From Bacteriovoracales bacterium (GTDB lineage: Bacteria > Bdellovibrionota > Bacteriovoracia > Bacteriovoracales > Bacteriovoracaceae), in NCBI GenBank assembly GCA_028346125.1, contig JAOMEV010000006.1:1-64000 (forward strand): a DNA stretch of 64,000 nucleotides. Reading direction: 5' to 3'. The notes beneath the pieces were generated by a model, which was not told where the DNA came from, ran no database searches, and saw nothing but the letters and a program-made list of their open reading frames with translations. Below are positions 1 to 64,000 of this stretch, in pieces. The position numbers and the translations under genes are program-made. The stretch's first letter is position 1; every line of letters begins with the position of its first letter.

Positions 1-72
1 TCCTTGGTCTGCTTCGGTTAACAGTACTTCTGTTGTTGTTCCTTGGTCTACTTCGGTTAACAGTGCTTCTAC
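1..72. repeat. 39-bp in-frame tandem repeat, about 1.8 copies visible, continues past window edge
   Basis: tccttggtctgcttcggttaacagtacttctgttgttgt recurs at 40 with few substitutions. Confidence 0.75.
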
Positions 73-229
73 CTGAACGAGCCCCTGGATTCGCAGGCCT
101 CCTTTCAAAAGACTTTTCTACACTCCCCCCAGCAGTCTTATCATTTTTTTTATCATTGCCTTCCGCGGCATAGGAAAATCCACATAAAAAAAGAGAAAAG
201 ACTACGAGGAAATTCAATAACTTTTTCAT
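1..229 (-). CDS. Secreted low-complexity protein, C-terminus cut by window edge; tandem 13-aa repeat (RSTVNRSRPRNNN)
   Basis: Reverse strand from ATG at 229: MKKLLNFLVVFSLFLCGFSYAAEGNDKKNDKTAGGSVEKSFERRPANPGARSGRSTVNRSRPRNNNRSTVNRSRPR..., signal peptide, AGGAGG upstream; absent from ORF track because it is truncated. Confidence 0.7.
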   Translation of the reverse strand, partial: MKKLLNFLVVFSLFLCGFSYAAEGNDKKNDKTAGGSVEKSFERRPANPGARSGRSTVNRSRPRNNNRSTVNRSRPR

Positions 230-489
230 TATTCCTCCTCAAAAAAATTCTTTTAACCTTTTTAACCTAACAAATGTCTATCAAACAGAAAAACTTGAAC
301 CTCCAAATTAAAAGGAAAGTTCTTACTTTAGATCGAAGGATAAAAAGGTTATAAGTCTTGAGAAAAAACACAATAAAAACAGATACTTAAAACATTTTAA
401 CAAAAAATTGGAGAGGCTCAATCATTACACAAGTGAAATTTTTTTTTAAAAGAAGACTGCCAAACTGACACCAAAAAAAACAACGACCA

Positions 490-861
490 CTAGAATTTTC
501 TTTTTCGAGATAGAAGGTTTCGAGCCTTTTCCATAGGAATGCCATTCTTGACTAAGAAAATCAATTGATTCTGAAACTCGTTGCGTTGTACTTTGTCCTT
601 AGAAGCTTTTCCTCTTTGATCGGCTTTTTTAGCAGTTAAAGTCTCTCCACATTCACACTGCCGATGATCAACAACTTCATTTCTTTCTAAATCAAAAAAA
701 GTTTCACTTGGAAGAAGCACTGTCTCTTTAACGAATTCTCCACTAGAAGAAAAATGCTTTCCACAAGAAAGACAAACTTCCGGGTAACTCAATATTGAAG
801 AGGTCTTTTCCAAATATTCCTCTTCCTTGAATTGCTCTAAATCCCTATTTTTCAAGATCAT
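490..861 (-). CDS. Small protein with CxxC/CxC putative zinc-binding cysteines
   Basis: CLSCGKHF...CECGE; no family recognised. Confidence 0.6.
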   Translation of the reverse strand: MILKNRDLEQFKEEEYLEKTSSILSYPEVCLSCGKHFSSSGEFVKETVLLPSETFFDLERNEVVDHRQCECGETLTAKKADQRGKASKDKVQRNEFQNQLIFLVKNGIPMEKARNLLSRKRKF

Positions 862-1054
862 ATTACTATTTTAGAACTAATCGTTCCTGACACTGTAAAG
901 TAAAATGGCCTCACAAATAAAAAAATCTTAAAGTTGAAAAAATTCAGCGTGTTAATAACCGATAAAACCTTAAATAAGTCTTTTTTAGTGCATTCCCTCA
1001 GTGGTCCTGTTATAAAATTTTTGTTTTATAAAAGGCCCACAAAGGTAAAAGAGC

Positions 1055-3631
1055 TTGTATCAAAATCACTCTCCTGAAAGCTTTTCTGGTATCGTTGAAA
1101 GAGTCACTTTCCACAATGAGCAAAATGGATGGTCGGTTCTCAAAGTCGCTCCCTTCTCCTCTCAAAAAGAACTCGTTACCGTAATTATCCATCAAGTAAA
1201 AGTTTTCGCTGGGGCAAGTCTTCAATTTTTTGGAAGTTGGACTCATCACAAAAAATTTGGAGAACAGTTTAATGCTGAAAAAATTATTGAAAAAAAACCG
1301 GCATCTACCGCTGCTATAGAAAAATACTTAGGCTCCGGTCTCATTAAAGGTGTAGGGCCTAAAACTGCCCAAAGAATCGTTAAGCATTTTGGAAATCAAA
1401 CCCTTAGCGTTTTTGAAGGAAACATTGAAGATCTCATGAATGTTCCTGGTATTGCCAAGGGAAAATTGGCCACGATAAAACAGTCTTGGCAAGACCATAG
1501 GGCCATTCGAGATGTCATGTTATTCCTCCAAAACTACGGGATAAGCACACTTTTTGCTGTAAAGATTTATAAAACCTATGGAGAAGATTCTATAAAAAAG
1601 GTTTCCGAAAATCCTTATTGTTTAGCAAAGGATATTTATGGGATTGGTTTTTTTTCTGCCGATAAAATAGCACTTAAAATGGGCCTCTCTCCTGAAGGTT
1701 TCCAAAGAATTCAAGCAGGAGTCAAGTTCGTTCTAAACAATGCAAGAGAGTCTGGACATTGTTATCTTACCAAAGATCAAATTCTTGGTGAAACTCAAGA
1801 AATCCTTCAGTTGGCAGCGCAGGACTTAATCGAAAAAGAAATAGATAACCTTATTAAAGAAAACGAAATTGCCCTTCGAAAAATTCCTGATGAAAAAACG
1901 GGAGTTAAACTTTATTGCTATTATGCTCGATCTCTTTTTTTTGAAGAAAACCTTATCGTTAAAAAAGTAGCACTCCATACACAAGGCAAAAGAGAATTGG
2001 AAATGGAGAAAGCAAAAGATTGGGTAAAAAGCTACTGCTCCTACCAGCAATTTTCTCTAAGTGAGGAACAGGAAGAAAGTGTCTATGGAGTTATTCAAAG
2101 ACCCTTTTCAATTCTTACAGGTGGTCCCGGCTGTGGGAAAACAACAACGACAAATGTGATTGTTCACCTTTTGATGGCCATGAACAAAAAGATTATCTTG
2201 GCAGCGCCTACAGGGCGTGCCGCTCAACGTATGGGAGAAGTTATTGGTATAGAGGCAAAAACGATTCATCGTCTTCTGGCCTTTTCGCCTGAAAAATTTG
2301 GCTTTAAAAAAGATGAAAAAGACCCTCTCGAAGGCGATTTTATCATAATTGATGAAACATCAATGCTCGATGTTTCTCTTGCGGCAGCACTTTTTAAGGC
2401 CGTCCCGGAAAACATGCAAATACTTTTCATTGGTGACCCTGATCAACTTCCTTCTGTGGGTGCAGGAAATGTTCTTCATGACCTTTTAAAAAGTCCTTTT
2501 GTTTCAAAATTTCAACTCACCCAAGTTTTTAGACAAGCAAAAGAATCCTATATCGTCCGTTACGCACACCAAATCAACCAAGGACTCCTTCCCAAGATTG
2601 ACACACCCATTGAAAAGCCGGACCTATGGAAATCCAAAACGGACTGTCTTTTTATTGACTCTGAGGAAGCAACAAAGGAACAATTAAACTTTATCGCAAG
2701 GGCAAAAAAAACTGTTAAAAAAATAATTGAAACAAACACCTCTTCTCTCATAACAAGCGAAGATAAGACCATAGGAATTTTAAGTAAAAAAAACAATGAA
2801 CAAGTCGTTTTAAAAAATGTCGAAGAAGTCAGTGATTTTTCCTCTTTTCAAATTCCTAAAAAGTTTCTTCATATAAACTTCAACCATCTTATTAATTCCG
2901 AATCAGAAGTTGACGAGTTAAGAAATATTCTTAAAAAAATTCCTCCCCATAGCTCTCTTAACTATGGACTAACGGCCCTTGATACTATTAAGAGGCTCTA
3001 TACAAAAACACTACCTAATATCCTAGGCCCTCAGACGGAAATTCAAATCCTTTCGCCCCAAGTAAGAGGATCATTGGGTACAGCTAATCTTAATCAGGTC
3101 ATTCAGGAAACTGTGAACCCTTCCACACAAGGTAAAAATGATATCCAAATTGGAGGAAAAACCTTTAGGGAAGATGACCGAGTTATTCAAACAAAAAATA
3201 ACTACGAACTAGGTGTTTTTAACGGTGATATCGGAAAAATTTTAAATATAGATTCTCAAGAGGGCCAATGCCTTGTCCTCTTTAAATCAGGAAAGACTGA
3301 AAGAGAAGTTCTTTATGAAAAAGGAGATATAGCTCAGCTTACCTTGGCCTATGCTATTACAGTACACAAGTCCCAAGGAAGTGAATTTGAAGCTGTTATT
3401 ATACCTGTCTCAACTCAACACTTTAAAATGCTATTTAGAAACCTCATTTATACTGGGCTCACGAGGGCCAAAAAACGCCTCGTCTTTGTCGGAAGCCGAA
3501 AGGCCCTGGCCATGGCCGCAAAAAAAGTAGATAGCTCCAAACGGCAAACGGCCCTTACTTATCTTGTTAACCAAAAACTAGAAGGTTACAGTGAAGAAGA
3601 AGAAAAAAGTTTATATTTGTCAAAACTGTAG
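1055..3631 (+). CDS. recD2: RecD2-like ATP-dependent helicase
   Basis: N-terminal HhH-like GSGLIKGVGPKTAQRIV, Walker A GGPGCGKTTTT, Walker B IIIDETSMLD, C-terminal AYAITVHKSQGSEF and TGLTRAKKRLVFVG. Confidence 0.9.
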   Translation: MYQNHSPESFSGIVERVTFHNEQNGWSVLKVAPFSSQKELVTVIIHQVKVFAGASLQFFGSWTHHKKFGEQFNAEKIIEKKPASTAAIEKYLGSGLIKGVGPKTAQRIVKHFGNQTLSVFEGNIEDLMNVPGIAKGKLATIKQSWQDHRAIRDVMLFLQNYGISTLFAVKIYKTYGEDSIKKVSENPYCLAKDIYGIGFFSADKIALKMGLSPEGFQRIQAGVKFVLNNARESGHCYLTKDQILGETQEILQLAAQDLIEKEIDNLIKENEIALRKIPDEKTGVKLYCYYARSLFFEENLIVKKVALHTQGKRELEMEKAKDWVKSYCSYQQFSLSEEQEESVYGVIQRPFSILTGGPGCGKTTTTNVIVHLLMAMNKKIILAAPTGRAAQRMGEVIGIEAKTIHRLLAFSPEKFGFKKDEKDPLEGDFIIIDETSMLDVSLAAALFKAVPENMQILFIGDPDQLPSVGAGNVLHDLLKSPFVSKFQLTQVFRQAKESYIVRYAHQINQGLLPKIDTPIEKPDLWKSKTDCLFIDSEEATKEQLNFIARAKKTVKKIIETNTSSLITSEDKTIGILSKKNNEQVVLKNVEEVSDFSSFQIPKKFLHINFNHLINSESEVDELRNILKKIPPHSSLNYGLTALDTIKRLYTKTLPNILGPQTEIQILSPQVRGSLGTANLNQVIQETVNPSTQGKNDIQIGGKTFREDDRVIQTKNNYELGVFNGDIGKILNIDSQEGQCLVLFKSGKTEREVLYEKGDIAQLTLAYAITVHKSQGSEFEAVIIPVSTQHFKMLFRNLIYTGLTRAKKRLVFVGSRKALAMAAKKVDSSKRQTALTYLVNQKLEGYSEEEEKSLYLSKL

Positions 3632-4949
3632 TTTCCAAACCCCTATGTGGACAGGGCAATGCCCTGAATGCAAAGAGTGGAATACTTTAGAAGAAACTCT
3701 TTTGGATAAAAAAGCTGCTAAAATATCTACAGTCTCCTGTGATGAAGAACCCAAAACTCTTGATGAAATATCTCTCAAAGAAAACCTTCGCTTTCCCACT
3801 GGAATGAGAGAGTTTGATCGAGTCTTGGGAGGAGGTCTTGTTCAAGGATCACTTATTCTTATTGGAGGTGAGCCTGGTATTGGAAAATCTACTCTTTTAA
3901 CCAAAATAATGGGAAATATTTGTAAAAATGCTCCGGAAGAAAAAGTTTTTTATGTAAGCGGTGAAGAGTCCTTAGGCCAAATTGGAACAAGGGCAAAAAG
4001 ACTCAATGTCAAATCAAAAAACCTTTATCTTTACCACGAGACAAATTGGCAAAAAATCAAAACTAATATCCAAAGAATGAAGCCCAAGTTTATTGTTATT
4101 GACTCCATTCAAACAACAATTTCCCCAGATTTAACATCTCCTCCAGGAACTATCTCACAAATTAGAGATGTTACCTACGAACTTATGAATCACATCAAGG
4201 CCCACGATATTACATGTTTTATTATTGGGCACATTACGAAAGAAGGCTCAATAGCTGGGCCAAAAATCCTCGAACATATGGTTGATACAGTCATTTATTT
4301 TGAAGGAGATCAATTTGGACACTATCGTCTTTTAAGGGCGATAAAAAATAGGTTTGGAAATACAAACGAAGTTGGTGTTTTTGAAATGACAGGAAGTGGC
4401 CTCTCTGAAGTTTTGAATCCTTCTCAATATTTCTTGGAAGAGCAATTAGAAAACTCCTATGGAAGGTCTCTCACCTGCATGGTAGAAGGGACAAGAACTC
4501 TTTTCGTTGAAATCCAAGCACTTGTTGCTGACAACAAATTTGGAAATGGAAGAAGGACAACTCAGGGTATTGACTCCAATAGACTCTCTATGCTCATCGC
4601 TGTTATCGAAAAATATTTTGGTATCTCTATAGGCGATCAGGACTTTTATCTGAATGTAGTGGGTGGTCTCAAACTCGTTGCAAGAGATTCTGATTTGAGT
4701 TTAATTGCCTCTATTTTAAGCTCATTTAAATCAAAACCTATAGACCCATCAATAGTATTTTTAGGTGAAGTGGGACTCACTGGTGAGGTCCGATCTGTCG
4801 GACAAATGGAAATTCGTCTGAAAGAAATGGAACAGCTTCATTACAGAAAACTTATTACATCTCAAAAAGCGGCCAAAGAATACAATGGAAAGTTCGATAT
4901 AGAAATAGTAGGACTTAAAAAGGCCAATGACCTTGTCGACTATATTTAA
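3591..4949 (+). CDS. radA: DNA repair protein RadA
   Basis: CxxC..CxxC zinc finger CQNCSFQTPMWTGQCPEC, Walker A GGEPGIGKSTLL, KNRFG motif, Lon-like C-terminal domain; GTG start inside the recD2 end. Confidence 0.95.
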   Translation: MKKKKKVYICQNCSFQTPMWTGQCPECKEWNTLEETLLDKKAAKISTVSCDEEPKTLDEISLKENLRFPTGMREFDRVLGGGLVQGSLILIGGEPGIGKSTLLTKIMGNICKNAPEEKVFYVSGEESLGQIGTRAKRLNVKSKNLYLYHETNWQKIKTNIQRMKPKFIVIDSIQTTISPDLTSPPGTISQIRDVTYELMNHIKAHDITCFIIGHITKEGSIAGPKILEHMVDTVIYFEGDQFGHYRLLRAIKNRFGNTNEVGVFEMTGSGLSEVLNPSQYFLEEQLENSYGRSLTCMVEGTRTLFVEIQALVADNKFGNGRRTTQGIDSNRLSMLIAVIEKYFGISIGDQDFYLNVVGGLKLVARDSDLSLIASILSSFKSKPIDPSIVFLGEVGLTGEVRSVGQMEIRLKEMEQLHYRKLITSQKAAKEYNGKFDIEIVGLKKANDLVDYI

Positions 4950-5653
4950 ATATTATGGACACATGCATATTTAACAACGAATTGATAATTCAAAATGACC
5001 CGACCTTCATTTGCGCCTTTCAACCTAATACTAAAGGCACAATCCCTTTTATTATCTAATTCTATATAAGTAATTTCACCTATTTTTCCAGTTAATCGCG
5101 CGAGTTGTAAATTATAGACATTATGAATTTTCCATCTCAACCCACGCCCTGAAAGAATTGGTTCCAACAGGCGTCCTTTGCTATCAAACTGCCCACTCCC
5201 TTCGAACCCTTTCAAGGTCATTATTTTTAGGTCTTTTGAAATTGTGAAGTGAAAAGCAAGGCTTGACGGACCTTCAATATAGACCTTGTAGAGCCCCTCT
5301 TCTTGGACTACCGACACACTCGACTCACCCAGTTTATTTAATGAGAATTGATCATTTCCTTCATCCATCATGAACTTATATTCTTTTTTTGTTACACCTA
5401 AATTTTTATGCCAAGGAATAGCTCCTTCATCATCATTTTTTTTCATATAGTTTTTTAGCCAAAAGGGCCTCTTCGATATGGCCTTAACACTCTTTTGAAT
5501 AAGGTCTCTAAGACGGGGTGACACACTTACTTTATAAAGTTCTCCCTTTTGATACGAGACTTTCTTTAGAGAACGAATTTCCCATGAATCGCTTTTCAAA
5601 GAGAGAGAGAAAAGAAAAATACAAAAAAAGGTGGCTGGCCAAAAAAGTTTCAC
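4946..5653 (-). CDS. Secreted protein of unknown function
   Basis: Signal peptide MKLFWPATFFCIFLFSLSLKS. Confidence 0.6.
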   Translation of the reverse strand: MKLFWPATFFCIFLFSLSLKSDSWEIRSLKKVSYQKGELYKVSVSPRLRDLIQKSVKAISKRPFWLKNYMKKNDDEGAIPWHKNLGVTKKEYKFMMDEGNDQFSLNKLGESSVSVVQEEGLYKVYIEGPSSLAFHFTISKDLKIMTLKGFEGSGQFDSKGRLLEPILSGRGLRWKIHNVYNLQLARLTGKIGEITYIELDNKRDCAFSIRLKGANEGRVILNYQFVVKYACVHNI

Positions 5654-5758
5654 GAACTATGACGCCTTTTAAAGTAACAGTCCCATTCTATCATGGCAAA
5701 GGCAACGACCTTGAATAATTTAAATAATAATTATCGAAAAGCATTGTTTTAAAGGGCT

Positions 5759-5790
5759 TATAGAAAATTAAATAATTTTAATTTTCTATA
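5759..5790. repeat. Perfect AT-rich inverted repeat, 14-bp arms, 4-nt loop
   Basis: tatagaaaattaaa-taat-tttaattttctata. Confidence 0.8.
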
Positions 5791-5827
5791 ATTATATTAG
5801 CTGCCTCAATTTATTGCGTTTTTATAA

Positions 5828-6925
5828 TCACTTTTTTTTAAAGTTTAGAATAAGTTTATAGGCTTCCTGAATTGTAGAAAAGTTATCATTGGCAATCCCT
5901 ATGTATTTTTCGGGTATATTCAATGATGACAAGCGATCAGGGTGTTTTAATTTAGCAAGTTTTTTATAGACTTTCTTAACTTCATCCAATTCAACATTAG
6001 TTTCAAGGTTAAAAATCTTAAAAGCAGAGCTTAAATCCATTTTTCCCTTTGGGTGGGTAATTCTACTTAAGCAAGAAAATATGTGAGCATTATCAATCAA
6101 ATTATGAATATTTTCGGATATTGGAACAAAAGATCGCTCTTTTTCATCTATGAGATAATCCAGAATTATTTCGTGGATTTTTCTTTCTGGAAAATTATCT
6201 AAAGATGTTCTCTTAATATAATCCCCTCCTAAAAGCATGGGAATCAGACTGTCAGTTGATTTCCCCTTTTTTTCTCTACTTAAAATAAAATACTCTATAC
6301 CTAAGGAAAGGTGTGGAATTTCAAGACTTTCTCTTTTAGACAAATGGCCTATTAAAGTGCCCTTTCTTAATTTTGCTTCAGAAATGATTTTTTTGAGAAA
6401 TAACCCATGCTCCATAAGCTTTCCCATTTCATCAATTGAAGGATATGAGTTTCCGGTTTTTAAAAAAAAGTCTTCTCTTAAAAAATAGTGCGCCAAAATT
6501 GAAATTTCTCCCATTTCTAGCTTTGTATTAAACTTTTTTTCAACCTTTTCTCTAACCTTGTTAAAAAATATACCTTCTCCCCATTGGCAATTATCAAAAA
6601 ATACCATTGCCTTTTTCAGTTTACTTTTTTCTTCGCCCTCTGAGAGGGTGTCAAAACGTTCTCTATATTTTTTTTCTGTCAAAGATTGATATTTCTTTTC
6701 TTCCTTACTATTTTGGGATTTCCCAGTTTCATCCTGAGAATCAGCTTCTTTCAGAATACGCACTTGCTTTTTTATCATTTGGTCAATATCAACTCTATTT
6801 TTTTCGGGAGAACTCCAAAAATTGGAAAAAAATCCCCGAAACAAAGTCACCAGAATTTTTCCAACAACAAAAGCTAAAAATACGGCCACTAAAAGCCTAA
6901 TTACTAATTCTGTTTTTACTTCCAT
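5828..6925 (-). CDS. Membrane-anchored protein with C-terminal J-domain
   Basis: N-terminal TM VIRLLVAVFLAFVVGKILVTLF; C-terminal VDEVKKVYKKLAKLKHPDRLSS...FSTIQEAYKLI (HPD motif). Confidence 0.75.
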   Translation of the reverse strand: MEVKTELVIRLLVAVFLAFVVGKILVTLFRGFFSNFWSSPEKNRVDIDQMIKKQVRILKEADSQDETGKSQNSKEEKKYQSLTEKKYRERFDTLSEGEEKSKLKKAMVFFDNCQWGEGIFFNKVREKVEKKFNTKLEMGEISILAHYFLREDFFLKTGNSYPSIDEMGKLMEHGLFLKKIISEAKLRKGTLIGHLSKRESLEIPHLSLGIEYFILSREKKGKSTDSLIPMLLGGDYIKRTSLDNFPERKIHEIILDYLIDEKERSFVPISENIHNLIDNAHIFSCLSRITHPKGKMDLSSAFKIFNLETNVELDEVKKVYKKLAKLKHPDRLSSLNIPEKYIGIANDNFSTIQEAYKLILNFKKK

Positions 6926-6966
6926 AAAATCCAGCTTTCAGAAAAGTTTGTCTTAGTGCGAAATGA

Positions 6967-7596
6967 ATGCTAGCAATAGCTTCTATGATGAGATCCTATT
7001 GCTACATTTGCCAGAGACCTCAAAAGACATGCCTATGCTCTTTCATTAAAAGAATTAATAATGTCAACGAAGTCTTCATCTTTCAACACCCTTCGGAAAA
7101 AAAGCACCCTTTAGGAACAGCAAAAATTCTCTCCCTTTCTCTTCAAAAATCGCACCTTTTTATTGGTGAAACTTTTGAAGAAAGCGAGCTTCTTCAATTT
7201 TTGCCGCATCCGAGAAGTAATACTTATCTTCTTTTTCCAGGGGATCATTCGAGTGAATTTTCATCAGTTCCCCAAGAAAACGATGAAGCCTTCAATCTCA
7301 TTGTTCTGGATGGCACGTGGAGAAAATGTAAACTTCTCCTTCATAAAAACTCCTTTTTAAAAAAGTTTCCCTCTATTCACATTAACCCTGAAAGGCCTTC
7401 TAAATATACAATTAGAAGATCTAACCTTCCTGAAGGCCTTTCTACTGTTGAGGCGGTCACTGAAGTTCTTAGTTCCTGGGAAAGAAATCCTGCGAAATTC
7501 ACCCCTCTTCTTCAAGTCTTTGAAAAAATGATAAAAAACCAAATAAAAAAGATCCCTTCGGAAATCTTTGAAAAAAATTATAAGAAAAAGGGATAA
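6967..7596 (+). CDS. DTW domain protein (tRNA-uridine aminocarboxypropyltransferase family)
   Basis: CxxC..CxC N-terminus YCYICQRPQKTCLCSF, DGTW motif LIVLDGTWRKCKLLL, STVEAV near C-terminus. Confidence 0.85.
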   Translation: MLAIASMMRSYCYICQRPQKTCLCSFIKRINNVNEVFIFQHPSEKKHPLGTAKILSLSLQKSHLFIGETFEESELLQFLPHPRSNTYLLFPGDHSSEFSSVPQENDEAFNLIVLDGTWRKCKLLLHKNSFLKKFPSIHINPERPSKYTIRRSNLPEGLSTVEAVTEVLSSWERNPAKFTPLLQVFEKMIKNQIKKIPSEIFEKNYKKKG

Positions 7597-7625
7597 AAGA
7601 AAGACAGTCTGAATGCCCTTCCTTT

Positions 7626-9008
7626 ATGATAAGTGAAATTTTTTTCACCTCAACTAAGGAAACTCTCTTGAGCACAGATAGTCAGGCGAAACTCCAAAAA
7701 ACACTCGGCCCTCTTATGCTTTGGGGATTAGGTGTGGGTTACGTTATCTCAGGAATGTATTTTGGGTGGAATTTAGGACTACCTCAAGGCGGAACTTTAG
7801 GAATGGCCTTGGCGACTGGAATCGTCATCTTAATGTACATTACTTTTACGTTCAGCTATACTGAGTTGGCCTGTTCTATGCCAAAAGCCGGTGGAGCTTT
7901 TATTTATGCTCACAAAGCACTCGGACCCAGGTGGGGCTTTTTTGGGGGAATGGCCCAAAATATAGAATTTATTTTTGCCCCTCCTGCCATAGCTTTTGCT
8001 ATCGGAGCCTATCTGGATAGTATATTTCCAGGTCACCATGCCCTTACTTTTGCTGTTATCTCCTATTTTATCTTCACATTTATCAATATTTTAGGAGTCA
8101 AACTCGCTGCAACGTTTGAGCTCTTTGTGACCGTCATTGCAGTTGTAGGACTTCTTCTTTTTAGCTCTCTGAGTATTCCCCATTTTGAATGGGAAAACTT
8201 TAGACAAAATGCTCTCCCCAATGGATATGGTGGTGTCTTTGCGGCGCTTCCCTTTGCTATATGGTTTTTCTTGGCCATAGAGGGTCTGGCCAATGTTGCA
8301 GAAGAGACAATGAACCCACAAAAAAATATTCTATTGGGGTTTAGCTCCGCTCTAATAACATTAGTTCTCCTTTGTATTCTCACCTACTTTTCTTCTATTG
8401 GCATTCAAGGTTGGGAAGCTATTGTTTACAAAAGTGGCTCTACAGAGCTTTCTGATGCGCCTCTTCCTCTTGCTCTCCAACAAATTCTTGGAAAAAATTC
8501 AGACCTTTTAAAAGTTCTGGTTGGGATTGGACTTTTCGGACTTATTGCTAGCTTCCACGGCATTATTCTTGCTGCCGGAAGAACAACTTTTGAATTTGGT
8601 AGAATGGGCTATGCCCCCTCTTTCCTAGGAAAAATTCACCCAAAATATAAAACGCCTGCCCTTTCTCTTATTGTTAATATGCTTATAGGAATTATCGCTT
8701 TATTGACCGGTAAAACTGGTGAAATTATTACCATAGCTTGTTTTGGGGCCCTTACTCTGTATTTTATTTCAATGGTTAGTTTTTTCAAACTCAGAAAAGA
8801 CAGTCCCACAATGCCTCGGCCTTTTAAAGTCATGGGATATCCTTATTTTCCTGCCATTGCTCTCATTCTTTCTCTCCTCTGTTTTATTTCAATGGCAGTT
8901 TATAACCCAACTTTATTTATTATTTATTTATTTCTCCTTTTTATTCCTTTTCTAGGTTTTGAGTTATTTATTTATCAAAGAAATAAAGAGGCCTTTTCTA
9001 TAAATTAA
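7626..9008 (+). CDS. eat: APC-superfamily permease, ethanolamine permease type
   Basis: GVGYVISGMYFGWNLGLPQGGTLGMALATGIV...GGAFIYAHKALGPRWGFFGG; 12 TM-like hydrophobic pattern; ethanolamine-type partners downstream. Confidence 0.8.
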   Translation: MISEIFFTSTKETLLSTDSQAKLQKTLGPLMLWGLGVGYVISGMYFGWNLGLPQGGTLGMALATGIVILMYITFTFSYTELACSMPKAGGAFIYAHKALGPRWGFFGGMAQNIEFIFAPPAIAFAIGAYLDSIFPGHHALTFAVISYFIFTFINILGVKLAATFELFVTVIAVVGLLLFSSLSIPHFEWENFRQNALPNGYGGVFAALPFAIWFFLAIEGLANVAEETMNPQKNILLGFSSALITLVLLCILTYFSSIGIQGWEAIVYKSGSTELSDAPLPLALQQILGKNSDLLKVLVGIGLFGLIASFHGIILAAGRTTFEFGRMGYAPSFLGKIHPKYKTPALSLIVNMLIGIIALLTGKTGEIITIACFGALTLYFISMVSFFKLRKDSPTMPRPFKVMGYPYFPAIALILSLLCFISMAVYNPTLFIIYLFLLFIPFLGFELFIYQRNKEAFSIN

Positions 9009-9022
9009 AAAAAGGATACACA

Positions 9023-10384
9023 ATGGATCAAAATGAAATATTAAAAGAGTTCGAAAAGTCTTCAGTTAATAAAATTAAACTTGCCGTAACAGATATGGAC
9101 GGTATTTTAAGAGGTAAGTACATTCATATCGAAAAGTTCAAATCTGCCATTCAAAGTGGATTTGGCTTTTGTGATGTCATTCTCGGTTGGGATGCCAACG
9201 ATCGATGCTACGAAAACACCGACGAGTCAGATTTTACAGGTTGGCATACAGGCTATCCAGACAGCCCAGCGAGAATTGATCCTGATACATACAGAAAAGT
9301 TCCCTGGGATGACAACGTTCCTTTCTTTTTAGCTGATCTTACAGATGATAAGGGTGCATCTCTTGATATTTGCCCTCGTGGGCTACTGAAAAAAGTACGA
9401 AAAGAGTCCATGGACTTGGGGTTTAAACCTTTATTCGCACAAGAATTCGAATGGTTTAATTTTAGAGAAAACTCTGAAGATATAAATGATGCTGGTTTTC
9501 ATAACCCTACCCCCATTACCAGGGGTATGTTTGGCTACTCTATCATTAGGGCAAGTAGAAATAGAGAGTTTATTAACGATATTTTTGATTTAATGAATCT
9601 CTTTAAAGTACCGCTTGAAGGAATTCATACAGAAACAGGACCTGGCGTCTACGAAGCGGCCATTCTTTATGATGAAATTTTAGAAGCTGCTGATAGAGCT
9701 GTTCTTTTTAAAACAGGCCTCAAGGAAATTGGAAACTTTCACGAAATCATTCCTTCATTTATGGCAAAATGGAGTGATGATTATCCTGGTTGTAGCGGTC
9801 ACCTTCATCAAAGTCTATGGAAAGACGGTAAAAATATTTTCTTTGACCCCCAAGCAAAAAATAAGATAAGCCCCTTGATGGAGCACTATATAGCAGGAGT
9901 TCTTCATTGCCTCCCAGAGATACTTCCCCTTTACGCTCCAACTGTTAATAGCTACAAAAGGCTGACGGAAGGTGCTTGGGCCCCCACGACTCTTACATGG
10001 GGAATTGACAACAGAACTTGTGCTTTAAGGGCCATTCCTGGTAGTGAAAAATCATCTCGATTAGAAATGAGAGTTCCAGGCTCTGATGCGAACCCCTATC
10101 TTGCTATGGCCGCATCCCTGGCCTCAGGACTTTATGGAATAAAAAATAAGCTTCCTCTCAAAACACCTCCGACACAAGGAAATGGCTACAAAGAAACTCA
10201 ATTTGGAAAACTTTCGAGACACCTTGGAGAAGCCTCTCAGAAAATGAAAGAGTCCAAAGTTGCGCTTGAGCTATTCGGGGAAAACTTTGTCCGCCATTTT
10301 TGTAAAACGAGAGAATGGGAATGGCAGCAACATCTTAATGCTGTATCAGACTGGGAGCTTAAACGATATTTTGAAATAATCTAA
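9023..10384 (+). CDS. Glutamine-synthetase-family ligase (gamma-glutamyl-amine / ethanolamide synthetase type)
   Basis: GS signatures GCSGHLHQSLW, NSYKRL, NRTCALR, RLEMRVPGSDANPYLAMAA. Confidence 0.85.
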   Translation: MDQNEILKEFEKSSVNKIKLAVTDMDGILRGKYIHIEKFKSAIQSGFGFCDVILGWDANDRCYENTDESDFTGWHTGYPDSPARIDPDTYRKVPWDDNVPFFLADLTDDKGASLDICPRGLLKKVRKESMDLGFKPLFAQEFEWFNFRENSEDINDAGFHNPTPITRGMFGYSIIRASRNREFINDIFDLMNLFKVPLEGIHTETGPGVYEAAILYDEILEAADRAVLFKTGLKEIGNFHEIIPSFMAKWSDDYPGCSGHLHQSLWKDGKNIFFDPQAKNKISPLMEHYIAGVLHCLPEILPLYAPTVNSYKRLTEGAWAPTTLTWGIDNRTCALRAIPGSEKSSRLEMRVPGSDANPYLAMAASLASGLYGIKNKLPLKTPPTQGNGYKETQFGKLSRHLGEASQKMKESKVALELFGENFVRHFCKTREWEWQQHLNAVSDWELKRYFEII

Positions 10385-10397
10385 AAAGGTTAAAAAA

Positions 10398-11558
10398 ATG
10401 AATTGGAACCTCCACTATAATTATCACTTTCCTACTGAAGTCTTCTTTGGCCCTGGTATTGTGAAAACACTAGGGACCCATCTTAAAGATAGAAATTATA
10501 AAAGTCCTCTTCTCGTAACTGATGAGGGCCTTTCTAAACTTCCACTCTTTAAAAAAATCTACGAAGACCTCAAATCTTCAGGTCTTGCACCAGAAGGTCA
10601 CCATCAAATCCATAAAAACCCTATAAAAGATGACGTCCTATCAGGAGTTGAAACCTATCATAAAAAAAGTTGTGATTCTATCATTGGACTTGGAGGAGGT
10701 GCCTCCATGGATGTGGCCAGGGCCATTGCTCTCAAATGCCACCATGAAAGAGATCTCTTTGATTTTGACGACTCTCTTGGTGGGGATAAATATGTTACCG
10801 AAGAAATCCCCTATTTTGTAACTATTCCAACAACAAGCGGGACAGGAAGTGAAGTTGGGAGAAGCACTGTTATTGCTGATAACAAAAGTAAAGAAAAGAA
10901 AATTCTCTTTTCACCTCGCTTAATGGCCAAAGCTGTTTTTGCAGACCCTGAACTCACCTTAGACCTTCCCTTTCATGTAACCGCGGCAACGGGAATGGAT
11001 GCACTTACTCATAATATAGAGGCCTATCTGGCCAAGGGATTTAACCCTCTTTGCGATGGATTGGCCCTAGAGGGTATAAGACTTATTGGGGAATCTCTCG
11101 AAATGGCCACTCATAAACCTTCTTTAGAGGCCCAAAGCAAAATGATGATGGCCGCTCTCATGGGAGCAACGGCATTTCAGAAAGGGTTAGGGGTTGTACA
11201 CTCTACGGCTCACCCCCTATCAACTCTTTTCGATCTCCACCATGGACTGGCCAACGCCATCATGCTAAAATATGGGTTGGAATACAATGCAGAAACTTCT
11301 GGAGATAAACTGGAATTTCTTTCTAAACACCTTAATATTGAAGACCAAACAGCAGAAGGGTTCATTAACTTTGTTCATTCTCTTACCCAATCGCTAGGTC
11401 TTCCTCAAACATTATCTAGTCAAGGTGTGAAAGAGAAGGATATTGAAAAACTTGCGGCCCTTGCCATTAAGGATGTCTGCCATCAATCAAACCCTAGGCC
11501 TGTAACTGAATTCGATTTTAGAAAAATTTATAAGAATGCTCTTAAGGGAGATCAATAA
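10398..11558 (+). CDS. Iron-containing alcohol dehydrogenase
   Basis: GGGASMDVAR, TIPTTSGTGSEV, THNIEAYLA, HSTAHPLSTLFDLHHGLANA metal-binding region. Confidence 0.9.
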   Translation: MNWNLHYNYHFPTEVFFGPGIVKTLGTHLKDRNYKSPLLVTDEGLSKLPLFKKIYEDLKSSGLAPEGHHQIHKNPIKDDVLSGVETYHKKSCDSIIGLGGGASMDVARAIALKCHHERDLFDFDDSLGGDKYVTEEIPYFVTIPTTSGTGSEVGRSTVIADNKSKEKKILFSPRLMAKAVFADPELTLDLPFHVTAATGMDALTHNIEAYLAKGFNPLCDGLALEGIRLIGESLEMATHKPSLEAQSKMMMAALMGATAFQKGLGVVHSTAHPLSTLFDLHHGLANAIMLKYGLEYNAETSGDKLEFLSKHLNIEDQTAEGFINFVHSLTQSLGLPQTLSSQGVKEKDIEKLAALAIKDVCHQSNPRPVTEFDFRKIYKNALKGDQ

Positions 11559-11560
11559 AA

Positions 11561-12322
11561 ATGCTTAAAATTGGACTTACACCATGCTTTCTATATCCGG
11601 ATCCGACAAGAAAGGTTTTTAGTAAAAAGTCACTGGCCTATATAGAAAAAGATATGGCCACTTACGTAGGCTCCTACGACTGTATGCCAATTCTTATTCC
11701 CGACCTCAAGGGAGAGCACTTACAAAAATTTTTAGATCAACTCGATGGCTTTATTTTCCAAGGGGGGTCAGATATTTCTCCTACAAGCTACGGAGAGAAA
11801 CCCATTGAAAATGAACGCTGGCCTGGAGACCCCTATAGGGATAAATTCGAACTCAAAATCTTAAAGTATGCCTTTGAGAGAAATAAACCGATTCTTGGTA
11901 TCTGCCGAGGAATGCAACTCATTAATATCTTTTTTAAGGGCACTCTCTATCAAGACTTGGCAATTGAAACAAAGACACCTCTCAAACACAGAAGCCAGGA
12001 AGAGTATGATAAAGTCAACCACTCTATTTCTTTGAGCGAAGAAGGAGTTCTTTCTAAACTATACAATGGCTCAAAGGAAGTCAGAGTCAATTCTGTTCAT
12101 CACCAGGGAGTGAAAAAACTCGGCTCTGACCTCAATATAGAAGCCGTTTGCCCTATCGATAATCTGGTAGAGGCCATCAGTTACAAAAAGTTTAATGAAA
12201 ACTTCATTTTAGGTGTCCAGTGGCATCCGGAGTTCTCGAAAACACTAAAAGGAGAAGTCATTGATCCTTCTCCTTTGCTAGAAAATTTTTTAAAAAGGGC
12301 CCAAGAAAGAAAGGAAAAGTAA
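11561..12322 (+). CDS. PuuD-like gamma-glutamyl hydrolase (class I amidotransferase fold)
   Basis: GFIFQGGSDISPTSYGE, nucleophile elbow ILGICRGMQLIN, C-terminal ILGVQWHPEF. Confidence 0.9.
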   Translation: MLKIGLTPCFLYPDPTRKVFSKKSLAYIEKDMATYVGSYDCMPILIPDLKGEHLQKFLDQLDGFIFQGGSDISPTSYGEKPIENERWPGDPYRDKFELKILKYAFERNKPILGICRGMQLINIFFKGTLYQDLAIETKTPLKHRSQEEYDKVNHSISLSEEGVLSKLYNGSKEVRVNSVHHQGVKKLGSDLNIEAVCPIDNLVEAISYKKFNENFILGVQWHPEFSKTLKGEVIDPSPLLENFLKRAQERKEK

Positions 12323-13684
12323 ATGTTATCAAATAATCCCTTTACTGAAGAAGCCATTGAAATCCCTTCAAATAATTCAGAGGAACTTCTACAAAATTTT
12401 AATTTTCAAAAAGAAAATCAAAAGAAATGGGCCAAAACTCCTCTTAAGGAACGTCTTTCCTATATAGAAAAGTTTTCTGAAGAGCTCAATAAAAGAGAAG
12501 AGGAACTGGCAAAAACTCTTACAAAAGAAATGGGTAAACCTTTTAAAGAGTCCCTTAATGAAATCAGAGGGGCCAGATCAAGGATTAAGTTTTTCCTCAA
12601 AAACTCAGAAGAAAGCTTAAGCCCTAGAGATTACTCAAGACCAGGATTAGGAGAGGAAATACATTTTGAGCCCTTGGGTGTTATCGGGAACATTTCTGCT
12701 TGGAATTACCCCTATCTCATTGGAGTTAATGTTTTTATCCCGGCCCTTATATGTGGAAATTGTGTCGTCTACAAACCCTCTGAATTCACTTCATTAACAG
12801 GTTTAGAAATTCAAAAGATTTTTAATGACATTGGACTTCCTCCTTATGCTTTCCAAGTGGCCATTGGTGGAAAAGATGTTGGAGAACTTCTCCTAAAATT
12901 GCCCCTCGATGGAATCTTTTTTACAGGTTCCTACAAAACGGGCGCCTTTATCCACAATCAGGTTTCTCCAAAGCTTATTCCCGTAGGTCTAGAACTTGGA
13001 GGAAAAGATCCTCTCTACGTAACAGACGACCTGGATGATATCTCACAAGTCGCTGAAGCTGCCTGCGAAGGTGTCTTTTATAATAATGGGCAGAGCTGTT
13101 GCTCTGTCGAAAGAATTTATGTCCACGAAAAAGTTTATAAAGAATTTCTTGAGAAATTTAAAAAAAGTGTGGAAGGACTCAAAACTGGTGACCCAATGGT
13201 CCCTGAAACGACCCAGGGACCCCTAACAAGAAAAGATCACGTATCCTACTTAGAGAACCAGGTTCAAGATGCCCTTTCAAAAGGCGCTGAGGTTGTTTTC
13301 CGTGGAGAAGTTCCCAAAAAAACAGGATACTTCTTTCCCCCGACAATCTTAAAAAATGTTAACCATAAAATGGAAATCATGAATGAAGAAAGTTTTGGCC
13401 CTATTATAGGAATCCAATGCGTCTCTAATGACGAAGAGGCCATCCAGCTTATGAACGATACCTCTTATGGTTTGACATCAAGCGTATTCGCCAAGGACGA
13501 AAGAAGAGGAAGGAACATACTGAGTCAAATTAATTCGGGAACAGGTTACCTTAATTGCTGCGACAGAGTATCTCCCTATCTACCGTGGTCAGGAAGGAAA
13601 AATTCGGGACTTGGCTCGACCCTCTCTTTTTTAGGGATCCAAACTTTCTGTCAACCAAAGGCTTACCACATAAAATCAACCTAA
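12323..13684 (+). CDS. NAD(P)-dependent aldehyde dehydrogenase
   Basis: PLGVIGNISAWNYP, FFTGSYKTG, LELGGKDPLYV, YNNGQSCCS catalytic Cys, ESFGPIIGI. Confidence 0.93.
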   Translation: MLSNNPFTEEAIEIPSNNSEELLQNFNFQKENQKKWAKTPLKERLSYIEKFSEELNKREEELAKTLTKEMGKPFKESLNEIRGARSRIKFFLKNSEESLSPRDYSRPGLGEEIHFEPLGVIGNISAWNYPYLIGVNVFIPALICGNCVVYKPSEFTSLTGLEIQKIFNDIGLPPYAFQVAIGGKDVGELLLKLPLDGIFFTGSYKTGAFIHNQVSPKLIPVGLELGGKDPLYVTDDLDDISQVAEAACEGVFYNNGQSCCSVERIYVHEKVYKEFLEKFKKSVEGLKTGDPMVPETTQGPLTRKDHVSYLENQVQDALSKGAEVVFRGEVPKKTGYFFPPTILKNVNHKMEIMNEESFGPIIGIQCVSNDEEAIQLMNDTSYGLTSSVFAKDERRGRNILSQINSGTGYLNCCDRVSPYLPWSGRKNSGLGSTLSFLGIQTFCQPKAYHIKST

Positions 13685-13761
13685 TTCTCCATTGGCAAAT
13701 ATACCAAAATAAACTATGATGCCACCTTCTGTTTTTAGTAATTTGAGGAGAAGAAAACGCG

Positions 13762-14196
13762 ATGAGTCTTTTAAAGGATGTGCTGGAAAAGGCTGGCTTT
13801 AAGGCCACTGAACCTGAAAAGAAAAAAAATAGACCTTCAAAACAACGATCCTTCCAGCCCAGAAAGAAGGCACATACTCATCACAAGCAAAGAAACACCT
13901 GTGAAGCCTGTCAGGCGATTTGCCCAGATGTTGAACTTTATAGTCATAAGAACCCTTCTCTGTTACATGCGAAATGGATTTGTGTCCCTTGTGCAGACAA
14001 AAATATGATCCCTGATGACCAGAGAAAAACGGCCCAAAGTGAAAGCTCAAAACAGCGAACTTTTAGAAGATACTTTGGCAGAACGGTGAAATATATTCCA
14101 AAACCCGAAGAGACAAAGGACCAGGATAATAAAAGAGGCCCTTCAAATAAAAATTCCAGGCATCAAAAAACGAACTCATTCAAGAAAAAATATTAA
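13762..14196 (+). CDS. Basic zinc-finger-like protein of unknown function
   Basis: CEACQAIC...CVPC cysteine pairs in a Lys/Arg-rich protein. Confidence 0.6.
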   Translation: MSLLKDVLEKAGFKATEPEKKKNRPSKQRSFQPRKKAHTHHKQRNTCEACQAICPDVELYSHKNPSLLHAKWICVPCADKNMIPDDQRKTAQSESSKQRTFRRYFGRTVKYIPKPEETKDQDNKRGPSNKNSRHQKTNSFKKKY

Positions 14197-14210
14197 ATGG
14201 CACAAAAAAA

Positions 14211-14235
14211 GGGTGCTCATAGGCACCCTTTTTTT
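14211..14235. terminator. Rho-independent terminator, probably bidirectional
   Basis: aaaaaaagggtgc-tcatag-gcaccctttttttat between convergent genes. Confidence 0.9.
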
Positions 14236-14253
14236 ATTATATGACTTTGTTAT

Positions 14254-15006
14254 TTAGAGTGAAAGTCCAAGGTTTAAACCTACCCAAGGAGAGATTCCCT
14301 TTCCTGGTAAAAACCATTTTCCTGTTCCGTTGGCAAAATCTTTAGAGATATACTTTGCTCCACCTAAAACCTGGACATTTAGTTTTTTCCAAAACCATCC
14401 GTAACCAACTCCTAAGTGACCATAAAGACCCGCTGCCTTAGCAATTCCACTAACATTTCCATTTCTCACTTTAGTAAGGTCAGTAAAGTCAACTCTCATT
14501 GCTCCAATTTCTGTTTGAAGAAGAAAGCTATCAGTAAAAGCCCCATTAAAGAAAAGGTTATATCTCAAACCTACAGATTGTCCAAAAAGATCAACCTCAT
14601 GTCCACTTTCAGTGTCTTCAAAAGTAGAGTTTAGAAAAGATGCATTTACACCTAATGTTGTCTTTCTTGTAAGCTTAAAATCTGCCCCAATTTGATAAGA
14701 ACCAAACATTAGCTCTGCAGGGCTTGTATAAACATTTACCTTTTTTGAAGAACTAACATCTTCAACAAGAACTGTTTCAACTTTTGATTCTTTTACTCTA
14801 GGCTTAAAAGCTTCACGTCTTTCCCTTTGAATCTCTTTTCTTTCCCAATAAGAAGGTCTAGAACGAGAATCTTCCTCATAGGAACGCTCTACACGATCGT
14901 TTTGATATGAGTCTTCCTCATGATAAGAATCTTCAAAGTAGGCCATTGATACAAGAGGCATATTTAGTGCCGTAGCAATAAAAAGTAGTTTCATCCAAGA
15001 TTTCAT
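14254..15006 (-). CDS. Outer-membrane beta-barrel-like protein
   Basis: Start refined to ATG at 15006 with AAGGAGG: MKSWMKLLFIATALNMPLVSMA; barrel-like C-terminus ending in L. Confidence 0.7.
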   Translation of the reverse strand: MKSWMKLLFIATALNMPLVSMAYFEDSYHEEDSYQNDRVERSYEEDSRSRPSYWERKEIQRERREAFKPRVKESKVETVLVEDVSSSKKVNVYTSPAELMFGSYQIGADFKLTRKTTLGVNASFLNSTFEDTESGHEVDLFGQSVGLRYNLFFNGAFTDSFLLQTEIGAMRVDFTDLTKVRNGNVSGIAKAAGLYGHLGVGYGWFWKKLNVQVLGGAKYISKDFANGTGKWFLPGKGISPWVGLNLGLSL

Positions 15007-15379
15007 AGTTTTCCTCCTTACTATATGTGGTTGAAAATTTTTTCTTTTTCTAATGCTATGTATAAAGCAAGTTCCATGCCAATTAGGCATAAAGCTAAGT
15101 ATTTGATTTTATTTTATGAAAGGAGTAATTTAGTGGAGCACTCATTTTAAGGTGTATAAATTTAAGACGCTTGGTAAAAACTTTAACAATTTCTTTGACC
15201 TTTTAATTTGAAAATAAATTTTATTTAATTCAAAAAAACTATTTGTAAAGTTTGGCCGTAATCCCTTACTTTTTTGTTTCTTTCTCATGAAACTCGTGTC
15301 TATAAAGTCTTCTATCCCTTTGTCCAAAAGGGTGCAATGCAGTTTAAATATGCCCGTTAAATAAAAGAGAGACAGTCCT

Positions 15380-16306
15380 ATGAACCAATTAAAACTTACC
15401 ATGACCCTTATTGGTCTTTTCATTATTGCTGGACATGCTTTTGGAAACTATCAAACCTACTCATCAAAACCAATTAATATTGATGGCGTCTACTCTAAAG
15501 AGAACAGACACAATCCACCTCGATCGTTTAAAAAAAGAAGACGGCGTCTCGAAAGAAGAAATGAAAAAATGGTCGCCGATGAAATAGAAATGATCAGATG
15601 GGAAGAAGAAAAGAAACTAAAATACAAACTTAAAAAGGCATTCACTAAAATAAATCACAATAACAAAAAATACCGTACAGTGAGCCTACGTAATGAAATT
15701 GAGCAAGACCAAGAGACTCTTCCACACTGGAACAAGTTCAGCACTTTGAAATTTTCACCTTATTTTGGGATCTCGCACCTTAAAGGAAGTACAGGAGAAT
15801 TTCAAAGTGATATGGCCATTGGGGGAAGCCTTGAAACGTCCGTAAACCGTTTTATCTCTATTCATATTGGAGCTAATTATTTCAATGTTAATTTGCCTGA
15901 CTCTCTTGAAGCAAATAATTGGAATAATTACCAAGGAACAAAACTCAGCAAGCTTGGTATTGAAATTGGCCCAAAAGTTTTTATTCTCACAAGAAATAAT
16001 CTAAGGCCCTATTTAGGTGTTGGGTTAGGGCTAAATCAAATGAGCCTTAAAAAGGATTACTCAATTAATGATGCAGGATTTATGGGAGATTCTCAAAAAT
16101 TATCATTCGACTCTTTATTCTGGGGACTTCAATTAGGTACAGAATATTACTTTAGTAAGACTATGGGCCTTAATGCCTTTGTTAAATATTCATGGCAACA
16201 ATCAGATTTTTCTGGACAACCTAATTCCAACCTAAGATCTCACATAGACTTTATCAAAAAGGCCAAAATGAGATCTATTAACTTTGGAATGATTATCCTT
16301 ATATAG
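15380..16306 (+). CDS. Outer-membrane beta-barrel-like protein
   Basis: Signal peptide; LRPYLGVGLGLNQMSL, LQLGTEYYFSKTMGLNAFVKYSW. Confidence 0.7.
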   Translation: MNQLKLTMTLIGLFIIAGHAFGNYQTYSSKPINIDGVYSKENRHNPPRSFKKRRRRLERRNEKMVADEIEMIRWEEEKKLKYKLKKAFTKINHNNKKYRTVSLRNEIEQDQETLPHWNKFSTLKFSPYFGISHLKGSTGEFQSDMAIGGSLETSVNRFISIHIGANYFNVNLPDSLEANNWNNYQGTKLSKLGIEIGPKVFILTRNNLRPYLGVGLGLNQMSLKKDYSINDAGFMGDSQKLSFDSLFWGLQLGTEYYFSKTMGLNAFVKYSWQQSDFSGQPNSNLRSHIDFIKKAKMRSINFGMIILI

Positions 16307-16313
16307 AGGGCCT

Positions 16314-18023
16314 TTACTTTATAAAAACCCCCTTTAACTCAAGGGTTCTTCCATCTTTTAAAGTGACACGAGCACCTAATGTTTTCCATCCTATAGTAGG
16401 TGTTCTCATGACTTGTGTTGAAAAGTTTAATTTTTCTGCCCAAGAAGTTAACATAATGTTTTCGCCACCGTTCTTATTTTCAAATATATAATCGACCTTT
16501 TTCACTTGACCAAGATTATTTCTTGATTCTAAATATATTTTAAATTTATAAAGAGACCCCTTAAATTCTGGCCAATATATTTCGTCTTTTTCAACCATGA
16601 CCCTTTGAGCTAACCCTTCCATTTTTCCATCTTTTTTTCTCTTAGGGTGGACTTTTAAGATGATATCTTTCGTATAAGTTTTTCCATTAAAAAGTTCAAA
16701 AATAACTTGAATGGGATTTACTCTATAGGGCGTCACCAACTTGATAGAAAACCCTTTTCTCTTTCTATTGGCCTTCGTTTTCTCAAAGTTTTTATGCTTA
16801 TAAATAACACGCTTTATTTGTGGTGAAAAAATATCATCACTTTTTACTTTTACAAAAAATACGTACCGATCAAGTGCTTTATCAAACTTAAATTTTTTGA
16901 GTAAAATAACTTTATTCACATCAAATTTTCTTTTCCCATAGATATCCTCATTTTTGGCCAAAAATTTAAACTCCTTGGTAAGGATATTTCCATTCATTAA
17001 TTCAATATTTACAAAACCTGAAAAGTGAGGATTTTTTCTCTTAAAAGACCTCGAAAAAAAATTATCCTTATCTTCTGATTTTACAACAAGATTTTTATTT
17101 CCTTTTTTGAAGTGATAAGAAACCATTTTTATAAAAGGCAGTGCATCCTCTTTGGCCTTAACCTTTAATTTAAAAATTACACCATCTCCATCAAATTCGT
17201 AGCGACTCAAAACTTTAATTTCTTTAGGTGAAATAGTCCTTTCTTCTCCCTTAAGCTCTTCTCTCAAAAGAGGGTGATTCTCTGCAAGGTACTTCAAAAT
17301 AGATTTCATCTTTATAGCGCCATTCATGAAACCTCTTCCATCATTGTCATAACCCTGTGGCCGATATTCAACGTTTACAATCCCAATAACCTTTCCTGTT
17401 TTTTGATCAAAAATAGGTGCTCCCGAAGATCCTTGTAAAATGTCAGCATTATGAAGAAAATTGATATTATTTCCAAATGGAACATTCTCTAAAACTTTTC
17501 CTGGAGATTTTTTTTTAGTCGGATAACAATTGTCTTTATTGAAATAATCGCAATTCTGATGAACGACGTAGAGCTCATCTCCCTTTTGAAGGCTTTTATC
17601 GGCAAGAGTAACCCAACCAAAAAGTTCTCCTGGAGAATCAGCACATTTTAAAATAGAGAAATCAAGCTTTAAGTCTGTTGCAACAAGTTGATGACATGCC
17701 AAAGAATAGAGCCTTTTTGACAATGAGATTGAGCTTAAGGCCTCATAACCAAAAATGGCCTTGGTATTTTTTGCAGTCTTAGCATCCCCCACACAATGGT
17801 TATTCGTCATCAAAAGGTTTCTACCTATTAAAAAGCCAGTGCATCTGCCCACAAGAAGGTCACTCTTAGGGATTTGGAGAAGTGCAACTCTTGGATCAAA
17901 GCTCTCTTTCCAATCGAGATCATTTACAATAATATTGTGCTTTTCGCTCTCCAAAGTAATTGGCCCAGAGCAACTCCAAAAAAAAACAGGCGATAAGAAC
18001 AAGATAATCCAAAAATGCTTCAT
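16314..18023 (-). CDS. Trypsin-like (S1) serine protease lipoprotein with three C-terminal pYEATS-like repeats
   Basis: Lipobox-like FFWSCSG; triad-like TNNHCVG / DFSILKC / LQGSSGAPIF; repeats with VxYxF...F...DGxxxxL pattern. Confidence 0.8.
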   Translation of the reverse strand: MKHFWIILFLSPVFFWSCSGPITLESEKHNIIVNDLDWKESFDPRVALLQIPKSDLLVGRCTGFLIGRNLLMTNNHCVGDAKTAKNTKAIFGYEALSSISLSKRLYSLACHQLVATDLKLDFSILKCADSPGELFGWVTLADKSLQKGDELYVVHQNCDYFNKDNCYPTKKKSPGKVLENVPFGNNINFLHNADILQGSSGAPIFDQKTGKVIGIVNVEYRPQGYDNDGRGFMNGAIKMKSILKYLAENHPLLREELKGEERTISPKEIKVLSRYEFDGDGVIFKLKVKAKEDALPFIKMVSYHFKKGNKNLVVKSEDKDNFFSRSFKRKNPHFSGFVNIELMNGNILTKEFKFLAKNEDIYGKRKFDVNKVILLKKFKFDKALDRYVFFVKVKSDDIFSPQIKRVIYKHKNFEKTKANRKRKGFSIKLVTPYRVNPIQVIFELFNGKTYTKDIILKVHPKRKKDGKMEGLAQRVMVEKDEIYWPEFKGSLYKFKIYLESRNNLGQVKKVDYIFENKNGGENIMLTSWAEKLNFSTQVMRTPTIGWKTLGARVTLKDGRTLELKGVFIK

Positions 18024-18125
18024 TAATCTCCCTCCAAATTATTTAAGATCTATTTTATTTTTTAAGATTTTCAAATGAAAGTGTCCATTGTAGAAATAGG
18101 TATGGCCTATGCTTAAGGACTAGTT

Positions 18126-18683
18126 ATGAAAAATATAATTCTTCTCCATTTCCTTTTGAGCTTAACTCTTTCGTGTAAAAATATCCTTTCATCTTTTGAG
18201 GAACAAAAAAATATTCCCGTTCCCTCAGATGTTAAACTTATCACCCTTTTGCATGAAAAAATAAGCAAAGACGATTTTGACTTAGAAATCCTGTCAAAGA
18301 AACTTTTATCTCAAAGTAAAATAACAGTTGAGAGAGAGTATTTCGCAGAGGATAAGGTCAAAAAGTCAAACTTTCAGGAAACCTGTCAGGAAATAGAGCT
18401 AAAGCTTAACCAAATGACCAAAAAAAAATGCTTTATGTCTAAAAGCAAAAAGTTAATTCTTAAATGTTTACCCAGCCAAAAAAAATGTAGGAAGTGGACA
18501 AGGCCTTTGTTTTTTGCTGAATACTGTGAAAAGAAGCAAGAAATTCACTTTTTAAAAAAGGGAAAAATATTAGATCCCCATTTAAAAATACAAACCTGCT
18601 CTTCGAGCGAAAATGGGCCTTTGATATTGAGAAGCTTCAAATTAATCTTGGAAAAAGCTGTCCGGCCTTCCCAAAAGACTTAA
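18126..18683 (+). CDS. Putative lipoprotein
   Basis: MKNIILLHFLLSLTLSCKN lipobox; overlaps convergent ORF 3' end. Confidence 0.5.
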   Translation: MKNIILLHFLLSLTLSCKNILSSFEEQKNIPVPSDVKLITLLHEKISKDDFDLEILSKKLLSQSKITVEREYFAEDKVKKSNFQETCQEIELKLNQMTKKKCFMSKSKKLILKCLPSQKKCRKWTRPLFFAEYCEKKQEIHFLKKGKILDPHLKIQTCSSSENGPLILRSFKLILEKAVRPSQKT

Positions 18684-19119
18684 AAGGGTCCTTCTTTGGA
18701 AAAGAGTTTAAGAAAAACTCTTTAAGAAGGTCCATACAAAACATCGGACCTTTTTCTCTTGAATAAAGGGACATGACCTTTTTAATATTTTTATCTACAA
18801 CTTTTTGATCGACCACAATATCATTAAATTTCATCATGCTTATTCCACACCATAAGGAAAAGAGGAATTTTCGCTGGGAGAAAAAGTTCCCTTCAAAAAG
18901 ATGGTAGGTTAAATAAGCGGCCTTAGAAGGCAGAATATCAGGCTCACATGTTCTCTTATCAATTGGCCAAGAGTGTTGCAAAAATGATCCTAGCCTTTTT
19001 ACGTCTTGGATATTGGATTGAACTAGCTGGAGATTTTCCTCACTAGGCTCACCTTTATTGATAAGCTGTGTACAAAAAAAATAAATATCTGAAAGCTTCG
19101 GTACTTTAACTAAACTCAT
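18637..19119 (-). CDS. Hypothetical protein
   Basis: ORF only. Confidence 0.5.
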   Translation of the reverse strand: MSLVKVPKLSDIYFFCTQLINKGEPSEENLQLVQSNIQDVKRLGSFLQHSWPIDKRTCEPDILPSKAAYLTYHLFEGNFFSQRKFLFSLWCGISMMKFNDIVVDQKVVDKNIKKVMSLYSREKGPMFCMDLLKEFFLNSFPKKDPFKSFGKAGQLFPRLI

Positions 19120-19133
19120 AACTATTCCAACAA

Positions 19134-19421
19134 TTAGGAGAAGGGAGATTTTTTTGGTTTCTTCTTTTTACTGCCCTTCAAACGATCTTCTCTTGCAACC
19201 TTAAGTTGCCTTTCTTCAAACTGGTTATACATTTCCAGGTAATTAATAACACCAGTTCTCTCATCCTTCGCGATGGCCTCTTCTTCTGCAATTCTTAGAA
19301 AATCAAGGATATTACTATCGTCCTTAAACGTTTCTTTATAAGCATCCTTCTCCTTGTGCTCTCTTTCCTTTTCATCTTCGTCAATTCGCTTAACGAATTC
19401 TAAAAATTTTTTTGGATCCAA
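19134..19421 (-). CDS. Hypothetical charged protein
   Basis: ORF only; likely same operon as 18637-19119. Confidence 0.5.
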   Translation of the reverse strand: MDPKKFLEFVKRIDEDEKEREHKEKDAYKETFKDDSNILDFLRIAEEEAIAKDERTGVINYLEMYNQFEERQLKVAREDRLKGSKKKKPKKSPFS

Positions 19422-19745
19422 TGTTTTCCCTTAGTTAGACCATTTAACCCTATGTACCATACCCATATAACACATGATATCAACACGCGCCGCAAAATTC
19501 TTAGAGCCATTACATTTTTACTTAAAAGTAAAAAAGCTCATTACCTGTGTCTGATAGAAAAGGCCAAATTTCAACCATTTAAATGATTGATCAAAGAGTT
19601 AAAATAAAACTTAATAAATTGTTAGAAAACGACATATTCTTTAAGACAAACTGGCCCTAAAGTTAAACTGTAATCTAGAATAGGGCCTAAATATTGACTT
19701 TCTCCAATAAATTAGGTTTTCAAAGATAAAAGGAGTTAATCCATA

Positions 19746-20597
19746 ATGAAGAATCTGAGAAAAACTAAATGCCCAAAAGAAATTTCACAGGTCCTTTTAA
19801 AGGCCCAACAAAGTGATGTTGTCTTTATAATTTGGTTTTCCAAAAAAGGCCTAAGCTTTATTAAAACGGGTGCTCTAAGAAAAATATTAAAAATAGATCT
19901 GCAAATTGAAATTCACGATTACTCCTTAAGAAATAGCTTTATTGAAGAGGAAGATATCTCATTTGGAGAATTCATTTATTTTCGCAGCTCATTTCTTGGT
20001 TTAACCTTTAAGGCCTCTTTTATCTCAAATGCTGATGACAATTGTTTTTGGGTGAAAACTCCCCAACTGGCCCTACTCAATGAAAAAAGAAAATACCCAA
20101 GAAAATACTTAAACTGCTTTAACTGGAAGGCCACGTCCTTTAATCTCACGTATGAAGATTCTACACTACCAGACAATGAAGGTTCTTATGAAGCGCCTCT
20201 TGTAGAAAACTTTACGGATGAAAATGAAAGGGCAGTCGCCCCTGCTGACGAAAATGACACTCAAGCGGACCTATTCCTGGAAAATGAACTCTTAAAAAAT
20301 AACCTACATGAATACAAAGACCCACCTAAAAAAAGCTTTGACCTGAACAAACCATTAAAAGGGGTCATTATAGAAATTTCAAAAAATGGAGCAACTCTTT
20401 TGGTTTCTAAGCCCCCTTATCTAAGCTTTGAAAAACATAGAATACTTCATTTTCACTTCATTGAAGGCATCAATATCCCTCCTAATCTAAAAGCTGAAAT
20501 AAGGTCTTTGAGGAAAGGTAAAATTGGTTATCAATCCCATAATGAAGAAAAGTTCCTTCAAATCGGTCTCCAATTTAATTCTTTAGTGAATTATTAA
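19746..20597 (+). CDS. PilZ-like domain protein with internal insertion
   Basis: RKYPRK (RxxxR) and IIEISKNGATLLV (D/NxSxxG-like), separated by an acidic insert. Confidence 0.6.
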   Translation: MKNLRKTKCPKEISQVLLKAQQSDVVFIIWFSKKGLSFIKTGALRKILKIDLQIEIHDYSLRNSFIEEEDISFGEFIYFRSSFLGLTFKASFISNADDNCFWVKTPQLALLNEKRKYPRKYLNCFNWKATSFNLTYEDSTLPDNEGSYEAPLVENFTDENERAVAPADENDTQADLFLENELLKNNLHEYKDPPKKSFDLNKPLKGVIIEISKNGATLLVSKPPYLSFEKHRILHFHFIEGINIPPNLKAEIRSLRKGKIGYQSHNEEKFLQIGLQFNSLVNY

Positions 20598-20796
20598 ATA
20601 GAATTCATTTAATAATTGCTCTTTTTCTTACATAGTTTATGTAAATTAAGACGCATCGTGGAAATTTTCTTGTTCTTTTTCACCAATATGTTAAAAAATA
20701 TTTGTTTTATATCAACAGCAACTAATGCTAACGTGAACACTTTGAAGCATATACGGGTTTTATACTCGGCTTTTAAGTTTTTCGGGGGGAAAACTT

Positions 20797-22407
20797 GTGC
20801 CTAAAGAAGTAATGGGAGTTAAAGTCCTTTATTTCGGTGAAGATCCTAGGTATCTCCAGGAGTTCATTGGCTATTGCAAAAAAAACAGACCTGAGCTCAA
20901 CTTCCAATCTTGCTACCATTACTGGGATGAAAATGAAAAAATTGGTGCTTCAGTTTTTTCGGTCTATAAATATCTTCCTCACGTTATTCTTTTGGATTTT
21001 TCCGGAAATTCAAATAAGGCCCTCTTAAGGCTAAGCTCGTTTTTAAATAAACACTACCCGCTGAGAAAACTTCCAGTTATTGCCCTTATCAAGGACCTTA
21101 AAGACAACGAAGAGCTTATAAACCAAGTTCTTCTTTCTGGAATACACTTTATTCAAAGAAAGGCCCCTGAGTTTTACAACCTTGGTTATTACCTACAATG
21201 TTTGCTTTCTCAATTTACTGGAGAAAGAATTCAGGCACCTGAATACTTTAAAGTACCTCTCAATAAATCAATCAAGGTAGATACATCAATTAGAATTGGT
21301 TACTTAGATAATGATTATCTCCATATGGAAACAAATTTTCCCTTCTCCCCTCATCACAGGGTTGTTCTCAATACACAATTTGAAAATAAAGAAAGTAAAG
21401 TTTTTCTAAAGCCAATAAGGCGTATTAGAGAAAACATTACCCATTCATTTGACCAATCTTATGACATGGAGTTTGTATGGGACCTTGAGAAGGCCTCCAT
21501 GGAAAATAAGAACTTTATTAATGCCATCGCCCCAATGACAAAAAGCTCAGATCTCCTTTATGAAAAGGTTATGTTGCCCTATACGAAGAAAAGGTATCAA
21601 AAATTTGTTCAAACTAGACAACCTCTTATATTTACTGAAAAGAAAACAAAAGTTTTAGTGATTGATAATAATTTAGAAATTTTGAAGCAAAAGAAAAAGC
21701 ACCTTGAAGAGTACCCCTATGATCTTATTGTTCATGCCAATATAGACTCAAAAAGTTTACTCATTCCTGAGGCCAAAGCTGATATAATCACAATAAGCTT
21801 TAATAGCTCCGTAGAAACAACAGGTAATAAGCTTGGCATTTTGAAAAAACCAAATAATCTAAAAACAATTAAGGAAGCTATAAAAAGAATAAGTAGCATG
21901 AAAGGTTACAGGCCTTTTATCATTATTTATGATTATACTGATGACCCTTATGCTTTAAAAGAACTCGAATATCCTAGACTTATTGTTAAGGATACTCCAT
22001 TTAACCTTGATAGACTGCTTGATCTCTGTTCTGTTTATGAAAGAAAAGAAGGAAACACCAGTCAGGTAAAAGAATCAAAAAAGGTTTATCTTAATAGCAA
22101 TTACAAAGACAGCATTGGACACTTAAATTGGGAAGTTGACGTTCAATTTATGTCTGAGACGCATATCAAGTTTACTTCCCCGCTCCCTATTCCCAACCTT
22201 TGTGTTCTTAAATTAAACTTACCGCCAGAGCTGTATATTACTGTCGTTGAAAAAAAGAATATTTCCCAATACTCTCTTGCCAAAGAAAATGAGTATATTG
22301 GCATTATTCATGGCCCAGGGGAGACCACAAAAAATCAACTTAGAAAGTTTTTGAATGAAAACTATAGAGCTCTTAATAAAACCCAAGAGCCTACCGCATC
22401 TCCATAA
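20797..22407 (+). CDS. Large protein with degenerate receiver-like segments
   Basis: VKVLYFGEDPRYLQEFI...VILLDFSG; second VLVIDNNLEILKQKKKHLEEYPYDLIV. Confidence 0.55.
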   Translation: MPKEVMGVKVLYFGEDPRYLQEFIGYCKKNRPELNFQSCYHYWDENEKIGASVFSVYKYLPHVILLDFSGNSNKALLRLSSFLNKHYPLRKLPVIALIKDLKDNEELINQVLLSGIHFIQRKAPEFYNLGYYLQCLLSQFTGERIQAPEYFKVPLNKSIKVDTSIRIGYLDNDYLHMETNFPFSPHHRVVLNTQFENKESKVFLKPIRRIRENITHSFDQSYDMEFVWDLEKASMENKNFINAIAPMTKSSDLLYEKVMLPYTKKRYQKFVQTRQPLIFTEKKTKVLVIDNNLEILKQKKKHLEEYPYDLIVHANIDSKSLLIPEAKADIITISFNSSVETTGNKLGILKKPNNLKTIKEAIKRISSMKGYRPFIIIYDYTDDPYALKELEYPRLIVKDTPFNLDRLLDLCSVYERKEGNTSQVKESKKVYLNSNYKDSIGHLNWEVDVQFMSETHIKFTSPLPIPNLCVLKLNLPPELYITVVEKKNISQYSLAKENEYIGIIHGPGETTKNQLRKFLNENYRALNKTQEPTASP

Positions 22408-22492
22408 AACAACCCTTTTTTGCGAAATCCACTTGATAGAAAGAATCTTTTTTTATAAAAAGTCTAGGTACCCATCTTAAAAGAGAGATTTT

Positions 22493-23083
22493 ATGAAAAA
22501 GTTTCTATTGTTCTTCATTGCAATAATCAGTTTTCATACCCATGCTCTAAACATTAAAACTCCAGATCTCAATGAACTAGAGCTAAAAGCTTATTCTGCT
22601 GAGCTTAAATTTCTTAAAAAGTTAAAAAAGGAATATCAACAAAAAAATAGGATCCTAGATAGTTTAAGAGTTCACTCAAAATCACTCATAAAAGCAAAGA
22701 AAAGCTATTTAAAAAAAAGGGCCGTTTATAAAAAAAATATAGCCCACTTTAAAAATCCTAATATCAAAAATTTGAAAATATCCTCTTATGTCTCAAGAGT
22801 AAGAAACGTTCTTTATCAACAACCCTTTTTAAAGGACTGCTTTCAAAGGGAACTTAATCGCAATCGCCTTCTAAAAGGAGGAAAGGCCTTGGGTATTTTA
22901 AAAATTAATTCTTCGGGTAATTTGGAAAACCTAAAATTTACTTCTCCAAATGGCCAAGGTATTCGTAACAAGAAAATTTTGAATTGCCTTTCCCAAAATA
23001 TAAAAAAGCTTACCTTCCCACTCCCCCCCCATAATACGCCTATCTCGATCCACCAGGCCTTTAATTTTAAAATTTCTGGGTGA
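22493..23083 (+). CDS. Periplasmic protein with AgmX/PglI-like (TonB-C-like) C-terminal domain
   Basis: Signal peptide; FLKDCFQRELNRNRLLKGGKALGILKINSSGNLENLKF...ILNCLSQNIKKLTFPLP. Confidence 0.55.
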   Translation: MKKFLLFFIAIISFHTHALNIKTPDLNELELKAYSAELKFLKKLKKEYQQKNRILDSLRVHSKSLIKAKKSYLKKRAVYKKNIAHFKNPNIKNLKISSYVSRVRNVLYQQPFLKDCFQRELNRNRLLKGGKALGILKINSSGNLENLKFTSPNGQGIRNKKILNCLSQNIKKLTFPLPPHNTPISIHQAFNFKISG

Positions 23084-23177
23084 TTTGCTCTATTATCTTG
23101 AGTAGGAAAGAAACGTCACTTCCAACAAATTATTTATGGTGATAAAATTAGAGTAAATTATAAAAGGACCCAAAATT

Positions 23178-23879
23178 ATGATTTTAATCGTAGATGATGA
23201 TCCAGAAATCCTTGATATTATGACCATGAATCTTGAAGATAGCGGGCTCGAAGTCCATGCGACAACTCACCCAAAGCAGGCCACAGGCCTCATAGAAAAA
23301 CATGACATAAAATTATGCATCCTTGATATAGGAATGAAAGAAATGAGTGGCTACGACCTCATGAAAGTTATTAAGGATCAATTTCCAGATGTAAAACTTA
23401 TGTGCGTTTCAGGTTATGCTGACCTTTTTGAGGAAAAAGTAAGGGCCTTAGGGGTAAACCATCTACTGAGTAAACCATTCTCTCAAGAAGACCTTCTCAG
23501 TGCAGTACAAGATTCTCTCAATATAAGAAAAAGAAGAAAAGGTGCCGGAGGCTCTTCAAAAGGCGCTAGCAATAAAATTATCCCTAGCAAGAATAATCCA
23601 ATTAGAATGGACATCATTGGCGATAACTTCGTAGAAATAGTTCAAGTTACCGATATTAGCGAAGGTGGCGCTGGAATCTATGTCCCACATTCTTTTTCGG
23701 GTATTGATATCAGTAAGCAAATCAACGCAATCGTCACTCTTCCCGGACAAAGCTCTTTTAAAACAAAAGGCTCAATAAAGGAAGGAAGAGACAACCGTCA
23801 CTTCAACTTAGAGTTTGTGAATTTATCTTCTCAAGCAAAGAGACAAATTGGTCAGTATGCTAAGACAATGGGAAAATAA
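23178..23879 (+). CDS. Receiver-PilZ response regulator
   Basis: ILIVDDDPEILDIM, CILDIGM, LLSKPFS; C-terminal TDISEGGAGIYV (DxSxxG). Confidence 0.75.
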   Translation: MILIVDDDPEILDIMTMNLEDSGLEVHATTHPKQATGLIEKHDIKLCILDIGMKEMSGYDLMKVIKDQFPDVKLMCVSGYADLFEEKVRALGVNHLLSKPFSQEDLLSAVQDSLNIRKRRKGAGGSSKGASNKIIPSKNNPIRMDIIGDNFVEIVQVTDISEGGAGIYVPHSFSGIDISKQINAIVTLPGQSSFKTKGSIKEGRDNRHFNLEFVNLSSQAKRQIGQYAKTMGK

Positions 23880-23885
23880 ACGACC

Positions 23886-24206
23886 TTATTCTTTATCTAT
23901 ACATTCGTAGCCAACTTTTATTGTGGCCTTAAACTGGGGCTCCTTACCTTTTTTAGGTAGTTCTTCCCAATCACAGAGGATAGGAATATCGTAGGTGTCA
24001 TAGTTTAAAACCTTGCCTGCCTTTTTACAGATATCCAGCACCTTTCTCCTCGCATCCCCGATGGCGCTACTACAAGAAAATGGCTTACTTTTCCTAACCG
24101 CAGAGATCTTAAAAGAATCCATAGAGTAAGCCGAGGACATAGACAAAAAAATCATGACAATCAAAGTTTTCACGGAAAACCTCCAAATATCCTTACAATT
24201 ATACAC
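23886..24206 (-). CDS. Small secreted protein
   Basis: N-terminal signal-like segment; Cys-containing mature part. Confidence 0.5.
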   Translation of the reverse strand: MYNCKDIWRFSVKTLIVMIFLSMSSAYSMDSFKISAVRKSKPFSCSSAIGDARRKVLDICKKAGKVLNYDTYDIPILCDWEELPKKGKEPQFKATIKVGYECIDKE

Positions 24207-24390
24207 TGCATTAAAAAAAATGGAGCCTATTAATTAAAAATTCCACTAACTTTCATTTTTTTGTCATGAAGGTCAATAAGTTACCTTTAGTTTAATGAAA
24301 ATTTTTAGACTACCCCCTTTGATTGTTGATTAAAGTTAAGAAAAATTGTATCCAGGTAGCACAAAAACTATTTTACTTTAAGGCATCTCC

Positions 24391-24660
24391 ATGAATTTTT
24401 TGAAATTTAAAATTATCCAAACAAGAGAAGAGCACTCACTTGAAACAAATCTAGTGGATATTCTTTTCAACATTGATCATATCGTGAGCGTTAAGCCTAT
24501 TAAAATCGTCCTCTCTGATGGAATTTTAAATGGGTATTGGATTAGACTTACAAATGGCAAAAAATACAAGGCCACAGAAGTTCCTAATGAGCTGAAAAGT
24601 ATGCTTTCAGAAACAGAGCATATGGAAATGGACTCTGAAGTAGCACCACAATTTCACTAG
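24391..24660 (+). CDS. Small hypothetical protein
   Basis: ORF only. Confidence 0.45.
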   Translation: MNFLKFKIIQTREEHSLETNLVDILFNIDHIVSVKPIKIVLSDGILNGYWIRLTNGKKYKATEVPNELKSMLSETEHMEMDSEVAPQFH

Positions 24661-25763
24661 GATTCGCTAGAGGGTAACTCTATTGTCACCTCTGTCCCAT
24701 GGTCTCCTTGTTCTTCTGAGGATTCAATTGAAAGCTTTCCACCATATTGGTTTATAAATTTTCGGACCAAGGGCATCCCGTATCCGGTTCCCGTCTCCCC
24801 TTCTGTACCTTTTCTCGAAGTCTCTTGCGCCATATCAAATATATTCTCCAAGAGCTTTGCACTCATTCCAATACCGAAGTCCGTAATCTTTATTTTAATC
24901 TTATCATTTTCCATAGAAGAAGATATTTCAATGGAGCTCCCAGAATCTGAAAACTTTAAAGAGTTTGTGAGAAGATTAATTAAAACAGAGTTAATAAAAG
25001 AAGTTTTTTCTACAATAACATAATGATTTTCATCAACATTAAGATTAATTTTGATGTTCTTTTTTTTGGCCCTCAGATAAATAATATTAAGGCCCTCACG
25101 AAAGACCTCCAGAAGATTGACTCTTTTTAATTCCAAAGAATTTTGTCTTTCATCAAGTAATTGAATTTTTCGAATCATTTCTATAATGCCGAAAGCATTT
25201 TCTGCACCAATTTTTAAATAATTAAAAAACTTTTTCGCTTCCTCTAAAGTCTTTACTTCATCTAAAAGTTCTAGGACACCCATGATTCCAACGACAGGGT
25301 TAGAAAGGTCGTGGCAAAGAATATGAATAAGCTCTTGGTGCTCAGCATTTTGTTTTTCAATCAATTCCCTATAAAGCTTATTTTCAAGATGAGTTTTCAC
25401 CCTGGCCACTAGCTCCTGAGAATTAAAAGGTTTGGGGATATAATCACTCCCACCCACTTGAAAGCCTCTCAAAACATCTTCGAGCTCACTTTTTGCAGAA
25501 ATAAACAAAATGGGTACTTTTTCCAACTCCTTCATCGCCTTAAGTTTTTGGCAAGTTTCAATGCCATCTCCCCCAGGCATCATTATGTCTAATAAGACAA
25601 GGTCCGGAGTAATTTTGTTGGCCAACTCAATGGCCTGTTCCCCATTAGACGCCACATTAATTTGATAGCCTTCTCTCCTCAGAACTGTCCCTATGACCTG
25701 AACATTTTTCTGAGTATCGTCAGCTATCAATATTCTGGGAGGTCTCACCGGTTCCATACTCAT
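24657..25763 (-). CDS. Receiver domain-histidine kinase fusion
   Basis: ILIADDTQKNVQVIG, LVLLDIMMPGGDG, H-box HILCHDLSNPVVG, HATPase ITDFGIGM, TGTGYGMPLVR. Confidence 0.9.
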   Translation of the reverse strand: MSMEPVRPPRILIADDTQKNVQVIGTVLRREGYQINVASNGEQAIELANKITPDLVLLDIMMPGGDGIETCQKLKAMKELEKVPILFISAKSELEDVLRGFQVGGSDYIPKPFNSQELVARVKTHLENKLYRELIEKQNAEHQELIHILCHDLSNPVVGIMGVLELLDEVKTLEEAKKFFNYLKIGAENAFGIIEMIRKIQLLDERQNSLELKRVNLLEVFREGLNIIYLRAKKKNIKINLNVDENHYVIVEKTSFINSVLINLLTNSLKFSDSGSSIEISSSMENDKIKIKITDFGIGMSAKLLENIFDMAQETSRKGTEGETGTGYGMPLVRKFINQYGGKLSIESSEEQGDHGTEVTIELPSSES

Positions 25764-25911
25764 AAAAAACCCTTATTCAATGTTTCCCTGAAATGATACT
25801 CCTCAATAAGCTCAATATAAAGTAATAATACTTAAAGACACATAGTGCAAATTTACAAACGGCCCTCTTTGAGATACCTAGCAATCTAATGATATTTAGA
25901 GGAGCTCTCAA

Positions 25912-27096
25912 TTGAAAGATTCAATTTTAAAACACCTAGAGAAAGAGATCATCGAAATAAAAAATGCAGGTCTTTATAAGGAAGAAAGAATCATTACATC
26001 TCCACAAGACTCTCTCATCAAATCAGAGGGGCAATCCGTTGTTAACCTCTGCGCAAATAACTATCTAGGCCTCTCTAACCATCAGGAACTTGTCCAAGAG
26101 GCCCAAAAATCTCTTGAAAAATATGGCTTTGGTATGTCTTCCGTAAGATTCATTTGCGGAACCCAAAATATTCACAAATTGTTGGAAGAAAAATTATCCT
26201 CATTTTTGGAAATGGAGGACACGATACTCTACTCTTCCTGTTTTGATGCTAATGCGGGACTTTTTGAAACTCTCCTCAATGATAACGACGCTATTATTAG
26301 TGATAGTTTAAATCATGCAAGTATCATCGATGGGGTAAGGCTCTGTAAGGCCAAAAGATTTCGCTATAAAAATAATAATCTTCAGGACCTTGAAGAACAA
26401 CTCAAAAAAGCACAAGACTGCCGTTTCAAATTAATTGCGACAGATGGTGTTTTTTCTATGGACGGCCTCATTGCCAACTTAAAGGGAATTTGCGACTTGG
26501 CCGATAAATATGGGGCCCTCGTCATGGTCGATGATTCTCATGCAGTTGGGTTTATTGGAGAAAAAGGAAGAGGAACTCCTGAGTATTGTGATGTTATGGG
26601 AAGAGTCGATATCATCACAGGAACTCTAGGTAAGGCCCTTGGTGGCGCTTCTGGGGGCTATACAAGCGGAAAGAAGCAAATCATTGACTATCTCAGACAA
26701 AGGTCTAGACCTTATCTTTTTAGTAATACACTTGCACCCGTTATAGCGGCCACTTCAATAAAAGTTATAGAAATGCTGGAATCTAGTGGCCATTTGAGGT
26801 CTCAGCTAAAAAGCAATACTGAGTTGTTTAGATCTGAGATGGAAAAGGCAGGGTTCAAACTAATCCCAGGTAATCACCCGATTATCCCAATTATGCTTGG
26901 TGATGCCTCGTTGGCCAAGACAATGTCTGATGAGCTTTTAAAGGAAGGCATTTACGTGGTAGGGTTCTCATACCCTGTTGTTCCCAAAGGGTTGGCAAGA
27001 ATTCGAACACAAATATCGGCTGCCCACACTAAACAAGATCTAGAGAGGGCGATAGAGGCCTTTATTAAAGTTGGAAAAAAGTTAAGTGTGATATAA
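25912..27096 (+). CDS. kbl: Glycine C-acetyltransferase (2-amino-3-ketobutyrate CoA ligase)
   Basis: [49 protein letters not shown]; adjacent tdh. Confidence 0.93.
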
Positions 27097-27111
27097 TGCT
27101 TAAAAAAATTT

Positions 27112-28149
27112 TTGGAGTTTTCCATGCCCAAAACCATGAAAGTTCTCAAAAAAAATCATAGAGAAGTTGGCCTTTGGCTAGATGAAGCCCCAATACCGAC
27201 AATTGGGCCTTCTGATGTTCTTATTAAAATAAAGAACACGGCCATTTGTGGTACCGACCTTCATATTTATAATTGGGATGAGTGGGCCCAATCAGTCATT
27301 CCTGTTCCCCTAATAACTGGACATGAGTTTTTTGGCCATGTTGAAAAAGTTGGGGCCAACGTTACAAATTTTAAAAAAGGTGACCGGGTCTCTGGAGAAG
27401 GACATATTGTCTGTAACCACTGCAGAAACTGTAAAGCTGGAAAAAAGCACCTTTGCCCTAACACAATAGGAGTTGGCGTTCAAAGAAATGGCGCCTTTGC
27501 TGAGTTTCTTTCCATGCCGGAATCAAACGTTTATAAAATATCTGATGATATACCAGATGAACTGGCCTCAATCTTTGACCCCTTTGGAAATGCGACCCAC
27601 ACGGCCCTTTCCTTCGACCTCGTTGGCGAGAATGTTCTTATCACTGGAGCTGGACCAATTGGCTGTATGGCAGCCGCTATTGCCAAGCATGCAGGGGCCA
27701 AAAAAGTCGTTATTACCGATATCAACGAATATCGTCTTCAATTAGCAAAAAAACTTGGGGCGGATATTTTAGTCAATCCCACTCAGCAATCAATAAGAGA
27801 CATCAAGCTTGAAGGTGGATTCGGGATTGGTCTTGAAATGAGTGGAAACCCAAGTGCTTTCAATGATATGCTCCAGGCCCTCAACCACGGGGGTAAAATA
27901 GGTTTATTAGGAATTCTTCCCAAGCATACAACTATTGACTGGTCTCTAGTCATTTTTAAAGGACTCTTTATTAAAGGAATTTATGGCCGTGAAATGTATG
28001 AGACTTGGTATAAAATGTCCTCAATGATTGAAAGCGGCCTCGACATTAGCTCTATAATCACCCACCAATTTCCTGTGGATAAGTTTCAGGAAGGCTTTAC
28101 ACTCATGAATCAAGGTAAATCAGGAAAAGTAATCCTCAACTGGTTCTAA
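27112..28149 (+). CDS. tdh: L-threonine 3-dehydrogenase
   Basis: [28 protein letters not shown], four-Cys structural zinc site, [13 protein letters not shown]. Confidence 0.95.
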
Positions 28150-28164
28150 ATAAAGGCATCATTT

Positions 28165-28494
28165 ATGTATAACGATTTTTTTGTCAGTGAAAATTTAAAG
28201 ATAGAATTTCTTAATTTTGTACCAGACTCTAAGGACAAAAACCGCTTGAGAAGTCTTCTTGATCGAGTTGAAGAATCTTCTCCAAGTAACTCTCTAATAC
28301 AAGTAGAGTTCAAAAAAGAAAAAGATATCATTACAGGAAATATCCAAATTTTTTCTCAAAAAACAAATTTTAAAGAAGAAAACTCTGACGAGAACATGTC
28401 TTCCCTCATTGAGAGACTTTTCAACTCCTTAAATGAGCAAATCGATACATGGAAAAAGCGTCGATTTAGTAAAATTGATGAAATTTTAGTTTAG
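28165..28494 (+). CDS. Putative HPF/RaiA-like (sigma-54 modulation fold) small protein
   Basis: C-terminal LIERLFNSLNEQIDTWKKRRF resembles the HPF/RaiA helix; weak similarity by eye. Confidence 0.45.
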   Translation: MYNDFFVSENLKIEFLNFVPDSKDKNRLRSLLDRVEESSPSNSLIQVEFKKEKDIITGNIQIFSQKTNFKEENSDENMSSLIERLFNSLNEQIDTWKKRRFSKIDEILV

Positions 28495-28499
28495 AAATC

Positions 28500-28519
28500 C
28501 CCTCCTTTGAAAAGGAGGG
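28500..28519. terminator. Hairpin between convergent genes (no strong U-tract)
   Basis: ccctcctt-tgaa-aaggaggg. Confidence 0.5.
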
Positions 28520-28528
28520 TGTATAATC

Positions 28529-28780
28529 TTAGGCCATAATATCGTAAGAGCGAATGGTTTTTCTTCCATTGGCCGTACATTTTTTTTGAGCTTGCTCAAC
28601 AAGAAAGTATACATATTCATTCATTGCATCGAGTGCATCTGAAGAAACATTATAACCTTTACCCTTGAGAGCATCTTTTGTTTTAGAAGCAACTAGAAGC
28701 ATTTCTTTGCTTTTTTTAGCAGATTTTTTTGCAGCTTTTTTAGTCGCTTTTTTTGCCGTTTTCTTTTTCGCTTTGGCCAT
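28529..28780 (-). CDS. Bacterial histone-fold protein with Lys/Ala-rich N-terminal tail
   Basis: MAKAKKKTAKKATKKAAKKSAKKSKE tail, then SKTKDALKGKGYNVSSDALDAMNEYVYFLVEQAQKKCTANGRKTIRSYDIMA (histone helices and GRKT motif). Confidence 0.85.
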   Translation of the reverse strand: MAKAKKKTAKKATKKAAKKSAKKSKEMLLVASKTKDALKGKGYNVSSDALDAMNEYVYFLVEQAQKKCTANGRKTIRSYDIMA

Positions 28781-28872
28781 TTTTTACCTCAACATTTGTA
28801 CAAGTTAATAATGAACGCGATTCTAGGGGCTAAAGCCCCTTAACGTCAATCCTTAATTAACAAAAGATTAAA

Positions 28873-29295
28873 CTAAACAGGGAAATGTCCCCTTTTCATA
28901 AGATCAATGCACATATTTACGTAATCACCGCGAGACTTATTGAACTCATCAAAAGTCCAAAGGCCTTCCCCTAGTTCCAATTTACCCGTAGGAGAGAAAT
29001 AAAAAACACTTTTACCACTTATTTTTGTCTCTAATTCCTCAACGACAAAATCAACACCTACATCTTCAAAAAAAAAAAGTCTTTTCTTAAGGTTGTCAGG
29101 AATACGATAGACTTTTCCAGAAACACTCCCATTAGGGTCTGGAAGCAGAACCGGAAATTTTTCTTTTAAAACTTTAAAGCTGGAAAACCCTTTTATTTCC
29201 AAATTTTGCTCAAATAGCTCAGAAGGCCTTCTTTCTAAAACAATTGAAAAAACCTCCGAATCTAATAGAGTGCCGTAAAAGAAAAAATAATCCAT
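28873..29295 (-). CDS. Gamma-glutamylcyclotransferase-like (AIG2/GGACT fold) protein
   Basis: FFYGTLLDSEVF start motif, GKVYRI, FEDVGVDFVVEEL. Confidence 0.7.
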   Translation of the reverse strand: MDYFFFYGTLLDSEVFSIVLERRPSELFEQNLEIKGFSSFKVLKEKFPVLLPDPNGSVSGKVYRIPDNLKKRLFFFEDVGVDFVVEELETKISGKSVFYFSPTGKLELGEGLWTFDEFNKSRGDYVNMCIDLMKRGHFPV

Positions 29296-29296
29296 T

Positions 29297-30241
29297 CTAA
29301 GAAAGCTCTTTGAGATAATTATCTAGATATTTGAGGTCTGGTAAGAAGTGAAAGGATTTATTTTTTTGAAATTTGGCCAAATTAAAGCGAGCAGCGCCCC
29401 CTAGCCATAAGGACTGACCTTTTGACATCCCCTTGGTTAACCTCTCCATAAACCCATTTAAAAAATCTTCTTTTTGGGGTGCTACAAAACTATTTGCAGA
29501 GAGTAAAATTACATTGGCCTCTACTGATTCAGAAACTTCAAGAATTGTTTCAACATTCATATTAGGCCCTATATAAAAAAACTTTAACCCATAATGGCAA
29601 CAAAGAAGCCCATAAAGTAGAAGACTAAACTCCGAATGATCTGTTTCTGGAGTCGCTAGCGCCACGAGGTTTGGGCTCCTAGATTTCTGTTTATAGTTTC
29701 TAAAAAGAACATGGCCAATATGAAATTTAAGCATTGAAGATAATGCCTGTTCCTGAGAAATATTAAGCTCTCCTCTATAAACCCTTATTCCAACTTCCTG
29801 AATAAGAGGAGAAATGATATCAAGAGCAAGATCCCTTGGAGAATGTGTTATCTTTAATTTTTCAATTTCATGGGCGATAATATCAAGCTTATATTGCTTA
29901 ATCGCAAGCATGAGGCCATCCAACGATGCCTGGAAGTTCTTAGAGGAATCTACTTCATTAAGAGAAACCTTTTCGGGTTCAAACTCATCCGTTTTACCAA
30001 GCTTTTTCAGGAATGCTTTCAGCTCATCAACGGGTTTTTGAGCAATCGTACCAATGGAGCTCCCCAAAGAACATAACTCAGAAAGAAGACGAAGTTTTTC
30101 AATATCATCATCGCTATAAAGCCGCCTTCCAGATTCATTTCTGGACGGTGCGACAGCATTATATCTCTTTTCCCAGGCCCTTAACGTATGAGCTCCAACT
30201 CCTGAAAGTTTAGAGGCTATTTGAATATTATATTTCCCCAC
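29297..30241 (-). CDS. MerR-family regulator with cobalamin-binding-like C-terminus (CarH/LitR/CarA-like)
   Basis: HTH IASKLSGVGAHTLRAWEKRYNAVAPSRNESGRRLYSDDDI; C-terminus VGIRVYRGELNISQEQALSS and ATPETDHSEFSLLLYGLL. Confidence 0.8.
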   Translation of the reverse strand: MGKYNIQIASKLSGVGAHTLRAWEKRYNAVAPSRNESGRRLYSDDDIEKLRLLSELCSLGSSIGTIAQKPVDELKAFLKKLGKTDEFEPEKVSLNEVDSSKNFQASLDGLMLAIKQYKLDIIAHEIEKLKITHSPRDLALDIISPLIQEVGIRVYRGELNISQEQALSSMLKFHIGHVLFRNYKQKSRSPNLVALATPETDHSEFSLLLYGLLCCHYGLKFFYIGPNMNVETILEVSESVEANVILLSANSFVAPQKEDFLNGFMERLTKGMSKGQSLWLGGAARFNLAKFQKNKSFHFLPDLKYLDNYLKELS

Positions 30242-30468
30242 AGCATTTCTCCTTTTAAACTTACAATTAAAGAATACTCCAGTTTTTAAAAAAATTAAAA
30301 TTTGTAAAACTAATAAATATCTATCTAAACCTTTTAATTACAAATACTTAATGAAAAAATAAGGAAAAATTTTATTCCTGTTTAATTAATGTCTAATCTA
30401 TATCTCTTGTTGAGATTCCGTAAAAAGCTAAGATATACTCTGATAGTGACTTTTTTAGGAGGACATAA

Positions 30469-31386
30469 ATGAAGATTCTTATTACCGGGGCTACAGGATT
30501 TGTCGGCAGACACCTTGTCGAAAAACTTCTCCAGGAAGGACATACTATTTTGACCTACTCTCGCAACAAAGCTTCAGCTCTTAAAAAGCTCCCCAAAGAA
30601 GTTCAAGTTTTTGAATGGTCAAATGTCTCAGAAGATCTTCCACCTAAAGAGGCAATGGAAAATATTGAGGCCGTCATCAACCTTATGGGGGAAAACCTGT
30701 CAGAAGGAAGATGGTCTAAGTCTCAAAAAGAAAAAATTTTCAACTCAAGGGTTTTGGGGACAAAAAACCTTGTCAAAGGACTTGAAGAAAATTTGAAGGG
30801 GAACTTAAAAGTCTTTATATCTGCTTCGGCCATTGGTCATTATGTAGTCAATCGCAAAGAACAACTCACAGAGGAATCTCCGAAAGGTGACGGATTTTTG
30901 CCAGATTTATGCGAGCAGTGGGAAAACTCAACTCAAAGCTTAAGTAAATCGGATAGGACCCTTACACTAAGAATAGGCGTCGTCCTAGGCAAAGGTGGAG
31001 GGATCTTAAAAAAGCTCTCACCTATCTTTAATCTTGGCCTCGGCGGACCAATCGGATCAGGGTCACATATGATGAGCTGGATCCATATTGAGGATCTAGC
31101 GTGTATTTTTGCCGAATCTCTAAAAAATAACCATTTTGAAGGAGTTATAAACGGGGTTTCACCTTTCCCTGTTTCCAATAAAGAGTTTTCAAAATCTCTA
31201 GGACAGGCCTTAAAAAGGCCAGTTATTTTCCCTGTTCCACCTCTTGCCCTAAAGTTGGCCTTTGGTGAAATGTCTACTATAATGCTCGATGGGCAAAGCA
31301 TCATTTCGCAAAAACTAGAGAACCTTAACTTTAAATTTAAATTCCCCAAAATTAATGAAGCTCTTCTAAAAGAAGCCGAAAGTTGA
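30469..31386 (+). CDS. TIGR01777/SDR39U1-type NAD-dependent epimerase family protein
   Basis: ITGATGFVGRHLVEKLLQEGH, INLMGENLSEGRWS, RIGVVLGKGGGIL, SWIHIEDLA. Confidence 0.88.
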   Translation: MKILITGATGFVGRHLVEKLLQEGHTILTYSRNKASALKKLPKEVQVFEWSNVSEDLPPKEAMENIEAVINLMGENLSEGRWSKSQKEKIFNSRVLGTKNLVKGLEENLKGNLKVFISASAIGHYVVNRKEQLTEESPKGDGFLPDLCEQWENSTQSLSKSDRTLTLRIGVVLGKGGGILKKLSPIFNLGLGGPIGSGSHMMSWIHIEDLACIFAESLKNNHFEGVINGVSPFPVSNKEFSKSLGQALKRPVIFPVPPLALKLAFGEMSTIMLDGQSIISQKLENLNFKFKFPKINEALLKEAES

Positions 31387-31414
31387 TAAAATTAAGAAAA
31401 AAAGAAGGGAATAA

Positions 31415-31987
31415 ATGAAAGACCTAAAAACGATACTAATTTCATGTGGAGATTTATTTCCAATCCCCTTCGTAATAGCTGACTTTACTCAGAAGCATCA
31501 ACCTCTGATTTTTATAAGTGACTCATTCGTGGAGCTTACTGGCTACCAAAAGGATGAAGTCATTGGAAAAAATTGTCGATTCTTGCAGGGAGAAAAAACG
31601 GACAAAACAACTATTAAAAACATAAGAAAATCTTTAGATAACAGCGAGTGCTGCTACTATGATATCTTAAACCATAAAAAGAATGGCGATGCTTTCTGGA
31701 ATCGCCTTGCACTTTTTCCAGTTGGTCCCACGGACAATACTTGTACCTATTACGTTGGCATCCAGATGGAGATTTCAGCATCGTCAGAAAGGATTTCAAA
31801 ATTCAACGATGATATCAAGAAAAATCAAATCGCCAAGAAAGTCAAAAACCCTTTTCAAGAAATTATGAATGCTCAAAGGGCCTCAGATCTTGTTTTTTTC
31901 AACCCCTCTGAAATCACATATGAAGATTTTGTGGGAAAAATGAAAAAAAATGTTCAAGATATATGCTCTTTTATAAAATCCTTGTGA
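31415..31987 (+). CDS. Short LOV-domain photosensory protein
   Basis: Canonical LOV motif VIGKNCRFLQG with photoactive Cys; NHKKNGDAFWNRLALFPV...YYVGIQMEIS. Confidence 0.9.
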   Translation: MKDLKTILISCGDLFPIPFVIADFTQKHQPLIFISDSFVELTGYQKDEVIGKNCRFLQGEKTDKTTIKNIRKSLDNSECCYYDILNHKKNGDAFWNRLALFPVGPTDNTCTYYVGIQMEISASSERISKFNDDIKKNQIAKKVKNPFQEIMNAQRASDLVFFNPSEITYEDFVGKMKKNVQDICSFIKSL

Positions 31988-32006
31988 ACCAAATAAAACC
32001 CTTTAA

Positions 32007-32264
32007 TTGACCGGTAAGACCATGCAAAAAGAGACCTTAGAAAAGTTTGAAATCATTTCAAAAATAATAAGAAATTTAGTTTTTACTCTGGCAATCCCCC
32101 TGTTTCTTTACCACGCATTTTGCGAGGCCCGATTACACCTTAAGCATCAAAGAATTACGAAAGAAAAAACTATTACACAAAAAATTCTGAAAAAAGGAAA
32201 CGACAAAATTGAACTGATAAAAGAGGGTATTTTAAATAAGCTTCTTGAAAGCCTAAAGCAATAA
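32007..32264 (+). CDS. Small hypothetical protein with one TM-like segment
   Basis: ORF only. Confidence 0.4.
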   Translation: MTGKTMQKETLEKFEIISKIIRNLVFTLAIPLFLYHAFCEARLHLKHQRITKEKTITQKILKKGNDKIELIKEGILNKLLESLKQ

Positions 32265-32605
32265 AGGCCTGAGGGCCCTAGATAAGAGACTTTAAAGCAC
32301 CGAGTTCCACTCTTAACCCGTTTTTTTCAAACCGAGACTAATTCATAGCCAAAAAACACCTTTTACAAGATTTTATACTGGAGCAGGGCCGATCTTTTTT
32401 AAGAAGTTGTAAAAAGTGAGAATTTAATCCTCTCAAAGGTTAGAAAAAGTGGCCATTTCAACGATTTTTTCCATAAATTCTAAAAAAAATACCTATATTT
32501 ACTAAAATCTATTGCTAATTTCTTTCAAGGTTTATATAAAATCCTCTGGAACAATCTACATTTTATTTCATATTTTGTGGAACAAAGAATTAAAGGAAGA
32601 CGATT

Positions 32606-32800
32606 ATGGAAACTGGTACAGTAAAATTTTTTAATGAAGAGAAAGGGTTTGGATTCATCAAGCCTGACAATGGTGGAAAAGATTTATTCGTTCATGCTAC
32701 AGGCGTAGAAAATGGACCGATCACTGAGGGAGACTCTGTTGAGTTTGAAATTGGTGAAGGAAAGAAAGGCCCTTGTGCCGTTAGAGTAAGCCGTAAATAA
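32606..32800 (+). CDS. Cold-shock protein, CspA family
   Basis: [31 protein letters not shown]. Confidence 0.95.
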
Positions 32801-32813
32801 TTTTATTTATATA

Positions 32814-32849
32814 GAGGGTAGAAAGCTGTCTTGCGCACTCTTTACCCTC
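32814..32849 (+). terminator. Hairpin downstream of csp, possible terminator
   Basis: gagggta...taccctc 7-bp stem, no long U-tract. Confidence 0.45.
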
Positions 32850-32914
32850 GGTTACTTTCTCTAAACTCCCCAAATTTAACAAATTAATCAAGCTTTTTTA
32901 AAAGTTATTGGGTT

Positions 32915-34255
32915 TTATAGCTTAGTAATCCAGCTTTGAAGCTTTTTATCCATTTTTCTCATACTCTTCCTCCTCCACCCACGGCTACCTGCTCTTAAAT
33001 ATCTACCTTTTTCCGGGTCGAGCTTGCTTAATAGCGCCCTATTTTTTTCGTGGGAAGTAAAAAGAGCAAATGCATATCTTTTGCCTGATTTTCCCATAAG
33101 GTAGCCCGCCAAATTATTTACATAATAAAGAGAGCCGGTCTTACCATATATTCTAAAGGCCAGTGAAGGGTGCTTAAGCCTTTTTACCAACCCCCCACTA
33201 TGACCATTTATAGAAAGGAGAGACCAAAAGGAACGGTCTTTGAAGTTTACATTCTGAAGAGAAAATAAGAGCTGGGCCATTTCCTTGGAGCCTATTTTAT
33301 TATTTAGGTTTAAACCTGACGCATTATTAAAGTGAGAGCCCTCCCAATTGATATGAGGAAACTTTTTCTTAAACCATTTGTGCATATAGGAAGCCGAATC
33401 CAAAAGAGACTTCTTCCCTTTAGAAAGCTTTTTGACGGCCTTCAACATCGCCATTTCTGCAATGAGATTATTACTGTATTCAAGACCCAATGACGCCAAT
33501 CGGATCAAAGGAATGCCTTTGTGAGAGGCCAAAAGAACAGAGTTTTCAGGTACCATTTTATTTTGTGGGTCAGGTAAGCTTAGGCCATGAAGATCGGCCA
33601 AGTAGTGAAAAAAATAAGAAGTAAAAAGGTTACTATTTTTACTTGGAAGATTTTCTATAGATCTCATCCTCATTTTCGAGTTTTTCAACCAGATCTCGCT
33701 GCCTTCCGCACCCAGACCAAATTTAAACTTCTGTCCCTTTCTTGACCTTTTCTCAGACTTTACAATGAGATGCTTTAAAGGAGGTGAGGCGAGGTTTGAT
33801 TTTGTCCACACTCGAAATCGATTAAACTCGACGTTCAAAGCACCAATAGAAGGGTTATCAGTTTGATCTTCTAATCCTAATTCTGAAATTCGAGGATAGG
33901 CCCACTGTTCGGAGCTGTCATAATAATATTTTCCTTCAATCTTTTGTATCCCCTTACTTTTTATCTGGTGAATAAGAGAAAGAATGTGATTTGCGGTAAA
34001 ATAAGGAGCACCGTAACCTTTCAAGTAAAGGTTACCTTTTAAAACACCATTAACAATTTTACCTGTTTTATGAACTTCTGTTCTAAAATGGTCTTCAGGA
34101 CCCAAAACTTTTAAAGCAAAATAAAAAGTAAAAATTTTCGAGACTGAGGCCAAAATCATTGGCCGGTCAGAATATTCAGACTCAATCAATTTCCCATTAT
34201 CTAAATCAATAAGAGCATAAGACATCTTTGTCCCACTTAGGGACCTTGCCTGCAA
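32915..34255 (-). CDS. dacB: D-alanyl-D-alanine carboxypeptidase / PBP4 family; start codon disrupted (see findings)
   Basis: SxxK motif ASVSKIF, SNNLIAEM (SxN), KTGSLYYVNN (KTG). Confidence 0.85.
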   Translation of the reverse strand: MQARSLSGTKMSYALIDLDNGKLIESEYSDRPMILASVSKIFTFYFALKVLGPEDHFRTEVHKTGKIVNGVLKGNLYLKGYGAPYFTANHILSLIHQIKSKGIQKIEGKYYYDSSEQWAYPRISELGLEDQTDNPSIGALNVEFNRFRVWTKSNLASPPLKHLIVKSEKRSRKGQKFKFGLGAEGSEIWLKNSKMRMRSIENLPSKNSNLFTSYFFHYLADLHGLSLPDPQNKMVPENSVLLASHKGIPLIRLASLGLEYSNNLIAEMAMLKAVKKLSKGKKSLLDSASYMHKWFKKKFPHINWEGSHFNNASGLNLNNKIGSKEMAQLLFSLQNVNFKDRSFWSLLSINGHSGGLVKRLKHPSLAFRIYGKTGSLYYVNNLAGYLMGKSGKRYAFALFTSHEKNRALLSKLDPEKGRYLRAGSRGWRRKSMRKMDKKLQSWITKL

Positions 34256-34301
34256 AAAGGAGCTAAAAAGAAGGGCAAAAAAAAAATTCGTTTTTTCATA
34301 A

Positions 34302-35276
34302 TTATTTCAAAGCTTCCATTAAGACGATATTTAACGCAGCAAAAAGACTGGATTTATTCCATTTCATGAGAGTTTCATAGTTCGATCCTCTTAAAATCAT
34401 AGGAGAATTTTTATGTTTAATAATCGCTATTTTTCTTTTCCAATTGCCATCAAGATGAGTTCCATCTAAATTTCTAAGACCAAGCTTATTGTACTCAGCT
34501 GGAGAACGCATAGAATCAGAGGAAAACCTTTTTCGCCTCACACCCTTGACTAAAAGACCGATGGCCTTACTTTGTTTCCAATTTGCCTTTTTTAAAAAGT
34601 TAGCAATTGAAGCAAAAATATCGGCCTTATTATTCCAAATGTCTTTTTTACCATCGCCATCATAGTCTTGTGCATATTTTAAAAAGCTGGAGGGCATAAA
34701 CTGGCATTGCCCCATGGCCCCTGCCCAGCTCCCCAAAAAATTCTTATTATTGATGTGGCCATCATGAATAATTTTAAAAGCAGAGTAGAGCTCATTTTCA
34801 AAAAAAGCCCGCCTTCTTTTATCAAAGGCCAAAGTGGTCAAAGCTCTAATAACTTTGTATTTCCCTGTAATTTTGCCGTATAAAGTTTCTACACCCCAAA
34901 GAGACACGATAATTTCTTTATCCACGCCATATTTTTTTTCTATTTCTTCTAAAAGCTTTCTATGATTTTTAAGGTGAATCTTTCCCTTATCAATTCTGTT
35001 CGGTTTAGATCCGACCCACTTTTTCATCCACTTCTTATAATTAATAGTTGTGCTAGCCGTTACTTGGTTTCTGTCTTTATCAATAATTGATTTGTCTAAC
35101 GAGACTCCTTTAAACTGCTTCAAAAGAAATTTTCTAGGGAGACCTCTCTTCACGGCCCTCACTATAAAACTCTTTTTCCACACTTCAAAGGAAGATAACT
35201 TCTTGACCTTTTTGCCCAAACATACCTTGTAGGTAGGAATGGTCAAAATGAAAAAAATACAAATAAGTTTTTTCAT
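34302..35276 (-). CDS. mltB: Lytic murein transglycosylase, MltB family
   Basis: SLWGVETLYGKITGKYKVIRALTTLAFDKRRRAFFENEL, GSWAGAMGQCQFMPSSFLKYAQDYDGDGKKDIWN. Confidence 0.9.
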   Translation of the reverse strand: MKKLICIFFILTIPTYKVCLGKKVKKLSSFEVWKKSFIVRAVKRGLPRKFLLKQFKGVSLDKSIIDKDRNQVTASTTINYKKWMKKWVGSKPNRIDKGKIHLKNHRKLLEEIEKKYGVDKEIIVSLWGVETLYGKITGKYKVIRALTTLAFDKRRRAFFENELYSAFKIIHDGHINNKNFLGSWAGAMGQCQFMPSSFLKYAQDYDGDGKKDIWNNKADIFASIANFLKKANWKQSKAIGLLVKGVRRKRFSSDSMRSPAEYNKLGLRNLDGTHLDGNWKRKIAIIKHKNSPMILRGSNYETLMKWNKSSLFAALNIVLMEALK

Positions 35277-35453
35277 ATGGAAATATTACTTTGAAATTTA
35301 TTTTTAGTAAAAACAAACCCCAGTGTAAAAAAAAGTTAACCTTGACTTTACTTATCCGGGTAAACTAATTCACTTTCTAAAATCCTACGCCATAACTCGC
35401 TTGGAATGAAGAAAAATATTTATAATTCGGCAACAATAAGCTAATTTTTTTAT

Positions 35454-36080
35454 ATGACTGATTATTGGACGCTCATTACAATTATGTTTCTGGCCATGAT
35501 GAGCCCTGGTCCGGATCTAATATTAATACTTAATAATGGTCGTTTCGGCATTAAAACGGGACTGGCAACATCTTTAGGGATCACTGTTGGTTTTGGCCTG
35601 CATACCACATTGGTAGTTTTTGGCCTTTCTCTTCTTTTAACCCAAAATATTATTCTAAAACAAGTTGTGAGTATCTTAGGAGCTTTCTATTTGATACACA
35701 TCGCAACAAAAATTTGGAATAGTTACAAGGAGGAGCTCCTCCTTAATGGAAAAAAACTCAAGAACTGGCGAGAGTCCTTTAAAGAAGGTTTTATATGCAA
35801 TATTTTAAATCTGAAAGTTCTTCTTTTTACTTTAAGCCTGTTTACTCAATTTATACCTATAGAAGTTGGCCTTAATACTAAATTAAAGCTGGCATTCATT
35901 CTTATCATGGAATGTCTTATTGTTTGGTCTTTATTTGGAGTTTTCCTCCAATATAGGCCATTAAAAGAGTTTATGATTCACCAAAGAAAATATATTGATA
36001 GACTCTTTGCTTTTGCCTTAATTTTATTTTCTGGGAAAATATTCTTTACTACTTTCCAAAGTTTTTTTAATCATAAATAG
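35454..36080 (+). CDS. LysE/RhtB-family exporter
   Basis: MMSPGPDLILILNNGRFGIKTGLATSLGITVGFGLH. Confidence 0.9.
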   Translation: MTDYWTLITIMFLAMMSPGPDLILILNNGRFGIKTGLATSLGITVGFGLHTTLVVFGLSLLLTQNIILKQVVSILGAFYLIHIATKIWNSYKEELLLNGKKLKNWRESFKEGFICNILNLKVLLFTLSLFTQFIPIEVGLNTKLKLAFILIMECLIVWSLFGVFLQYRPLKEFMIHQRKYIDRLFAFALILFSGKIFFTTFQSFFNHK

Positions 36081-38271
36081 GTAAAACGATCTCGACTTTA
36101 GTTCCTATATCTACTTTACTATCAACCTTAATTGTTCCTTTTAGATTTTCAACCTCTGTTTTCACAGCATCCATTCCAACACCACGGCCTGATATTTCGG
36201 AAACCTCCTCTTTTGAAGAAAACCCAGGTTCAAAAATGAGTTGAATAATTTCTTTTTCAGATAATTTTTCAAAAGTAAGAGATTTAAAGCTTTCTTTTTG
36301 TGAAGCGATTTCCTTAATAATATTAGGATCTATCCCTTTCCCATCATCTTTAATTGTTGTTTTAAAGGTTGTATCTCCAGTACGATCAAAAAGAATATAT
36401 AAAGTTGCCATTTCTTTTTTATTTTTTGCAACTCTTTCTTCCCTAGATTCAATTCCATGGTCTATTGCATTTCTAAAGACATGTAAAAGAGAAGAAAATA
36501 GCTCTTTATATAATTCGGGATTGATATGAATGTCACTTTTATCAATTTTAATTTCTACAAGTTTATCTTGCTGTTTAGCAAGCTCCATTGTAGGTGAAAC
36601 GAATTGTTTAAAGAGAAAACTGACTTCCTTAAGAATAAAGTTTTTTTGATAAACATCAAAAAAGTTATTAATATGATTTTTAAGAGAAATGACATTACCG
36701 GAATCATCTGAGTTATTTATAGAGTTATTAGCGATTTCAAGTAACCTATTATTATCTTTTATAAAATTAGATCTCGAGTAATTGATATGATCTATAAGTT
36801 CTCTAGACTTATTGATATTGGTGGTGCTCCAATCTGTTTCAATTTCATTGAGGAAACTTTCCAAGTTATGAATAGCTTCAACAATATCATTAAGATTAAA
36901 GCTAGCAAAACGTGCCTTAAGCGTATGAAAACTCCTAAAAATTTTATCCGGTCTTGAATCTCTTATATTTTTATTGTAATGATCTAAAACTTCTTCAGAG
37001 TCATTCATAAGATCAAGAAACTCTAAAGGCCTATCCAAAATATTAGAAAGCCTTTTTGCCTTATCTTTTTCGAGTTGGGCCTCTTTTTCTAATTTAACTT
37101 TCTCTGTGACATCTGTGGCGGTGCAGATAATCTTATCAATTTTTTTTGATTTATTATCTTCATAAATCGGCTTGTAATCTAGAGAAACAACTTTGCCTTG
37201 TAACTTATCAAAATTCTTAGGTGCTAAGGGAAGGAGATCTTTGAAAGGGACAAGGTTTTTGAAAACATGAGAAAGCCATTTATTGAAATTCATTTTTTCA
37301 GAAGAGCTTAATTGAAAAATATCTTCGACCTTTTTATTCATTGGGTCAGTGTTGAAAAGCTCTTTTGTAATTTCAGTCGATTCTGCTTTAACAATACCCT
37401 CTTTATCAAAAATTAAAAAACCTTGATCTAAATTAAAAAGAAGGTTCTTGAAGTCTTGATATTGAGCTTCTATTTTTTTTGATTTTTTTTCTACTTCCTT
37501 TTCGAGTCCTGATGAATATTTATCTAGTGTTACTTTTGCATTGCTTAGATTTTCAATCATAGAATTCATTGAGTCTTCAACAATTTCAAGTTCATTATTT
37601 CCTTTGTTTAAATTTTTTTCTCTTTTAATTCCAATATTAATTTTTAGCAATCTATCCATATTTATTGCTTTTGCAGCATTTGCCAAATTATTTAATGGAA
37701 CTATCAGATGTCGTTTAAAGGCCCAAAAAAAGAGCCAAAAAAGAATAAAAGTTTTAAGAACAGCAAAAATGAGAAGAAGATAAAAACCAAATTTAACCCG
37801 TTGAAAGGCCGCTCCTCTACTTGAAAATATTCTAATCGTGCCTATATCTGTTTTCTTTTCTCCTTTTATTTTCACCAACTTAAAATTTAACCAAAATATT
37901 TCGTCTTCAAAGAAAAATTTTGTTCCCTTTTTTTCTGTTGTTCTTCCAAAATTTGCATAAACCTCACCAAAATTATCTTGAATTAAAATTCCTTTAACAG
38001 ATGGTAATCTTAAAATTCCTTTGGCCAGAGTTTTTACCTGTTCCGGTGACTCACGCCACATAGCACCGATAACACCCTCTTTAAACGAATCTTTAATTTC
38101 TTTCAACTCGTTAAGAATATCATTTTTTGCAAAACGATACTCAGATAAGACTTGAATAAAAGTTATAATGATAGAAAGAGAAAAATAAATACTAAAAACA
38201 ATCTGAAATAGTTTAAAACCTACCGAGTCTTTTAATAAAGGTTTCTGATTTTTTTTGTTTTCACTTGTCAT
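36067..38271 (-). CDS. Membrane-bound CheA-like kinase with HAMP, PAS, HPt and HATPase, no CheW-like domain
   Basis: Two TM segments, HPt FRSFHTLKARFASF, N-box HVFRNAIDHGIESREER, DDGKGIDP, GRGVGMDAVK; ends right after HATPase. Confidence 0.85.
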   Translation of the reverse strand: MTSENKKNQKPLLKDSVGFKLFQIVFSIYFSLSIIITFIQVLSEYRFAKNDILNELKEIKDSFKEGVIGAMWRESPEQVKTLAKGILRLPSVKGILIQDNFGEVYANFGRTTEKKGTKFFFEDEIFWLNFKLVKIKGEKKTDIGTIRIFSSRGAAFQRVKFGFYLLLIFAVLKTFILFWLFFWAFKRHLIVPLNNLANAAKAINMDRLLKINIGIKREKNLNKGNNELEIVEDSMNSMIENLSNAKVTLDKYSSGLEKEVEKKSKKIEAQYQDFKNLLFNLDQGFLIFDKEGIVKAESTEITKELFNTDPMNKKVEDIFQLSSSEKMNFNKWLSHVFKNLVPFKDLLPLAPKNFDKLQGKVVSLDYKPIYEDNKSKKIDKIICTATDVTEKVKLEKEAQLEKDKAKRLSNILDRPLEFLDLMNDSEEVLDHYNKNIRDSRPDKIFRSFHTLKARFASFNLNDIVEAIHNLESFLNEIETDWSTTNINKSRELIDHINYSRSNFIKDNNRLLEIANNSINNSDDSGNVISLKNHINNFFDVYQKNFILKEVSFLFKQFVSPTMELAKQQDKLVEIKIDKSDIHINPELYKELFSSLLHVFRNAIDHGIESREERVAKNKKEMATLYILFDRTGDTTFKTTIKDDGKGIDPNIIKEIASQKESFKSLTFEKLSEKEIIQLIFEPGFSSKEEVSEISGRGVGMDAVKTEVENLKGTIKVDSKVDIGTKVEIVLPIYD

Positions 38272-38388
38272 AAAAAGTTGCCGAGATTCAATTTCGCTTT
38301 AATCCTTTTCGAACAACAGAGAAAAATCTATAACATTGTATAGTCATTATGATGTGATAAATATTGTTTATTTTATAAAATTAAAAAA

Positions 38389-39174
38389 CTATTTATTGAT
38401 ATATTTTTCATAAATTTTCTTGTACTGACCACTCTTTAAAATTTGAAATATTTTTTCTCCAAATTGGGATGGTAAAGAGCCGAAGTCTCTTTTCTTTGTG
38501 AAGGTAAGGTAAGCTGGTTTGGAAAACAATGGGTTTTTGTAAGGTCTTACATTTTTTATATTTAGTTTCTTCATTATTGTAAAACCGACCTCTTGATTTA
38601 CAAGAGTAGCGTCGACCTTACCTTTTGAAACCATCTTAAAACATTGATCAAACTCATTTAGTGAAATGATTTCAAAATCACCTCTCTTAAACGATTTATC
38701 AAAATCAGGCGTGGTAGTAAATCCCCTGACTAAACATATATTTTTTCCTTTTAAACTATTTAGATTTGTAAATTTAAAAGATTTATTCGAGTTTTCTATA
38801 AAAAAGGTTAAATTTGATACGTGAAAAGGGACAGATGTATAAGACATAAAGTCTTCTCTTTTTTTAGTTTTAAAGGCCGCAAACATACAGTCTATTTGCC
38901 CCCTTTTGATTTGATTAATCATTCTTTTCCAAGGAAGGATTTCAAGTTTACATGTTAAATTTAACTCCTTACAAATAAGTCCAAATACTTCAACCTCAAC
39001 TCCTATAGGAATATTTTTACCTTGAACTTTTTTTTCAAAACCAAAAGGAGGAAATTCATTTGTTGCACAATTAAGCTGTTTTGCAACTAAAGCAAAAGAA
39101 AAAAAGCTACATAGGACAACTAAAAAGTATTTTTTTATCATAACTTTGATTCCTTTTAATTTAATCCCCACCAT
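38389..39174 (-). CDS. Periplasmic solute-binding protein, SBP_bac_3 family
   Basis: Internal start MIKKYFLVVLCSFFSFALVAK; ATNEFPPFGF, ILPWKRMINQIKRGQIDCMFA. Confidence 0.8.
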   Translation of the reverse strand: MVGIKLKGIKVMIKKYFLVVLCSFFSFALVAKQLNCATNEFPPFGFEKKVQGKNIPIGVEVEVFGLICKELNLTCKLEILPWKRMINQIKRGQIDCMFAAFKTKKREDFMSYTSVPFHVSNLTFFIENSNKSFKFTNLNSLKGKNICLVRGFTTTPDFDKSFKRGDFEIISLNEFDQCFKMVSKGKVDATLVNQEVGFTIMKKLNIKNVRPYKNPLFSKPAYLTFTKKRDFGSLPSQFGEKIFQILKSGQYKKIYEKYINK

Positions 39175-39329
39175 TTTTTGGTATGATTTAAATACAATAT
39201 CATACTTAGTTTTTTTTCTATAAAAATATACAACACTTAATTTTTTTGCCTCGAAATCATGATATAAATTTATTTAACTTTACCAAAAAATTTAAATAAT
39301 TTATGTCTTACAAAGAGTGGGCCTAAAAA

Positions 39330-39722
39330 ATGAATAACGATGAAAAATTAATTGTTATTGTCGATGATTCTGAAGTTATAAGAAATGGATTAAAAAATTG
39401 CTTAATCGCAACAGATTTCCGATTCATCGAAGCTGTTGATGGTGAAGATGGAATAGAAGTAGTTAAAAAGCATGATGGAAAAATATCTCTCTTGATCATA
39501 GATTTAAATATGCCCAAATTAAATGGTATTGAAATGATGGAGAAATTGGCCGTTAATTCACTCGGAAATGATATACCAAAAATTCTCTTAACCTCAGAGC
39601 CCCCTCAGGAGTTTCTTTCTTTGAGGTCACGAATACCAAATTTGCAAGCAGTAATGATGAAGCCAATCATGGAAGCAAAGTTCATTTCAGTTGTACAGAA
39701 ATTAATAAATCAAACTCCTTAA
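39330..39722 (+). CDS. CheY-like stand-alone receiver
   Basis: VIVDDSEVIRNGL, LLIIDLNMPKLNG, MMKPI. Confidence 0.88.
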   Translation: MNNDEKLIVIVDDSEVIRNGLKNCLIATDFRFIEAVDGEDGIEVVKKHDGKISLLIIDLNMPKLNGIEMMEKLAVNSLGNDIPKILLTSEPPQEFLSLRSRIPNLQAVMMKPIMEAKFISVVQKLINQTP

Positions 39723-39872
39723 GCACAATTTTTTTTGGCCAACTTAATCATTTCCTTGGAAAAATCTACACCTGTTACCTTCGAGCTATTGGTTTTTTTG
39801 ATTACCATATTCCTTATCATTAGGATCATATATTTCTTCAGTTATCAATTGGAGGTTTTTCAAATTATCCAT
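39719..39872 (-). pseudogene. Relic of a class I SAM-dependent methyltransferase
   Basis: Reverse strand: MDNLKNLQLITEEIYDPNDKEYGNQKNQ* and, in another frame, MVIKKTNSSKVTGVDFSKEMIKLAKKNCA*; VTGVDFSKEMIKLAKK is methyltransferase-like. Confidence 0.5.
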
Positions 39873-39938
39873 TTAGGCAATTTAGAAAAAATTGACGCTA
39901 TATAATATAGTGGTAAGATTTAAGAAAGAGGTGAAAAA

Positions 39939-40343
39939 GTGAATAAGGCCATTATTATTGATGATTCTGAATCGATACGTGAAGACCTACAAAAGGAACT
40001 AGAAACGAACAGTGACTTCCAGGTTCTTTCCGCAGAGGATGGTATTCTTGGACTTGAACTCATAAGGAATCATCAAGACTGCTCAATCATTATAACAGAC
40101 CTAAACATGCCAAATATGGACGGTTTTGCAATGCTCGAGTCCTTAAAAAAAGAAAACCTTTGCACCAAAGTTCCCAAAATAATTTTAACAACAGAAGACT
40201 TTCTGGCCGGTGATAACCAAGCGAAATTGTCAGATAGAGGAAAAGAATTAGGAGTCGAGGCCTGGGTCCCGAAGGCCGCAAAAAGTGACGCCTTTATCAT
40301 TATCCATGAAGTAATTAAACGCATCCTTAAAAAAAGAACGTAA
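39939..40343 (+). CDS. CheY-like stand-alone receiver
   Basis: IIDDSESIREDL, IIITDLNMPNMDG, WVPKAAK. Confidence 0.88.
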   Translation: MNKAIIIDDSESIREDLQKELETNSDFQVLSAEDGILGLELIRNHQDCSIIITDLNMPNMDGFAMLESLKKENLCTKVPKIILTTEDFLAGDNQAKLSDRGKELGVEAWVPKAAKSDAFIIIHEVIKRILKKRT

Positions 40344-40377
40344 CCTTAAATTGGCATTTCCAGCCAAAAATGCCACG

Positions 40378-40537
40378 TTATTTAAATTTCCCAAGAATAT
40401 AGCCCTCTGTAATCTTTTGGTGAGGACTATTAAAGATGTTACTCGTTCCATCAAATTCAATAAGCTCCCCATCAAAAAAAAGGCCGTATCTTCTGCAAAT
40501 GCTTCCGTAATAGGGAAAACTGTACTTAAATCATCAA
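40378..40537 (-). pseudogene. Relic of pstB (phosphate ABC transporter ATPase) C-terminus
   Basis: Reverse strand, two frames split at a T8 run: ...EAFAEDTAFF / FFDGELIEFDGTSNIFNSPHQKITEGYILGKFK*; matches PstB C-terminal pattern TAFxxxGELIEFxxTxxIFxxPxxKxTExYIxGxF. Confidence 0.65.
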
Positions 40538-40954
40538 TTTAAAATTTCCCTCCTAAAGAATTCCAACTTAAAAAACAAGTTGAGGATAGATGATCTTCAA
40601 AAATAAAAAATGAAATTAACATTAAGATTATGTTTAGATGAAAAAAATTGATAAAATTAGGAAAACAAACTCTACGACCCCTTTGATTCAAGGGGTTAAT
40701 ATTTTGATATCAATATCTTCAACAAAATAAGGTCTAAAACTTAATTAGATCTATTTTTAATAGTCTAGATCGCACTATTTTTTTAATTTTACATTTTTTA
40801 ATTAAATTTTTTAATTGTCAAAATTAACAATCAAAATAAATTTAATATTTTTGAAACATAAAAAAATATATTTAAAACGATCATAAAATCTCTTTAAAAC
40901 CAAAATGCATTAAAAATATCCTATTGATTTAACTTATAAACCGGAGGTTTTTCA

Positions 40955-41269
40955 ATGGTAAAAAAGACAGTGTTTCTTTTGCTCCTTCTTATTGCAGGGG
41001 CACGAGCAGGAAATCTTCCTTTAATTGGATTAGATAGTAAAGGTAATCCTACCGAAATAACTATTCACAAAAATATTTTAGGTTCCAAAATGAAAGAAGC
41101 TGTTGGCGCTCTTTCAGAGTCAACTATCGATTCTTTGGATAAAAAAAAATTATCCTTCTACAAAGTCTCAATTGGGACTTATGTAAAAATGAAGCTAGGC
41201 CTTGGCAGTGTCATAACTGGAACTGCAGAACCTTACTTTAAGTTGTATTTTACAAAAAAAGGAAACTAA
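40955..41269 (+). CDS. Small secreted protein with one copy of a beta-repeat
   Basis: Signal peptide; LSFYKVSIGTYVKMKLGLGSVITGTAEPYFKLYFTK. Confidence 0.65.
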   Translation: MVKKTVFLLLLLIAGARAGNLPLIGLDSKGNPTEITIHKNILGSKMKEAVGALSESTIDSLDKKKLSFYKVSIGTYVKMKLGLGSVITGTAEPYFKLYFTKKGN

Positions 41270-41270
41270 A

Positions 41271-42434
41271 ATGATAAGATACTTAATTTTATTTTTATTT
41301 TTTTCAACTTCCACTTTTGCGAAAGAGGGTCACCTAGCCCCTTATTGGTTTGTTGATAGTGATGAGAAATCTTTTCGTGAAGATAACTTGGATTCAATTG
41401 ATAGTTTTTTAAAAGACTATGTTGAATCTCATGAGTCCCTAGGTCTAAATAATGAAAAGGCTTTTGACAACTCTTCATGGAAGTTTTCAGGCTTTCAAAC
41501 ATCTCTAGCGCTTGGTCTTTCAGGAAAGTTAGGAATTTACTCTTGGGGTGGAACTAAAGTCCTAGAAGTCGATTGGACTAGAAAAGAACAACAAAAGGCC
41601 CTTGAAGAAAATGTTATCTCTTTTAACGAATCTACAACAGAGGAATCCATTGATTCACAAGTCAAATTTATCGTTGGGACAATGGTAGACTCTGGAAAGG
41701 TTAAAAACGAAAACCTTCTCTCTCAAGGGCTTAAGAAAACGATGAAAGATTTCCATATTTTAGGAGAATCTTTATCTCAGATGTCCTTTTCTGGGTGGCG
41801 ACCTAATAAACTAAGGTTGGAAATGGGAATCAAGGCAACTGGAAAAATTGTCTTTGGTCCTGTTGTTAAGGTCGGTGGTGATGTTCGTCTACGCCTTGAG
41901 TGGAAAAGCACAGGGTTGAAAAAAAGAGTAACAAAAACTTCAAACAAAGAATTAAAAACATTTTTTGAGGACATGGGTGACATTTTATTTTCAAGTCTTC
42001 CCAGGTATGAAAAAAAAGGACTCTCTCTTAGTAGAGTTGAAATTGGATTGGGGCTTTCTGCTAAGGGTAAAATCGCAATCGCCGAGTTAGGAGGATATGG
42101 AGTTCCTTCGGTCTTTTTTAAAAAGTCAGAAAATTATAATAAAATAGTTAAATCTGAAGGACTGAAAGGCGATATCTTGATAATGTCCGAAGGTCAAGAA
42201 AAGTCCTTTGGAAAAAACCGAATGTTTAAAGTTAAAAAAAGAAAAGTAAGAAAAGGTCTTAAGAAGGCCTTTAAATTCTCTTATAAGTTTATGGAAAAAT
42301 TTGGTTCAAAAGTTAGTTCAAGAAGCCAATGGAAAATTAAAAAGATTAAATCTCAATTTAAATTTTCATTGGGAGGCTCTTTAGGACCCGTTAAAATTAA
42401 AGGAACTCCACACCTTGCTCTTTATTTTAATTAG
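41271..42434 (+). CDS. Secreted protein with about four copies of the same beta-repeat
   Basis: WKFSGFQTSLALGLSGKLGI..., WRPNKLRLEMGIKATGKIVF..., LSLSRVEIGLGLSAKGKIAI..., WKIKKIKSQFKFSLGGSLGPVKIKGTPHLALYF. Confidence 0.7.
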   Translation: MIRYLILFLFFSTSTFAKEGHLAPYWFVDSDEKSFREDNLDSIDSFLKDYVESHESLGLNNEKAFDNSSWKFSGFQTSLALGLSGKLGIYSWGGTKVLEVDWTRKEQQKALEENVISFNESTTEESIDSQVKFIVGTMVDSGKVKNENLLSQGLKKTMKDFHILGESLSQMSFSGWRPNKLRLEMGIKATGKIVFGPVVKVGGDVRLRLEWKSTGLKKRVTKTSNKELKTFFEDMGDILFSSLPRYEKKGLSLSRVEIGLGLSAKGKIAIAELGGYGVPSVFFKKSENYNKIVKSEGLKGDILIMSEGQEKSFGKNRMFKVKKRKVRKGLKKAFKFSYKFMEKFGSKVSSRSQWKIKKIKSQFKFSLGGSLGPVKIKGTPHLALYFN

Positions 42435-42705
42435 GAGAAATAAAATGAAAAAATTAAGCTGTTTAATACTTATTCTTTTGGCATTCAACGTTTCCGCAGA
42501 AAAAATTACTTATAACCAATGGCTAGACAATGAGATTGAATCTTTTAGCACTCAGGATAAAGTTTTTGAACAAGATTTGAACTCCTCCTGGTCGCTCAAA
42601 AAGGTTAAATTAAGAATTCGACCCTTGATAGGCGTAGAAGTTCCTTATTTGGCCTCTCTTGAAATAAAACCTTTTGTTGAATTTCATTGGAAAGCAAAAA
42701 AATAA
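42415..42705 (+). CDS. Small secreted protein with one copy of the beta-repeat
   Basis: Signal peptide from internal ATG; WSLKKVKLRIRPLIGVEVPYLASLEIKPFVEFHW. Confidence 0.65.
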   Translation: MLFILIRRNKMKKLSCLILILLAFNVSAEKITYNQWLDNEIESFSTQDKVFEQDLNSSWSLKKVKLRIRPLIGVEVPYLASLEIKPFVEFHWKAKK

Positions 42706-42711
42706 AATAAA

Positions 42712-42737
42712 GGCCGCCTCGGTTATATGAGGTGGCC
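42712..42737 (+). terminator. Hairpin after the three-gene cassette
   Basis: ggccgcctc-ggttatat-gaggtggcc. Confidence 0.6.
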
Positions 42738-42892
42738 CTATCTCTTTGAAATAACTAAAAATTCAAGTCAACTACAATTATTTATACACTTATAAAAAAG
42801 AATGATAGCTATAACTTTCCACTTGGCTAAGCGCACAAACAGTGTTAGAAAAGCACCTGATATTACCTATAGTTATTCTTCTCTAAAACGCT

Positions 42893-43786
42893 ATGACAAA
42901 AAAAAATAAATCAGGAATTGAATACTTAGAACAAAATCATATCAATTGGTTTCCAGGCCATATGAAAAAGGCCACCGAAAAAATTCAGCAAAGTATTAAA
43001 CTAGTAAATATTATTATCGAAGTACGAGATGCTCGCGCTCCAATGGCATCTGGAAACAAAGAAAATTACCAAAATAGAGGACAAAAGCCTTATTTGATTG
43101 TCCTGAACAAAACGAACCTCGCTGACCCTGAATCGGTCAAGTCTTGGACAAACTGGTTCACGAAGCAAAATGAATCATTTGTCTTTATTAATGCTTTAGA
43201 TAAAAAATCCATCAAAACTATTATCAAGCGGGCCAAAGAAGTTCTCCATACCCATCGGTTAAAATCGAATTCGACGGCCACTCTAAAAGATAAAATGAAG
43301 ATGATGATTTTAGGACTCCCTAATACTGGAAAATCAACAATCATCAACAAACTCGCCAATCGAGATGCTTCAAAAGCTGCTCAAAGGCCTGGACAAACGA
43401 CATCAATCCTTTGGGTAAAAGCAGATAAAGATCTTGAGATACTGGATACTCCTGGAGTCATGCCTCCACGAATAGATGTGCAAGTTCACGCGAAGTGGCT
43501 TTCAGCAATTCACGCAATCCCTGATCATATTGTCACCCCTGATGAATCTGCCTGTTTTATCGTTGAATTTTTACTTAATTTAAAATCTTCAGGATTTAAA
43601 GAGCATTATAAATTTGAATCCCTTGATATAGACTTAGTGACCGCCTGTAATCATATTGGCAAGCTTCGTGGGTGCCTTCGCTCAGGTGGTCTTTATGATT
43701 ATGAGCATATCTATAAAATTATTCTAGGTGATTTTAGAAAAGGGGCTTTTGGTCCAATTTGCTTTGAGCTTCCTCCTGTAAAATAA
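42893..43786 (+). CDS. ylqF: Ribosome biogenesis GTPase YlqF/RbgA family
   Basis: NWFPGHMKKA, NKTNL before GLPNTGKSTIIN (circularly permuted GTPase), DTPGVMPPR. Confidence 0.93.
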   Translation: MTKKNKSGIEYLEQNHINWFPGHMKKATEKIQQSIKLVNIIIEVRDARAPMASGNKENYQNRGQKPYLIVLNKTNLADPESVKSWTNWFTKQNESFVFINALDKKSIKTIIKRAKEVLHTHRLKSNSTATLKDKMKMMILGLPNTGKSTIINKLANRDASKAAQRPGQTTSILWVKADKDLEILDTPGVMPPRIDVQVHAKWLSAIHAIPDHIVTPDESACFIVEFLLNLKSSGFKEHYKFESLDIDLVTACNHIGKLRGCLRSGGLYDYEHIYKIILGDFRKGAFGPICFELPPVK

Positions 43787-43787
43787 T

Positions 43788-44699
43788 TTATGGGAGGTCA
43801 ATCATCTCTGTTGCACTTAAAATATCTTTTGCTTTCCAGCCTGGAACATCGTGAGCAAGTTCTTTGAGTAAAAAGTCGAATTTTTCTATTGCATGGGCAT
43901 GGAGTTGTTCATCAGTGACAAAGTCTGCTGTTGCTCGCCAATCGCTCGATTGGGCAAGACGTCCACGCAAGGCCGTCATTAAAATATCAATCCAACAAGG
44001 TGCCGTAAAAGTAAAGTTAAGGGAGACGGCATCTGATATGGCCTCTGTCATATGCCATGATCCACGAGGAACAAAAAGAACCGATCCCGGCCTCAAAGTA
44101 AATTCAATACCATCATCTGGAAATGTTTCTGGCATACCATCTTTTGTATAGCTTGATAGCTCTGGGTCCATATCAATTCCAATAGTATGCCTTGTTAGCG
44201 GATTATCAACGTGTTTATTCGAGGCGACCCACCACTTTTTTGTTCCAGAAATTTGTATTACAAAATTTATATTTTGATCAAAATGAGGAGCGGTACCTCT
44301 CCCCTTCTTAATTGCGTAGATCAGGCTTCTACTAAACGTAAGAGCTGATAACCCAAGGTCAGCTCTCATTGCTTCTGGCCACTCATCTAGTAAAGGTGAA
44401 AAATTATTTGCATCATCAAAGCAAAGCCCACTACCTTCTTGAAAAAGCTCCCTCGCTTCATAAGTCGATACTTTTTTAGAATTTGCCTCATCAGCAATTC
44501 CTTCCATATAAGCAGTGACCTGAGTCGGCCAAGAGTCCAAAAGACTATCTAATGATTTTAAAAAAGGGAGTTCTGTAAGCTCTGAAAGATACTCGAGCCG
44601 CCCGTGAGTTACAACGGGGGTATTATTTAGGTAATTATCAAGAAACTCAGCTCTCGACATAGGTCCAATGAGTGCTTCTAGTGATCTTTTCATGAATAG
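43788..44699 (-). CDS. JmjC/cupin oxygenase (ribosomal-oxygenase-like)
   Basis: HxD PHFDQNINFVIQISGTKKWWV, later FVPRGSWHMTEAISDAVSLNFTF; start refined to MKRSLEAL. Confidence 0.8.
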   Translation of the reverse strand, partial: LFMKRSLEALIGPMSRAEFLDNYLNNTPVVTHGRLEYLSELTELPFLKSLDSLLDSWPTQVTAYMEGIADEANSKKVSTYEARELFQEGSGLCFDDANNFSPLLDEWPEAMRADLGLSALTFSRSLIYAIKKGRGTAPHFDQNINFVIQISGTKKWWVASNKHVDNPLTRHTIGIDMDPELSSYTKDGMPETFPDDGIEFTLRPGSVLFVPRGSWHMTEAISDAVSLNFTFTAPCWIDILMTALRGRLAQSSDWRATADFVTDEQLHAHAIEKFDFLLKELAHDVPGWKAKDILSATEMIDLP

Positions 44700-44832
44700 A
44701 CACCTATCACTCATAAGAACATATAGCATCATAATAATAAAATTTTTGTATTATTTATCTAAGTGGTTGAACTTATATAAGAACCTCTGCTAATAAGTAG
44801 CTACTAATAGGAAGGAAATATGCTCAACGAGC

Positions 44833-45378
44833 TTGGTTTATAATATGGCACTTGAATCTACCGTTTATAAAATAGATATCAATTTATCTAATTTCAATAC
44901 TCATTATTATGAGGATTTCAATTTAACAGTGGCAAAACACCCCTCTGAGAATGAGTCACGTATGATGTATCGACTCTTGGCCTTTTTATATTGTGCTCAT
45001 ACAGACCTCAAATTTACCAAAGGTCTTAGTAGCACTGGAGATCCAGAGCTCTGGCAAAAAGATTACTCTGGAGAAATAATTCAATGGATAGATTTGGGCC
45101 TTCCAGATATAAAAAGAGTTCGCCAGGCCAGTGGTAAATCACAATCAGTAAAAGTTTTTACTTATCACCAAAATAAAGCACATGAATGGTTTCAAAAAAA
45201 TAAATCAGACTTTCAAAAAAACCAGAAGCTAGAAGTTTATCACTTCAATGTTAACGAAAATGGCCCCATCGATAAATTCGTCACAAAATCAATGAGGCTC
45301 AGCTGTATTATTGAAGAACAACAAATGTATCTTAGTAATGACAACGAAAGAATTGGCATTGAAGTTGAGAAGTTTTAA
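44833..45378 (+). CDS. yaeQ: YaeQ family protein
   Basis: ALESTVYKIDINLSN...LTVAKHPSENESRMMYRLLAFLYCA, WIDLGLPDIKRVRQASGKS. Confidence 0.93.
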   Translation: MVYNMALESTVYKIDINLSNFNTHYYEDFNLTVAKHPSENESRMMYRLLAFLYCAHTDLKFTKGLSSTGDPELWQKDYSGEIIQWIDLGLPDIKRVRQASGKSQSVKVFTYHQNKAHEWFQKNKSDFQKNQKLEVYHFNVNENGPIDKFVTKSMRLSCIIEEQQMYLSNDNERIGIEVEKF

Positions 45379-45419
45379 TTTTTATCGAGGCCAGCAAGAA
45401 AAACCCTTGGTTTTTTATA

Positions 45420-46283
45420 TTATGATTTAGGAAGCTTGCAACCAGGTAATTTAAGATCAATTTCATTTTGCCAATTCAAGCAACTGTATATTAAATAAGT
45501 TTGCTGTCCATAGGAAGCACCCTTTTTTACGGTGACATAATTATTTTCATCGACCTCACAAGGGTTGTTCATCGAACATCTTTTACCTGACATATTACGA
45601 GTATTGTTGACACCAATGACAAGTCTACTTCCGCTTTCTATAATAGGAGCGCCACTTGTGCCACCAATTGTTTTGCAAGCGCTATTTGTGTACCTAATAG
45701 AATCCACAAAAACCCAAGATGCTTCTCTTAAATTAAAAACGAAACCATCAATCTCGCAAGAGTACCCTCTCTCCCAGTAACCTGATATTATTTCTATACT
45801 AGTTCCTGATTGAGGCCTATTTTCAGAAAGTTCAAATGCTTGTATTCCACGTCTTTCAAGGTCATGGTAAGTTTCCTTTAATCGATAGAGGGCAGAATCA
45901 GTATCAGTCATTGTTGCGTAGATAATTTCCTTTGCTGTTATTCTATGAAATCTTTTATTTTTATCTGCAACTTTCATTCTTCGATTTACTCTTTTCTTGT
46001 AGATTATTTGGCCTGGTTTCAAGAGGCCCCTTTCTAGGCAATGACCATTTGTTAAAACAATTGCATTGTCATTAAGCTCCTGCCCAATAAACTTAATTAT
46101 CGAACCACTACAGTTCGAGAGCTTCACAGTTCCTTCAAAATCATAATTGTAAGAATCTAAATAAACTAGTGGTTCAACATTGGATTTCAAAGCATTGTGG
46201 GGAGCTTGAGGGAAAGCGTACACTCTTCCTGCAGCAAAACAAAAGAACGTAATAAGAAGCATCTTTTTCATATTTACCTCCAT
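45420..46283 (-). CDS. Secreted trypsin-like serine protease
   Basis: VLTNGHCLERG, TDSALYRL, CKTIGGTSGAPII. Confidence 0.8.
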   Translation of the reverse strand: MEVNMKKMLLITFFCFAAGRVYAFPQAPHNALKSNVEPLVYLDSYNYDFEGTVKLSNCSGSIIKFIGQELNDNAIVLTNGHCLERGLLKPGQIIYKKRVNRRMKVADKNKRFHRITAKEIIYATMTDTDSALYRLKETYHDLERRGIQAFELSENRPQSGTSIEIISGYWERGYSCEIDGFVFNLREASWVFVDSIRYTNSACKTIGGTSGAPIIESGSRLVIGVNNTRNMSGKRCSMNNPCEVDENNYVTVKKGASYGQQTYLIYSCLNWQNEIDLKLPGCKLPKS

Positions 46284-46319
46284 GAAAATATGTAGAGATA
46301 TGATACAAATGCATCTATA

Positions 46320-46342
46320 TTATTGCAAGTCATTCGCAATAA
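46320..46342. promoter_or_regulatory. Candidate Fur/Zur-type operator, 23-bp imperfect palindrome
   Basis: TTATTGCAAGTCATTCGCAATAA; matches the palindrome at 49404; lies between the fur-like gene and the protease start. Confidence 0.5.
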
Positions 46343-46444
46343 CATATTCTGACTTAGTGCCAGCGCCATGCGCCATAAACAACCTTCAACGGTTAAATTG
46401 AAAAAGTCATTACCGCAATATTTTTTTCGTCTTGTAGTTAGTTT

Positions 46445-46900
46445 TTAATTAGCGGAATACGTCTGCGCACAACTGGGACAAAGGCCTTTAATTTCTAGGT
46501 GATGGTTTAGATTTCGATAACCATTTTCTTCTAATTTTTTTTCTTGTTTTGAAATTAAGCAACCTTTAAGTGGTTTAATAATATTGCAACCATTACATTT
46601 GAAAAAATGTTCATGATGATGGACATTTTTTCTTTTGATAATATCAAGCATATACCTTGAAGGTTCACCTTGAAAGATACTTTTTTTCACAAGCCCAAGC
46701 TCTTCAAATGTAGCAAGAGTTCTGTAAACAGATGCTTGATCACAACTAAGTTTTTTAGATCTCTGAATCTGTTTATAAATTTCCTCAGTTGTGAGAAGAG
46801 TGTTATTCTTGATGAGTACAGTGGCCACGGCCAAACGAGACTGGGTTATTCTCAAGGCATGAGATTGAAGAATATTTCTTACTTGTTCTAATTGATTCAT
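46445..46900 (-). CDS. Fur-family metalloregulator (Zur-like)
   Basis: RITQSRLAVATVL, SCDQASVYRTLATFEELGLV, HHHEHFFKCNGC...CPSC. Confidence 0.9.
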   Translation of the reverse strand: MNQLEQVRNILQSHALRITQSRLAVATVLIKNNTLLTTEEIYKQIQRSKKLSCDQASVYRTLATFEELGLVKKSIFQGEPSRYMLDIIKRKNVHHHEHFFKCNGCNIIKPLKGCLISKQEKKLEENGYRNLNHHLEIKGLCPSCAQTYSAN

Positions 46901-47317
46901 ATGTAACGTGATTATTTCTTTATTGATAAAAAGAATTCTTTAACCAAAGAACAATAAATATTAGCTCTTCGATCAACTCCCGTTAAAATTCATTTTCAAG
47001 ATTTTGTACCAGTTTTTCATCGCTTAGGCTTCAAAAAATAATCAAAACCTTTAAAAAAGCACACTAACAGCGTGAAGGATAATGTTAATTAAGGAAAAAT
47101 GGCGTCTTGGGAGTTATGCTTTGTATTGAGGGAGTTCCTAACCTTTTTTATGGGCCATAAAGAACTCTAAGAGTATGTCAAAGGGCCAAAAAATAAAGTC
47201 TCATTTATTTAATATATTAAACAGAGCTAAGTTTAGCATTATCTGATTAATACATATTTTTATATGAGCTTATACCCTGGCCCCAATACTCACAATTTAT
47301 TTTTAGGTTTTTACTTG

Positions 47318-47788
47318 CTATGAGTCCGCACCTGCTGAACACATACCGTTGCCGGTCAAGCATTTACATTTTCGAATATTAAGGATGTGAGATGTAACTA
47401 ATAGAATCGACCCAGTAATCGCTAAATACAGCATAAAAGATTCGTCATGATGAACTTCCGCTCCACCATGTCCATGTCCATGTTCGTCTGAATGGGAAAA
47501 TACTTCAACTGCAGAAACCACGAGTAAGATTGCAAACCCCAAGAGACCGGTTCCTAAAGACGCTTTTGACCTGTGAAGTTTATAATGTACGTAGATAGAT
47601 TGATAAAAAGCCCATCCTACCAAGGTCATTAAAATTGCATGAACCCAAGGTGACTCAAAGTTTTCACCTAAACTTGGGAAGTATAAAATGAGAAGAGGAG
47701 TTATCAGACAGTGGACACCACAAAGAACAGATAAGAATATACCAACAAAATCGTAGTTTTGATAATTGGTAACCATTGCTTTTTTCAT
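47318..47788 (-). CDS. MerC-domain membrane protein with His-rich loop
   Basis: GIFLSVLCGVHCLITPLLILYFP; HSDEHGHGHGGAEVHHDE; CKCLTGNGMCSAG. Confidence 0.85.
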   Translation of the reverse strand: MKKAMVTNYQNYDFVGIFLSVLCGVHCLITPLLILYFPSLGENFESPWVHAILMTLVGWAFYQSIYVHYKLHRSKASLGTGLLGFAILLVVSAVEVFSHSDEHGHGHGGAEVHHDESFMLYLAITGSILLVTSHILNIRKCKCLTGNGMCSAGADS

Positions 47789-47866
47789 AAGTTTACTCCT
47801 CTAAAAATTATTGATCATTTCCTTTAGCAACAACAAATGTCCTATATAAAAAAAATACTTAAGTTA

Positions 47867-48374
47867 TCAACAACAACCAGTTCCACTACAGCTTTCGCTT
47901 TCCTTTTGAATGTTGCCTTTCTCCAACTCTTCTTTTGTAGCATCTCTAAGCGAAACCACTTCTATATCAAAGCTTAGAGTTTCCCCTGCTAGAGGATGAT
48001 TTCCATCCAAAATGACTTCGTTTTCTTCAACTTTGATGGCCGTTACCAATAACGTTTGACCATTAGACCCTTCTAGTTGAAATTGCATTCCAACTTCAAC
48101 ATTAGAAGCTTCTGGACCAAATTGTTCTTTGGCCACCGATTGTACCATGCCCTCATTTCTAGTTCCATAGGCCTCCTCTGGAGAGATAGTAACCTTAAAT
48201 GAGTCTCCAACTTTTTTACCTGCCATTTCTTTTTCCAAGCCAGGTACAATATCCCCCTTACCCTGAATAAAGGCCAAGGGTGCTTTCCCACTTGAACTGT
48301 CTATCACATCCCCCTTGCTATTAATCAGGGTGTAATTCATTTCTACTACGTGTCCATCTACAATTGTTTCCATA
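47867..48374 (-). CDS. slyD: SlyD-like FKBP-type peptidyl-prolyl isomerase with Cys-containing tail
   Basis: VVEMNYTLINSKGDVIDSS, GLEKEMAGKKVGDSFKVTISPEEAYG, GNHPLAGETLSFDIEV; tail ESCSGTGCC; start refined to METIVDG. Confidence 0.88.
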
Positions 48375-48566
48375 AATATCCTTAAGAAAATAAATGCAAC
48401 TTTTAACATTTAATTTAAAGTGTCAAGACTCTAAGTTTAAAACTCGCCTTTATTAAACTTAGTAAAAAATTAAATTATTGGAAATAACATATATTTAAAA
48501 AATGACGAGTTGACGCTTCGTCATGTTCAATTCATCATATTTTAACCTTTCTTTCAGGAGATAAAA

Positions 48567-49052
48567 ATGAAGTTAATGATTGTAATACTTCTTGCTCTTT
48601 TTCAAACAAATCTTGCCCAAAGCGAATTATTAAAAGATCCTTATCTATTTTACAAAAGCAAGAAAGAATATCTTTGTGGCCAAAATATGCTAGCACCCTA
48701 TTTTGGACTTAAAATGCCTTTAAAAATTGAAAAGCTAATTATAAATAGAAACTTAGATAAGGCCTTAATTGAAGCACAATACGGGAAAGAAGACCTGACT
48801 TGTCAGTATAGGGTTTTTATAAGCCTCAATGAAGACCATCAATTTAAATCAATACACAGCACTATCAAAAATATGACTGAACGTGAAAACTGTAAAGAAG
48901 GCAAGCAATGGCTTGATATCATATTTGAGTATGGAAATTATAATTATATCCGCGGAAACACCCTGATTTCATTAACACCAAATAACCAAATGACTTTTTG
49001 TCACCATGAGGTCAAAGGCCTTGACTTTCAACTTTACGGAATACAGCTGTAA
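48567..49052 (+). CDS. Secreted protein of unknown function
   Basis: Signal peptide; four or more Cys. Confidence 0.5.
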   Translation: MKLMIVILLALFQTNLAQSELLKDPYLFYKSKKEYLCGQNMLAPYFGLKMPLKIEKLIINRNLDKALIEAQYGKEDLTCQYRVFISLNEDHQFKSIHSTIKNMTERENCKEGKQWLDIIFEYGNYNYIRGNTLISLTPNNQMTFCHHEVKGLDFQLYGIQL

Positions 49053-49403
49053 GGGCCATAAAAACTTTACCTTGGACAATTTTGTCTTTGGGCCGAGTTA
49101 AGTTTTCTATAAGCTTAATATTCCATCTCCGCTATTACCCCACCTGAAATCAAGGTTCTGGGATTTATTTAATGGTGGAGGTGACCACACTTTATTTATG
49201 AATGCTGGTCATCGATTTTATTTATATTTTCCACTTCAAAATCAAATATATCACCAACATAACAATCAAGTTTTTTTTGCACAACGCGCACTGTTATTTG
49301 TATTTTTCACCATCTCGGAAAATTATTTCCCTACCCGAAGAACCATAAAACCTTTTTAACTAGCATTTTCATACTTTTCATTATAACCAACCTATTAAAC
49401 ATA

Positions 49404-49426
49404 TTTTTGCAAACCGATTGCAAAAA
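49404..49426. promoter_or_regulatory. Candidate Fur/Zur-type operator, perfect 9-5-9 palindrome upstream of the CobW gene
   Basis: TTTTTGCAA-ACCGA-TTGCAAAAA. Confidence 0.6.
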
Positions 49427-49465
49427 GTGCTGCTATAGACTTTCAATGATTTCAAGGTACTGAAT

Positions 49466-50731
49466 ATGCAAAACAATGATAACTTATCTCGCCTCCCTGT
49501 TACCGTTCTTTCTGGTTTTTTGGGTGCAGGAAAAACAACACTCCTGAACCATATACTGAACAACAGAGAAGGAAAGAAAATAGCCGTCATCGTTAATGAT
49601 ATGAGCGAGATTAACATCGACGCTGAGATGGTAAAAAACTCTGAAGCAAGTTTGTCTCGAACAGAGGAAAAGCTTGTTGAAATGAGTAATGGGTGTATCT
49701 GCTGTACATTACGAGAAGACCTCCTTGAAGAAATTAATGAACTCGCAAAGCAAAAGAAATTTGAATATCTTGTTATAGAGTCCACTGGTATATCAGAGCC
49801 GCTTCCTGTAGCAGAAACCTTCACCTTTGAAGACGAAAACGGCGTTTCTCTCTCAAAGGTGGCCAAGCTAGATACCATGGTCACAGTCATTGATGCCTTG
49901 AATTTTTTAAAAGACTATGAAAGTGCTGAAGATTTAAAAGATCGAAAAATGGAACTTAGTGACGAAGACCAAAGATCCATTGCCCATCTTCTCGTAGATC
50001 AAGTTGAGTTCGCAGACGTTATTTTGATTAACAAAACAGACCTTGTGTCGAAAGAAGAATTAAAACATCTTTATGGTATAATACGCTCTCTTAATAGAGA
50101 CGCTAAAGTTATTGAAACTTCAAGATCTAAAGTTCCACTGGATGAAATTCTAAACACTAACAGGTTTAATTTTGATAAAGCTTCACAATCACCAGGATGG
50201 CTAAAGATGATGAGAGGTGATGAAAGCTCTGAAACAGACGAATACGGAATATCATCCTTTTCATTTGATGCTCGAAAACCTTTTCATCCTGAACGTTTTT
50301 ATAAGTTTATGCACACGAAGTTTCCAGGGCTTTACAGAGCGAAAGGTTATTTTTGGATTGCTTCACAGCCAGACTTTATGGCAGAGATAGCAATTGCAGG
50401 AACAGTTAGAGAGTATCACCCTAAAGGGTTTTGGTGGACAAGTATAACTAAAGAGAATTGGCCAAAAGATGAAGAGTCTCTGGCCTATATTAAAGAAAAT
50501 TGGCACCCTCACTTTGGAGATCGTTCTCAGAAGTTAGTCTTTATAGGTAAAAGTTCGATTCTTAATAAAATTAAAGACTCGCTAGAAGAAAGCTTATTGA
50601 CGGATGAAGAGCTAGGGAGAAGCGCTGACTTTATAAAACAATTGAAAGACCCTTTTGAAGATTGGAGCCAAGTTGTTCAGGCCAATGAAGCTGAAAATGC
50701 AGAGTCAAACCAAAGCTCTCAAACCCAGTAA
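49466..50731 (+). CDS. CobW/COG0523 family GTPase, candidate zinc metallochaperone
   Basis: [29 protein letters not shown] (CxCC), [21 protein letters not shown]. Confidence 0.93.
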
Positions 50732-50837
50732 GCATAAGGGTGTTATTGGAAATAAAACCTACAATTATTTGTTGAATTCTTTTATTTTAAACATAAAAGA
50801 CTTTTAAGACCCACCAAAATTAGGGGAGGAAAATCAA

Positions 50838-51053
50838 ATGGAAGATGAAATTTTCCCGAAACACTATGAAACATGGAAAAAATGTATCACCGAGAAATGC
50901 AAAATTCCTTTAACGAAAGAATTCGTCAAAGGAAGAATTGCAGTTCTTTCCCAAGCAAACTCAAAAGATCGAAAAGCCTTTATTGAAAAATACGGTGTCC
51001 ATTGGACAGATAGAGTCCTTGGTTATTTCAACCAGGCGCTAGAAGAGATGTAA
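50838..51053 (+). CDS. Small hypothetical protein
   Basis: ORF with upstream GGGGAGG RBS. Confidence 0.6.
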   Translation: MEDEIFPKHYETWKKCITEKCKIPLTKEFVKGRIAVLSQANSKDRKAFIEKYGVHWTDRVLGYFNQALEEM

Positions 51054-51232
51054 TTGTAATAGATACTTTCCTTCTGCTGTTCTGTAATTTAGAGTCTCTT
51101 GAATTAACTGCCATTTAAGCTTAAAAAATCGGTATTTTTTACATGATTTTAAGTTAAGGCCTTGGAGTTAACGCCAATTTTTGTATTATTTCCTCCAATA
51201 GGATGCATCCTTTTTTTTCTTTGGAGGTTTAA

Positions 51233-51778
51233 TTGAAAAAAATAGTTCTAGGTCTTTTTTTTATAGTTACTTCTTTTTCAACTTACGCAGAAGTTAATTC
51301 CGATAGAGTTATCCAACTTTCTTATGATGTTTCAGATTATCTAGAAAATAATGCCCACTCAATGGATCAAACAGAACTTACTAGAATAAATTCCCTGCTG
51401 AATAGAGTCCTAAGAGGAGGACTTGGAAATCAATTTGGCGCTATTTGCACTCCCGATAAAAATAAGCTTATTTCTCGTAATGGCCAAGAGGTATTTGATT
51501 ACAGTTCATCTACCAGTTGTAAAAAAGGTCTCAAACAGTTTAGTCAATATGGTGCTATTTGTGCTCCTAATAATAACAAGCTTTTTTCACGTAATGGCCA
51601 AGAGGTATTTGATTACAGTTCATTTACCAGTTGTAAAAAAGGCCTTAAACAACTTGGTCAATACGGCGCTCTTTGTACCCCTAATAAAAACAAGCTCATT
51701 TCACGTAATGGCCAAGAGGTATTTGATTACAGTTCATCTACCAGTTGTAAAAAAGGCCTTAAACAACTTGGTCAATAA
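51233..51778 (+). CDS. Secreted protein with three near-identical 38-aa repeats
   Basis: Signal peptide; repeats YGAICxPxxNKLxSRNGQEVFDYSSxTSCKKGLKQ. Confidence 0.8.
   Translation: MKKIVLGLFFIVTSFSTYAEVNSDRVIQLSYDVSDYLENNAHSMDQTELTRINSLLNRVLRGGLGNQFGAICTPDKNKLISRNGQEVFDYSSSTSCKKGLKQFSQYGAICAPNNNKLFSRNGQEVFDYSSFTSCKKGLKQLGQYGALCTPNKNKLISRNGQEVFDYSSSTSCKKGLKQLGQ
51431..51772 (+). repeat. Three tandem 114-bp in-frame repeats
   Basis: CGTAATGGCCAAGAGGTATTTGATTACAGTTCAT... recurs at exactly 114-bp spacing (51476, 51590, 51704). Confidence 0.95.
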
Positions 51779-51943
51779 ACGCACTTCCCCTAACTTATTA
51801 ATATGATTTAGTTTAATTATTTTTTCTTCTGAATGCTTTTTTTAAAAACGAATGTTGGAGGAAGCCTTCTAACTAATTTAAATTAGTTGAACGATTTTTC
51901 AAGAGAACTACAAACAATTCTATTTTAACATTCCAATTTCTTA

Positions 51944-52324
51944 TTAATCACCTATAATCGCGAGTTGAATATCTTTAGCACCCAAACTAATTGGTTTAGA
52001 AGTCTTTACTTCAACACCTGATTTATCCATTGCATTCCCTGAAGGACTGATCCTTGCAACGATAACAAATGGTCCTTTAAAAGGTAAATTTGGCATCATT
52101 TTTTTTGACTCGTCTAGAATGAATTTTACTGGAAATTTTGGGGATTCTATTTTTTGAACTGCTAATGGCATTGGCATCGCACTTCCAAATTTTTTTGCAA
52201 AAACATACAATACGCCTTTAGGCACTTTTCCTTTAATACTAACTATACCGCTTAAACTTTTAGCATGTATATTTAAAGCACAAAACATAATCACACTTAG
52301 TACAGATGCTTTTATTAAATTCAT
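51944..52324 (-). CDS. Small secreted protein resembling the C-terminal domain of CcmI/CycH
   Basis: LYVFAKKFGSAMPMPLAVQKI...FPVKFILDESKKMMPN...VIVARISPSGNAM. Confidence 0.65.
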   Translation of the reverse strand: MNLIKASVLSVIMFCALNIHAKSLSGIVSIKGKVPKGVLYVFAKKFGSAMPMPLAVQKIESPKFPVKFILDESKKMMPNLPFKGPFVIVARISPSGNAMDKSGVEVKTSKPISLGAKDIQLAIIGD

Positions 52325-52456
52325 TTAATGGTCTCCAATGATCTCATATAATTTTTATCTTATACGGCTTGGTTAATTAAAGCCTTCTTCAAGGACTTTA
52401 ATTTAAAAATTTTAATTTGGAAATATGACAAAGAATAGAACGCTTCGCATTCGTGA

Positions 52457-52829
52457 TGGTGGAGGTGGTGGGAATCGAACCCACGTCCAAAGAACTCTCA
52501 GAATAACCTACTACGTGTGTAGTTCCAGATTATCGCCATGGAACAAGGCTGTCTGGTTTTGTACCCCCAGCAAACCTCAGTGATTTTTTAACTAGGTAGA
52601 CCTGACTACTCCTAGAAGACAAGTTTACAGGCCGCCTCAACCTGCTTGCATGATTCTGTTTATTGGGACATGCCCCTCAAGTAATGGATTCGCTAATTAA
52701 GCGGCCATCGCTGGTGCAAAATCATTTGATTCAGCAATTATAGTTTGATCTCCTTTTTACTGGGCCGGGAGATCAACCCAGACACGCAAATTAAACCTCG
52801 CAGTTCCCTGTCGAAGCCATGGCACCCCC
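52457..52829 (-). ncRNA. ssrA: tmRNA, one-piece
   Basis: 5' GGGGGUGCCAUGGCUUCGACAGGGAACUGCGAGG; 3' GGACGUGGGUUCGAUUCCCACCACCUCCACCA; tag reading frame ending GCC GCT TAA. Confidence 0.95.
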
Positions 52830-53000
52830 ATTTTTTAGAACACCACAAGAGAAGGAGGCTATCATGAGAGGCCCTAGAGGACAAATACAAATAAAAAATA
52901 TTGGTCAATTTTCACCTTAATGAGAAATTAGCAAAAAAGGCTTTTCAAGTTTGAATTTTAGATGGTAGAAATGGCCAATAGCATCCTGTGAGGTAGACGC

Positions 53001-53699
53001 ATGGAAACAATCAAAGTTCTCCTAGTTGAAGATGAAGAGGATATCCGTGAAATGGTTCATTTTAACCTTTTCAAAGAACGGTACGAAGTTCTCCTTGCAT
53101 CAGATGGTCAAGCCGCCTTAGACATCGCCACAAATGAAAATCCAGACCTTATTGTCCTTGATGTTATGATCCCAAAAATCGATGGTTTTGAAGTTTGTAG
53201 AACTCTCAAAAAAGGTATCGAAACAAAAAAAATTCCCATCATTATGCTGACAGCGAAAGGGGAAGAAGAGGACGTCATTAAGGGTCTTGAAGTCGGAGCT
53301 GACGACTACATAACGAAGCCTTTTAGTCCTAAAGTTCTCCTTGCGAGGATCAAAGCAGTCCTTCGACGTACAAAAACAGTCTTGAAAGGAAGCAAAAGTG
53401 TCTTTACTATAAACGACCTTAAAATAGATCACTTAAAAAGAAAGACCTTCATAAAAGATAAAGAAATAAACCTCACTTATACTGAATTTCAAATTCTCCA
53501 TTTATTGGCCCAAAAGTCTGGATGGGTTTTTACAAGGGGTCAGATCGTTGACTCTATTAGAGGTGAAAACCACGCTATTACCGATAGATCGGTAGATGTC
53601 CAAATCGTTAATTTGAGAAAAAAAATGGGTGAGCAAGGGAATATGATAGAAACAGTTAGAGGAGTCGGTTACCGATTCAAAGAAAACTTAGTGACATGA
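53001..53699 (+). CDS. phoB: OmpR/PhoB-family response regulator
   Basis: LLVEDEEDIREMV, LIVLDVMIPKIDG, DDYITKPFSPKVLLARIKAVLRR, winged helix VDVQIVNLRKKMGEQGNMIETVRGVGYRF. Confidence 0.85.
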   Translation: METIKVLLVEDEEDIREMVHFNLFKERYEVLLASDGQAALDIATNENPDLIVLDVMIPKIDGFEVCRTLKKGIETKKIPIIMLTAKGEEEDVIKGLEVGADDYITKPFSPKVLLARIKAVLRRTKTVLKGSKSVFTINDLKIDHLKRKTFIKDKEINLTYTEFQILHLLAQKSGWVFTRGQIVDSIRGENHAITDRSVDVQIVNLRKKMGEQGNMIETVRGVGYRFKENLVT

Positions 53700-55381
53700 A
53701 ACAAGCAAGGTTTTTAAAAGGATTGTATCTTCCTTATTTTTGGGGACCACTTCTTATTTTAATGATCTTTCTTCTTCTTGTCTTTTTTACCAATTTAAAA
53801 TCCTTCACTTATGAAAAAGCAAATGAGAATCTCAAGTCTCTTTCACACCTACTGCATAAAGAATATAAAGGTCCTTTTTTAGCTAAAGACCTTGAAACCC
53901 TCCAAAAAAAAATTGATATTGATAGTCAAAAACTTCAGGTAAAGATTTCTTTTTTTAAGGAGAATAAGCTCCTTTTAGAAGACAAGAGTGTTTATTTAAA
54001 AGAAGAAGACCCCGCCCTTAAATTTGAAATACCCTTCAAAAAAAATGGGGAATATCTACAAATTTCGAAGCCTTTAAAAGATCTCCATGATGATCTTCGT
54101 TATATCGTTTTTCTAATGTGTCTTATCATTGTTGTTTTATTGGCCTTTATTATTCTTCTTAACTATACGCTGACAAAAAAACTTATCCGTCCTTTAAAAT
54201 CCATGAAAAACTATGCTTTAAAAATTGCAGAAGGGGACTTTTCAAAAAAAATATCGATCAAAGAAAGACAATACAAAGAGATGAAACAGTTAGGGCACGC
54301 GCTTAACAAAATGAAAGACCAACTTGAAGGAAGAATCCAAACGATTGTTAAAAACAAAAATGAAAAAGAGGCCGTCTTTTCAAGTATGATAGAAGGTGTT
54401 TTAACAGTCGATTTAAATGGAAGAATTATTGACCTTAACAATGTCACTCGTAAACTTTTTAAGCTTGAAAGCAATCATAATTATAAAGGCTCTCCGTTAG
54501 AACAACTTGTTAATAACAAAACTATTCAAAAAATTACCACTCAACTTCTAAAAGAAAATGCTCCTATTGATACCGAAATAGACTTAGAAGGACAAAAGAT
54601 TATTCGTCTGCAAGGTTCTCCTTTAAAATCAATGGATGAAAAAATTGGAGCACTCCTTGTTCTCAATGATGTCACTCGACTTAGAAAGCTTGAACGCCAT
54701 AGAAAAGAATTTGTAGGAAATGTTTCCCACGAATTGAGAACCCCTCTCACGGCCATTTTAGGTTTTGTTGAAACAATAACTGAGGGAAAAGTCGATGATC
54801 TTGAAACTCAAAACCGATTTATTTCCATTATTCAAAAACAGGCGAACCGCCTCTACGCCATTATTGAAGATCTCCTCGACCTTTCAAGAATCGAAAAAGA
54901 AGCTGAAGGTGAGGGCAATAGAATCGAAATGACGAATCAAGATATTAAAAATATTATTGATTTGGCCCTCGTGAGTTGCCAACCTAATGCTAAAAAGAAA
55001 AACATCTCCTTAAAAGTTAATTGTCCTGAACTCCTTAAGGGAAACTTCAACTCCATTCTATTGGTTAGGGCCATCTCGAACCTTATTGATAATGCAATTA
55101 AATATGGCCCCAATTATTCAAATGTTGAAATAACCGCCTTTAAAAATAAAAATAAACTTATCTTATCAGTTAAAGATCAAGGCCCTGGCATTGATGAAAA
55201 ACACCATGAAAGACTTTTCGAAAGGTTTTACTCTGTTGATAAGGCCAGGAGTAAAGAGTTAGGTGGCTCAGGTATTGGCCTTGCCATTGTAAAACATATA
55301 GCCTTGGCCCACGGTGGCCAAGTAAAAGTTGAAAGTAGCCCAGGAAAAGGATCCACTTTTTCTCTTCAACTTTCTCATTAA
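53696..55381 (+). CDS. phoR: PhoR-like sensor histidine kinase (TM, HAMP, PAS, HisKA, HATPase)
   Basis: [52 protein letters not shown]; overlaps the regulator gene by 4 bp. Confidence 0.87.
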
Positions 55382-55547
55382 AAAAACCTTTTCAATCAAA
55401 TAAAAAAATTAATTCTGTAAATCTTTGACGGAGAATAAAGATCTAGGTAAATATATTTTTCTTTCATAAAATAATTTTTAACCCGATAATATTTAATAGA
55501 TTAAAGGAATTATGAATACGCCAAAATTTTTATAGAAAAAGGAGCTC

Positions 55548-56087
55548 TTGATGAAAAAGCTTAATTCTCTCACAATTCCCCTACTCCTCATTTTATCTCT
55601 TTCATTTTTTGGATGTGAAAGTGGACAGGTCGAAAAAAAGGCCGAGAAAAAAGTCGAGGACGTTGCAACCCAAGATGGTGGTGAAGATAGTGCATCCCAA
55701 TTAGTATCTGGGGCCAGTTCAGATGATGGAAAGGCCTGTGCTGGTGAAGGTGACTGCTTAAGAACTGTTAACTTCGCTTTTGATAGCAGTGTACTTTCTT
55801 CCAACGCACGAGACATTTTAGACGACAATGCGAACTTTCTTAAAGTTCAAAAAGATGGAAACCTAAAAATTACCATTGAAGGGCATTGTGATGAGAGAGG
55901 AAGTGTTCAATACAACCTTGCTCTTGGAGAAAGAAGAGCGAAGTCTGTAAGAAACTATCTTGTTTCAGCTGGTGTTAATGCTAACAATTTGAATGTCCAG
56001 ACTTATGGAAAAGAAAGAGGCCTAGATGATGGGCACAATGAAGCAGCTTGGGCGAAAAATAGAAGGGCCAACTTCGTTGTTCAATAA
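55548..56087 (+). CDS. pal: Peptidoglycan-associated lipoprotein (OmpA-like domain)
   Basis: Lipobox LSFFGCES; VNFAFDSSVLS, IEGHCDERGSVQYNLALGERRAKSVRNYL. Confidence 0.92.
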   Translation: MMKKLNSLTIPLLLILSLSFFGCESGQVEKKAEKKVEDVATQDGGEDSASQLVSGASSDDGKACAGEGDCLRTVNFAFDSSVLSSNARDILDDNANFLKVQKDGNLKITIEGHCDERGSVQYNLALGERRAKSVRNYLVSAGVNANNLNVQTYGKERGLDDGHNEAAWAKNRRANFVVQ

Positions 56088-56098
56088 GATCTAAGTTA

Positions 56099-56392
56099 AT
56101 GATCAAAAAAGTTTTTATAGTATTATTGGTGGCGTCCTGTGGTTTAACCACAGTTCGCCCCAAACTTGAGATGAGTTTCGCAGCGGCTGCTTTCATAGCT
56201 GCCAGAAATGCCAAGGCCCAAGAAACCGCCCCTACAATCTACAGAAAAGCTGAGTATTACTACCTTAAGGCAAAGTCCTATTACAGAAGAAAGTATTTTG
56301 ATAAAGCAAAAAAATTCTTTAAGGCCTCTCAAAAATTATCTGAAAGAGCAGAATATATTGCCAAAAGAAAAGAAACCCTTAAAAATCTTTAA
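56099..56392 (+). CDS. Small lipoprotein, DUF4398-like
   Basis: VASCGL lipobox-like; AAAAFIAARNAKAQETAPTIYRKAEYYYLKAKSYYRRKYFDKAKKFF. Confidence 0.6.
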   Translation: MIKKVFIVLLVASCGLTTVRPKLEMSFAAAAFIAARNAKAQETAPTIYRKAEYYYLKAKSYYRRKYFDKAKKFFKASQKLSERAEYIAKRKETLKNL

Positions 56393-56421
56393 ATAGGCTT
56401 CACTTTTAAAAGGAATTTTTC

Positions 56422-57189
56422 ATGAAACTCCTCCTTCCTCTTATGCTTCTTTTTATTTTTTCATGTAAAACCCAAGAGCAAATTAGAAGACAGCAAATGG
56501 TCGATAATATGGCCATGCAAATGGTACAAAACCAAAAACTCTCTGCAGATACAACAATGAGGCTTCAAAATCTGGAGCAGCAAATACAAGAAACGACAGG
56601 AAAGTTTGAGGAAAAAGATCACCGTAAAGAAGTTCTTATTAAAAAAGACCTTGAGGAGCTTAAAAAAACAATTTCCATTCTTCAAGAGCTTGACCAAAAC
56701 AACCAATCACAAATTGATGGGCTATCAAATGATATAGAAGTCATAAAGTTAAAACTGGAAGAAAACAAAAAGTTTATGGCCAAGGTGCTTGAGACATTAG
56801 ATAAGCTCACCAAAGTTCCTGCCCGAAAAAAAGTAAGACCTTATGATAAGGCCATAAAACTCTACCGGTCAGGAAGGTATAAAAAGGCACGACCAGCTTT
56901 AGAAAAATTACTTAAAAGTAGAAAAGTTAGAGGAAATAGGAAGGCCAGAATCTATCATAATCTTGGAATGATTGCGTATATGGATAAAAGGTATCGAGAG
57001 GCAACAGTTCTTTTCAGTAAGCTCTTTACCAAATATCCAAAAGCACCCTATAACCCCAATGGGCTCTATTTTTTGGGAAAATCCTTTCTTAAGCTTGGGC
57101 AAAAAGAAAATGCAAAGGGTATTTTTAAAGAGCTCATCAAGAAGTACCCTCGCAGTAAAAAGGTAAAAGACGCCAAAAAATACCTGTAA
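56422..57189 (+). CDS. CpoB/YbgF-like coiled-coil plus TPR lipoprotein
   Basis: Lipobox IFSCKT, coiled coil, C-terminal TPRs; downstream of pal. Confidence 0.75.
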   Translation: MKLLLPLMLLFIFSCKTQEQIRRQQMVDNMAMQMVQNQKLSADTTMRLQNLEQQIQETTGKFEEKDHRKEVLIKKDLEELKKTISILQELDQNNQSQIDGLSNDIEVIKLKLEENKKFMAKVLETLDKLTKVPARKKVRPYDKAIKLYRSGRYKKARPALEKLLKSRKVRGNRKARIYHNLGMIAYMDKRYREATVLFSKLFTKYPKAPYNPNGLYFLGKSFLKLGQKENAKGIFKELIKKYPRSKKVKDAKKYL

Positions 57190-57252
57190 AAGCTTCTTTC
57201 CCCTCCACAGATTGATATTTTATGCTAGGATTTGCTCCCAAAGGAGTAAATA

Positions 57253-58374
57253 TTGCAAGGCACAAATAAGACCCAATTAGTTCTTGGTATAGAGACAAGC
57301 TGTGATGACACATCTATCTGCCTTTTATCAGGCCTTCCTGGAAAGGATGCTCCTTCACCAGAAGTACTCGCTCACCTTTCCTTTTCCCAAGAAAAAATCC
57401 TAAAAAAATGGGGTGGCGTAGTTCCTGAGATTGCCTCCAGAAATCATTTGGCCAAACTCACACCTCTTATACAAGAGGCCTTTGAAGTTGCAAAAAAAGA
57501 CCCCAAAGACATCGACCTTTTAGGGGTTACAACCCATCCTGGTCTTTTAGGTCCCCTGCTTACAGGACTCAGCGCGGCAAAATCAATCTCGCTCATTTTT
57601 GAAAAACCTATACTGCCAGTGAACCATGTCTATGCTCACTTGGAGGCCATTCACCTTTCAAAAAATGTAAATATCACCTACCCCTATTTTGGTCTTATAG
57701 TGAGTGGAGGCCATAGCCTGTACTTACTTGTCCGATCTCCCGAGGATTTTGAAATTCTTGGAAATACTCGAGATGATGCCGCTGGAGAGGCCTTCGATAA
57801 AGGCGGTAAGCTCATTGGGCTCGGCTATCCAGCGGGAAGAGTTATTGATGACCTGGCCAAAGAAGGAAACTGTGAAGCCTTTGACTTTCCTATAGGTCTT
57901 AAGCATTCAAAGGATAGTTCCCTCAGTTTTTCTGGAGTAAAAACTGCCATGAGGCAGTTTCTTGAAAATAACCCCGAACACATTTTAAAAGACAAAACCA
58001 TTCCCGAAGAAGGAACCCCTGAAAGAAAAAACCTCGCTGATCTTTGCGCTTCCTACCAAGAGGCCATCGTCAAGGCCCTTGCCCTTAAGGCAAAGTTTGC
58101 AATGGAGAAGGCCCTTTCTCTTTCAGGTGAAAAAAGTCTCCAGCTCGTTGTAGGCGGAGGCGTCGCCTGTAACTCCAGGCTTCGTACTTCCCTAAAAGAA
58201 AAATTTATTGAAACCTATTTTGTTGAGCCCAAGTTCTGCACCGATAATGGGGCCATGATTGCCAATTTTGCTCTTAGAAACTTTGAAAGTGCAGTGGCCT
58301 TCCCGGAATGCCTTTCCCTCGATGCCAAAAGTAGCTTTATCAAAAAAACTCGCATTGTAAGGAAAAAATCTTGA
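57253..58374 (+). CDS. tsaD: tRNA N6-threonylcarbamoyladenosine biosynthesis protein TsaD
   Basis: LGIETSCDDTSICL, VNHVYAHLEAIHL, LIVSGGHSLYLLV, DDAAGEAFDKGGKLIGLGYPAG, VVGGGVACNSRLR. Confidence 0.96.
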   Translation: MQGTNKTQLVLGIETSCDDTSICLLSGLPGKDAPSPEVLAHLSFSQEKILKKWGGVVPEIASRNHLAKLTPLIQEAFEVAKKDPKDIDLLGVTTHPGLLGPLLTGLSAAKSISLIFEKPILPVNHVYAHLEAIHLSKNVNITYPYFGLIVSGGHSLYLLVRSPEDFEILGNTRDDAAGEAFDKGGKLIGLGYPAGRVIDDLAKEGNCEAFDFPIGLKHSKDSSLSFSGVKTAMRQFLENNPEHILKDKTIPEEGTPERKNLADLCASYQEAIVKALALKAKFAMEKALSLSGEKSLQLVVGGGVACNSRLRTSLKEKFIETYFVEPKFCTDNGAMIANFALRNFESAVAFPECLSLDAKSSFIKKTRIVRKKS

Positions 58375-59168
58375 ACCAAAAATATCCATGGGCCAATAAA
58401 GACTTAGGACAGCACTTCCTTGTAAATGAAGAAGTTATTTCAAACATATGTCATGACTTCAAGTCCCAAGCAAAGGCCATCATAGAAGTTGGACCTGGGC
58501 CTGGAATTCTTACTCAATACCTTTCTAAAATAGAGTGCCCCTACACTGTTATTGAAAAAGATTTAAGGTTTAAAACCTATTTGGAAGAGTGGATCTCTAA
58601 TAATCAAATCGTCTGGGGAGATGCTCTTGAAGCTAACCTAAGTGACCTTATCGACTCAAAAAGTTTTCCAAAAAAAGATATTTGGATGGTTTCAAACCTT
58701 CCCTACAATATTAGTGTCCCTCTTACACTTAAGTTCACAAAAGCTTCAGAAATCAAGTTCATGACCCTCATGATGCAAAAAGAAGTTGCTGAAAGGATGC
58801 TACCAGAAGGTAAAAAGGCCTCCAAAAATATGAATTCTCTCATGGCACTCACTCAAACTTATTTCGAAGTTCAAAAGCTTTGCCATGTCGACCCAAAATC
58901 CTTCCTTCCCCCACCAAAAGTAGATTCCTCGGTTTTAAGTTTCATCAGAAGAGAAAACCCAATCTTTCCTCTTGAAGAGATACCTTCACTTGAAAAATTT
59001 TTCAAAAAGCTTTTTATCCAAAGAAGAAAACAGATGGGTAAAGTGCTCAAACTTCATTTTCCTCAAGAAAAAGTTGAAGAAGTTTTATCTACACTTGAAA
59101 TTGATTCCCGGAGAAGAGCCGAAACACTTTCTCTTGAAGAGGTCCATAAACTCTATAAATTATTCTAG
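58371..59168 (+). CDS. rsmA: 16S rRNA A1518/A1519 dimethyltransferase
   Basis: KDLGQHFLVNEEVI, EVGPGPGILTQYL, VSNLPYNISVPL. Confidence 0.95.
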   Translation: MNQKYPWANKDLGQHFLVNEEVISNICHDFKSQAKAIIEVGPGPGILTQYLSKIECPYTVIEKDLRFKTYLEEWISNNQIVWGDALEANLSDLIDSKSFPKKDIWMVSNLPYNISVPLTLKFTKASEIKFMTLMMQKEVAERMLPEGKKASKNMNSLMALTQTYFEVQKLCHVDPKSFLPPPKVDSSVLSFIRRENPIFPLEEIPSLEKFFKKLFIQRRKQMGKVLKLHFPQEKVEEVLSTLEIDSRRRAETLSLEEVHKLYKLF

Positions 59169-59224
59169 AATCCTCCTCTCTAAAAAAACTCATTTTTCAA
59201 AAAAAACCATGTATAATATCACTC

Positions 59225-59548
59225 ATGGAAGAAAAAGACCTTTTGCAAAAGTTGTACACTCTCCCCATCGGACTTATTGAATTTACTCAAGATGAAAAGG
59301 GAAAATCACAACTAGGATTAGTAACACCTGAGATTATCAGAATGCTTGCCGGTACAAAGTTTATTGACAACCTTGATTCACTTAACCCTTACATTGAAAA
59401 CAATAAAAGCCTCCAAGAGTTGAGCACAATATTGAAACAAGAAAGTTTACTTCTCTTAGTTGGTGGGAAAGGGGAATCCAAGTATATCTTTTTAATCGAT
59501 AAAGGTCGGCTATTAAAGTCTTCCACTAAAATAACTAGGGAAAAGTAG
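59225..59548 (+). CDS. Small hypothetical protein, tandem paralogue 1
   Basis: LPIGLIEFTQDEKGKSQLGLVTPEIIRML...LNPYIENNKSLQEL. Confidence 0.65.
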   Translation: MEEKDLLQKLYTLPIGLIEFTQDEKGKSQLGLVTPEIIRMLAGTKFIDNLDSLNPYIENNKSLQELSTILKQESLLLLVGGKGESKYIFLIDKGRLLKSSTKITREK

Positions 59549-59850
59549 TGGATCAGTCACACCCTCTTTTAAAATTAATACTGCATCTCCCTGTTGGGAT
59601 CATAGAATTTATAAATGATGAACAAGGAAATTCAACCGTTGGGTTAATTAACCCGGAAATTCTCAGAATTATCTCCATCGCGGGATTTAGAGGAGAAATA
59701 AAGTCTCTAAATCCTAGAATAGAAAATAATAAGACCCTTGAAGATCTGACAAAAGTACTGGAAAAAAATAGTATCGCGCTGGTCATTACCGGGAATGAAA
59801 ACTCCGACTATCTGTTTTTTGTCGATAGGTCCAATCTCTTAACGCCCTAA
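59548..59850 (+). CDS. Small hypothetical protein, tandem paralogue 2
   Basis: LPVGIIEFINDEQGNSTVGLINPEILRII...LNPRIENNKTLEDL. Confidence 0.65.
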   Translation: MDQSHPLLKLILHLPVGIIEFINDEQGNSTVGLINPEILRIISIAGFRGEIKSLNPRIENNKTLEDLTKVLEKNSIALVITGNENSDYLFFVDRSNLLTP

Positions 59851-59901
59851 CGATATGCAAAATATTTTTCTTTTTTCCTTTTCCATGACTCAATGTTATA
59901 G

Positions 59902-60390
59902 GTGACGGAGTATTTAACTGATTCTAGAGAGAAGACAGTGGGCATTAAAATCATCGCCAAAAATAAAAGGGCCTCGTACGATTACTTCCTTGAAGAAAAA
60001 TTTGAGGCCGGACTCGTCTTAGTTGGCACCGAGGTCAAAAGCCTAAGACTTGGAAAAGTCTCCCTCGCAGAGGCCCATATCTCTATGGATAGAGATGGGG
60101 AAATGTGGATCCATAATATGACCATTCCCCAATTCGAGTTTGGCAATATTCACAATCATCAAGAAAACAGAAAAAGAAAGCTCCTTCTTCATAGAAAAGA
60201 AATTCATAAGGTCTACCACAACCAAAAAACCAAATCCCTAACCCTTATTCCTACAATGATTTATTTCAAAAACTCCCGTATCAAGCTCGAATTCGCTCTC
60301 GCTAGAGGTAAAAAGAAATACGATAAGCGCCAGGTTGAGGCCAAAAGAGACGCTGAGAAAAAGATCCGAAAGGCCAATTACGACGATTAA
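59902..60390 (+). CDS. smpB: SsrA-binding protein
   Basis: KIIAKNKRASYDYFLEEKFEAGLVLVGTEVKSLRLGKVSLAEAH. Confidence 0.96.
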   Translation: MTEYLTDSREKTVGIKIIAKNKRASYDYFLEEKFEAGLVLVGTEVKSLRLGKVSLAEAHISMDRDGEMWIHNMTIPQFEFGNIHNHQENRKRKLLLHRKEIHKVYHNQKTKSLTLIPTMIYFKNSRIKLEFALARGKKKYDKRQVEAKRDAEKKIRKANYDD

Positions 60391-61319
60391 AACCTTATCC
60401 AGTAATAAACGATTCCACAGTAAGAGGCCAAAAAAGCCGCTCCGCTAAATTTGAAAAAATCTCTTTTTAAGAGAGTAAGAGCAAGTAGAAAAACGGCCGC
60501 TGCTGAAAGGGCCATCATCTCTGTACTAAAACTTTTGACCAAAGCAATATTATATCCCCCAAGACTCGCCAAAACGAAGGCCACATTAAAAATATTAGAA
60601 CCGATAATATTTCCCGTGATGAGGTCTGTGTCCTTTTTCTTCCAACAGGCCAAAAGGGCCGTAATAAGTTCAGGCAAAGAAGTTCCAAAGGCCACAAAAA
60701 TAGCAGAAATTACATATTCACTAACACCTAAAAGCTTACCCAGCTGCGAACCTGAAGAGACCAAAAGCTCCCCTCCACCGTATAAAAAAGTGAAGCCTGC
60801 CAGAAGCTTGAGTACAACCATACCTGAAAGGGGCTCTCTATTTGGATCCGGTTCTTCGGACAATTTATCCTTTTTCATCTTCCTATAAGTTTTCGCCATA
60901 TAGGTCACAAAAAAGGCCCCCAAAAGAGAAGCTGACAAGTAGTTATATTCTGGACGAGAAAGAACTAAAATGAGAAGGCCAGTAAGAACAAGGTGCCAAA
61001 CCATCTGTTCTTTCATTTCTGGTTTTGAAAGATGAAGCTCTGTCAAAAGGCCAGAGATCCCCATAATTAAGAAGAGATTGGCCAAATTTGAACCGACAAT
61101 ATTTCCCAAAGCAATTTCAGGATGCCCTTCCCAACAAGATATCTGAGACACAAAAAATTCCGGAAGAGATGTTCCAAAGCCAACAATAACAAGTCCAATA
61201 ACTAAAGGGGAAAGGCCGAAAAACTTTCCGATTTTTTCAGCACCATCTAAAGCAAACTCTGCACCAAAATAGAGAATAACTAGAGACAATACGAGATATC
61301 CAAATTGTAAAGAAATCAT
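60387..61319 (-). CDS. Calcium/sodium antiporter (CaCA family, YrbG-like)
   Basis: Two alpha repeats GFGTSLPEFFVS...GNIVGSNLANLF and AFGTSLPELITA...GNIIGSNIFNV; start refined to MISLQFGY. Confidence 0.9.
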   Translation of the reverse strand: MISLQFGYLVLSLVILYFGAEFALDGAEKIGKFFGLSPLVIGLVIVGFGTSLPEFFVSQISCWEGHPEIALGNIVGSNLANLFLIMGISGLLTELHLSKPEMKEQMVWHLVLTGLLILVLSRPEYNYLSASLLGAFFVTYMAKTYRKMKKDKLSEEPDPNREPLSGMVVLKLLAGFTFLYGGGELLVSSGSQLGKLLGVSEYVISAIFVAFGTSLPELITALLACWKKKDTDLITGNIIGSNIFNVAFVLASLGGYNIALVKSFSTEMMALSAAAVFLLALTLLKRDFFKFSGAAFLASYCGIVYYWIRF

Positions 61320-61400
61320 GAATTCCTCTTTATAGAGTGACAACTTTTTTGCCATAATAGTTAAAGGCACAATCCGCAAGGTAACATCTTTAGGATCATC

Positions 61401-61877
61401 ATGAAACATTACCAAAAAATAAGCTTCAATACTTATAAAATAATATCTGTAGCTCTATGCGCTGTAGGTGATGCCCTCATTATGACTTACATTTGGAAGG
61501 CTTTTACCAATTTTAAAAGAATTCAACCCATCGTCGAAATGTCTCTCAAAACCCAAAACCTCCAACTTCGAGACTTACCCTCAGACTTTCTCCCAAACCT
61601 TCACCTCCTAATAATCAATAGTCTTATTCTCTTCTTTGCTCTCATTGCCCTTTTTCACATCATTATTTATTTCTTCTTCTACAAAGAGAAAGACTCTCCA
61701 TGGCTTTATGTAAAAATATTAACTGTACTTGGATGTCTTGGTTGCTGGGTCATCGGCCTTCCGGCCATTACATACCCTAAGAGTCTAGCCTTTCTGGTCT
61801 TCTTTCAGGGATTTGCTTACCTATGGGTGGCATTGGGACTTTTTCACTTTGATGAAAAAAGAGGAATAACAAATTGA
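61401..61877 (+). CDS. Membrane protein of unknown function
   Basis: Four TM-like segments. Confidence 0.6.
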   Translation: MKHYQKISFNTYKIISVALCAVGDALIMTYIWKAFTNFKRIQPIVEMSLKTQNLQLRDLPSDFLPNLHLLIINSLILFFALIALFHIIIYFFFYKEKDSPWLYVKILTVLGCLGCWVIGLPAITYPKSLAFLVFFQGFAYLWVALGLFHFDEKRGITN

Positions 61878-62794
61878 CTCTTTTCTGCGAAAGTCCAAGC
61901 AGGGGGCCTTTCAACCTGACCTAACTGAATCCGCTGGCCGGCCAAGGCCAAAATAAAAGAATCAAATGCCCTGGGACTCGTTTCCAAGATTTCCAAATCA
62001 GGATTATAAATAAAAATGTTCAACTTTTTTTCTATATTTTTTATGACCTTATGGCGAAAATCAGCCCCGGCCTTAAAGTCTCCCAAACCTTGGACTTCTT
62101 TTCTCGTTATAATCTTGGCCCTTAATAATTCTAAAAGTGCCAATTGAATATTGCTCTCAAAAAGCTTTAAGTCCTTAGGGAAGTGCCTCTTAAGATAATT
62201 AAAACGAGAGAGAATCATAAGAGAGGCCTTACCAAACGAATCAAAGGAGTTATTAAAAACCTCTAATTGCTGATCATAATACTTAGTCCAAACCCAAAAA
62301 TCGAGAGGTCTGTTCCAGTAGGGTAGAAAACCCTTCTTAAGTCGCCTTTTGAAAGGCCTTGAAAGAATATGTTTATCTGTAGGCCTTTTCATTACATCTC
62401 GAGAGAAGTCAAACTCATCATCTTTGTTTCTCTCTTGCTCATAACGTTTTGGATTCCCGGCCTTTTTTAATTTATCAGACTCAATAAGGGAATCAATCAT
62501 AGTTCTAATGGTTTTCACATTTTTTTTCGGACAATGATTGAGTCCAGGACAGGAGAGCTTGCAATCGTAGCAAGGAGGCAATGTGAGGGGAAAATCTAAA
62601 ACTAACTTTTTTAGGTAAAAGTTTTCCACCCATTTTCTAATGACATCATCTTCATCTTCCTGGTGTTCTTTGACCTGGAGAAGAGAGTTCAAAAACCATC
62701 GTTCTTTTTTTGGAAAATATTCAAGAAGACAAAAGAAAAAGTTATCTTTTTTCCCTCCTTTCATACTCATACCAGCAATATTTTTTTTTTCCAT
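61844..62794 (-). CDS. Hypothetical protein with CxxC..C..C motif
   Basis: CYDCKLSCPGLNHCPKK. Confidence 0.6.
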   Translation of the reverse strand: MEKKNIAGMSMKGGKKDNFFFCLLEYFPKKERWFLNSLLQVKEHQEDEDDVIRKWVENFYLKKLVLDFPLTLPPCYDCKLSCPGLNHCPKKNVKTIRTMIDSLIESDKLKKAGNPKRYEQERNKDDEFDFSRDVMKRPTDKHILSRPFKRRLKKGFLPYWNRPLDFWVWTKYYDQQLEVFNNSFDSFGKASLMILSRFNYLKRHFPKDLKLFESNIQLALLELLRAKIITRKEVQGLGDFKAGADFRHKVIKNIEKKLNIFIYNPDLEILETSPRAFDSFILALAGQRIQLGQVERPPAWTFAEKSQFVIPLFSSK

Positions 62795-62802
62795 AAAGGG
62801 CC

Positions 62803-63810
62803 CTAAAGGGGAGAACTCACTCTCAAAGGAAGAATTTTCATTTTGGTTTTCTCAACGGTATCTCTGATGAAATCTTTATCAGAAGGGCCATGGACAAGAA
62901 GGAAACAACCTCCCCCTCCAGCGCCACAAACTTTCATTCCCAAATGAGGCAAACTCTCTTTAAGTTTCTTAAAGAGCTCTTTAATAGAAGGGGTCACGAT
63001 TTGAGGAAAAAGTTTTTCTCTTTGCTCCCCCTCTAAAGAAATCAATTTATAAAGGGAAGCATAATCCCCATTTCGAAGTGATTCGTAGGCCTTAAAACTA
63101 AGGTCGGCAATCTCCTTAAGGCCTTCTCTAATTTCAGGGTCTTTATCAAAAAACCTTTTTATAACTTCCCAGTTATTAAGGCCTGAAAACCGAGACTCCT
63201 CGCTAGAAATCAAGGTTAGGTGACTTTCCAATGAGTCGGCCAAATCTTTGGTAAAAAGCTGCTCTACTTTAATTCCCTTCATTTCTGGAATCAAAGCAAG
63301 CACACCTCCATAAAGGGCAGGGTAATAGTCCTGATAACCTGTTGGACCACAATCAAGGCTTTTGGCCTCAATATTTCCGACAATTTTAACTATTTCAGAG
63401 TGCGTAGTTTCAAGCCCAAGATATTTTGAAAGGGCCTTGTAAAAAGTCACCCCCATGGCAGAAGAACCTCCAAGGCCTGCGCCCGGAGGAGAACCAGAGG
63501 AGAGGTTGATAGATACTCCACTTTTAACATTAAGGTGGAAAAGGATCCTCACTAAAAAAGAAAAATGCCCAAAATGGCCACTTTCAAGCTTTTGAATAGA
63601 AAAGTCCTCTGCCGGAAAGTATTTTGTGGTCTGGTAATCTTTAGACTGGATTTCAATCCCTTCTTTTTCGAGGGGAAACACCTCGACTTTGGCCTTTAAT
63701 GAGGTGGCCAAATTAAGGGTCAGAGCATTTTTTAAAATAAGATTAATCGGTGCAATATCGAGGGTTCCACCTAAAAGATCAACCCTCACGCTTCCTTCAA
63801 CAGAGACCAA
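62803..63810 (-). CDS. GHMP kinase family protein (HddA-like sugar kinase)
   Basis: RVDLLGGTLDIAP, SGSPPGAGLGGSSAMGVTFYKAL, KVCGAGGGGCFLLV. Confidence 0.85.
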   Translation of the reverse strand: MVSVEGSVRVDLLGGTLDIAPINLILKNALTLNLATSLKAKVEVFPLEKEGIEIQSKDYQTTKYFPAEDFSIQKLESGHFGHFSFLVRILFHLNVKSGVSINLSSGSPPGAGLGGSSAMGVTFYKALSKYLGLETTHSEIVKIVGNIEAKSLDCGPTGYQDYYPALYGGVLALIPEMKGIKVEQLFTKDLADSLESHLTLISSEESRFSGLNNWEVIKRFFDKDPEIREGLKEIADLSFKAYESLRNGDYASLYKLISLEGEQREKLFPQIVTPSIKELFKKLKESLPHLGMKVCGAGGGGCFLLVHGPSDKDFIRDTVEKTKMKILPLRVSSPL

Positions 63811-63843
63811 GGCCTTCCTCCAATTTAAGGGGCCTTGAATGGA

Positions 63844-64000
63844 CTAAGAGTTATAGATTCCAATATAAGGAAGCTCTCTATATTTTCCCGCTAAATCAAG
63901 ACCGTAACCAACCACAAATTTATCCTCAATCTCAAAGGCCAAATAGTCAATGTCAATTTCGTGCTCTCTTCGAGCAGGCTTGCTTAAAAGGCTGGCAATC
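63844..64000 (-). CDS. hpt: Hypoxanthine phosphoribosyltransferase, C-terminal part
   Basis: Reverse strand: [51 protein letters not shown]. Confidence 0.85.

Follow-up and report, generated by a model that had tools for sequence, protein, structure and literature searches.

A Lys/Ala-tailed histone gene of a Bacteriovoracales bacterium, placed with the face-to-face histones

Among bacterial histones of known structure, HLp of Leptospira perolatii (PDB 9QT0/9QT1/9QT2) is a face-to-face (FtF) histone that forms a stable tetramer and wraps ~60 bp of DNA, and it was studied as a short His-tagged form (PMC12701072). HBb (Bd0055) of Bdellovibrio bacteriovorus is a DNA-bending dimer that has no long tail. 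According to PMC11390915, FtF histones are defined by their predicted tetramer and conserve R48, N52, R54, T56 and D61, while bacterial dimer histones lack R48 and N52; the same paper describes mostly positive tails as common in bacterial FtF histones, members of which, from Bacteriovoracia and Leptospirales among others, join an FtF core to a mostly positive, non-conserved N-terminal tail. In the literature covered here there is no test of tailed bacterial FtF histones with their tails. Lys/Ala-rich, disordered tails presumed to neutralise DNA are also found in eukaryotic H1 and in bacterial H1-like proteins such as AlgP, whose Lys/Ala/Pro-rich tail has been proposed to bind polyanions or tether granules (PMC9239181).

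Here we describe a gene for a tailed histone in a window of 64,000 nucleotides (the whole stretch of DNA analysed), from a genome that clusters with Halobacteriovoraceae MAGs in the class Bacteriovoracia, Bdellovibrionota (Table 1). The gene encodes a real histone and is a fresh example within the described class of DNA-wrapping bacterial histones, and it comes from the same class of bacteria as tailed FtF histones in PMC11390915. Since tails and Bacteriovoracia FtF histones are both already described there, it is not a new kind of histone. The details added here, as read from the sequences, are K/A/T tails conserved in composition and variable in length, several apparent gains or losses of the tail, a tailless FtF paralogue, and a predicted promoter confined to the tailed clade; the main text of PMC11390915 does not describe, clade by clade, the K/A/T make-up of the tails, the selection on them, the promoter or the paralogue without a tail.

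Table 1. Features of the histone locus (positions in the window)
Feature	Positions	Strand	Basis
MerR-type regulator, weak B12-binding-domain match, CarH/LitR-like layout	29297-30241	(-)	
Predicted promoter TTGACG-18-TAGAAT, 39 nt upstream; seen upstream of tailed-clade orthologues	28820..28849	(-)	
Shine-Dalgarno GAGGT, 5 nt 5' of the ATG of the tailed form	28786..28790	(-)	
Tailed histone CDS, 83 aa, ATG to TAA	28529..28780	(-)	ORF, Shine-Dalgarno site
Lys/Ala tail at the N-terminus (residues 1-26), disordered by prediction, with net charge +12	28703..28780	(-)	
Histone fold, residues 27-83	28532..28702	(-)	PDB matches, profile, AlphaFold2, Foldseek
Helix alpha1, residues 29-40, with S32-K33 DNA-contact motif	28661..28696	(-)	AlphaFold2 model
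Helix alpha2, residues 47-70; K67 occupies the site of FtF R49 (HLp numbering)	28571..28642	(-)	
Loop 2, N71-G72-R73-K74-T75: FtF Asn (HLp N53), Arg (R55), RKT motif	28556..28570	(-)	
Helix alpha3 (short), residues 78-82; includes the R-D clamp residue D80	28535..28549	(-)	
Perfect inverted repeat between convergent genes	28500..28519	(-)	
Convergent downstream neighbour, weakly S30AE/HPF-like (ribosome hibernation factors)	28165-28494	(+)	E 0.0018, below Pfam cut-off

The histone core and its expression signals

A PDB sequence search with residues 27-83 returned HLp (9QT0) at 7.7e-11, HBb at 9.4e-5 and HTkC at 1.6e-3, and a profile built from 17 members gave HLp an E value of 5.8e-18 (67.7 bits), HTkC 3.6e-9 (39.5 bits) and HBb 7.7e-9 (38.4 bits). 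The AlphaFold2 single-chain model had a mean pLDDT of 73, with values mostly of 80-90 in the core and below 50 for residues 1-21, and its top Foldseek match was HLp 9QT0 (target TM 0.77). By sequence, profile and fold alike, the nearest solved relative is HLp and not Bd0055/HBb. The model showed a histone fold with no winged helix, and the linker-histone family was absent from the Pfam matches, among which CBFD_NFYB_HMF fell just below the cut-off. Helix alpha3 is one short turn of 5 residues, not the three turns that, together with a long alpha2 and a four-helix bundle, characterise archaeal nucleosomal histones. These matches and helices bear out the earlier note, which had proposed from the letters a histone-like pattern at residues 27-83 with a GRKT loop 2 and a shortened helix 3, and had named structure prediction as a check; its coordinates for the open reading frame were right as well, and the strand, which it left unstated, is the reverse one. 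Its further proposal, a tailed version of Bd0055/HBb, gave way to an FtF assignment.

At the sites of R48, N52, R54, T56 and D61 the window protein carries K67, N71, R73, T75 and D80. The FtF Asn (N53) and Arg (R55, HLp numbering) were present in 92/92 relatives with at least 50% core identity, a set in which some sequences are duplicates of one genome, and HLp position 49 was Arg in 60 and Lys in 32 of them; K67 is a conservative change. This residue pattern, together with the universal Asn and Arg, places the window protein with the FtF histones on sequence grounds. It further shares with HLp the short alpha2, the one-turn alpha3, the R-D clamp and the DNA-contacting S-K pair in alpha1, and it has Lys and Arg where HLp has K21 and R59. 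Unlike HLp, it has an RKT loop, K67 for R49, Gly for K54, Val for T27 and Ser for G29, and its 26-aa Lys/Ala tail stands where the HLp chain begins a few residues ahead of the core.

The 83-aa reading frame is not a chance one, judging from its Shine-Dalgarno site, the selection seen in both tail and core, and the orthologues found throughout the family. We considered and rejected a tailless form initiated internally at M27: M27 has no Shine-Dalgarno site, and the spacing of GAGGT suits a start at M1. The gene is thus expected to yield the tailed form, and the tail, judged by this position, is translated. A near-consensus promoter was found upstream of 20/52 type A genes (mostly ending in YDILA) and 0/31 type B genes (ending in DF or DI), against 0.35 expected for the whole set of 83 genes from mononucleotide shuffles, which suggests high expression of the type A genes; we infer that the protein is abundant. 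The promoter spacer contains a palindrome, GGGGCTTTAGCCCC, which we discarded as an operator since the two other genus members do not keep it. Downstream, the inverted repeat CCCTCCTTT-TC-AAAGGAGGG is a possible terminator, though a terminator scan did not call it.

Selection, composition and length of the tail

The tail, MAKAKKKTAKKATKKAAKKSAKKSKE, contains 13 Lys, as the earlier note had counted, and its net charge is about four times that of the histone core (~+3 per chain). In three genus members, pS was 0.35-0.80 and pN 0.017-0.033 in the tail, compared with 0.28-0.74 and 0-0.008 in the core. With a tail pN/pS of ~0.02-0.1, only two amino-acid changes (T8A and A21V) and no change of any Lys, these substitution counts indicate strong purifying selection on the tail within the genus. 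Across genera, 37 tailed sequences averaged 49% Lys, 28% Ala and 12% Thr, with ~+0.5 charge per residue, and A, T, P and S swap freely in the tails of other genera. Tails were found in 36/58 type A sequences and 1/33 type B sequences; they are 11-41 aa long in tailed members and 0-41 aa over the whole family, several relatives having just 2-8 residues ahead of the core. On a tree built from 59 columns and weakly resolved, parsimony called for 9 tailed/tailless changes, a count to be taken as several, suggesting that the tail was gained or lost several times. Conservation of the tail, which the earlier note had asked about, holds for its composition and for selection within the genus, but its length varies and the family has tailless members. 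The disordered basic tail joined to a histone core, also claimed there, agrees with the low pLDDT of residues 1-21 and the charge of +12, and the likeness to H1 is confined to the disordered, Lys/Ala/Thr-rich composition; the window protein has no winged helix and carries a short, N-terminal tail of 26 aa on a histone-fold core.

Mode of action and alternatives

The explanation that we favour, and consider probable, combines an FtF tetrameric wrapping core with four tails that neutralise nearby DNA. Given the FtF type and the proximity to HLp, the base mode is likely a tetramer wrapping ~60 bp and not the bending or coating by dimers that the earlier note had assumed. Histone-fold dimers would pair into a ring-shaped tetramer, with loop 2 and the C-terminal end of alpha2 making the contact, and this tetramer would wrap ~60 bp of any DNA, as HLp does. 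Four disordered tails, with ~+48 in total compared with ~+12 for the core of a tetramer, may then neutralise adjacent duplexes or the DNA on its way into and out of the wrapped core, adding compaction without sequence specificity; it is the +12 per chain, about fourfold the charge of the core, that points to DNA beside the wrapped core as the target. Because HLp can wrap DNA although it lacks a long tail, and several relatives have only 2-8 residues there, the tail cannot be essential to the basic role of the fold. More tentatively, and with considerable doubt, one short protein might do both eukaryotic chromatin jobs, as a nucleosome-like wrapping core with a linker-histone-like neutralising tail whose length is tuned by lineage, and the tailless paralogue may form heterotetramers that set compaction.

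The substitutions K67 for the tetramer Arg, Gly for K54 of HLp, and Val and Ser for T27 and G29 count against a tetramer, and a weakening effect of K67 would suit a tailed, HBb-like dimer that bends or coats DNA. HBb comes from the same phylum, is the third solved relative by profile, and shares the histone fold, the short alpha2 and alpha3 and the RKTxxxxD loop. We nevertheless find such a dimer unlikely: the profile score of HBb lies some nine orders of magnitude below that of HLp, the FtF Arg and Asn are missing from bacterial dimers (PMC11390915) while N71 is present here, and HLp joined the window clade outside HBb (SH-aLRT 90) in a tree that is weakly resolved and has long branches.

Other readings concern the tail. 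Its composition and disorder resemble those of the AlgP tail (PMC9239181), so that it could mainly bind another polyanion (RNA or polyphosphate) or tether granules to the nucleoid, but it is 6-7 times shorter, sits on a DNA-binding core, and has no hint of polyphosphate in its gene neighbourhood, which makes this reading quite improbable. We hold it just as improbable that the tail is low-complexity sequence under almost no selection, which has persisted by chance while its length drifts: a range of 0 to 41 aa and the free interchange of A, T, P and S in other genera would fit drift, but the low tail pN/pS in the genus, the unchanged Lys and the average of ~0.5 charge per residue in tailed members argue against it. 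In Bacteriovoracia, relatives with a nearly identical core carry natural tails that range from 2 to 41 residues, a series that makes the role of a bacterial histone tail directly testable; some of these relatives come from isolates, namely Bacteriovorax sp. BSW11_IV and an isolate of Halobacteriovorax marinus.

Genomic setting and distant relatives

The next same-strand gene upstream of the histone is a gamma-glutamyl-cyclotransferase-like ORF. Conserved operon partners were rejected, as the neighbours are kept only in the two other genus genomes: the MerR-type regulator adjoins the histone in the genus only, and the S30AE-like neighbour is poorly kept even there (43%). The genome encodes three HU/IHF-type proteins, so the histone is not its sole architect and shares the nucleoid; no second Lys/Ala-rich protein was found in the assembly, which is 68% complete.

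The tailless FtF paralogue occurs in many sister genomes, and several genomes hold one type A and one type B gene (for example G009, G034, G035, G083, G084, G086, G087 and G089). A phage origin was rejected, with no match in phage records and just two among viral contigs, one with 52% identity and the other with 37%. The former is a tailless FtF-like histone on the 109-kb, putatively viral contig IMGVR_UViG_3300037755_000497 (L109:3004-3195), possibly a phage-borne FtF histone, and adjoins an ORF that contains very long runs of Asp/Glu and is rich in Lys at its ends. Close FtF relatives with ~61-82% core identity were also seen in contigs of MAGs assigned to Gemmatimonadota, Zetaproteobacteria and Omnitrophota (L042, L043, L044, L048 and L039), reflecting either horizontal transfer or mis-binning. 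Finally, histones of ~150-170 aa with a Cys-rich N-terminal domain like that of published ZZ histones (L025 and L030) occur across the family and phylum.
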